From Acidisphaera sp. (lineage in GTDB: Bacteria; Pseudomonadota; Alphaproteobacteria; Acetobacterales; Acetobacteraceae): a stretch of 36,077 nt of DNA. Position numbers and translations under genes: made by a program. The first letter of the stretch is position 1; every line of letters begins with the position of its first letter. The stretch lies in the NCBI GenBank assembly GCA_019240395.1, contig JAFAYM010000274.1:1-36077 (forward strand), given 5' to 3'. Below are positions 1 through 36,077 of this stretch, one piece after another. The notes beneath the pieces are model-generated. The model made no database searches. It saw nothing but the letters and a program-made list of their open reading frames with translations, and was not told where the DNA came from.

Positions 1-498
1 CTGTATGCCGGCTGTCTGGTCGTCCTGTCTGCAGGCCACGGCGATTTCCAGATCGAGGTGAGAAATCCTGTTCGCCAGCGGCTTGTACTCGACGCCGGGA
101 TGCTGAATGGCACAAACCTGCTCCGGCAGGAGCGCGATGCCCACCCCGATCGCAACCAGATTGATGACGCTCGAGATCTGCCAGGCTTCCAATGCGACTT
201 TCGGGCTGGAGCCTGCCTTCTGGCAGGCCAACAGGAACTTCGTATGCAGGCTTGGCACCTTGTCCGGCGGAAACACAATGAACTGTTCGCCCGCCAGCTG
301 CTCCAGCCGCAGCGTCGGGGCACCGGCCAGTGTGTGGGCGGATGGCAGCACCGCAACGAAGCGTTCTCGCCGGATCACCTGAAGTGTGAGATCGCCGACA
401 TTGCCGAGCGGCAGCCGGACGATGCCGATGTCGAGCTTGCGCGCCCGCGTCGGGCGAATGCACCCTGCCAGAAGCCGGCGGCACCGCCAATCGCCGCC
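1..498 (-). pseudogene. LysR-family regulator remnant, 5'-truncated (effector-binding half only)
   Basis: Reading the minus strand gives an open frame of 166 codons with no stop, running off the window edge. From about position 441 downward it reads like the second half of a LysR substrate-binding domain, beginning KLDIGIVRLP and later SSVINLVAIGVGIALLPEQV, the usual C-terminal subdomain signature. The helix-turn-helix and the first half of the effector domain are absent: upstream of the homology lies only a short unrelated stretch and then, in the same frame, the stop codon of rlmI at 499-501. There is no plausible start codon with a ribosome site. It is therefore best read as a relic of a regulator cut by a deletion or rearrangement whose breakpoint lies at about 441-500. 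The 3' end is outside the window, so whether it keeps a normal end is unknown. Confidence 0.75.
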
Positions 499-1689
499 TC
501 AGTCAAGCTGGATCAGCTGCGTCTTGAGATAGGCGCTCTCCGGCAGGTTCGGATGCACGGGGTGATCGGCGCCGGCGCCGGCGGTGACGAGGATGCGGCC
601 GTCGCGACGTAAGCGGTGCAGCCCGGCCGCCACCGCCGCGGCGAATTCGGCGAGCGGCGCGTGGTGACTGCAGGAGGCCACGAACAGCAAGCCGCCGCGC
701 GCAACCAGCGGCGCCGCGACACGCGTCATGCGTTGATAGGCGCGCAGCCCGGCGGCCTGGTCCTTGCGCGACTTGGCGAATGCCGGCGGGTCGCACACCA
801 CGATGTCGAAGCGCTCGCCGGACGCCCCCAGCGCCTCCATGGTCTCGAACGCATCGCCGCGGCGCGTCGCCACCTGCAGCAATCGGTTGGCAGCGGCGGC
901 GTGGCGAGCGCGGGCGAGGGCGGGCTCGCTGCTGTCGACCAGCAGCACCTCCGCCGCACCGGCCGCGGCGCAGCGCAGGCCGAAAGCGCCGACATGGCAG
1001 AACACATCCAGCACCCGGGCGCCGGGGGCGAGCGAGGCGACGCGATCGCGGTTCGGCCGCTGGTCGAAGAACCATCCCGTCTTCTGCCCGGCCAGCGGAT
1101 CGACGGGAAAGACCACGCCGCCCTCCTCGACGCGGGCGGCGGCATCGGCGCCGTGCAGCAGGCCGACTGTCTCCGGCAGGCCTTCGAGCGCCCGAACCGG
1201 CGCGTCGTTGCGGGCCACCACGGCCCGCAGCTTCAGCGAGCCGACCAGCGCTGCGGCGATCACCGGCGTCAGCCGGTCCATGCCGGCGCTGTTGGCCTGC
1301 AGCACCGCGACATCGTCGTAGCGGTCCACCACCAGGCCGGGCAGGCCGTCGGCCTCGGCGTGGATGAGCCGGTGGAACGGCGTGTCGGTGACGCGCGCCC
1401 GCAGCGCCGCTGCCGAGGCGATGCGCTCGGCGATCCAGGCGCCGTCGATGGCCGCACCGGGATCGCGGTCGAGCAGGCGCGCGGCGATCAGGCTGTTCGG
1501 ATTGAACATCCAGGTGCCGAACCGCCAGCCGTCATCGCCCTCCACCCGCACCAGTCCTCCGGCCGGCAGCTGCCGGTATTCCGGGCGCATGCGGATTTCG
1601 TTGCTGTAGGCCCAGGGGTGCCCCGAGCGCAGCCGCCGGTCCTGCCCGGGATTGAGGCGCAGCAGCGGCCGCTGCTCGGCCCCGTCCAC
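499..1689 (-). CDS. rlmI: 23S rRNA (cytosine-5) methyltransferase RlmI-like, class I SAM-dependent
   Basis: The 396-residue product matches the RlmI/YccW family, which methylates a cytosine of 23S rRNA (C1962 in E. coli) using S-adenosylmethionine. Residues 1 to about 85 form the N-terminal PUA RNA-binding domain (PGQDRRLRSGHPWAYSNEI). The catalytic Rossmann domain carries QKTGWFFDQR at 202-211, SAM-binding motif I VLDVFCHVGAFG at 226-237, motif IV CDPPAFAKS at 299-307 and the cysteine-containing motif SCSHH near 339-343. The length is normal for the family. The start lies 7 bases beyond the stop of acdS, so the two are probably cotranscribed, though no functional link is known. The exact target base in this organism is inferred from the family. 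Confidence 0.9.
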   Translation of the reverse strand: MDGAEQRPLLRLNPGQDRRLRSGHPWAYSNEIRMRPEYRQLPAGGLVRVEGDDGWRFGTWMFNPNSLIAARLLDRDPGAAIDGAWIAERIASAAALRARVTDTPFHRLIHAEADGLPGLVVDRYDDVAVLQANSAGMDRLTPVIAAALVGSLKLRAVVARNDAPVRALEGLPETVGLLHGADAAARVEEGGVVFPVDPLAGQKTGWFFDQRPNRDRVASLAPGARVLDVFCHVGAFGLRCAAAGAAEVLLVDSSEPALARARHAAAANRLLQVATRRGDAFETMEALGASGERFDIVVCDPPAFAKSRKDQAAGLRAYQRMTRVAAPLVARGGLLFVASCSHHAPLAEFAAAVAAGLHRLRRDGRILVTAGAGADHPVHPNLPESAYLKTQLIQLD

Positions 1690-1696
1690 GCCCGGT

Positions 1697-2707
1697 TCAG
1701 TCGAACGCGTTGTGATAGGCGTTCAGTGCCGGGGCGCCGCCGAGATGCACGTAGAGCACGCGGCTGCCGGCTGGGATCTCACCGCTCCGCGCCATGGCGA
1801 TCAGGCCGGCCATCGACTTTCCCTCATAGACCGGGTCGGTCAGCATCCCCTCCAGCCGGGCCGCCAAGCGGATCGCCGCGATCGTCGGCGCATCCGGCAG
1901 CCCGTAATCCGGGCCGGCGAAACGCGGGTCGATGACGATGTCGGTGTCGCGGATTTCCCGGTTCATGCCGATCAGCTCCGCCGTGGCGCGGGCGATCTTG
2001 CTCACCGCTCGGCGCGTCATCTCTGCATCGGCCGCGGTGTCGATGCCGATCAGCCGGCGCTCGCGATCCTGGGCGCGGAAGCCGACCACCATGCCGGCCT
2101 GCGTCGAGCCCGTGCAGGTCGCGGTGACGACGGTATCGAAGAAGATGCCCTCCGCCTGTTCCTGCCGCGCGAGTTCCTCGGCGAAAGCGGCATAGCCCAG
2201 TCCGCCCAGCGGATGATCGGAGGCGCCGGCGGGAATCGCATACGGCTTGCCGCCCTCGCGCCGCACCTGTTCGAGCGCCCGCTCCCAGCTCTGCTTCACC
2301 GCCGTCGAGTAGCCCTCGCCCTCCAGCAGCGTCTCGGCGCCCATGATGCGCGAGAGCAGGATGTTGCCGACCTTGCCGTACGCCGGGTCGTCCCACTTCG
2401 TCCACGTCTCCTGCACCAGCCGGCAGCGCAGCCCGAGCACCGCCGCGACCGCCGCCACCTGGCGGGTATGGTTGGACTGGATGTTGCCGATCGAAACCAG
2501 CGTGTCGCAGCCCTGCCGCAGCGCGTCGGCCGCGAGAAATTCGAGCTTTCGTATCTTGTTGCCGCCGAACGCCAGCCCCGAGGCGACGTCGTCGCGCTTC
2601 GCCCAGATCTCGAGGCCGAGTTCCCGCGACAGTCGCTTGAGCGGATGGATCGGCGACGGAAAGAAGGCCAGCGGTGTCCGCTCGAACCGCTCGAGGCTCA
2701 GGTGCAT
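1697..2707 (-). CDS. acdS: 1-aminocyclopropane-1-carboxylate (ACC) deaminase, PLP-dependent
   Basis: The 336-residue protein belongs to the PLP fold-type II ACC deaminase/D-cysteine desulfhydrase family. ACC deaminase breaks the ethylene precursor ACC into 2-oxobutyrate and ammonia in the cytoplasm and can lower ethylene in a plant host. The PLP lysine lies in [10 protein letters not shown] as K51, and the other residues used to tell true AcdS from its relatives fall at the canonical numbers: S78 (IQSNHTRQV), Y268, Y294 and E295 (DPVYEGKS), and L322 (VHLGG). D-cysteine desulfhydrases typically differ at 295 and 322, so AcdS is the better call. The gene starts 6 bases after a lipoprotein gene and is followed closely by rlmI. 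No acdR-type Lrp gene is adjacent. Confidence 0.92.
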
Positions 2708-2713
2708 GCCGGC

Positions 2714-3151
2714 TCACCGCACATAGATGCGCACTTCGCGGGCGCGGATCGTCGGATCGGTGCGGGCGGAGAGATGGATGCGGTCCGGCGTCACGCCGTC
2801 ATCGGCCATCCAGTCCATCACCTGCTGCGCGTCGCCCTGGCCCTGCTCGATCGCCTGCACCTGGGTCGTCGGGTCGCCGACCGCCGGCACCGCGGTGACC
2901 ACGTCGAAGACCACGTCAGGCTTGCGTGATTCCGCGGAGTCGATCGCCGTCGCCAGCGGCTCCGCGTAAACGAACGCCGCCCCGTCATAGCGGATCGTCA
3001 CCAGCGGGATCGCGCCGCGCGATTGCAGCGCCTCGGTCAGCTGGTCGGGAGCGGGCGGCGCCGGCCTGGCGCCGAACGTGGTCTGATCGACGAGCCCGCA
3101 CCCGGCGAGGGCGCAACCGAGCGCCAGCGACAAGATCGGGCGGATGCTCAG
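2714..3151 (-). CDS. Small putative lipoprotein of unknown function, probable CTG start
   Basis: The predicted 145-residue protein starts SIRPILSLALGCALAGCGLV after the initiator. It has a short n-region with one arginine, a hydrophobic core and the lipobox LAGC, with Cys17 as the lipidated residue, so it should be a membrane-anchored periplasmic or outer-membrane lipoprotein. The start is chosen as CTG at 3151-3149 because a strong Shine-Dalgarno sequence (GGAGGA on the minus strand, plus positions 3158-3163) lies 6 bases upstream and no ATG, GTG or TTG fits a signal peptide as well. An ATG farther upstream would give a charged, non-signal N-terminus and run into the divergent M20 gene. The mature part is not recognised; its end (EVRIYVR) loosely recalls OmpA-like tails, which is not enough to assign a role. 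It leads the acdS-rlmI group. Confidence 0.65.
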   Translation of the reverse strand: MSIRPILSLALGCALAGCGLVDQTTFGARPAPPAPDQLTEALQSRGAIPLVTIRYDGAAFVYAEPLATAIDSAESRKPDVVFDVVTAVPAVGDPTTQVQAIEQGQGDAQQVMDWMADDGVTPDRIHLSARTDPTIRAREVRIYVR

Positions 3152-3157
3152 GGTCGG

Positions 3158-3163
3158 TCCTCC
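3158..3163 (-). promoter_or_regulatory. Strong Shine-Dalgarno site deciding a CTG start
   Basis: On the minus strand this reads GGAGGA, 6 bases before the CTG codon at 3151-3149. It is the main reason for starting the lipoprotein gene there and not at an in-frame ATG upstream. Confidence 0.6.
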
Positions 3164-3218
3164 GGTGTCGGCGACCGGCGAGGCTTGCAGGAAGTGCCGC
3201 GCCGGGCAAGATGCCGGC

Positions 3219-4466
3219 ATGCAGACACCGACCAACAAGCGCATCGACGGCCGGCGGCTCTGGGACAGCCTGATGGACATGGCGCAGATCGGCGCCACGC
3301 CCAAGGGCGGCGTGCGGCGGCTGACGCTGACCGACATCGACCGGCAGGGACGGGACCGCTTCACCGCACTCTGCGAGGCGGCCGGGCTGACGGTGCGCGT
3401 CGATACCGTGGGCAACATGTTCGCCCGCCGCGAAGGCCGCGACCCCGGCCGCAAGCCGGTGCTGTTCGGCAGCCACCTGGACAGCCAGCCCTCGGGCGGC
3501 AAGTTCGACGGCGCGCTCGGCGTGCTGGCCGGACTCGAGGTGATGCGCACCCTCAACGAGATGGAGATCGTCACGGCGGCGCCGCTCGAGCTGGTGAACT
3601 GGACCGACGAGGAGGGCAGCCGCTTCGGCCACTCGCTGATGGGCTCCGGCGTCTGGGCCGGCGTGTTCGGTGAGGATCAGGCGATGGCGCTGACCGACCC
3701 CGAGGGCGTCACCGTCGGCGAGGCGCTGGACGGCATCGGCTATCGCGGCCCGGAAAAGGCCGCGGCCTTTCCCGCCGATGCCTATTTCGAGCTGCATATC
3801 GAGCAGGGACCGATCCTGGAGCGCGAGGGCGCGGCGATCGGCATCGTCACCGGCGCACAGTCGCAGATCTGGTACGACGCCACCGTCACCGGCCAGGATT
3901 CGCACGCCGGCACCACCCCGCCGGCCGCCCGGCGCGACGCCCTGGTCGGCGCGGCGCGGATCATCGACCTGGTGGACCGCATGATGCGCGCCCGCGGCGA
4001 GCAGGGGCGCGGGACCGTCGGCCAGCTCTTCGTCTCGCCCAACAGCCGCAACGTCATCCCCGGCGAGGTCCGCTTCTCCGTCGAGTTCCGCCATCCCGAG
4101 GACGCCGAAATCGACCGCTTGGCGGTGCAGTTCCCGCGCGAGGCCGGGTTCGTCGCCCGCGATTGCGGGGTGCGCCTGGCGCTGGACACGCTGTTCCGCA
4201 TCCCGGCCCAACCCTTCGACCCGGACTGCGTCGACCTCGTCCGGCAGGCCGCCGCCCGGCTCGGTCACCCCGCCCGCGAGATCGTCTCCGGCGCCGGCCA
4301 CGACGCCGTCTATGTCGCCCGCCACGTGCCGACGGCGATGATCTTCACCCCCTGCAAGGACGGGCTGTCGCACAACGAGGCGGAGAGCATGCAACCGCAC
4401 GAGGCCGAGGCCGGCTGCCAGGTGCTGTTCGAGGCGGTGCTGGCCCGCGCCAATCGGCCGCTTTGA
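3219..4466 (+). CDS. M20-family amidohydrolase (N-carbamoyl-L-amino-acid hydrolase / allantoate amidohydrolase type)
   Basis: The 415-residue protein is a binuclear metal hydrolase of the HyuC/AllC/beta-ureidopropionase group, which removes the carbamoyl group from N-carbamoyl amino acids or acts on allantoate, releasing ammonia and carbon dioxide. Metal-site motifs are clear: GSHLDSQPSGGKFDG (H86, D97), NWTDEEGSRFG (E131, E132), FELHIEQGP and, near the end, DGLSHNEAE. The central dimerisation/lid segment SHAGTTPPAARRDA is also present. The ATG at 3219 gives a normal family N-terminus (RIDGRRLWDSLMDMAQIG); an in-frame ATG at 3144 would only add a tail overlapping the divergent lipoprotein gene. 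The exact substrate cannot be read from sequence. The PuuE-like and HyuA/B genes lie about 25 kb away, so joint function is only a suggestion. Confidence 0.85.
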   Translation: MQTPTNKRIDGRRLWDSLMDMAQIGATPKGGVRRLTLTDIDRQGRDRFTALCEAAGLTVRVDTVGNMFARREGRDPGRKPVLFGSHLDSQPSGGKFDGALGVLAGLEVMRTLNEMEIVTAAPLELVNWTDEEGSRFGHSLMGSGVWAGVFGEDQAMALTDPEGVTVGEALDGIGYRGPEKAAAFPADAYFELHIEQGPILEREGAAIGIVTGAQSQIWYDATVTGQDSHAGTTPPAARRDALVGAARIIDLVDRMMRARGEQGRGTVGQLFVSPNSRNVIPGEVRFSVEFRHPEDAEIDRLAVQFPREAGFVARDCGVRLALDTLFRIPAQPFDPDCVDLVRQAAARLGHPAREIVSGAGHDAVYVARHVPTAMIFTPCKDGLSHNEAESMQPHEAEAGCQVLFEAVLARANRPL

Positions 4467-4473
4467 CCCCGCC

Positions 4474-4502
4474 TTGCTTAGGTGACAGCCCGCTTCTATA
4501 GG
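4474..4502 (+). promoter_or_regulatory. Possible sigma70-type promoter for tkt-gap-pgk
   Basis: TTGCTT at 4474-4479 and TATAGG at 4497-4502 are separated by 17 bases, just upstream of the transketolase ribosome site. The -35 match is weak, so this is tentative. Confidence 0.35.
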
Positions 4503-4525
4503 CCGCGGGGCGAGCAGGAGGAGGA

Positions 4526-6553
4526 ATGGCGTCCCTGGCTGAACGACGGGCCGGCGGCTCCAGGCTGCCGGAGCAGACGGAGATCCTGGCGCGACCGGTC
4601 CCCGGGGAGCGGCGCATGGCCGATGCCGTGCGCGCCCTGGCCATCGACGCCGTGCAGGCCGCGCAGTCCGGTCATCCCGGCATGCCGCTCGGCATGGCCG
4701 ACGCGGCGACGGCGCTGTGGACCCGCTTCCTGAAATTCGACGCCGCCGACCCGCGCTGGCCGGACCGCGACCGCTTCGTGCTCTCCGCCGGTCATGGCTC
4801 GCTGCTGCTCTACGCGCTGCTCCACCTGACCGGCCATGACGGCATGGAGATCGACGCGCTGCAGCGCTTCCGCCGGCTGCATTCGCCGGCCGCCGGCCAT
4901 CCCGAATACGGCGAGCATCCCGCCATCGAGGCGACCACCGGGCCGCTGGGGCAGGGGATCGGCGCCGCCGTCGGCATGGCGCTCGCCGAACGCATGCTGG
5001 CCGCGCGCTTCGGCAAGAGCCTGGTCGACCACCGCACCTGGGTGGTCGCCTCGGATGGCGACCTGATGGAGGGGATCAGCCACGAAGCGGCCAGCCTCGC
5101 CGGCCACCTGCGCCTCGACAAGCTGGCGGTGCTCTACGACGACAACGGCATCTCCGTGGACGGCGAGATCTCCCGCGTCTGCTCGGAGGACGTGCTTCGC
5201 CGCTTCGCCGCCTATGGCTGGGCGGTCAAGCAGGTGGACGGCCACGATCCGACTGCGGTTGCCGCAGCGCTCTCCTCGGCGCTCCGGTCGCGCAAGCCGA
5301 GCCTGATCGCCTGCCGCACCAGCCTCGGCTGCCCGGCCGCCGGCGACAGCGTCGGCCAGGGGGTCAGGATGGGGCCGGCGGAGGTGCTGCGCGCGAAGCA
5401 GGCGCTGGGCTGGCCGCATCCTCCCTTCACCGTGCCCGAGACCCTGGCGGAGCGCTGGCGCCAGGCCGGCTCGCGCGCCGCCGGCACCCGACGCGCCTGG
5501 CTGAGGCGGATCGCCCGCCACCCGCAGCGCGCCGAGTTCGAGCGCGTCACCGCCGGCCGGCTGCCGGAAAGCTGGCATGAGGCGGTCGCCGTGCTGAAAT
5601 CCCGGATCGCCGAAACCCGACCGCGCCTGGCCTCCCGCCAATCCAGCCACGAGACGCTCACCGCACTGGTGCCGGCCATGCCGGAGCTGGTCGGCGGCTC
5701 GGCGGACCTGACCAGCTCCACCCTGACCTTCGTGAAGGGCATGGGCGCGGTCGCCCCAGGCAGCTACGGCGGCCGCTACGTCCATTACGGCATCCGCGAG
5801 CACGCCATGGCCGGCGCCCTCAACGGCATGGCCCTGCATGGCGGTCTGATCCCCTACGCCGGCACCTTCGTCGCCTTCAGCGACTACATGCGCCCGGCGC
5901 TGCGTCTGGCGGCGCAGATGCGGCTGCGGGTGATCTACGTGCTCACCCATGACAGCATCGGCCTCGGCGAGGACGGCTCCACCCACCAGCCCATCGAGCA
6001 TCTGGCCGGGCTGCGCGCCATACCCGGCGTGCATCTGTTCCGCCCCGCGGATGCGCTGGAGACCGCCGAGTGCTGGGAACTGGCGATCCGCCGCGCCGAC
6101 GGGCCCAGCCTGATCGTGCTCAGCCGGCAGCCCTTGCCGGCGCTGCGCAGCGATTGCGGCGAGAACCGCTGCGCCCGCGGCGGCTATGTGCTCGCCGAGG
6201 CGGAGGGACCGCGGCAGGCCACCCTGATCGCCACCGGTTCGGAGGTCGCCCTGGCGATCGCCGCGCGCGAACGGCTCGCCGCCGAGGGGATCGCCGCCGC
6301 CGTCGTTTCCCTGCCGTGCTGGGAGCTGTTCGCCCTGCAGGACGAGGCCTACCGGATGCGCGTGCTCGGCGGGGTGATGCGCATCGGCATCGAGGCGGCC
6401 TGCGACTTCGGCTGGGAACGCTGGCTGGGCGAGGGCGGCTGCTTCATCGGCATGAGCGGCTACGGCGCGTCGGCACCCTGCGAGGAGCTTTACCGGCATT
6501 TCGGGCTGACGGCCGAGGCCGTGGCGCTGGCTGTCAGAAGGCGGATGCACTAG
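4526..6553 (+). CDS. tkt: Transketolase (ThDP-dependent)
   Basis: The 675-residue cytoplasmic enzyme transfers two-carbon ketol units between sugar phosphates in the pentose phosphate or Calvin-type pathways. ThDP and substrate motifs run in the usual order: QSGHPGMPLGMADAATALW near the N-terminus, SAGHGSLLLYALLHLTG, GPLGQGIGAAVGMALAER, the GDG-type site SDGDLMEGISHEAASLAGHL ending YDDNGISVDG, the catalytic glutamate segment YGIREHAMAGALNGMALHGG and HDSIGLGEDGSTHQPIEHL. The length is normal. A GGAGGAGG ribosome site lies directly before the ATG at 4526. It is the first gene of an apparent operon with gap and pgk, with 81 bases (holding a two-hairpin repeat) before gap. Confidence 0.95.
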   Translation: MASLAERRAGGSRLPEQTEILARPVPGERRMADAVRALAIDAVQAAQSGHPGMPLGMADAATALWTRFLKFDAADPRWPDRDRFVLSAGHGSLLLYALLHLTGHDGMEIDALQRFRRLHSPAAGHPEYGEHPAIEATTGPLGQGIGAAVGMALAERMLAARFGKSLVDHRTWVVASDGDLMEGISHEAASLAGHLRLDKLAVLYDDNGISVDGEISRVCSEDVLRRFAAYGWAVKQVDGHDPTAVAAALSSALRSRKPSLIACRTSLGCPAAGDSVGQGVRMGPAEVLRAKQALGWPHPPFTVPETLAERWRQAGSRAAGTRRAWLRRIARHPQRAEFERVTAGRLPESWHEAVAVLKSRIAETRPRLASRQSSHETLTALVPAMPELVGGSADLTSSTLTFVKGMGAVAPGSYGGRYVHYGIREHAMAGALNGMALHGGLIPYAGTFVAFSDYMRPALRLAAQMRLRVIYVLTHDSIGLGEDGSTHQPIEHLAGLRAIPGVHLFRPADALETAECWELAIRRADGPSLIVLSRQPLPALRSDCGENRCARGGYVLAEAEGPRQATLIATGSEVALAIAARERLAAEGIAAAVVSLPCWELFALQDEAYRMRVLGGVMRIGIEAACDFGWERWLGEGGCFIGMSGYGASAPCEELYRHFGLTAEAVALAVRRRMH

Positions 6554-6560
6554 GAGAAAG

Positions 6561-6607
6561 GCGAGGGGCTTCGCCCCCTCGACCCCCACCAAAGGCAATG
6601 CCTTTGG
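6561..6607 (+). repeat. Two-hairpin interspersed repeat, copy 1
   Basis: Two adjacent perfect or near-perfect stem-loops sit between tkt and gap. The first is GAGGGGC-TTC-GCCCC(C)TC at 6563-6580. The second is CCAAAGGC-AAT-GCCTTTGG at 6589-6607, with a GACCCCC linker between them. The same layout recurs at 10683-10706 (one hairpin), 12568-12612, 21861-21909 and 22668-22713. There is no T-run, so it is more likely an mRNA stabiliser or attenuator inside the operon than a classical terminator. Confidence 0.8.
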
Positions 6608-6634
6608 AAACCGTCACGAAGGAAGGAACAGGGG

Positions 6635-7648
6635 ATGCCCTTGCAGGTCGCGATCAATGGGTTCGGGCGCATCGGGCGGCTGGTGCTGCGCGGCATCATC
6701 GAGAGCGGGCGCGAGGACGTCGTGCCGGTGCTGATCAACGATCTCGGCAGCGTCGAGGCCAACGCCCACCTGCTGCGCTTCGATAGCGTGCACGGCCGCC
6801 TGCCGGCCGACATCGAGATCGCCGGCGACAGCATCACCATCCGCCACGCCGGCCGCAGCTACGGGCCGATCCGGGTGACCGCCGAGCGGGACCCCGCGAA
6901 GGTGCCGCTCGCCGGTGTCGATGTCGCCATGGAATGCACCGGGCTCTTCACCAGCAAGGAGAGCGCCGGCAAGCTCCTCGCCGCCGGTGCGCGCAAGGTG
7001 CTGGTCTCGGCGCCCGCCGACGGCGTCGACGCGACGATCGTCTACGGCGTCAACCACCACATCCTGACCGCGGCGATGACCGTGGTCTCCAACGCCTCCT
7101 GCACCACCAACTGCCTGGCGCCGATGGCCAAGGTGCTGCACGAGAGCTTCGGCATCCTGCGCGGCTACATGGTGACCATCCACTCGTACACCGGCGATCA
7201 GCGCACCGTCGACACGCTGCACAAGGACCTGCACCGTGCCCGCGCCGCGGCGGTCTCCTTGATCCCGACCACCACCGGTGCCGCCCGCGCCGTCGGCCTG
7301 GTGCTGCCGGAGCTCAAGGGAAAACTCGACGGCACGGCGATCCGCGTGCCGACGCCGAACGTCTCGCTGGTCTCGCTCGACGTGAACCTCGCCACCCCGG
7401 CGAGCGCCGAGCAGATCAACGCCGTGATGAAGGAAGCCGCCGACGGCCCGCTCAATGGCGTGCTCGACTACAACACGCACAAGCTGGTCAGCGTCGACTT
7501 CAATCACGTGCCGGCCTCCTGCAGCTTCGATGCGACGCAGACCGCGGTGGTGGATGGCCAGCTGGCGCGGGTGATGGGCTGGTACGACAACGAGTGGGGC
7601 TTCTCCAACCGCATGTCGGATACCGCGGCGCTGCTCGGCAGCCTATGA
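6635..7648 (+). CDS. gap: Glyceraldehyde-3-phosphate dehydrogenase, type I
   Basis: The 337-residue enzyme interconverts glyceraldehyde-3-phosphate and 1,3-bisphosphoglycerate using a nicotinamide cofactor. The Rossmann motif [14 protein letters not shown] is at 7-20 and the cofactor-specificity segment [14 protein letters not shown] at about 34-47. The catalytic Cys156 lies in [12 protein letters not shown] and His183 in TIHSYTGDQ, and the C-terminal [12 protein letters not shown] is standard. A purine-rich ribosome site (GAAGGAACAGGGG) precedes the ATG. The stop codon overlaps the start of pgk as ATGA, indicating translational coupling. NAD versus NADP preference is not decided here. Confidence 0.96.
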
Positions 7649-8835
7649 GCTTTCGGACCCTCGATGAGGTGGATGTCGCCGGCCGCCGGGTGCTGCTGCG
7701 CGCCGATCTGAACCTTCCCGTGCATGAGGGTCGCATCACCGACCGCACCCGGCTGGAGCGGCTGACGCCGACGATCGACGAGCTCGCGGGCAACGGCGCG
7801 CGAGTCATCGTCTGCAGCCATTTCGGCCGGCCGAAGGGCAGCCGCGATGCGGAACTGTCGCTGGCGCCGGTGGCCAAGGCCTTGGGCGAACTGCTCGGCC
7901 GTCGCGTGCGCTTCGTCGAGGACTGCACCGGGATCGCGGCGCAACAGGCGGCGGAGCTGCTCGCCGACGGCGACGTGCTGGTGCTCGAGAACACGCGCTT
8001 CCATTCCGCCGAGGAGAAGAACGACCCGGAGTTCGCGCGCGAGCTGGCGCGGCTCGCGCATCTCTTCGTCAACGACGCGTTCTCGTCCTCACATCGCGCC
8101 CATGCCAGCACGGAGGCAGTGGCGCGGCTGCTGCCCGCCTATGCCGGGCGGCTGATGCAGCGCGAGCTGGAGGCGCTCGAGTTGGCACTCGGCTCGCCGG
8201 AGCGGCCGGTCATGGCGATCGTCGGCGGCGCCAAGGTGTCGACCAAGATCGAGCTGCTCGGCCATCTCTGCACGAAGGTGGATGCGCTGGTGATCGGCGG
8301 GGCGATGGCGAACACCTTCCTGGCCGCTGAAGGGATCGGCGTCGGCCGGTCGCTGCAGGAGGCGGACATGCATGCGACGGCGCGCGCGATCCTTCGGCAG
8401 GCCGCGGCGGCGGAGTGCCCGATCATGCTGCCGATCGACGCCGTGACGGCGACGACGCTGGCGCCGGATGCGGCGACGCGCACCGTGCCGATCGTCGCGG
8501 TGCCCGGGGATGCGATGATCCTGGATGTCGGTCCGGCCAGCGTCGAGGCGCTGATCCGGCGCCTGGGCGAGATGAAGACCCTGGTCTGGAACGGTCCGCT
8601 GGGCGCCTTCGAGACGCCGCCGTTCGATGCCGGAACGCGGGCGGTTGCACTGGCCGTCGCGGCGGCCACGCAGGCCGGCAAGCTGCGCAGCGTCGCCGGC
8701 GGCGGCGACACGGTCTCCGCGCTGCACCAGGCCGGCGTTGCCGATCGGCTCAGCTACGTCTCGACGGCCGGCGGCGCATTCCTCGAATGGATGGAAGGCA
8801 AGACCCTGCCCGGTGTCGCCGTCCTGACGAAATAG
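7645..8835 (+). CDS. pgk: Phosphoglycerate kinase
   Basis: The 396-residue enzyme transfers phosphate between 1,3-bisphosphoglycerate and ADP. Substrate-binding motifs are [20 protein letters not shown] and [17 protein letters not shown]. Also present are [15 protein letters not shown], the nucleotide-domain motif [14 protein letters not shown], the segment [19 protein letters not shown] and the P-loop-like [12 protein letters not shown]. The length is standard. Its ATG at 7645-7647 overlaps the gap stop, so it is the last gene of tkt-gap-pgk. It is followed immediately by a hairpin pair with a T-run. No aldolase or pyruvate kinase gene follows. Confidence 0.96.
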
Positions 8836-8886
8836 GCCGGGAGTTTCCTCCCGGCCCGTAACGGATCGCCAAAAGGTTCCGTTTTT
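8835..8886. terminator. Terminator between convergent pgk and tannase genes
   Basis: A perfect 9-base stem GGCCGGGAG/CTCCCGGCC (8835-8843 and 8848-8856, loop TTTC) is followed by a second hairpin AACGGA/TCCGTT (8860-8865 and 8878-8883) ending in five T at 8882-8886 on the plus strand. The first stem is symmetrical and can also serve the minus-strand tannase gene, whose stop codon abuts it. Confidence 0.75.
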
Positions 8887-10615
8887 ACTGTTGCTCCGCC
8901 TCGGTCAGCTGCTTGGCGGTCGGCGGCGCGCAGGTGAAGCTCGCGGCGTTGTCCTCGCTGCCCTTGTGCGTCCAGGTCGCGAGCAGCGGCCAGGGGCAGA
9001 GCGGACGCGTGCGCACCACGGTCGGTGCCGCGCCTGCCGTCGTCGCCGCCGCGTACTGTGTCGCGATGATCTGGTTCGGCGCCGTTCCGTTGGTGACCCA
9101 TTGGTCAAGCGCCAGCACGATATCGTGCTGCGGGTCCATCGGAGCGCCCTGGGTGCTGCCGTTGAACACGTTCGGCGCATTGCCGCCGCCGCAATGGCCC
9201 ATGCCCGGAACCATGAACAGACGGTAGAAGCTGTCGACCTTGCTCTTGCCGACCTCCTCGTTGCCGCTGTTGGCGTCGGAGAAGAACGAGACGACGCTGT
9301 TGTAATAGTTGATGCTGTTCAGCGGCGGCACGTCCGGATCGGCGAAGCCGTGGAACTGGATCAGCTTGCCGCCGGCGTTCTTGAAGGGCCGCAGGTTGGG
9401 GTTGACCGCGTTCAGGATGCTGGCGAACCGCTGGTCGATCATCGCCAGGTTGGCCGGGGTGAACTGCCAGGTGTGGAAGTCCCAGTTCGGATCCTGGAAC
9501 ACGAAGTACTTGAAGAACGGCAGGCCGAGCTCGCTGTGGACGTCCAGGTCCGGTCCAAGCGCGCTGATATAGCCGGGCCAGTTCGTTGCTTCGCCGCCGC
9601 GCAGGAATCCCGGATAGTATCCGGCGTAGGTGACGCTGTCGGGGCCATTATAGATGGCTTTGACGGTCTGCACCTGCTGTGCGGTGAGGCAGTCTGTGGT
9701 GTTGCCGTTCTGGCACAGCAGCACACTCGGATTGAAGTGGCAGGTCAGCGGATCGTTCAGGATGCCGTCGGCCAGCCCATCCTGGGCGTCGCACACAGCG
9801 TTCACCGCATCACCGAGCGGCTGCAGGTCCGCCGTCTGGAGCACGCCGTTATCATTGGGTCCGAACTCGTTGAGCGTGACCCAGAGATGCGCGCCCACCT
9901 CGTGGTGGGTCATGTAGTTGTCCGGATCGCCGGCGACGATGCCGTTATAGTCGTTGGGGAATCGCTGGGCCTCCATCAACGCTTCCTGACCGCCTTGCGA
10001 GCAGCCGTTGAAATACGATTCCGAGGCCGCCTTGCCGTAGAACGCCGCGACCACCAGCTTGCTGATCACCGCGGTCAGGTGGGTCGAGCGGTAACCGAAA
10101 TCGATGATCTTCTGGGGATGGCCGAGGGCAAAGGCGCCCGCGCCGTTTGCGTTGTTGTGCCCGGTATCCGTGTTGGAACCGGCAAAGCCGTGCTGAATGC
10201 TTTCCTGCAACGCGGAATAGACGATGGAACCGGCGAGACCGCCATTGCCGGTGCCTTCATACTTGCCGTTCCAGGTCGTGGTCGGCAGCCAGACCTCGAA
10301 GCCGATATCGGAATCCGCGGTCGGGCTGATGGTGCCGGCCACCCGGCAGAACTCCGGCAGGCCGGTGAGCGCGGTGGTGCTGCCAGGGGGCGTGAAGCTT
10401 CCCGCGGGAACGTCCTGCGCCGTGGTGATGACGGTATTGTCGGGCAGCCGCAGCGAGGTGAGATCGCTGCAGGCGACCTGGGCGAAAGCGGGATGCGCGA
10501 TCAGGCTCGTGGTGGCCAGCAATGCGGCTGCCACCACTCCTGTACGCAAATTGCCCAGTCCTGCGCGGGGCGATGGCGGGTCGGCGTCCGGGTTCATGAT
10601 GCTGGGCTTCGACAT
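8885..10615 (-). CDS. Secreted tannase/feruloyl-esterase family protein, copy A
   Basis: The 576-residue protein has a signal peptide ending at about residue 45 (VVAAALLATTSLIAHPAFA) and belongs to the tannase/feruloyl esterase alpha/beta-hydrolase family, which cleaves esters of gallic or hydroxycinnamic acids. The family's CS-D-HC catalytic layout is visible: nucleophile Ser207 in NGCSQGGQEAL with Cys206 beside it, Asp426 in HGFADPDVPP, and His474-Cys475 in VPGMGHCGGG. The paired cysteines form a disulfide next to the catalytic Ser and His in characterised members. Additional cysteines flank a lid-like insertion (CDAQDGLADGILNDPLTC), which resembles a calcium-binding segment of the family. 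A GGAGGACAC ribosome site precedes the ATG. It lies 99 bases downstream of a collinear paralogue. The substrate is not determined. Confidence 0.88.
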   Translation of the reverse strand: MSKPSIMNPDADPPSPRAGLGNLRTGVVAAALLATTSLIAHPAFAQVACSDLTSLRLPDNTVITTAQDVPAGSFTPPGSTTALTGLPEFCRVAGTISPTADSDIGFEVWLPTTTWNGKYEGTGNGGLAGSIVYSALQESIQHGFAGSNTDTGHNNANGAGAFALGHPQKIIDFGYRSTHLTAVISKLVVAAFYGKAASESYFNGCSQGGQEALMEAQRFPNDYNGIVAGDPDNYMTHHEVGAHLWVTLNEFGPNDNGVLQTADLQPLGDAVNAVCDAQDGLADGILNDPLTCHFNPSVLLCQNGNTTDCLTAQQVQTVKAIYNGPDSVTYAGYYPGFLRGGEATNWPGYISALGPDLDVHSELGLPFFKYFVFQDPNWDFHTWQFTPANLAMIDQRFASILNAVNPNLRPFKNAGGKLIQFHGFADPDVPPLNSINYYNSVVSFFSDANSGNEEVGKSKVDSFYRLFMVPGMGHCGGGNAPNVFNGSTQGAPMDPQHDIVLALDQWVTNGTAPNQIIATQYAAATTAGAAPTVVRTRPLCPWPLLATWTHKGSEDNAASFTCAPPTAKQLTEAEQQ

Positions 10616-10682
10616 GTGTCCTCCGTTTCAATTGCGTTGTGGCTTTAAGGCGCCAAGGGAACAGAACGAGGTATACAAGGAG

Positions 10683-10706
10683 GGCGAGGGGGCAAAGCCC
10701 CTCGCC
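10683..10706 (-). terminator. Hairpin after tannase copy B (repeat family, copy 2, single hairpin)
   Basis: The arms GGCGAGGGG (10683-10691) and CCCCTCGCC (10698-10706) form a strong stem a few bases past the stop codon of the upstream tannase copy. Read on the minus strand it matches the first hairpin of the two-hairpin repeat at 6561. It lacks a clear T-run, so termination is possible but not certain. Confidence 0.6.
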
Positions 10707-10714
10707 TCGCTCTC

Positions 10715-12445
10715 TTATTGTTGCTGCGCCTCGGTCAGCTGCTTGGCAGTCGGCGGTGCACAGGTGAAGTTGGCAGCATCATCCTCGCTGCCCTTGTGCG
10801 TCCAGGTTGCGAGCAACGGCCAGGGGCAGAGCGGGCGGGTGCGCACCACGGTCGGTGCCGCCCCCGCGGTCGTGGCTGCGGCAAATTGCGTCGCCACGAT
10901 CTGGGCCGGTGCCGTCCCCGTCGTTACCCACTGGTCAAGCGCCATCAGGACGTCATGCTGCGGGTCCATCGGTGCGCCCTGGGTGCTGCCGTTGAACACG
11001 TTCGGCGCGTTGCCGCCGGCGCAATGGCCCATGCCCGGGACCATGAACAGACGGTAGAAGCCGTCCACCTTGCTCTGCGCCTTCTCCGTGTTGCCGTTGT
11101 TACGGTCGGCGAAGAACGAGACGACGCTCTCGTAGTAGTTGATGGTGTTCTGCGGCGGCACGTCCGGATCGCTGAATCCGTGATAGTGGATCAGCTTGCC
11201 GCCATGATTCAGGAAGGGCCGCAGATCGGGATTGACCGCGTTCAGGATGCTGGCGAAGCGCTGGTCCACCATGGCCAGGTTGGCCGGGGTGAACTGCCAG
11301 GTGCGGAAATCCCAGTTCGGGTCCTGGAACACGAAGTATTTGAAGAACGGAATGCCGAGCGAGCTGTGGAAGTTGGTGTCCGGTGCGGTCGGCGTGATGA
11401 AGCCCGGCCACGTCGTGTCTTCGCCGCCGCGCTCGAAGCCGGGGTAGTAGCCGGCGTAGGTGACGGCGTCCGGCCCGTCATAGACGCTGTCGACAACGCT
11501 GACCTGTGCCGGGGTAAGACAGTCGGTGGTGTTGCCGTTCTGGCACTGCAGCACCTTCGGGTTGAAGTGGCAGGTCAGCGGGTCGTTCAGGATGCCGTCC
11601 GCCAGCCCGTCCTTGGCGTCGCAGACTGCGTTCACCGCGTCGCCCAGCGGCGGCAGCTGCGCATTTGTCAGCACGCCGTTGTCGTTGGGGCCGAACTCGT
11701 TGAGCGTGTTCCAGAGATGGGCGCCCACCTCGTGATGGGTGAAGTAGTTCGCGGGGTCGCCGGCGACGATGCCGTCATAATCGTCGGGGAATCGCTGCGC
11801 CTCCATCAGCGCTTCCTGGCCGCCCAGCGAGCAGCCCACGAAATACGATTTCTGGATTGCCTTACCGTAGAAGTTGGCGATCACCAGCTTGCTGATGACG
11901 GCGGTCAGGTGCGTCGAGCGATAGCCGAAATCGATGATCTTCTGCGGATGGCCCAGCGCGAAGGCGCCGGTGGGCAAGGAATTGTCGTGGCCGGTATTGG
12001 TATTCGAGGCGGCGTAGCCGTGCTGGATGCCGGCCTGCAGCGCGGAATAGGAGATCGAGCCGCCGAGCCCGCCGTTGCCGGTGCCGTCATATTTGCCGTT
12101 CCAGGTCGTGGTCGGCAGCCAGACCTCGAAGCCGATATCGGAATCCGAGGTCGGGCTGATGGTGCCGGCCACCCGGCAGAACTCCGGCAGGCCGGTGAGC
12201 GCGGTGGTGCTGCCGGGAGGCGTGAAGCTTCCCGCGGGAACATCCTGCGCCGTGGTGATGACGGTATTGTCGGGCAGCTGCAGCGAGGTGAGATCGCTGC
12301 AGGCCACCTGAGCGAAGGCCGGGTGGGCCACCAGTGAGGTGGTTGCCAGCAAAGCGGCAGCGGCGAGTCCGGTGGCCCATCGCGCCGAATGCGTCTGGCA
12401 TTCGCGGCGATCGATTAGGCGAGCCGATCGAGCTGACTTCGACAT
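10715..12445 (-). CDS. Secreted tannase/feruloyl-esterase family protein, copy B
   Basis: This 576-residue paralogue of the downstream gene aligns with it without net gaps, the starts being exactly 1830 bases apart; by eye the proteins are about 85% identical. It keeps the CS-D-HC layout: Cys206-Ser207 in VGCSLGGQEAL, Asp426 in HGFSDPDVPP and His474-Cys475 in GMGHCAGG. The first 20 to 25 residues of the signal peptide differ from copy A, while the segment AAALLATTSL and cleavage region HPAFA are shared. Differences cluster around the nucleophile elbow (IQKSYF versus ASESYF) and in the middle of the lid, so the two copies may differ in substrate. A ribosome site (GGAGGAAGC) and a promoter-like sequence lie upstream. 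Confidence 0.88.
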   Translation of the reverse strand: MSKSARSARLIDRRECQTHSARWATGLAAAALLATTSLVAHPAFAQVACSDLTSLQLPDNTVITTAQDVPAGSFTPPGSTTALTGLPEFCRVAGTISPTSDSDIGFEVWLPTTTWNGKYDGTGNGGLGGSISYSALQAGIQHGYAASNTNTGHDNSLPTGAFALGHPQKIIDFGYRSTHLTAVISKLVIANFYGKAIQKSYFVGCSLGGQEALMEAQRFPDDYDGIVAGDPANYFTHHEVGAHLWNTLNEFGPNDNGVLTNAQLPPLGDAVNAVCDAKDGLADGILNDPLTCHFNPKVLQCQNGNTTDCLTPAQVSVVDSVYDGPDAVTYAGYYPGFERGGEDTTWPGFITPTAPDTNFHSSLGIPFFKYFVFQDPNWDFRTWQFTPANLAMVDQRFASILNAVNPDLRPFLNHGGKLIHYHGFSDPDVPPQNTINYYESVVSFFADRNNGNTEKAQSKVDGFYRLFMVPGMGHCAGGNAPNVFNGSTQGAPMDPQHDVLMALDQWVTTGTAPAQIVATQFAAATTAGAAPTVVRTRPLCPWPLLATWTHKGSEDDAANFTCAPPTAKQLTEAQQQ

Positions 12446-12489
12446 GCTTCCTCCGTTTATTGCGTCGAGGGTTTTCCCCCAATGCGTGA

Positions 12490-12518
12490 ATCAGAAACGG
12501 TGCGCCGGCAGCTGTCAA
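12490..12518 (-). promoter_or_regulatory. Sigma70-like promoter for the tannase pair
   Basis: On the minus strand a perfect -35 hexamer TTGACA (plus 12513-12518) is followed after 17 bases by TCTGAT (plus 12490-12495), a 4 of 6 match to the -10 consensus. It is about 45 bases before the start of tannase copy B. Confidence 0.55.
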
Positions 12519-12567
12519 CCCGCCATTGCGTGAAGTTGCATGCGCGCGACGTCCGGAAAAAGAAATG

Positions 12568-12612
12568 AGGCGAGGACTCTGCCGTCGACCCGGCAAGGGC
12601 CGTCGCCCTTGC
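12568..12612 (+). repeat. Two-hairpin interspersed repeat, copy 3 (degenerate)
   Basis: The second hairpin is perfect: GCAAGGGC-CGTC-GCCCTTGC at 12593-12612. The preceding bases (GGCGAGGACTCTGCCGTCGACC) follow the first hairpin of copy 1 with several changes that break the stem. It lies between the SRAP gene end and the tannase promoter region and may terminate SRAP transcription. Confidence 0.6.
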
Positions 12613-12622
12613 ATCCCTTTAC

Positions 12623-13219
12623 TCAGAGAAGAGTATCGGCAGCTGCGCGATCATCGGCGGCGACCGCAAGACTTCCGGCGGGCGAGGGCTGCAGCAGGCC
12701 CACCGCACCGTCCAGCCATGCCGCCCAGTTCCGGCGGTCCAGGATAATGGGCTCGCGCATGTGATAGGGTCGCGCGTCCGGTCCGGCCTCGACAGTGAGC
12801 AGCGCAAAGGCCTCGCGGCCAAGCCTGCCCGAGTTCTGCAGGCCGGCGAAGCAGAACCAGTCCTCGCCGACACGGGTGAACCGCCACCGCTTCTTCGGGC
12901 TGCCGCTGCCGGTGAACTCGTAATAATGCGAGGCCGGCACCAGGCAGCGCCCGTGAGCAAAGTTCCGGCCTTCCGAGCGCAGATTGATCACCACGCGGGC
13001 TTTCGGCCGCGACGGCGGCAATCCCCAGGAGAGTTGCACCAGCTCGACACCGCCGGCCGCCGGCCGGATCACCGGCGCCGGCTCGGTCGGCCATATTTCG
13101 TCGCGGGGCTGCAGATTGGGCGTTGACTCGGTCGGAGGAGAGATCAGCGGCAGCTTCAGCTGACTGAACTCCTCGACATAGGCGCTATAGGGGATCCGGT
13201 TGCCGAAATCATTGCACAC
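12623..13219 (-). CDS. SRAP (YedK/HMCES) family abasic-site DNA-protein crosslink protein
   Basis: SRAP proteins protect abasic sites in single-stranded DNA by linking Cys2, exposed after removal of Met1, to the sugar as a thiazolidine. An in-frame ATG at 13231 would put this cysteine at position 6. The GTG at 13219-13217 gives Met-Cys-Asn-Asp-Phe-Gly, the expected N-terminus of this subfamily, so it is chosen despite a weak ribosome site. With that numbering the DNA-binding Asn79 and Arg81 are in INLRSE (usually NAR), the active-site Glu101 in SHYYEFTG and His153 in PYHMREPIIL. The 198-residue length is typical. It follows glpK on the same strand with a 57-base gap. The C-terminal tail after the catalytic core is short. 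Confidence 0.85.
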   Translation of the reverse strand: MCNDFGNRIPYSAYVEEFSQLKLPLISPPTESTPNLQPRDEIWPTEPAPVIRPAAGGVELVQLSWGLPPSRPKARVVINLRSEGRNFAHGRCLVPASHYYEFTGSGSPKKRWRFTRVGEDWFCFAGLQNSGRLGREAFALLTVEAGPDARPYHMREPIILDRRNWAAWLDGAVGLLQPSPAGSLAVAADDRAAADTLL

Positions 13220-13276
13220 GCCGGACGCCATAGCCGCCCCGGTGGCCGCGCAGCAAGCCGCTCGAAGCGGCGGCGC

Positions 13277-14767
13277 TCACCGCACCAGCACGCCGCGCAC
13301 CGCCCGCTGCCACCCCGCGTATTTCTCGCGTCGCAGATCCTCGGGAAGCGCCGGCGAAAAGCGCCGGTCGAGCCTCCATTGCTCCGCGAAGAGTTCGGGT
13401 TGCGGGCACAATCCGGCGCCAAGCCCGGCCAGATAGGCGGCGCCGAGTGCCGTGGTTTCCGTGACCACCGGCCGATCGACCGGCGCGCCCAGCATGTCCG
13501 CGAGGAACTGCATCGTCCAGTCCGAGGCGGCCATGCCGCCATCCACGCGCAACACGTCCGGTGCGACGGTGTCGCCCTCGGCCATCATGTCGGCGTGCAT
13601 CGCCTCGATGAGGTCGCGGGTCTGGTAGGCGACACTTTCCAATGCGGCCCGCGCCAATTCCGCGGGGCCGGTGGCGCGGCTCAGGCCGAACAGCGCGCCG
13701 CGCGCCGCGGCGTCCCAGTGCGGCGCACCCAGGCCGGTGAAGGCGGGTACGAGATAGACGGGCTGCCCGGGATCGGCGCGTGCGGCCAGCTCTCCGGCCT
13801 CCGCCGCCTGCGCCAGCAGGCCGAGCCCGTCGCGCAACCATTGCACCGCGGCGCCGGCGACGAAGATGGCCCCCTCCAGCGCATAGACGCGCTTGCCCGC
13901 GAGCTGCCAGGCGATGGTGGTCAGCAGCCGTTGGCGGGAGGCGACCGGCCTCGCCCCGGTGTTGAGCAGGGCGAAGCATCCCGTGCCGTAGGTCGCCTTG
14001 ACCATCCCGGGGCGGAAGCAGGCCTGGCCGATCGCCGCGGCCTGCTGGTCCCCGGCAATTCCGGCGATGCGCACCGGTCCCCCGAGCAGGCCGGGTTCGG
14101 TGGTGCCGAAATCGCCGGCGCAGTCGCGCACCTCCGGCAGCAGGGCGGGCGGGATGGCGAACAGCTCCAGCAACTCGGCGTCCCAGACGCCACGCCCGAT
14201 GTCGAACAGCAGGGTGCGGCTGGCATTGGTTGCGTCCGTCGCGTGAAGCCGCCCGCCGGTGAGGCGCCAGAGCAGGAAGCTGTCGACGGTGCCGAATGCC
14301 AGCTCGCCATGCGTGGCGCGGCGGCGCCCGTCCTCGATATTGTCGAGCAGCCAGGCGACTTTGGTGGCACAGAAATACGGGTCGATCAGCAGCCCGGTGC
14401 GGGCCGCGACCAGCGCCTCGTGTCCGGCCTCGCGCAGCGCCGCGCAGGCCGCGGCCGTGCGGCGGTCCTGCCAGACGATGGCGCGATGCACCGGCCGGCC
14501 GGTCGACCGCTCCCAGAGGAGCACCGTCTCGCGCTGGTTGGCGATGCCGATCGCGGCCACCGGCCCGACCGCCGCGATCACCTCGCGCATGACAGTGACG
14601 GCGGCTTGCCAGATCTCCTCGGGGTCGTGCTCCACCCAGCCGTCGGCGGGATAGTGCTGTGCGAGCTCGCGCCGGGACACCGCCACCGGCTCGAGCGTCG
14701 GGGCGCGGAAGGCGATGGCGCGCGTCGAGGTGGTGCCCTGGTCCAGCGCGAGGATCAGCTCGACCAT
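13277..14767 (-). CDS. glpK: Glycerol kinase
   Basis: The 496-residue FGGY-family kinase phosphorylates glycerol to glycerol-3-phosphate with ATP in the cytoplasm. Hallmarks are the N-terminal phosphate-binding loop [23 protein letters not shown], the FGGY signatures and the ATP-site segments [12 protein letters not shown] and [20 protein letters not shown]. The length is that of standard GlpK. No glpF, glpD or glpR lies nearby; instead it sits 26 bases after an M20 peptidase gene that itself follows a TetR gene, an unusual setting. Confidence 0.95.
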
Positions 14768-14793
14768 CGGGCGCCCCCGATCGGCTGCCGGCG

Positions 14794-16185
14794 TCAGGCC
14801 GCCAGCTTGGCCAGCAGCCGTGCGTGCGAGCGGATGCCGCGGTGAAAGCAGCGCACATCGAATTTTTCGTTCGGGCTGTGCACCTGATCATCCTCCAGCC
14901 CGAAGCCGACGAGCAGGCTGTCGAGGCCGAGGAGGCGGCGGAAGCTGTCCACCACCGGGATCGAGCCGCCGCTGCCCATCAGCACCGCCGGGCGGCCGAA
15001 CTCCTCGGTCAGCGCCGCGCGGGCGGCGGCCACCCAGCGACTGTCGGTCGGCACCGCGATGCCGGGGCCACGGCTGAAGAGCGTGTAGCTGACCCGGGCG
15101 TCTTTCGGCCGTCGCGCCTCGACGAAGCGCTTGAAGCCCTCGACGATGGCGTCGGGGTCCTGTCCCGGCACGAGGCGGAAGGAGAGTTTGGCGTGCGCCT
15201 CCGAGGCGATCACCGTCTTGCTGCCCTCGCCGGTATAGCCGCCCCAGATGCCGTTGAGATCGGCGGTCGGCCGCGCCCAGAGGCGCTGCAGCGCCGGCAC
15301 CCCGGCCTCGCCGCCGGGTGCGCTCAGGCCGACGCCGCCGAGGAACGCCGCTTCGTCGAAGCCGAGCCCCTGCCATTCCTGCGCCTGCTCCGCCGAGACC
15401 TCCTCCACCCCGTCATAGAAGCCGGGGATCTGGACGCGGCCGCGCGCGTCGTGCAGCTCGCCCAGGATGCGCGTCAAGGCGTTGATCGGATTGAGCCCGG
15501 CGCCGCCGAACAGGCCGGAGTGGAGGTCCCGGTCGGGCCCCTGCAGGTCGATCTGCAGATAGGCCATGCCGCGCAGGCGCGTGGTGATCGCGGGCGTGTC
15601 GATGTCCCACATGTTGGTGTCGGAGATGATCGCCACGTCGGCGCGCAGCGCCTCCCGGTGCTCGGCGAGCAAGGCTTCCAGGCTCGGGCTGCCGATCTCC
15701 TCTTCGCCCTCCAGCAGCACCGTGACCGGCACGGGCAGACCGCCGGTTTCCGCGTGCCAGGCGCGGAACGCCTCCAGCCAGGTCATCACCTGGCCCTTGT
15801 CGTCCACCGCGCCGCGCGCCACGACGCGCTCGCCGTGCGGTCCCTCGATGACTGAGGGGGAGAAGGGCGGGTGCGTCCACAATTCCACGGGATCAGCGGG
15901 TTGCACATCATAGTGCCCGTAGAACAGGAGATGCGGTCCGCCACCCGGGCCGGCATGGTGGGCGAGCACGCAGGGCTGCCCGGCGGTCGGTTGCACGCTC
16001 GCCTGGAAGCCGAGCGCGGCCAACTGGGCGCGCGCCCATTCTGCCGCCGCCGCGCAGTCGGGGCGGTAAGCGGGCTGCGCGCTGATGCTGGGGATGCGCA
16101 GGAAGGCGAACCAGTTCTCCCGGGCCTGCGCGAGTGTCGAGTCGATCCGGCGCAGCACGCCGGAGAGCGGGGCCGATTCGGACAT
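14794..16185 (-). CDS. M20-family metallopeptidase (dipeptidase, carnosinase-like)
   Basis: The 463-residue protein is a two-metal M20 peptidase of the dipeptidase type. Metal ligands lie in [11 protein letters not shown] (His), GAVDDKGQV (bridging Asp), [13 protein letters not shown] (Glu pair), ISDTNMWD (Asp) and [11 protein letters not shown] (His near the end). The dimer/lid histidine is in [11 protein letters not shown], and [16 protein letters not shown] is a family signature. The ATG at 16185 is chosen from the GGAGA ribosome site and the family N-terminus; upstream in-frame sequence overlaps the TetR gene. It follows that TetR gene by 11 bases and may be controlled with it. Cytoplasmic, with no signal peptide. 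Substrate peptides are not known. Confidence 0.88.
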
Positions 16186-16196
16186 GCAGGTCTCCG

Positions 16197-16808
16197 TCAG
16201 GCGGCGTAGGTGCGCAGGAACATGGCGACCGCGCCATGGACGACGCGGTCGATCTCGGCGGCAGAGGGGTCGGGCAGCATCTGCAGCTTGCAGCGCATCC
16301 AGAGCCGGGTCTGGCAGAGCGCGAAGAACTGGTCGGCGGCGAATTCCGGGTCGGCGACGCGCAGCCGGCCGCGCTCCGCCTGCCGAGCCAGCCAGCGCGC
16401 CAGGGTGCCGGTCGCCTTGGCCGGGCCGGCCTCGTAGAACACCCGGGCGAGCTCGGGAAATTTTCCGGCCTCCGAGACCACCACGCGATAGATCGTCAGG
16501 CCGGTCGGCGACAGCATCATGCGGGCCATGCGGTCGCCGACCGCCCTCAGAGTGGCGGCCGGGTCGTCGTCGGTGTCGATGGTCTCGAAGATCTGGCTGA
16601 GCTTGCGGCTGCACTCCTGCTCGACATAGGCGGCGAACAGCTGCGCCTTGCCCTCGAAATGATTATAGAGCGTGCCCTTGGAGACATTCGCCTCCTGAGC
16701 GATCCGCGACATGCTGGCGCCCTCGTACCCGTCGCGCGCGAAGATCGCGGCCGCCCCGTCGAGGATCTGCACGCGTTTTTCCGGCGAGAGCGCCTCTGCA
16801 TCCACCAT
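16197..16808 (-). CDS. TetR/AcrR-family transcriptional repressor
   Basis: The 203-residue protein has an N-terminal TetR DNA-binding domain (residues about 12-60) with the helix-turn-helix ASMSRIAQEANVSKGTLYNHF. The C-terminal part resembles the AefR-like TetR_C domain (YRVVVSEAGKFPELARVFYEAG) that binds small ligands. The gene is divergent from a NodT-type outer-membrane efflux gene with 168 bases between them, the usual setting for a repressor of an efflux gene and itself. A palindrome in that gap is a candidate operator. On its own strand it is followed by an M20 dipeptidase and glpK, perhaps in one transcript. Confidence 0.92.
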   Translation of the reverse strand: MVDAEALSPEKRVQILDGAAAIFARDGYEGASMSRIAQEANVSKGTLYNHFEGKAQLFAAYVEQECSRKLSQIFETIDTDDDPAATLRAVGDRMARMMLSPTGLTIYRVVVSEAGKFPELARVFYEAGPAKATGTLARWLARQAERGRLRVADPEFAADQFFALCQTRLWMRCKLQMLPDPSAAEIDRVVHGAVAMFLRTYAA

Positions 16809-16881
16809 CGCGGTCCCGCCTGGGTCAACCCGGGCGGACGATCGGGCCTTTTCCCGGGGGTGTCAAAACCCATATGACTGA

Positions 16882-16891
16882 ACCGATCGGT
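16882..16891. promoter_or_regulatory. Candidate TetR operator palindrome
   Basis: ACCGATCGGT is a perfect 10-base palindrome in the gap between the divergent TetR and NodT-type genes. It is embedded in TGACTGAACCGATCGGTCAC, whose half-sites resemble operators of AcrR-like regulators. The flanks are not symmetrical beyond the core. Confidence 0.5.
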
Positions 16892-16976
16892 CACTGCTCA
16901 GCGGACCCGCCGTCGCCCGACAGGGGAATGCCTGCTACGGTTGCGGCCTCCCCGGCGCAAAAAAGGACGGCGCGGC

Positions 16977-18554
16977 ATGGGTGTAGGCGCGAGGAAACAC
17001 CTCTTTGGGCTACTCCTGGTTCTGGGTGCCGGCGGCTGCGCGGTCGGACCCGACTTCAAAGGCGCCCATTCCTGGTGGTCTCCAACCTCGTGGTTCGGCA
17101 GCCGTCCGCGTGCGGCGCTGGCCAGCGAGCCGGTGCCCGAAACGGTCGATCCGAACTGGTGGCAGCTGTTCCAGGACCCCGAGCTGACCTCACTGGAGAA
17201 CCGGGTTGCCGCCGCCAACCTCGATATCCGGGTGGCGGGGCTGCGCCTGGCGGAGTCGCGGGCGCAGCTCACTGTGGCGCAGGCCGACCAGTTCCCTAGG
17301 CTGGTGGCCGACGGCTCCTACACCCGCGAGCGCGTCAGCCCACGCGGGGTGCTCGCACTCGAGGGAGCGGCGCCAGGTGCGGCTGCTTCCGCCGCGCCGG
17401 GGACGACCACGACGACCAACAGCTTCGCCAGCCAGGGCTCGGTTGCCAACGGGCTCGGCGGCCGGGCCGGCGCGGTGCCCAACACGGCCGCGGCGCCGTT
17501 CAATTTGTGGCAGTACGGCTTCGACGCATCCTGGGAACTCGACCTCTGGGGCCGGGTGCGCCGGCAGGTGGAATCCTCCCGGGCCAGCCTGGCCCAGGCC
17601 CGCGAGATGCAGCGCAACCAGCTGGTCTCGGTGCAGGCCGAGCTGGCGCGCGATTACGTCGAGTTGCGAGGCGCGCAGCGCAAGCTTCAGATCACACAAG
17701 AAAATCTCGACGCCGACCGGCAGAGCCTGAAGCTCACGCAGGAGCGCGCGGCCGGCGGCCTGACCACCCAGCTCGACGTCGCCAATGCGCAGGCGCAGGT
17801 TTCGACCGCTGCCTCGCAGCTGCCTCAGCTCGAGCAGCAGGAAACCCAGACCATCAACGCCATCAGCCTGCTGCTGGGCCAGCCTCCGAGCGCGCTCGCC
17901 GCCGAGCTGCGCGAGCCGCGGCCGATCCCGCCGGTGCCGCCGAGCGTCCCGGTCGGCCTGCCCTCGGAGCTGACGCGGCGGCGGCCGGACATCCGTGAGG
18001 CCGAGGCGCAGCTTCACGCCGCGACCGCGGAGATCGGCGTCGCCATCGCCGATTTCTTCCCGCAGGTCACCCTGTCCGGCAGCGTCGGCATCCAGGCCCT
18101 GCTGGCGAAGAATCTCGGCAACTGGGGCGCCCGGCAGTACGGCCTCGGCCCCTCGATAACCGTGCCCATCTTCGAAGCGGGGCGGCTGCGCGGCACGCTC
18201 GAGCTGCGCCGCCAGCAACAGCAGGAAGCCGCGATCAATTATCAGCGGACGGTGCTGCAGGCGCTGCACGACGTCGACAATGCGCTGGCCGCCTACGACG
18301 CCGAGCAACGCCGCCGGGTCCAGCTGGAGCAGGCGGTGGCCGCCAACCGGCAGGCGCTGGACCTGGCGCGGCAGCGCTACACCCAGGGCATCTCGACGTT
18401 CCTCGACGTGCTGGACGCCGAGCGCAGCCTGCTCGCCGCCGAGCAGCAGCTGACCGACAGCACGACCACCGTCTCGACAAACCTGGTGGCGCTCTACAAG
18501 GCGCTGGGCGGCGGCTGGGAGGACACCTATCCGCTGCAGGGTTCCGACATCTGA
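16977..18554 (+). CDS. NodT-family outer-membrane efflux factor (TolC/OprM-like lipoprotein)
   Basis: The 525-residue protein is an outer-membrane channel subunit of tripartite efflux pumps. It has a signal peptide (KHLFGLLLVLGAGGC) with the likely lipidated cysteine before AVGPDF, the usual NodT/OprM opening. Two OEP repeats follow: the first includes ENRVAAANLDIRVAGLRLAE and the second LTRRRPDIREAEAQLHAATA plus IADFFPQVTLSGSVG, and the end has RYTQGISTFLDVLDAERSLL. Long coiled-coil segments rich in Gln, Ala and Leu form the periplasmic helices. The ATG at 16977 follows AAAAGGAC by 8 bases; an ATG 12 codons earlier lacks such a site. No membrane-fusion or inner-membrane pump gene is adjacent, so it may serve pumps encoded elsewhere. 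Confidence 0.93.
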   Translation: MGVGARKHLFGLLLVLGAGGCAVGPDFKGAHSWWSPTSWFGSRPRAALASEPVPETVDPNWWQLFQDPELTSLENRVAAANLDIRVAGLRLAESRAQLTVAQADQFPRLVADGSYTRERVSPRGVLALEGAAPGAAASAAPGTTTTTNSFASQGSVANGLGGRAGAVPNTAAAPFNLWQYGFDASWELDLWGRVRRQVESSRASLAQAREMQRNQLVSVQAELARDYVELRGAQRKLQITQENLDADRQSLKLTQERAAGGLTTQLDVANAQAQVSTAASQLPQLEQQETQTINAISLLLGQPPSALAAELREPRPIPPVPPSVPVGLPSELTRRRPDIREAEAQLHAATAEIGVAIADFFPQVTLSGSVGIQALLAKNLGNWGARQYGLGPSITVPIFEAGRLRGTLELRRQQQQEAAINYQRTVLQALHDVDNALAAYDAEQRRRVQLEQAVAANRQALDLARQRYTQGISTFLDVLDAERSLLAAEQQLTDSTTTVSTNLVALYKALGGGWEDTYPLQGSDI

Positions 18555-18556
18555 GC

Positions 18557-19246
18557 GTGCCGCCCGAGGGCAAAGCCAGGCGGGTCTACGCCATCGGCGA
18601 TATCCACGGCTGCGCCGGCAAGCTGGTCGCCCTGCATGCCGCCGTCGTCGAAGACCTCGTGGGTTTTCCGGTCGCGGAGGCGTTGCTGGTGCATCTCGGC
18701 GACTATGTCGATCGCGGCCCGGACAGCGCCGGCGTGCTGGAGCTTGCGGCGAAGGCGCCGGTCCCCGGGCTGGCCGTCGTCAATCTCCTCGGCAATCACG
18801 AGCGGACCATGCTGGAGGCGCTGGACGGCAACGGCGCGGCGGCCACCGACTGGATGTACAACGGCGGGGGGGCCACCTTGCAGAGCTGGGGCATCGACCC
18901 GGCAAGCCCGCGCGATCGCTGGCCGCACGCGGTGCCGGAGGCGCATCTCGCCTTCCTCCGCGGGCTCGTCCTCAGCCACCGCCGGGATGGCTACCTGTTC
19001 GTGCACGCCGGCATCCGGCCCGGCGTCCCGCTGGAGCGGCAGGTTCCGGAGGACTTGCTCTCCATCAGGGAACCCTTCCTGTCGAGCGAGGCCGCATTCC
19101 CGGCCATCGTCGTGCATGGCCACAGCCCGTCACGCGCGCCGGTGGTGAAGGCAAACCGGATCGGCATCGACACCGGCGCGGTGTTCGGCGGCAAGCTCAC
19201 CTGCGCCGTGCTCGAGGGCGGGAGCGTCCGGTTCCTGCAGGCATGA
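18557..19246 (+). CDS. PPP-family metallophosphatase (Ser/Thr phosphatase or diadenosine-tetraphosphatase type)
   Basis: The 229-residue protein contains the ordered PPP motifs: GDIHGC near residue 14, GDYVDRGPDS, LLGNHERTML, FVHAGIRPG and VHGHSP, ending in GIDTGAVFGG. These ligate two metals and bind the phosphate. Bacterial members dephosphorylate proteins or cleave diadenosine tetraphosphate, and the sequence does not decide between these. It starts with GTG two bases after the stop of the efflux gene, so the two are translationally close. The length is typical. Confidence 0.88.
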   Translation: MPPEGKARRVYAIGDIHGCAGKLVALHAAVVEDLVGFPVAEALLVHLGDYVDRGPDSAGVLELAAKAPVPGLAVVNLLGNHERTMLEALDGNGAAATDWMYNGGGATLQSWGIDPASPRDRWPHAVPEAHLAFLRGLVLSHRRDGYLFVHAGIRPGVPLERQVPEDLLSIREPFLSSEAAFPAIVVHGHSPSRAPVVKANRIGIDTGAVFGGKLTCAVLEGGSVRFLQA

Positions 19247-19247
19247 T

Positions 19248-19511
19248 CTATTCCGCCGAAGCAGGGCCGGCGGTGAATGCGTTGAAGGTGATCAGCGTAT
19301 AGGTGTCGGCGACGCCGGCCAGGGTCTGCACGCGCTCGGTCACGAAGCGCCCGGGATCCCGGTCGGATTCCAGATAGAACTTGCCGAGCAGATCGTAGCG
19401 ACCCGAAATCGAATGCAGCTCCGACAGCTCCTCGATGGTGTCGGCGGCGCGCTGCGCCACGTCATAGGCGTGGCCCATCTCGCATTTGATGAGAACGAAG
19501 ATCGCTCTCAT
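19248..19511 (-). CDS. Stand-alone AsnC/Lrp ligand-binding (RAM) domain protein
   Basis: The 87-residue protein consists only of the Lrp/AsnC regulation-of-amino-acid-metabolism (RAM) fold: an opening strand AIFVLIKCEMGHAYDV, the helix and the strand SISGRYDLLGKFYLE, and the closing LAGVADTYTLITFNAF. There is no DNA-binding helix-turn-helix. Such short proteins are known and form oligomers like full-length Lrp, possibly modulating it. It converges with the phosphatase gene with one base between stop codons. It lies 24 bases after an unknown gene on the same strand. Confidence 0.85.
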   Translation of the reverse strand: MRAIFVLIKCEMGHAYDVAQRAADTIEELSELHSISGRYDLLGKFYLESDRDPGRFVTERVQTLAGVADTYTLITFNAFTAGPASAE

Positions 19512-19535
19512 TGCGAGAGCGGGCAGGAATCCGGA

Positions 19536-19955
19536 TCAGCCGGCATCGCCGATTTCGCCGGTGCCGCTGGCGTGCCGGTGGATCAGCAGGCGGCAGGCCG
19601 CATGCAGCTGATCGATCTCGTCGAACCACAGCCCGCCCTCGATCAGCAGGTCGGCGGAGTGGCGCATGACGGCGTCGGCGGGCTGCTGGCTCCCGGCGCG
19701 GGCGACGCAGCAGGCCCGCCCGAAGCTCAGGACCGCGAGCGCCAGGAGGCGCAGCTTCGCCTCATCGAGAGGGACGTCGCCCGCCAGGCGGCCGGCTCGT
19801 GCGGCGAGCGCTTCGAGGTCGGCGCGCCGGCGTTCAGGTCGGGCGATGGGCATGCTTTCGGGGAGTGCCGGGCCGCGCTCGACCGGCGCGCCGGCGTGGG
19901 CCGCCGTCGCCGTCGCCCCCGGTTGTCCGAGCAGGGTCGTCGTATTTTCGTCCAT
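19536..19955 (-). CDS. Hypothetical protein
   Basis: A 139-residue protein that I do not recognise. The start is taken as the ATG at 19955, giving MDENTTTLLGQPG; an earlier in-frame ATG at 19991 lacks a better ribosome site. The first 40 residues are Ala/Pro-rich and probably disordered. Residues from about 45 are helical with a regular hydrophobic pattern (DEAKLRLLALAVLSFGRACC and FDEIDQLHAACRLLIHRHAS). No transmembrane segment or signal peptide is evident. It probably shares a transcript with the RAM-domain gene downstream and is divergent from the ThDP enzyme gene. Confidence 0.5.
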   Translation of the reverse strand: MDENTTTLLGQPGATATAAHAGAPVERGPALPESMPIARPERRRADLEALAARAGRLAGDVPLDEAKLRLLALAVLSFGRACCVARAGSQQPADAVMRHSADLLIEGGLWFDEIDQLHAACRLLIHRHASGTGEIGDAG

Positions 19956-20171
19956 GCGATTCCCGAGCCGGGGGGGGAGCGAAGCTCGCAAGAAGCGGGC
20001 TGTCGCAATAGTGCCGTTGCTAAGGGGGGCAGAAGCGGGCCATCAACTTGGCGTGACCTCCGGCGCGATGTCAACGAGCGGTTCCGCTGCATCGGCGGCT
20101 GCCGCCAGCCCCGGTGGCGCAGCGCCTGGCACCGCCCTATCCTGACGCCGGGAGCAGACCCGGAGGCAGAG

Positions 20172-21854
20172 ATGGGATCGCCACAAATGCACACGGCGCG
20201 AACCGCGCCGCGTCCGGGCGGACGCGTGCTGGCCGACGCGCTGGTGTCGCACGGCATCGACCACGTCTTCGCGGTTCCCGGCGAGAGCTATCTGGACGTG
20301 CTCGACGGGCTCTACGCGGTCCGCGAGAGGCTGACGCTGATCACCTGCCGGTTCGAGGCCGGCGCCGTCGACATGGCCGAGGCGTTCGGCAAGCTGACCG
20401 GCCGGCCGGCGGCGGCGATGGTGACGCGCGGTCCCGGCGCCTGCCACGGCGCGATCGGCGTGCACATCGCCATGCAGGACAGCACGCCGCTGCTGCTGTT
20501 CGTCGGCCAGATTCCGTTCGAAGAGACCGATCGCGACAGTTTCCAGGAGATCGACTACCGCCGCATGTTCGGGCCGGTCGCCAAATGGGTGACGCAGATC
20601 GACCATGCGCGCCGCATTCCGGAAATCGTCGCGCACGCCGTCGATGTCGCGACCACCGGCCGGCCGGGACCGGTGGTGATCGCGCTTTCCGAGGAGATGC
20701 AGAAGCAGGAAGTGGAGGTGGCGGACCTCGGCCCCATCGAGATTTCGCCGCCGAACCCCGATCCGGCGACGCTCGTGCGGTTGCAGGAGCTGCTGGCCCA
20801 GGCGCGGCGGCCGCTGGCGGTGCTCGGCGGGTCCTGCTGGAGCGAGGCCGGGCGTGCGGCGATACGGAGTTTCCTGGTCGGACACGATCTGCCGGTGGCG
20901 GTCGGGTTCCGCCGCCAGGCGCTGTATGACGGCACGCTGCCGAACTTCGTCGGCGATCTCGGCGTCGGCGCCGATCCGGCGCTGGTGGCGCGCGCGCGGC
21001 AGGCTGATCTGGTCCTGGCGATCGGCAGCCGGCTCGGCGAAGCGGTGACGCAGGGCTACACGCTGTTCGACATGGCCGGGGGAACGCCGATCGTGCAGGT
21101 GCATCCCGATCCCGTGGAAATCGGCCGCGTCTTCCGTACCCGGCTCGGCATCGTCTCCGACCTCAACGTCTTTGCCGTCGCGGCGGCGAAGCTGGCTCCG
21201 GGAAAGCCGGCCTGGAGCGAGTGGACGCGTGACCTGCGAGGTCTGCGCGAGGCGGCGAACGCGGTCACCGAATACGCTGGCCCGCTCAACCTCTCGCAGG
21301 TGCTGCATGAGCTGCAGGCGATGCTGCCGAAGGACGCTGTGCTGACCTGCGACGCCGGCAACTTCGCGACCTGGCCGGCACGCTTCATGAACTTCTCCGA
21401 GGGCCAGCGCTTCATCGGGCCGACCAACGGCGCCATGGGCTACGGCGTGCCCGCCGTGATCGCCGCGAAGATCGCCTTTCCCGAGCGCATGGCGATCGGC
21501 TTCGTCGGCGACGGCGGCTTCATGATGACGGGCCAGGAGATCGCCACCGCGTTTCACCACGGCGTGGCGCCGATCATCCTGGTGTTCAACAACCAGATGT
21601 ACGGCACCATCCGCATGTACCAGGAGCGCACCTACCCCGAGCGCGTGTCCGGCACGGCGCTGACCAATCCGGATTTCGCGAGGCTCATCGAGGCGTTCGG
21701 CGGGCACGGCGAGGTGGTCGTCAAGACCGAGGAATTCTCGCCGGCGTTCCGCCGCGCCGTCGACAGCGGCAAGCCGGCGCTGATCGAGCTGCGCGTCGAC
21801 CCCGAGCAGATCACCTCGCGCGCCACCATCGCCCAGTTGCGCGCCGGAAGATAG
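20172..21854 (+). CDS. ThDP-dependent enzyme, acetolactate-synthase-like large subunit
   Basis: The 560-residue protein has the three-domain architecture of the acetolactate synthase/benzoylformate decarboxylase family. The N-terminal PYR domain contains HVFAVPGESYLDVLDGL and the activating glutamate in CRFEAGAVDMAEAFGKLTGR. The central domain is of the transhydrogenase/FAD type. The C-terminal PP domain holds GDGGFMMTGQEIATAF and NNQMYGTIRMYQE, the GDG-to-NN site for Mg-ThDP. The ATG at 20172 has GGAGG five bases upstream; the open frame extends much farther upstream, but only as unrelated sequence opposite the hypothetical gene. There is no ilvN-type regulatory subunit gene adjacent, so it is probably not the biosynthetic enzyme. 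Reaction unknown. Confidence 0.85.
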   Translation: MGSPQMHTARTAPRPGGRVLADALVSHGIDHVFAVPGESYLDVLDGLYAVRERLTLITCRFEAGAVDMAEAFGKLTGRPAAAMVTRGPGACHGAIGVHIAMQDSTPLLLFVGQIPFEETDRDSFQEIDYRRMFGPVAKWVTQIDHARRIPEIVAHAVDVATTGRPGPVVIALSEEMQKQEVEVADLGPIEISPPNPDPATLVRLQELLAQARRPLAVLGGSCWSEAGRAAIRSFLVGHDLPVAVGFRRQALYDGTLPNFVGDLGVGADPALVARARQADLVLAIGSRLGEAVTQGYTLFDMAGGTPIVQVHPDPVEIGRVFRTRLGIVSDLNVFAVAAAKLAPGKPAWSEWTRDLRGLREAANAVTEYAGPLNLSQVLHELQAMLPKDAVLTCDAGNFATWPARFMNFSEGQRFIGPTNGAMGYGVPAVIAAKIAFPERMAIGFVGDGGFMMTGQEIATAFHHGVAPIILVFNNQMYGTIRMYQERTYPERVSGTALTNPDFARLIEAFGGHGEVVVKTEEFSPAFRRAVDSGKPALIELRVDPEQITSRATIAQLRAGR

Positions 21855-21860
21855 GAAGCT

Positions 21861-21909
21861 GAGGGGCTCCGCCCCTCAACCCCGCTGGGGCCCGTCGGCC
21901 CCAGACCCC
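21861..21909 (+). repeat. Two-hairpin interspersed repeat, copy 4
   Basis: GAGGGGC-TCC-GCCCCTC (21861-21877) and CTGGGGCC-CGTC-GGCCCCAG (21885-21904) are perfect stems, followed by GACCCC. It lies between the convergent ends of the ThDP gene and the third ABC ATPase gene and could terminate both. It is in inverted orientation to copy 5 on the other side of that ATPase gene. Confidence 0.85.
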
Positions 21910-21919
21910 ATTACGTAAG

Positions 21920-22657
21920 TCAGGGGGCGCCGAGATAGACCTGCTGCACATGCGGGTTGTCGCGCACCGCCTTGGGCGGGCCGCTGGCGATGAGGCGGCC
22001 GCGGTCCAGGACGACGATGCGGGTGGCGTAGGCGAAGACGACGTCCATGTCATGCTCGGTGAACAGCGCGGCGGCGTTCCGCTCGCGGACGATGTCGGCG
22101 ACGAGCTGCATCAGCGCGGCGCGCTCGCCCGGCGCCATGCCGGCCGTCGGCTCGTCCATCAGCAGCAGGCGCGGCCGGCTGGCCAGCGCCATGGCGAGCT
22201 CGACGCGCTTGAGATCGCCGTAGGCGAGCACGCCGCAGCCGCGTTCGGCCTGGTCGGCCATGCCGACGCGCTCGAGCAGTTCCATCGCCTCGGCGGCATA
22301 CAGGTCGGCGGCGCGATGCCGGAAGGACATCAGCCGGCGCCGATGCGACAGCAGCACCATCTGCACGTTCTCGCGCACCGTCATCGAGGCGTAGGTCTCG
22401 GTGATCTGGAAGGTGCGTCCGACGCCCGCGCGCCAGATCCGGCGCGGCGTCATGCCGGTGGTGTCGACCGAGCCGAGCAGGATGCGGCCGCTGTCCGGCT
22501 TAAGCTGGCCATCGAGCATGTTGAAGCAGGTGGTCTTGCCCGCGCCGTTCGGTCCGATCAGGGCGAGCATCTCGCCCGCGGCTACCTCGAAGCTGACGTC
22601 GGCAACCGCGTCGATCCCGCCAAACCGCTTGCACAGCCCGCGAACGGCGAGGACCAC
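21920..22657 (-). CDS. Branched-chain/amide-type ABC transporter ATPase, LivG-like (second LivG)
   Basis: The 245-residue cytoplasmic ATPase has Walker A GPNGAGKTT, the LivG-type segment VGRTFQITETYASMTVRENV, signature LAYGDLKRVELAMALA (in place of LSGGQ, usual for LivG), Walker B LLLMDEPTAGMAPGE and the His switch TEHDMDVVF. It starts with GTG one base after the livM stop, with no good ribosome site, so it is probably translated by coupling. It is the last gene of the transporter group, which already has a LivG and a LivF, so a third ATPase is present. The gene is bracketed by inverted copies of the two-hairpin repeat. Confidence 0.9.
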   Translation of the reverse strand: MVLAVRGLCKRFGGIDAVADVSFEVAAGEMLALIGPNGAGKTTCFNMLDGQLKPDSGRILLGSVDTTGMTPRRIWRAGVGRTFQITETYASMTVRENVQMVLLSHRRRLMSFRHRAADLYAAEAMELLERVGMADQAERGCGVLAYGDLKRVELAMALASRPRLLLMDEPTAGMAPGERAALMQLVADIVRERNAAALFTEHDMDVVFAYATRIVVLDRGRLIASGPPKAVRDNPHVQQVYLGAP

Positions 22658-22658
22658 C

Positions 22659-23525
22659 TCAAGTCAAGGGGTCTGGGGCCCGCGGCCCCAGCGGGTTGAG
22701 GGCAGAGCCCTCACCTTTCTTTCTCGTCAGCAACCCATCCGGCCGCCAAAGCACCACCATCACGATGATGAGCCCGTAAAGAATGAGCCGATACTCGCTG
22801 GTGAACCGGAGCACTTCCGGTGCCGCGGTGAGCAGCACGGAGGCAAGGAGCGGGCCCCAGAGCACCTGCAAGCCGCCGAACAGCAGGAAGATGATGTAGT
22901 TCAGGGAGTAGTAGAACCCCATCTGGCTCGGCGTCACCAGCAGCACGTAGTGTGCGGCCAGCGCCCCGCCGGCGCAGATGATGGCGCTGCCCAGCATGAA
23001 GGTGATGATCCGGGTCTGCCGGATGGACACGCCGTTCGCCGAGGCCGCCAGGGGATCGTCGCGCACGGCGCGCGAGGCGAACCCGAGGCGCGAGCCGTCA
23101 AACCGCCAGGCGATGTAGATGGCGAGCAGCGCGGCGATGACGATGTCGGTCATGGTGGTGTAGAGCGGAATCCCGGAAAAGCCGTTGGCGCCGCCGAGAT
23201 AGGGGATGTTGAAGGCGATCACCGCCATGGCCTCGCCGAAGGCGAGCGTGGTGAGCTTGAGGATGAAGTCGCGCATGCGGATGGTCAGTGCGGCGAGCAG
23301 CCCGCCGAGAACTGCACCGGCGAGTGCCGCCGCGGCGATGGCGGGCAGGAACGGCCAGTCGAAATTGGTCGTCAGCACCGCCGAGACATAGCCGCCGATG
23401 CCGCCGAAAGCGGCGGTCGCCATCGAGAGCTGGCCGGAGAGGGCGGTGATGTAGAGCCCGGCGGTGAAGATCAGGTTGAGCAGGGAGAAGATGATGATCG
23501 GCTCCCAGAACCCGAACGAGGCCAT
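22659..23525 (-). CDS. livM: ABC transporter permease, LivM-like
   Basis: The 288-residue membrane protein belongs to the LivM permease family of Liv-type importers. Several hydrophobic helices are visible, with the family segments LSGQLSMATAAFGGIGGYVS near residue 28, the cytoplasmic coupling loop SRAVRDDPLAASANGVSI, and the late IIFLLFGGLQVLWGPLLASV. It ends with an unusual hydrophilic tail, GEGSALNPLGPRAPDPLT, that is encoded by a two-hairpin repeat and not by family-conserved sequence; the normal end is about at the LLTRKK segment. It lies 11 bases after livH and one base before the second LivG gene. Confidence 0.92.
   Translation of the reverse strand: MASFGFWEPIIIFSLLNLIFTAGLYITALSGQLSMATAAFGGIGGYVSAVLTTNFDWPFLPAIAAAALAGAVLGGLLAALTIRMRDFILKLTTLAFGEAMAVIAFNIPYLGGANGFSGIPLYTTMTDIVIAALLAIYIAWRFDGSRLGFASRAVRDDPLAASANGVSIRQTRIITFMLGSAIICAGGALAAHYVLLVTPSQMGFYYSLNYIIFLLFGGLQVLWGPLLASVLLTAAPEVLRFTSEYRLILYGLIIVMVVLWRPDGLLTRKKGEGSALNPLGPRAPDPLT
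22668..22713 (-). repeat. Two-hairpin interspersed repeat, copy 5, inside the 3' end of livM
   Basis: On the plus strand CTGGGGCC-CGC-GGCCCCAG (22673-22691) and TGAGGGC-AGA-GCCCTCA (22697-22713) are perfect stems. Read on the minus strand the copy aligns closely with copy 4. It encodes most of the last 18 residues of LivM and overlaps the leader of the next ATPase gene. Confidence 0.85.
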
Positions 23526-23536
23526 GGTCGGGCGCT

Positions 23537-24451
23537 TCAGGCGGCGTACGAGCCGAACAAGCCGTTCGGCCGGAAATAGAGCACGGCGATCAGCATGAAA
23601 AAAGCGACGGCATCGCTCAGGGAAGAGGAGATGTATCCCGTCACCAGCGCCTCCAGCACGCCGAGCCCGAGCGCCACCGCCATCACGCCCTCGAAATAGC
23701 GGTTGCCCGCCACCAGCATGACGACGAAGGATTTCAGGCCGTAGAGCAGGCCGACGAAAGCGGAGGCGCTGCCGTAGAGCGCACCAACGGAAACCGCGGC
23801 GACCCCCGCCATCATCGAGGCCAGCACGACGGTGATGCGGGAGATGACGTCAACGTTCACCCCGAAGGCGGCGGCGACGTCCGGCCGTTCGGCGATGGCG
23901 CGTGTCGCCCGGCCGTAGCGGGTGGCGCGGACGTAGTAGCTGGCGAGCGCGAGCACCAGCAGGCTGATGGCGAAATTCGCGAGTTGCCGCTCGCCGATGC
24001 GGATGCCGCCGAGGCCGAGCGCCGCCTGGCCCAGCAGCGCGGGGTAGGGCACGGGATCGGGGCCCTTGAGCAGCGCCATGCCGTTCTCCAGCATGATGGC
24101 GACGCCGAGCGTGGCGATCAGCGTCATCAGCACGTCGCGTCCGCGCAGCGGGCGGATGACCAGCCGCTCCAGCACCAGTCCGGCAACCCCGGCGCCGAGC
24201 GCGCCGAGCACCAGGACGACGACGAAACTATGCGAGACGTAGGTGCCCGCGGCCAGCCCGGCGAACATTCCGAGCATGAAAATGTCGGGATGGGCGAAGT
24301 TGATCACCCGCAGCACGGTGAACACCATGGAAAACCCGACCGCCACCACGGCGTAGGTGCTGCCGATGATCAGCCCGTTGACGACCTGCTGGAGAAGCAG
24401 CAGCACGCTAGGATCCGGAATCGGAGAAGGAGGCGACGGCATCGTCGTCAT
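23537..24451 (-). CDS. livH: ABC transporter permease, LivH-like
   Basis: The 304-residue integral membrane protein matches LivH, the other permease of Liv-type importers. Family segments are VVNGLIIGSTYAVVAVGFSM followed by VFTVLRVINFAHPDIFMLG, the coupling loop RATRAIAERPDVAAAFGVNV, and the C-terminal AVLYFRPNGLFG. About eight hydrophobic helices can be traced. The ATG at 24451, and an alternative at 24442, have no Shine-Dalgarno site, and the first lies inside a repeat element with terminal inverted repeats. A GTG at about codon 16 (PSVLLLL) is another possible start. The protein core is intact. Confidence 0.92.
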   Translation of the reverse strand: MTTMPSPPSPIPDPSVLLLLQQVVNGLIIGSTYAVVAVGFSMVFTVLRVINFAHPDIFMLGMFAGLAAGTYVSHSFVVVLVLGALGAGVAGLVLERLVIRPLRGRDVLMTLIATLGVAIMLENGMALLKGPDPVPYPALLGQAALGLGGIRIGERQLANFAISLLVLALASYYVRATRYGRATRAIAERPDVAAAFGVNVDVISRITVVLASMMAGVAAVSVGALYGSASAFVGLLYGLKSFVVMLVAGNRYFEGVMAVALGLGVLEALVTGYISSSLSDAVAFFMLIAVLYFRPNGLFGSYAA

Positions 24452-24543
24452 CGCGACGCGCGCAGCGACGTGGCGATCCAGGGCCGCCGTACAGTGCCAA
24501 GCCCCTGGATCGCCGCGCCGCCGAAGAGCGGCTCGCGATGACG
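24446..24543. repeat. MITE/REP-like element with terminal inverted repeats
   Basis: The ends CGTCATCGCGA (24446-24456) and TCGCGATGACG (24533-24543) are perfect 11-base inverted repeats. Inside, GGCGATCCAGGG (24472-24483) and CCCTGGATCGCC (24503-24514) form a second perfect 12-base pair. The sequence resembles a dispersed palindromic element seen between genes in many alphaproteobacteria, from memory of its CGTCAT-GCGA ends and GATCCAGG core. It fills most of the livF-livH gap and contains the apparent start codon of livH. It encodes nothing. Confidence 0.8.
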
Positions 24544-24598
24544 GGACAGCCGCCGCGACTCACGGACCAGACATAACGGGTGCTAGGGCCCTTCATAA

Positions 24599-25321
24599 TC
24601 ATGCCCGGCCCCCCAGGAAGATCTCCTTGACGCTGTCCTTCGCGGCGATCTCGGCGGCGACGCCGCTTTCGACGACGCGCCCGGTTTCCAGCAGATAGGC
24701 CCAGTGCGCCAGGGCCAGCGCCTGTCGCGCATTCTGCTCGACCATGAGCACGCTGATGCCCATTGCGTTGATCTCGCGCACCAGGGCGAAGACATCACGC
24801 ACCACGAAGGGCGCGAGGCCGAGCGAGGGTTCGTCCATCAGCAGCAGCCGCGGGCCGGAGACCAGGGCCCGGGCGATCGCCACCATCTGCTGCTCGCCAC
24901 CGCTGAGCGATCCGGCCAGCTGGTTGCGGCGCTCCTGCAGCCGGGGGAAGCGCTCGAACATCTCGCCGATGTGCCGCTCGGCGCGGGCCGTATCGCGATC
25001 GGCGAAGGTGCCGAGGCGAAGATTTTCGAGCACGGTCAGCGTGCCCCAGAGCTGGCGGCCCTCGGGCACCCAGGCAATGCCGAGGCGGTGCACCTGGTGC
25101 GGGCGCAGCCGCCGCAGGTCGTGCGCGCCGTCGAAGCGGATCGCGCCGGCCTGCGCCCGCTGCAGCCCGAGGATGGCCTTGATGATCGTGCTCTTGCCGG
25201 CGCCGTTGGCGCCGAGGATGACGCGGATCTCGCCGCCGAAGATCTCGATGGAGGCACCGGAGACCGCGGGAACCGCGCCGTAGCGGACGCTGAGATCGGT
25301 GACCTCCAGGAGCGGCGTCAT
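24599..25321 (-). CDS. livF: ABC transporter ATPase, LivF-like
   Basis: The 240-residue ATPase has Walker A GANGAGKST, the LivF-specific segment GIAWVPEGRQLWGTLTVLENL, signature SLSGGEQQMVAIARAL, Walker B LLLMDEPSLGLAP and the His-switch position EQNARQALALA, where LivF proteins have Gln-Asn. It pairs with LivG beneath the LivHM permeases to power uptake. Its ATG overlaps the stop of the upstream livG as ATGA. A spacer with a repeat element separates it from livH. Confidence 0.94.
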   Translation of the reverse strand: MTPLLEVTDLSVRYGAVPAVSGASIEIFGGEIRVILGANGAGKSTIIKAILGLQRAQAGAIRFDGAHDLRRLRPHQVHRLGIAWVPEGRQLWGTLTVLENLRLGTFADRDTARAERHIGEMFERFPRLQERRNQLAGSLSGGEQQMVAIARALVSGPRLLLMDEPSLGLAPFVVRDVFALVREINAMGISVLMVEQNARQALALAHWAYLLETGRVVESGVAAEIAAKDSVKEIFLGGRA

Positions 25322-26082
25322 GCCTCGGCCCCGAGATAGGCGGCGATGACGCGCGGATCGGCGCGGATTTCCGCCGGCGGTCCCTCGGCGATCTTCTGGC
25401 CGAAGTCGAGCACGACGATCCGGTCGGACACCGACATGACGACGTTCATGTTGTGCTCGACCATCATCAGGGTGAGGCCACGCTCCACCAACCGGCCGAT
25501 CAGGTGCATCACGTCGTGCGCCTCGCGCGCCACCATGCCCTGGGTGGGTTCATCGAGGATCAGCAGGCTGGGTTCGCTGGCGAGCGCGCGGGCGATCTCG
25601 ACGCGGCGCTGTTCGCCATAGGGAAGCTCCGCCGGGAGGCGAAACCGGCTGTGGCCGATGCCGACCCAGTCCAGCAGCTCCGCTGCCCGCTCCCGGCTTT
25701 GTCGCCGTTCCGCCCGGTCGCGCGGCAGGCAGAGCACGGCGTCCCACACCTGCGAGCGGGTGCGGCAGAAGCGGCCGATCATGACGTTCTCGAGCGCGTC
25801 GAGATGCGGAAACAGCCGCACGTTCTGGAAGGTGCGGGCGAGGCCGAGACGGGTCAGCCGGTCGGGCTCCCAGCCCGTGACGTCCTGGCCGTCGAATTGC
25901 ACGCTGCCGCGATCGGCGCGGATCACGCCGGAGATCAGGTTGAACAGCGTGGTCTTGCCGGCGCCGTTCGGGCCGACGATGGAAAGCACGCGATTGCGTT
26001 CTACGGAGAAGCTGACGTCGGAAACCGCGACCAGGCCGCCGAAGCGCCGGGTGATCTGGCGCACATCCAGGATTGCCGTCAG
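25318..26082 (-). CDS. livG: ABC transporter ATPase, LivG-like (first LivG)
   Basis: The product is a LivG-type ATPase with Walker A GPNGAGKTT, the segment LARTFQNVRLFPHLDALENV, signature LPYGEQRRVEIARALA, Walker B LLILDEPTQGM and the His switch VEHNMNVVM. No ATG, GTG or TTG fits the family N-terminus. The family start would be at MTAILDVRQITRRFGG, whose first codon is CTG at 26082-26080 with a weak GGGA site upstream; a CTG at 26103 overlapping the upstream stop codon is another option. The start is therefore uncertain by a few codons, but the 254-residue length fits. It follows the binding-protein gene closely and overlaps livF. Confidence 0.88.
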   Translation of the reverse strand: MTAILDVRQITRRFGGLVAVSDVSFSVERNRVLSIVGPNGAGKTTLFNLISGVIRADRGSVQFDGQDVTGWEPDRLTRLGLARTFQNVRLFPHLDALENVMIGRFCRTRSQVWDAVLCLPRDRAERRQSRERAAELLDWVGIGHSRFRLPAELPYGEQRRVEIARALASEPSLLILDEPTQGMVAREAHDVMHLIGRLVERGLTLMMVEHNMNVVMSVSDRIVVLDFGQKIAEGPPAEIRADPRVIAAYLGAEA

Positions 26083-26099
26083 CGCCGTGATCCCGCTGC

Positions 26100-27302
26100 T
26101 CAGCTGACCGCGGTATAGGTGCCCGGGCCGGTTACCTGCACCACCGTCACCGTCGGGGTCAGGTTCTCGCCGTTCGGCGGATTCTTGAACGTGACGTGGG
26201 TGCCGAGCGGGCTCTGGTAATCGAGGCTGGCCATCACTTCCTGGATCTTGTCGCGCTCGATGCTGGCGGCGCGCTTGATGCACTCCACGACGCTCATCAC
26301 GGCATCGAAGCCGTAGGTGGAGTAGGAGGTCGCCTTGTTCTCGAACTTCTTGTTGTATTCGTCGAGCCAGTTCCGCAAATCGCCCTTGGCGGCGCTGAGG
26401 TCCTGGGCCAGCCAGGTGTAGTTGCCCTTGATCAGGCCGTTGGTGCCGTTCCAGTAGAGCGGGTCCTCGAACGCGCCATACCCCGTCATCAACGGCACGT
26501 CGATCCCGGCGGCACGGAGCTGCGGCACCACCTTCACGCCATCACCGGTGGTGGAGGCGACATAGATCGCGTCGGGCCTGGCGTTCTTGATGGTGGCGAT
26601 CTGCGGCGAAAAATCCTGGCCGCCCGAGCTGAAGGCTTCGTCGGCGACGATGTCGTAGCCGAGCTTGCCCTTCATCTGCCGGCATACCTCGGCGTCGCCG
26701 GCCTGCGCGTCCTGCGTCTGATCGTAGATGATGCCGAGGCGCTTGAAATGCTCCTTGTTGGCCACCGCGGTCAGCACCACCGGAACCGCCGTGCCGCCGA
26801 CCGGGTCGACGCGGTACGCCCAGGGTGTCCAGCGTTTCACCGGCGCGCCGGCCTCGCCGACGAACACCAGGCGGAGCTGGCCGGCGATCGGCACCAGCGG
26901 CACGTAGCCGACGGAGTTGGTCGGCCCGATCGTCGCGCGCACCGCCGGGTCGAGCGCCTGCTGGCGGTAGAGGGTGATCGCCTGGCGCGGATCGTTCGCC
27001 ATGTCGTCGGGCTGCATGTCGATGGTGTAGACGTTGCCCTTGCTGTCGTGAAAGCCGCCGGCGGCGTTGATGGTGTCCACCGCGACCCGGGCACCGTCGC
27101 GGCTGCGCAGGCCATAGGCGGCAGAGGGACCGGTGAGCGGCTCGATCTGGCCGAACTTCACCGCGGTAGTGGCGGCGCGCGCAGGACGCACGATGGCGGG
27201 TGCGGCGAGCAGGCCGCCGGCGAGTGCCACGAATCGCCGGCGGCCGAGCGCCGGCCCCGGAGCCGCCGGGCAAACGGCGCGGAACGGATCACTGCCGGTC
27301 AT
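26100..27302 (-). CDS. ABC transporter substrate-binding protein, LivK/amide-binding type, Tat-exported
   Basis: The 400-residue periplasmic binding protein begins with a twin-arginine signal (GRRRFVALAGGLLAAPAI, cleavage probably after ARA near residue 43), so it is likely exported folded by Tat. The mature part is a type I periplasmic-binding fold: KFGQIEPLTGPSAAYGLRSR, then TIGPTNSVGYVPLVPIAGQL, YDQTQDAQAGDAEVC and SSGGQDFSPQIATIKNARPD. This group binds branched-chain amino acids, amides, ureides or aromatic acids, so the ligand is not settled. It heads the transporter operon and is divergent from the cyclopropane-fatty-acid synthase gene. Confidence 0.92.
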   Translation of the reverse strand: MTGSDPFRAVCPAAPGPALGRRRFVALAGGLLAAPAIVRPARAATTAVKFGQIEPLTGPSAAYGLRSRDGARVAVDTINAAGGFHDSKGNVYTIDMQPDDMANDPRQAITLYRQQALDPAVRATIGPTNSVGYVPLVPIAGQLRLVFVGEAGAPVKRWTPWAYRVDPVGGTAVPVVLTAVANKEHFKRLGIIYDQTQDAQAGDAEVCRQMKGKLGYDIVADEAFSSGGQDFSPQIATIKNARPDAIYVASTTGDGVKVVPQLRAAGIDVPLMTGYGAFEDPLYWNGTNGLIKGNYTWLAQDLSAAKGDLRNWLDEYNKKFENKATSYSTYGFDAVMSVVECIKRAASIERDKIQEVMASLDYQSPLGTHVTFKNPPNGENLTPTVTVVQVTGPGTYTAVS

Positions 27303-27315
27303 TCGTCATCCCATC

Positions 27316-27337
27316 CTCTGCTTCGATCGCAGCAGAG
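27316..27337. promoter_or_regulatory. Inverted repeat upstream of the binding-protein gene
   Basis: CTCTGCT (27316-27322) and AGCAGAG (27331-27337) are perfect 7-base inverted repeats, 8 bases apart, in the gap between the divergent binding-protein and cyclopropane synthase genes. In the minus-strand leader one arm overlaps the probable ribosome site (GAGGATGGGA). It may be an operator or an RNA hairpin controlling translation. Confidence 0.4.
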
Positions 27338-27450
27338 TTAGAGACATGCGGACGGGTACGGTCAAGATGGCTCGGAGCCCGGCTTTTCATGCGGCACATC
27401 CTGTCCTATCGAACTTCCGCGCCGGCGGCTTGCAGGAGGTTTCGCGACGG

Positions 27451-28653
27451 ATGATCCCGAAGTTCACGGCAATCCTCGGCGTGATGATCCGCAAGGGGGC
27501 CCTGTCGGTGATCGACGCCGCCGGCCGTCGTCGGGAGATCGGCGACGGCACAGCGCCGTGCGCGACGATCCGCCTGGCCTCGAGCTGGCTCGACCGCCGC
27601 CTGCCGCTCAACCCCGGCCTGAGTCTGGGAGAGGCCTACATGGCGGGCTCGCTCGCCGTCGAGGACGGCACGATCTACGATGTCCTGGCGCTGCTGGCGC
27701 GCAACCTCGACAACCTCCCCCGAAACTCCTGGGCGGCGCTCGCCGCGCGCATCGGGCAGCGGCTGAAGCAGCGCAATCCGCTCGGCCGGGCGCGGCGGAA
27801 CGTCGCGCACCACTACGACCTCTCGGACCGGCTGTATGAACTCTTTCTCGACCGCGACCGGCAGTATTCCTGCGCCTATTTCAGCGAACCCGGCATGAGT
27901 CTGGAGGCCGCACAGCAGGCCAAGAAGCGGCACGTCGCGTCAAAGCTCCTGCTCGACCGGCCGGGCCTGCGGGTCCTCGACATCGGCTCGGGGTGGGGCG
28001 GCCTCGGCCTCTATCTCGCGGCGGAAACAGCGGCCGACGTCACCGGCGTGACGCTGAGCACCGGTCAGCACAGGGTGAGCCAGGCGCGGGCGGAGGAGGC
28101 CGGCCTCGCCGATCAGGTACGATTCAGGCTGATGGACTATCGGACGGTGCAGGGCCGCTTCGACCGCATCGTCTCGGTTGGCATGTTCGAGCATGTCGGC
28201 AAGCGGAACTACGCCGAGTTCTTCGCCAAGCTGCGCGATCTGCTGGAGGAGGACGGCGTGACGCTGCTGCACTCCTGCGGCTATTCCGACACCCCGGCGC
28301 CGATCAATCCATTCATCCGCAAATACATCTTTCCCGGGGCGGACACGCCATCGCTCTCGGAAGTTCTCCCCATCATCGAGAAGAGCGGCCTGATCGTCAC
28401 CGACGTCGAAATCCTCCGACTGCACTATGCGGAGACGCTGCGCTGCTGGCGCCAACGCTTCTGCGCACGGTGGGACGAGGCGGCGCGGCTGTACGACGAG
28501 CGGTTCTGCCGCATGTGGGAGTTCTACCTGGCCCTGTGCGAGGTCGGATTCCGCTATCGCTCGAACATGATTTTCCAGATGCAGCTGACCCGGCGATTGG
28601 ACACGGTGCCGATCACCCGCGACTATATGTTTCATTGGGAGCAAGGGGGCTGA
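27451..28653 (+). CDS. cfa: Cyclopropane-fatty-acyl-phospholipid synthase family methyltransferase
   Basis: The 400-residue protein transfers a methylene group from S-adenosylmethionine to unsaturated acyl chains of membrane phospholipids. An N-terminal lipid-binding-like domain (about 1-100) precedes the catalytic domain with VAHHYDLS at 118-125, QYSCAYF at 138-144 and the SAM motif VLDIGSGWGG ending at 184. Further on lie SVGMFEHVG and the late ETLRCWRQRF. The ATG at 27451 is preferred because AGGAGGT lies ten bases upstream, while the earlier ATG codons at 27346 and 27367 lack such a site. The stop is two bases before the next gene, so cfa is probably cotranscribed with the deacetylase and cyclase genes, an unusual pairing. 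Confidence 0.9.
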   Translation: MIPKFTAILGVMIRKGALSVIDAAGRRREIGDGTAPCATIRLASSWLDRRLPLNPGLSLGEAYMAGSLAVEDGTIYDVLALLARNLDNLPRNSWAALAARIGQRLKQRNPLGRARRNVAHHYDLSDRLYELFLDRDRQYSCAYFSEPGMSLEAAQQAKKRHVASKLLLDRPGLRVLDIGSGWGGLGLYLAAETAADVTGVTLSTGQHRVSQARAEEAGLADQVRFRLMDYRTVQGRFDRIVSVGMFEHVGKRNYAEFFAKLRDLLEEDGVTLLHSCGYSDTPAPINPFIRKYIFPGADTPSLSEVLPIIEKSGLIVTDVEILRLHYAETLRCWRQRFCARWDEAARLYDERFCRMWEFYLALCEVGFRYRSNMIFQMQLTRRLDTVPITRDYMFHWEQGG

Positions 28654-28655
28654 GG

Positions 28656-29546
28656 ATGCGCGATCTGATCGGCTATGCCTGGAAATACCCTGCGATGCGC
28701 TGGCCCGAGGACGCGAAGGTCGCGGTCTCGCTGGTCCTGAACTACGAGGAGGGGTCGGAGCTCTGCGTCGGCGACGGCGATCCCGAGGGCGAGCGCACGG
28801 GCGAGTTCGTCTACCCCTCGATGGACAGCCGCACGCGCGACCTCGGTATCGAGTCGACCTTCGAATATGGTTCGCGCGTCGGTGCCTGGCGCGTGCTCGA
28901 CCTGCTCGACGAGTTCGGCGCCAAGGCGACGATCTACGCTTGCGGCCGCGCACTGGAGCGCAACCCGGTGATCGCGCGCGCCTTCACCGAGCGCGGTCAC
29001 GAGCCGGCGGCGCACGGCTACCGCTGGGTCGATCATTTCCGGATGGAAGAGGATGCGGAGCGCGAGCAGATCCGCCTCGCCGTCGCGTCGATCGCGGCAA
29101 CCACCGGCGAGCGGCCGGTCGGCTGGTATTCCCGCTACGCCCCGAGCGTCAACACGCGTCGGCTGCTGGGCGAGGAAGGCGGCTTCCTCTACGATTCCGA
29201 TTCCTACGCGGATGAAGTGCCGTACTGGGTGGAGATAGGAGAAAAGCACCAGCTGGTCATCCCCTACCAGCTCGACGCCAACGACGCGAAGTTCTTCCGC
29301 GGTCCCGGCTGGTCCGGCGCCGGCGAGTTCTGGGAATATCTGCGCGACAGCGTTGACGTTCTGCTTCGCGAAAGCGGCCGGGCGCCGAAGATGCTCTCCG
29401 TCGGATTGCATGGGCGCATCATCGGCCGCCCCGGCCGCAGCACGGCCCTGGCGCGGTTCCTCGAATACTGCCGCAACACCCCCGGCGTCGCCTTCATGCG
29501 GCGCATCGACATCGCGCGGTGGTGGCACGAGCAGTACGCGCCGTAG
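28656..29546 (+). CDS. PuuE/allantoinase-like polysaccharide-deacetylase-fold protein
   Basis: The 296-residue protein belongs to the NodB/polysaccharide-deacetylase fold, in the branch containing PuuE, a bacterial allantoinase not related to the amidohydrolase type. The PuuE-like opening is VSLVLNYEEGSELCVGDGDPE, where the classical deacetylase motif TFDDG is replaced by NYEEG. Then come SRVGAWRVLDLLDEFGAKAT, EPAAHGYRW and PVGWYSRYAPSVNTRRLL. It starts two bases after the cfa stop and precedes a cyclase-family hydrolase gene by 13 bases. Cytoplasmic, with no signal peptide. It probably hydrolyses a cyclic amide, but no ureidoglycolate or allantoate gene lies beside it, so allantoin as substrate is unproven. 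Confidence 0.85.
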   Translation: MRDLIGYAWKYPAMRWPEDAKVAVSLVLNYEEGSELCVGDGDPEGERTGEFVYPSMDSRTRDLGIESTFEYGSRVGAWRVLDLLDEFGAKATIYACGRALERNPVIARAFTERGHEPAAHGYRWVDHFRMEEDAEREQIRLAVASIAATTGERPVGWYSRYAPSVNTRRLLGEEGGFLYDSDSYADEVPYWVEIGEKHQLVIPYQLDANDAKFFRGPGWSGAGEFWEYLRDSVDVLLRESGRAPKMLSVGLHGRIIGRPGRSTALARFLEYCRNTPGVAFMRRIDIARWWHEQYAP

Positions 29547-29559
29547 CAGGAGGAAGACA

Positions 29560-30249
29560 ATGCAGCTGATCGATCTCAGCCGGGAAATCCATCACAAGAT
29601 GGCGCGGCTGCCCAACCACCCGATGATCATCATTGCGCCGTTCACCACGCACGAGGAAAAGCGGGTTGCCGACGGGTATGAGTTCTCATCGGCGGTGATG
29701 TCGCTGAACATGGGGGACCACTCCGGCACCCACGTCGACGCGCCCGTGCATTTCGACGCGCGACCCGGGGCGAGGACGATCGACGAAGTGCCGCTGGAGA
29801 ACTTCTTCACCGAGGCCGTGTGCCTCGACCTGTCGCACAAGGAGCTGCGCAGCGACATCAGCATCGCCGATCTCGAACAGGCGGAACAGGAAGCGGGCGT
29901 CGAGATCAAGTCGAAAGACACCGTTCTCCTCCACATGGACTTCTACCGCCGGGCCTACGGCACGGACGGCTACGTCACCGACTTCCCGGGCCTGACCAAG
30001 GAGTCCGCGACCTGGCTCGGCGGGAAGGGCATCGCGATGTTCGGCGTCGAGGGCCCCAGCCCCGGACGGCCGGGCCGCAGCAACTTCGAGGTGCACCATG
30101 TCTGTCGCGACATGGGGTTCACGCATATGGAGGGCCTGGTGAACCTTGATCAGCTGGTCGGCCGCGGCCGGTTCCGGTTCATCGGGTTTCCGCTCAAGAT
30201 CAAGGGTGGCACCGGCAGCCCGATCCGTGCTGTTGCGTGGCTCGAATGA
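29560..30249 (+). CDS. Cyclase-family metal-dependent hydrolase (kynurenine-formamidase-like)
   Basis: The 229-residue protein has the cyclase-family motif H-x-G-T-H-x-D-x-P-x-H as HSGTHVDAPVHF near residues 50-61, whose His and Asp residues bind the metal. Other family segments are IDLSREIHHKMARLPNHP at the start and DTVLLHMDFYRRAYG in the middle. Relatives hydrolyse formylkynurenine, isatin or cyclic imides. The ATG at 29560 follows AGGAGGAA. It completes the cfa-deacetylase-cyclase run; the next genes are on the other strand. The pairing with a PuuE-like protein suggests successive amide-bond hydrolyses. Confidence 0.9.
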   Translation: MQLIDLSREIHHKMARLPNHPMIIIAPFTTHEEKRVADGYEFSSAVMSLNMGDHSGTHVDAPVHFDARPGARTIDEVPLENFFTEAVCLDLSHKELRSDISIADLEQAEQEAGVEIKSKDTVLLHMDFYRRAYGTDGYVTDFPGLTKESATWLGGKGIAMFGVEGPSPGRPGRSNFEVHHVCRDMGFTHMEGLVNLDQLVGRGRFRFIGFPLKIKGGTGSPIRAVAWLE

Positions 30250-30267
30250 GGACCGCAGGCCCGTGTC

Positions 30268-30855
30268 TCAAGTTCCGGTGCTTCGCACCGGCAGCCCAGT
30301 CAGGTCCAGCGAAGCCATCCAGGCCGGTCCGCCCTGCGCCACCCAGCACGCCGCGGCGAGGGCGCCGAATGCGCGGTGGGCGACCAGATCGCGCTCACCG
30401 AATGTGTTGCGGGCGGCATTGGCGCAGATCAGCACGCCGAGGTAATCACCGCGCCAGAGCAGCGGCGCGAACATCGACGATCCCGCGCGGAACGTCTGCA
30501 GAATTTTCACAAAACTCGCGTGCAGCGTGGTGTCGCGCAGCAGCATCGGCAGCCGCGTCCGGGCGACCTCGCCGGGATGGCCAAGGCCGATATCCACCAG
30601 TTCATGGTGCTGCTCGGGGAGGAAGTTCACCGGCGCGGTGATCAGATGATGCCGCCCGCCGGGCGTGAGCATGAAGGCGACCGCCGCGCCGGTCACCGCC
30701 GGCGCCGCTTCCCGAAACGCCCGGGGATAGCCGGCCGCCGCGGGATCGCCGAGCAGGGCCGGGATCGCCCGCGTTATGCACCACAGGGCCTCCTCCGGCC
30801 CCTCCGCCTGGCACGCCTCCGCCGCGACCCGCGCCAGCCCAAGCACGGCTTCCAT
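30268..30855 (-). CDS. GAF-domain protein of unknown role
   Basis: The 195-residue protein consists of an N-terminal helix (EAVLGLARVAAEACQAEGPE) followed by a single GAF-type sensor fold with FRAGSSMFAPLLWRGDYLGV leading into LICANAARNTFGERDLVAHR. There is no kinase, cyclase, HTH or other output domain. It begins one base after the CoA-transferase stop, so it is almost certainly cotranscribed with it. Cysteines are few and do not follow the methionine-sulfoxide-reductase pattern of short GAF proteins. It may bind a pathway intermediate. Confidence 0.7.
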   Translation of the reverse strand: MEAVLGLARVAAEACQAEGPEEALWCITRAIPALLGDPAAAGYPRAFREAAPAVTGAAVAFMLTPGGRHHLITAPVNFLPEQHHELVDIGLGHPGEVARTRLPMLLRDTTLHASFVKILQTFRAGSSMFAPLLWRGDYLGVLICANAARNTFGERDLVAHRAFGALAAACWVAQGGPAWMASLDLTGLPVRSTGT

Positions 30856-30856
30856 G

Positions 30857-32002
30857 TCAGCGTGACCGGAAGCGCGCGCGCACCGAAGCGGTGTGCTCGC
30901 CGAGCCGCGGCGCCGGGCCGCGCACGCTGCCCGGCGTGTCGGACAGCTTGAGCGGCACGCCGAGCGTGCGGAACCGGCCGGTGGCGGGATGCTCGGTTTC
31001 CACCACCATGTCGCGCGCCAGGATCTGCGGGTCGGTCAACACCTCGTCGTAGTTCAGCACCGGGCCGCAGGGAATGCCGGCGCGCTCCAGCTCCGCGAGC
31101 CAGTGCGCGGCGGGCCTGGTGCGCAGCCGTTCCTGCAGGATATCGACCAGCACATCGTTGTTGGCGACGCGATCGGCATTGGTGCGGAAGCGCCGATCGT
31201 TCTCCAGCTCCGGCATGCCGACGATGCCGCAGAGCCGCTGCCAGAAATTCTGCTGCGAGGCGCCAAGCGTGATGTAGCTGTCCGCGGTGGCAAAGATGCG
31301 ATACGGCGCGCTGCCGCGATGCTTCTGGCCGATGCGCGGCGGGCGCTCGCCGGTGGCGAAATAATGCGCCGCCTCATAGACGCCGAGCGAGGTCGCCGCC
31401 TCCAGCAGCGAGGTCTCGACATACTGGCCGCGTCCGGTGCGGTGCCGCGCCTCCAGCGCCGCCAGGATGCCGAAGGCCAGGAACATGCCGGCGGCCACGT
31501 CGGAAATCGCGATCGGCAGCCGGTGCGGCTCGCCGGCCTCGGGACCGTTGGTGCTCGCCAGACCCGACATGCCCTGCGTGATCAGGTCGAAGCCGCCGCG
31601 GTTGCGATACGGGCCGGTCTGGCCGAAGCCGGAGATCGCGCCGTAGATCAGCCGGGGATTGCGCTCGTGCAGCACGCTCCAGCCGATGCCGAGCTTGTCC
31701 AGCGTGCCCGGACGGAAATTCTCCACCAGGATGTCGGCCTGATCGACCATGGCGAGGAAGCACGCGCGATCCTCCGGCAGCTTGAAATCCAGCGCCGCCG
31801 ACTGCTTGTTGCGGTTCCAGATCATGAACGGCGCACTCTCGCCCTCGACGAAGGGCGGCATGTGGCGCGCGTCGTCGCCCTTGTCCGGCCGCTCGATCTT
31901 GATGATTTCGGCGCCATGATCGGCCAGCATCATGGCGCAATAGGGGCCCGAAAGATGGCTCGTCAGGTCGAGCACGAGCAAGCCATCCAGCGATCCAGCC
32001 AT
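30857..32002 (-). CDS. Family III CoA-transferase (CaiB/BaiF)
   Basis: The 381-residue protein transfers coenzyme A from a donor to an organic acid. Family landmarks are VLDLTSHLSGPYCAMMLADHGAEII, the segment DILVENFRPGTLDKLGIG, GAISGFGQTGPY and the probable catalytic aspartate in GGFDLITQGMSG. Also visible are DVAAGMFLAFGILAALEARH and the C-terminal GIPCGPVLNYDEVLTD. The ATG at 32002 is selected by an AGGGAAA ribosome site and a standard N-terminus; upstream codons add only unrelated residues. It is divergent from hyuA with a 182-base gap and is followed by the GAF gene. Its acid substrate may be a product of the neighbouring hydrolases. Confidence 0.92.
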   Translation of the reverse strand: MAGSLDGLLVLDLTSHLSGPYCAMMLADHGAEIIKIERPDKGDDARHMPPFVEGESAPFMIWNRNKQSAALDFKLPEDRACFLAMVDQADILVENFRPGTLDKLGIGWSVLHERNPRLIYGAISGFGQTGPYRNRGGFDLITQGMSGLASTNGPEAGEPHRLPIAISDVAAGMFLAFGILAALEARHRTGRGQYVETSLLEAATSLGVYEAAHYFATGERPPRIGQKHRGSAPYRIFATADSYITLGASQQNFWQRLCGIVGMPELENDRRFRTNADRVANNDVLVDILQERLRTRPAAHWLAELERAGIPCGPVLNYDEVLTDPQILARDMVVETEHPATGRFRTLGVPLKLSDTPGSVRGPAPRLGEHTASVRARFRSR

Positions 32003-32092
32003 GCGGTTTCCCTTTCGACGTGCCGGCGAGCTATTCAGACCGCAACCGGCGGCCGCTGTCCATGGTCCGCCGACGCGGGCATGTCGGCTCGT

Positions 32093-32120
32093 TTGCAAAA
32101 CCCGGCTTGGCCTGTACCAT
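32093..32120 (+). promoter_or_regulatory. Possible promoter for hyuA-hyuB
   Basis: TTGCAA at 32093-32098 and TACCAT at 32115-32120, 16 bases apart, lie in the 182-base gap before hyuA. Each matches the consensus at 4 of 6 positions, so this is tentative. Confidence 0.35.
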
Positions 32121-32184
32121 CGTGACACCCCGGGCGAAAAAATGTCCAGGGAGGCGAGCGCCGCGGCGATGACGGAGATGCGGG

Positions 32185-34224
32185 TTGGCTGAGTGGCAGG
32201 TCGGGGTGGATGTCGGCGGCACGTTCACCGATCTGGTGGCCGTCGATCCGGCATCGGGCACATTCCGCGTCGGCAAGGTGCCTTCCACCATCGACAACCA
32301 GGCCAGCGGCGTGCTGAACGCGCTGCGCGAGGTTTCCGTCGGGATGGCCGAAATCGCCGCCTTCGTTCACGGCACCACCGTCGGCACGAACGCGGTGCTC
32401 GAGCGCAAGGGCGTCGCCTGCGGGCTGATCACCACGCGGGGCTTTCGCGACATCCTGGAGCTCGGCCGCCGCACCCGGCCGCAAGGCTACGGCATGACCG
32501 GCAGCTTCGAGGCAATCATCCCGCGCGACCTGCGCCTCGAAGTCGCCGAACGGCTGGACGCGGCGGGGCGGGTGCTGGAGCCGCTCGACGAGGATGGCGT
32601 GCGTGCGGCGATCGACGACCTGATCCGGCGCGGCGCCGAGGCGCTGGTCATCCACTTCATGCATTCCTACGCCAATCCGGCACACGAGCTGCGCGCCGCG
32701 GAGATCGCCCGCGCGCTCTGGCCGAACCCGTTCGTCACCGTCGGACATGAAATCCTGCGTGAGGTCCGCGAGTTCGAGCGCGGCTCGACGGCGGCGGTGA
32801 ATGCCTACATCCAGCCGATCATGTCGCGCTATCTCTGGCGGCTCGCGGGAGAGCTGGAGCAGGGCGGGTTTCCACACGAGCTGCTGGTGATGCAGGGCAA
32901 TGCCGGCACGATGACGGCGCGGCTGGCCGGCGCGCATGCCGCGCAGACCGTCATGTCCGGGCCGGCCGCGGGCGCGCTCGCCGCGTCGCGCATCGGCCTC
33001 GATGCCGGCTTCCGCAACGTCATCGGCTGCGACATGGGCGGCACCAGCTTCGACGTCACCGTGATCCGCGACGGCGCCCCGGCGATCTCGGCGGAGAAGG
33101 ACATCGCCTACGGCGTGCCGGTGCGGGTGCCGATGATCGACATCCATACCATCGGCGCGGGCGGCGGCTCGATCGCACGCGTCAATCAGGCCGGCATCCT
33201 GCAGGTCGGGCCGGACAGCGCGGGATCGAGCCCCGGGCCGATCTGCTACGGCCGCGGCGGCACCCTGCCGACGGTGACCGACGCGAATCTGCTGCTCGGC
33301 CGGCTCGACACGGCGGCGATCGCCGGCATGAGCCGGCATGTGCCGATCGAGGCGGTGCGCGACGCCGTGCTCGCGCAGATCGGCGCCCCGCTCGGCATGG
33401 ACGCGATCGCGGCGGCGGCGGCGATCATCGCCGTCGCCACCAATCACCTCGCCAGCGCCATCCGCCTGGTCTCCATCGAGCGCGGTCAGGACCCGCGGGA
33501 TTTCGCGCTGTTCGCCTTCGGCGGCGCCGGGCCGCTGCATGCGACCGCGCTAGCGGCCGAGCTCGGCGTGCCGCATGTGCTGGTGCCGCGCTTTCCCGGC
33601 GCCACCTCCGCCCTCGGCTGCATCCTGGCGGACATCCGGCACGACTTCGTGCGGACCGTCGCGACCCCGCTGCTGGAAGCGGACGGGGCGGCGGTCGACA
33701 CGATCCTGGCGGAACAGGCCGCCGAGGGCCGCGCGCTCATCGAGCGGGAGGCCGTGCCGGTGAGCGGCATCCTCGCGGTGCACGAGGCGGACATGATGTT
33801 TGCCGGCCAGAGCCATGTCTTCCGGGTGCCGGTGACCAGCCCCGGCTTCGATCCGCTCCGCGCCATGGAAAGCTTCACCACGCGCTATCGCGAGCGTTTC
33901 GACATCGAGCTCGGCGAGATGCGCGCGCTGCTGACCAATCTGCGGACCACCGTCCTGGGAACACGCTCCAAGGTGCCGATGGCGCTGTTCGCCCCCGAGG
34001 CCGCCGCCGAACCGCCGCGCCCACGCAGCACGCGGGAGGTGTATTTCGCCGGCGGCTGGCACGCCACACCGATCTATGGTCGCGAAAGCCTTTCGCCCGG
34101 CGCCATGCTGAACGGCCCCGCGATCGTCGAGCAGATGGACGCCACCACCGTGCTCGATCCCGGCACCGATCTGCGCGTCGATGCGATCGGCAACCTGGTC
34201 ATCTCAGTCGGAGGCGCTGCATGA
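32185..34224 (+). CDS. hyuA: Hydantoinase/oxoprolinase subunit A (HyuA), TTG start
   Basis: The 679-residue protein is the A subunit of the ATP-dependent hydantoinase/oxoprolinase family, which opens lactam or imide rings by phosphorylation and hydrolysis together with HyuB. ATP-binding motifs are VGVDVGGTFTDLVAVD at about 5-20, VIGCDMGGTSFDVTVI and the glycine-rich HTIGAGGGSIARVNQAG, followed by LFAFGGAGPLHATALA. The start is a TTG at 32185 with GGAG seven bases upstream; the nearby ATG at 32179 leads to a stop after four codons. The stop overlaps hyuB as ATGA. Relatives act on N-methylhydantoin, 5-oxoproline, caprolactam or ketones, so the substrate is open. Confidence 0.92.
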   Translation: MAEWQVGVDVGGTFTDLVAVDPASGTFRVGKVPSTIDNQASGVLNALREVSVGMAEIAAFVHGTTVGTNAVLERKGVACGLITTRGFRDILELGRRTRPQGYGMTGSFEAIIPRDLRLEVAERLDAAGRVLEPLDEDGVRAAIDDLIRRGAEALVIHFMHSYANPAHELRAAEIARALWPNPFVTVGHEILREVREFERGSTAAVNAYIQPIMSRYLWRLAGELEQGGFPHELLVMQGNAGTMTARLAGAHAAQTVMSGPAAGALAASRIGLDAGFRNVIGCDMGGTSFDVTVIRDGAPAISAEKDIAYGVPVRVPMIDIHTIGAGGGSIARVNQAGILQVGPDSAGSSPGPICYGRGGTLPTVTDANLLLGRLDTAAIAGMSRHVPIEAVRDAVLAQIGAPLGMDAIAAAAAIIAVATNHLASAIRLVSIERGQDPRDFALFAFGGAGPLHATALAAELGVPHVLVPRFPGATSALGCILADIRHDFVRTVATPLLEADGAAVDTILAEQAAEGRALIEREAVPVSGILAVHEADMMFAGQSHVFRVPVTSPGFDPLRAMESFTTRYRERFDIELGEMRALLTNLRTTVLGTRSKVPMALFAPEAAAEPPRPRSTREVYFAGGWHATPIYGRESLSPGAMLNGPAIVEQMDATTVLDPGTDLRVDAIGNLVISVGGAA

Positions 34225-35861
34225 ACCTCGATCCCGTCCAGCTCGCGGTGATCCAGAACGGCCTGCGCCAAGTGGCGAGCGAGATGGATCTCGTCCACGA
34301 AAAGACCTCGTTCTCGCCGGTGATCTCCGAGGGGTTCGACCGCTCCAACGGCATCTACGATCGCGATACCGGCGAGGTGATCGCGCAGGGCGAGATGGGG
34401 CTGCCGATCTTCGTCGGCGTCATGCAGTTCACCACGCAGGCGGTGATCGAGCGGCGTCGCGACCTCGAGCCCGGCGACATCATCCTGGTCAACGATCCCT
34501 ATCTCGGCGGATCGCACCTGATGGACGTGAAGATGGTCACGCCGTTCTTCTACCGGGACCGGCTGTGGTGCTTCCTGTCCAACACCGGCCACTGGCCGGA
34601 CACCGGCGGCATGGTGCCCGGCGGCTTCAATTCCAGCGCCACCGAGATCCAGCAGGAAGGCCTGCGCATCCCGCCGGTGAAACTGTATCGGCGCGGCGTG
34701 ATGGATGCCGACATCGCGGCGATGGTGCTCACCAACATCCGCGTGCCCGAGGAACGCATCGGCGACATCAAGGCGCAGGTCGGAGCGCTGAAGGTCGGCG
34801 AGCGGCGGCTGACCGAGCTGCTCGACCGCTACGGCGTCGAGATCGTCGATGCGGCGATCGCCGAGATGAAAAGCCGCTCGGAGCGGCAGATGCGCGCCTA
34901 CATCTCGGGCATTCCCGACGGCACCTACAGCTTCACCTCCTATCACGACAGCGACGGCGTGGTGTTCGAGAAGCTGGCGATCCGGCTCGACATGACGGTG
35001 CGTGGTTCTGACATCGACTTCGACTTCTCCCGCTCGAGCCCGCCCTGCCGCGGGCCGATGAATTCGCCCTGGGCCTCGGCGAAGTCGGCGGTCTATGTCG
35101 GCATGAAGCACATCTTTCCTGATGTGCCGATCAACGCGGGCTGCTTCGCGCCGCTGCACGTGGCCAGGCCCGACGGCACCTTCCTGGTCGCCGAATATCC
35201 GCGCCCCGTCGCCGGCGCGGCGGCCGAGGTGTCGCAGCGGGTAATGGAGGCGGTCTTCGGCGCCATGGGGCAGGCGATCCCGGAGCGGCTGTTCGCCGCC
35301 TCCGCGGGCACCAGCGGCAATTTCAGCCTCGGCGGCTACGATCCGGAAATGCGGCGCCACTACATCATGTACATGTTCAGTGGCGGCGGCTATGGCGGCT
35401 GGTGGGAGACCGACGGGCTGACCAACGGCTGCTCGGCCATCGGCATCTCCAAGACCCAGCCGATCGAGGTGCTGGAGCAGCACTATCCCATACTCTACGA
35501 GGAATACGCGCTGCGCGAAGGCTCCGCCGGCCCCGGACGGCATCGCGGCGGCTTCGGCGTGAATTATCGCGTCAAGCTGCTGCGCGGCGAGGGCAAGGCG
35601 TCCTTCGTCATGGATCACGGCGTGGTCGGCCCGCCGGGGCTGGCCGGCGGCGGCGAGGGCGGGCGCAACGAGATCGCGGTCTGCCAAGCCGGCACGGTCA
35701 CCAAGCCCGAGCACGTCTCCAAGGGCGAGGGCTACGCCATGCGGGTCGGCGACTGGGTGCAGATCCGCACGCCCGGCGGCGGCGGCTACGGCGATCCGGC
35801 GGCGCGCGATCCGGCCATGGTGCAGCGCGACTTGCGCCGCGGCTACATGACGCGCGAATAG
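34221..35861 (+). CDS. hyuB: Hydantoinase/oxoprolinase subunit B (HyuB)
   Basis: The 546-residue protein is the B subunit partnering HyuA. Characteristic segments are VASEMDLVHEKTSFSPVISE near the N-terminus, GDIILVNDPYLGGSHLMDVK, then FLSNTGHWPDTGGMVPG, GPMNSPWASAKSAVY and the late SAGPGRHRGGFGVNY followed by RTPGGGGYGDP. The length fits family B subunits. Its ATG overlaps the hyuA stop, so the two are translationally coupled and probably form an A/B complex. Nothing else follows it within the window except a large palindrome. Confidence 0.93.
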   Translation: MNLDPVQLAVIQNGLRQVASEMDLVHEKTSFSPVISEGFDRSNGIYDRDTGEVIAQGEMGLPIFVGVMQFTTQAVIERRRDLEPGDIILVNDPYLGGSHLMDVKMVTPFFYRDRLWCFLSNTGHWPDTGGMVPGGFNSSATEIQQEGLRIPPVKLYRRGVMDADIAAMVLTNIRVPEERIGDIKAQVGALKVGERRLTELLDRYGVEIVDAAIAEMKSRSERQMRAYISGIPDGTYSFTSYHDSDGVVFEKLAIRLDMTVRGSDIDFDFSRSSPPCRGPMNSPWASAKSAVYVGMKHIFPDVPINAGCFAPLHVARPDGTFLVAEYPRPVAGAAAEVSQRVMEAVFGAMGQAIPERLFAASAGTSGNFSLGGYDPEMRRHYIMYMFSGGGYGGWWETDGLTNGCSAIGISKTQPIEVLEQHYPILYEEYALREGSAGPGRHRGGFGVNYRVKLLRGEGKASFVMDHGVVGPPGLAGGGEGGRNEIAVCQAGTVTKPEHVSKGEGYAMRVGDWVQIRTPGGGGYGDPAARDPAMVQRDLRRGYMTRE

Positions 35862-35968
35862 GCGGCGAGGGAGTATCCGGAGCGCATCGCCGCGGAATAG
35901 GCGTGCCGGCATGCCGCTTGATGCGGATGAGGAGGTGTTCTCGCCTTTGCCTCGATGGCCGATGGTCC

Positions 35969-36046
35969 GCCGGGTCCGGCGCCGGTTCAAGATCAAGCCG
36001 GCTGCGCCGGCGGCTTCGCCGATCTTGAGCCGGCGCCGGACCCGGC
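35969..36046 (+). terminator. Long imperfect palindrome after hyuB
   Basis: Arms at 35969-35994 and 36021-36046 pair over 26 bases with one mismatch (GGGTCCGGCGCCGG... and ...CCGGCGCCGGACCC, with TCAAGATC/GATCTTGA inside). The intervening 26 bases contain more GCCGGC/GCCGG symmetry. It could terminate the hyuAB transcript or be a repeat element, but no T-run follows. Confidence 0.6.
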
Positions 36047-36063
36047 AGAGGTGCTTCCATCGA

Positions 36064-36074
36064 AGAAAGGAGGG
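36064..36074 (+). promoter_or_regulatory. Ribosome-binding site of a gene starting beyond the window
   Basis: AGAAAGGAGGG at the extreme right end is a strong purine-rich Shine-Dalgarno match with no start codon before the window ends, so another plus-strand gene probably begins just outside. Confidence 0.45.
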
Positions 36075-36077
36075 CTG

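Follow-up and report, generated by a model that had tools for sequence, protein, structure and literature searches.

The window, i.e., the 36,077-nucleotide stretch of Acidisphaera sp. DNA that we analyzed, carries livF and livH on its minus strand and, between these two genes, an inverted-repeat element, as a preliminary description made from the sequence had stated. The features of the locus are as follows.

23537 to 24451, minus strand: livH open reading frame, branched-chain amino acid permease (Pfam PF02653, BPD_transp_2, 1.2e-32), the homologous part running from 24406 down
24404 to 24406, minus strand: GTG, likely native start of livH, matching the ATG that begins MDLFLQQ in both orthologues
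24449 to 24451, minus strand: in-frame ATG within the element, start of the longest mechanical open reading frame, probably not the livH start (open reading frame listing, orthologue comparison)
24446 to 24481, plus strand: left CGTC-tagged monomer with CGTC head, AT-first stem and CCAG tail (read from the sequence and aligned with 40 other copies in the genome)
24482 to 24504, no strand: spacer separating both monomers, its length and sequence varying across species
24505 to 24543, minus strand: right CGTC-tagged monomer, inverted, with the CGTC end outside, giving a head-to-head dimer (sequence and copy alignment)
24420 to 24570, no strand: approximate full inserted unit with flanks common to other copies, ~150 bp, ends not sharp (copy matches, alignment and gap size)
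24599 to 25321, minus strand: livF, ABC transporter ATPase, the upstream gene, with its stop codon at 24599 to 24601 (Pfam PF00005, ABC_tran, 2.9e-30)

The start of livH

Among 385 genomes of the class that we searched (its own included), LivH was matched at E <= 1e-80 in two others, G046 and G448, which come from other families of the class and whose LivH proteins are each 72% identical to that of the window. Both proteins begin MDLFLQQ, which aligns with residues 16 to 22 (VLLLLQQ) of the longest livH frame, the first of these residues being encoded by the GTG at 24404 to 24406. This GTG lies 39 nt outside the 98-base element and is preceded by a weak GGAT only; a second ATG in frame with livH is located at 24440 to 24442, just outside the element. 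Judging from the orthologues, we consider it very likely that livH starts at the GTG. The alternative put forward in the preliminary description, i.e., that livH takes its start codon from the CGTCAT end of the element and that its expression was altered, is highly improbable: the longest frame does begin at the in-element ATG, and the 15 codons from there to the GTG are open, but these codons have no counterpart in either orthologue, the orthologue matches begin only at residues 15 to 18 of that frame, and no Shine-Dalgarno-like sequence was seen in the 20 bases before this ATG (nor before the ATG at 24440 to 24442, in agreement with what that description had said of both).

The livF-livH gap measures 192 nt here versus 27 nt (G046) and 44 nt (G448), and the element is absent from the gap of both of these orthologous operons. 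The suggestion that the insertion replaced the native start region of livH is not supported: relatives lacking the element start livH at the codon that matches the GTG, which comes close to the refuting observation named in the preliminary description. The comparison is consistent with insertion of the element into a short livF-livH gap as a single event. Because an intact end of the element carries an outward ATGACG, programs that call open reading frames may extend genes into such repeats; the same annotation problem has been noted for REPs at apparent amino termini (PMC3733652).

A pair of CGTC-tagged hairpins and its copies

The inverted repeats of the 98-base element proved exact to the base as first described. 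More specifically, CGTCATCGCGA (24446 to 24456) and TCGCGATGACG (24533 to 24543) are exact reverse complements, giving perfect 11-base ends, and so are GGCGATCCAGGG (24472 to 24483) and CCCTGGATCGCC (24503 to 24514), giving a perfect inner 12-base pair, whose arms are also part of a 19-nt, 89% pair in the inverted-repeat listing of the window. Each arm reads CGTC-ATCGC...GCGAT-CCAG with CGTC outermost; the conserved frame has an internal part (GCGAT...CCAG) besides its terminal one. The element is beyond chance, because none of 200 shuffles reached the same folding stability, whichever strand was taken (z -6.55 and -6.70), and because it recurs ~40 times in the genome. The whole 98-nt copy in the window also folds as a single long hairpin, and therefore its arms need not act separately.

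We obtained 78 match rows upon searching the Acidisphaera genome; the element being palindromic, many of them represent one place read on both strands. Upon local re-search of the retrieved stretches, we found 40 near-full-length copies besides that of the window, plus three short pieces; two of the 41 aligned copies are identical and located at contig ends (C250 start and C66 end), and therefore may be one copy, hence a count of 40 to 41, which is a lower bound, as 40 of 214 candidates were scored in the first genome search. In the genome, the exact 12-base end is present 75 times, and 81 occurrences of the two-ended monomer pattern were counted. All 41 aligned copies have both arms with their heads outside, and 39 of them carry CGTC as the left head. 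The copies are dispersed as well as arranged in short arrays (nine copies on C54, four on C250, three on C101, and three on C291) with a period of ~125 to 200 bp.

The bounds of the element were drawn too narrowly in the preliminary description, even though its repeats stood. Four clustered copies on C250 match window positions 24423 to 24544 at 91 to 94%, and the copies on C54 extend the match rightwards to 24568 at 85 to 89%. Since other copies share these flanks, leftwards to ~24423 and rightwards to ~24568, the moved or duplicated unit is probably ~150 bp rather than 98 bases long, which fits the 148- to 165-nt excess of the livF-livH gap over the two orthologues.

The nine tandem copies on C54 (L029, 1140 to 2860), mostly with a ~200-bp period, are located between two BPD_transp_2 permease genes, which we take to be livH- and livM-like. 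A second liv-type operon of this genome thus seems to carry the repeat.

Relation to known repeats and spread across species

It is highly probable that the element is a non-autonomous, REP-type, head-to-head dimer of CGTC...CCA hairpin monomers. Several of its traits are those given for the CGTC-tagged REP super-family in the 2013 survey (Di Nocera et al. 2013, PMC3733652): a CGTC outer end located outside the stem (here at 24446 to 24449 and, on the minus strand, at 24543 to 24540), AT at the first stem positions and an unpaired CCA tail (CGTC-AT...AT-CCAG in both arms here), head-to-head dimers as the predominant form, a position between co-oriented genes, and occurrence mostly in Alphaproteobacteria with members elsewhere. 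The super-family is described there as having no association with transposase genes, and apparently no dedicated transposase; likewise, the Acidisphaera genome has no PF01797 match. The published families CGTC-1 to CGTC-4 have stems of 8 to 9 bp and loops of 4 to 5 nt (Table 1 of that survey), whereas the present element has a 5-bp outer stem (ATCGC...GCGAT) and a separate, exchangeable inner part, with 28 nt (left) and 31 nt (right) separating head and tail. Because head, tail and dimer form match but the published stem and loop sizes do not, the element is a variant of the super-family and not a member of CGTC-1 to CGTC-4, a placement made by stem and loop sizes and description. Acetobacteraceae, the family of Acidisphaera, are said in the same survey to be without CGTC repeats, in contrast to what we observed; Neisseria CGTC-1 is equated there with dRS3.

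Two other kinds of repeat resemble the element in part, again as described in PMC3733652. REPINs and the GTAG REPs mobilized by RAYT are likewise inverted pairs of short hairpins, non-autonomous and present in many copies, but they carry a GTAG tag in place of CGTC, and a Y1_Tnp (PF01797) match is absent from the Acidisphaera genome. Bacterial MITEs such as ERIC and NEMIS share size, terminal inverted repeats and lack of coding capacity with the element; in contrast to these, no parent insertion sequence was found for the element, and its arms are conserved and covary as separate hairpins. The papers listed by literature searches with the element sequence were, judged by title, unrelated, and a Methylobacterium paper listed by a general MITE search describes other elements.

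At least 112 stretches of named genomes contain a 34-base pattern of the left arm. Its hosts include, among others, Roseiarcus, Inquilinus, Sphingomonas and Alsobacter in the Alphaproteobacteria and Thiobacillus, Limnohabitans and Azonexus in the Betaproteobacteria, as well as Gammaproteobacteria and two records named Opitutus and Opitutaceae (Verrucomicrobiota), the Opitutus match having no right arm. Many of these hosts are metagenome bins, and therefore single assignments may be contamination. In genome G001, of the same genus as the window's genome, stretch L048 is identical to part of L143, which comes from a MAG filed as Acidisphaera. In Alsobacter soli (L131, 4806 to 5498), monomers of the same type form a tandem array with a spacing of ~94 bp and multiples of it.

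The right arm was present for 74 of the 118 left-arm pattern matches in named genomes and missing by that test for 44; the search pattern fixed the left arms, and the right arms could vary at the counted pair. The first variable stem pair was complementary in 95 of 130 distinct monomers outside the search pattern, versus a shuffle mean of 44 and a maximum of 59. In the 74 dimers with a right arm free at that pair, the right arm matched itself in 72, and 58 had a base that mismatches the left arm. Since the bases of one arm vary together but not with those of the other arm, what is conserved as a unit is the hairpin monomer, and each arm evolves as its own hairpin across species. By loop, 36 of the 74 right arms have GCGNAGC, 19 have another GNA loop with a stem of at least 3 bp, and 19 have neither (raw counts, no control). 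The d(GCGNAGC) minihairpin is a very stable DNA structure.

Small GIY-YIG nucleases beside the repeat

An all-against-all comparison of proteins encoded near elements (L029 to L180) gave, among the 25 largest clusters, one useful lead, i.e., a pair of GIY-YIG proteins from the Acidisphaera genome (L047) and from G018 (L063). The gene in the former (C185, 30147 to 30443; L216 / L047) matches PF01541 with 49.1 bits (cut-off 22.6; 7.1e-13), and GCGAG-type monomers lie 12, 16 and 83 bp from it, the last of which (GTCATCGCGAGCCGCC..GGCGGCGTGGCGATCC) is closely similar to the right monomer of the element. Two further small GIY-YIG matches in this genome, L247 (C250, 18811) and L255 (C185, 16954), are KWRR types with GTCATTCCCGC...GCGGGAATCC monomers. 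PF01541 matches were found by family search in 16 of 18 element-bearing genomes, including large open reading frames that look like UvrC; several of the small GIY-YIG genes in these 18 genomes have CGTC-type monomers, with stem types that differ, on their flanks, and others have none there.

We then searched the class genomes with the L047 protein by tblastn, and 123 of 385 had a match at 1e-10. For the 150 loci that comprise the matches listed, weaker ones being outside this set, monomers were defined by a CGTC-type head, a tail and three complementary stem pairs. Monomers numbered 139 at up to 150 bp from the match (3.11/kb), 35 at 150 to 300 bp (0.80/kb), 12 at 300 to 600 bp (0.14/kb) and 23 over 600 to 2100 bp (0.06/kb), and a reversed-motif control gave 0 in every distance bin. 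A monomer within 300 bp was present at 79 of these 150 loci, on both sides in 45, and missing at 71.

The nuclease of the Acidisphaera gene on C185 (30147 to 30443) differs from other small GIY-YIG proteins in that GSR replaces an aromatic motif such as KWRR or HWSR, and it pairs with the GCGAG repeat type. In 18 proteins of the listed loci, the position that is aromatic in most holds G or S, and the next one S or N (GGSR, AGSR, GSSR, AGNR). GCGAG-type monomers adjoin 14 of 15 GSR-type loci with a near monomer versus 1 of 64 loci of other types (Fisher 1.8e-13), a value that overstates the independent evidence because only one to two independent contrasts underlie the match, so that common descent explains much of it. 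The GSR exception (L220) has a CACGAG...GTG monomer, i.e., the same frame with both partners of one pair changed, and the exception among the other types (L283) has its GCGAG monomer 256 bp away, its nearest monomer being of another type. The tree, Mantel and independent-pairs results refer to a set of 148 loci, two loci with an internal stop having been left out. In the protein tree, a single well supported branch of 21 rows holds 16 of the 18 GSR rows, and the other two form a pair outside it. Distances between proteins follow those between monomers over 77 loci (Mantel r 0.33) and also within the 62 W/Y types alone (r 0.24), with 0 of 2000 permutations as high in either case.

The association was also seen at the level of genomes, taken as independent: GCGAG monomers were present in 14 of 16 genomes with a listed GSR nuclease versus 39 of 369 others, and at least 20 of them in 10 of 16 versus 10 of 369. 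The 8-Mb genome G753 has 241 GCGAG-type monomers, and its listed GIY-YIG match (L354) is non-GSR and without a monomer within 300 bp. G003, a 91% complete bin, has the element at no fewer than 14 places (26 match rows) and no PF01541 match, not even UvrC; the missing UvrC match also points to sequence missing from that bin.

These observations make a GIY-YIG nuclease of the GSR subtype a tentative candidate for the mover of the element family. A dimer unit of ~150 bp would have been inserted into the short livF-livH gap, and the nuclease would be the product of a gene located at another site of this genome, with monomers on its own flanks. It may recognize the hairpin when extruded as a single strand and cut beside it, upon which repair or recombination would copy the hairpin to new or neighboring sites. 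At its site in the window, the element is probably transcribed as a hairpin together with the liv operon. Ssn nucleases are a small family of GIY-YIG proteins that act as site-specific single-strand DNA endonucleases; one of them is from Neisseria meningitidis and cuts a genomic repeat. They are similar in size to the present nuclease and share with it the Pfam domain PF01541, and a report on them may cover part of a link between GIY-YIG proteins and REPs. Among the papers listed by our literature searches, in a collection with few subscription papers, we recognized no published link between GIY-YIG proteins and REPs, and such a link may be in print. GIY-YIG is not mentioned in PMC3733652, PMC12306157 or PMC5082802.

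A rather unlikely alternative, though the strongest of those considered, is that the repeats spread without a dedicated enzyme, through slippage during replication, recombination and horizontal transfer, and are retained because they form RNA hairpins that serve as terminators or mRNA stabilizers in operons, the GIY-YIG genes being passengers. The several tandem arrays, including that of nine copies between the permease genes of the apparent other liv operon, agree with it, as do the strong folds and the 71 listed nuclease loci that have no nearby monomer; an action of REPs at the RNA level has also been hypothesized (PMC3733652). Against this stand the dispersed single copies, some of which have common flanks, and the adjacency of nuclease genes and monomers, ~50-fold above background and matched by subtype. 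Rfam, moreover, gave no match at gathering score in two arrays and only three sub-threshold matches, all around the window site.

It is less probable still that the element is a classical MITE, i.e., that it arose from an insertion sequence by deletion and is moved in trans by a DDE transposase recognizing CGTCATCGCGA ends. Such an origin would suit the perfect 11-bp terminal inverted repeats and the ~40 copies, but no target duplication is visible in the window sequence at 24446/24543 (the ends of the unit are not sharp, and no near relative with an empty site was found), and the GCGAT...CCAG frame is not confined to the termini. Among the 75 exact CGTCATCGCGAG ends in the genome, no neighboring pair faces each other at a width beyond that of the short element itself. 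Allowing at most one substitution per end, the 153 loci L029 to L181 hold four neighboring facing pairs 202 to 739 bp apart, with a longest open frame of 213 aa, and no transposase was recognized by eye in the 25 largest clusters of open reading frames near elements (L029 to L180). The label "MITE-like" in the preliminary description holds for a non-coding, multi-copy, inverted-repeat insertion, but MITE is not the best-fitting name: these searches revealed no longer element that shares the ends and carries a transposase gene, and the arms behave as separate hairpins across species, as in REP dimers.

Two other candidates were rejected. An autonomous insertion sequence with the ends of the element was found neither by exact ends in the genome nor by near-exact ends in L029 to L181; the 739-bp interval of Azonexus hydrophilus (L090, 278 to 1017), located between two facing element-type ends, has the 213-aa open frame. 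RAYT was discarded as mobilizer given 0 PF01797 matches in the Acidisphaera genome, which is one of 12 without a match among the 18 element-bearing genomes; the other six have a PF01797 (Y1_Tnp) match, over the cut-off in five.

On balance, we lean toward the reading in which a CGTC-REP dimer was inserted into the liv gap, livH starts at its GTG and a GSR nuclease spreads the family, its recognition, cutting and mobilization of the repeat being predicted from sequence. Quite possibly, small GIY-YIG nucleases are the missing mobilizing, or copy-controlling, enzymes of CGTC-tagged REPs and have a readable specificity code; if so, GSR, in place of KWRR or HWSR, would go with GCGAG hairpins like those of the window, and other motifs with other stems. 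The repeat type found here occurs in many Alphaproteobacteria and other groups, and the adjacency and the subtype match together give a concrete, cheaply testable candidate pair of enzyme and target for CGTC repeats.
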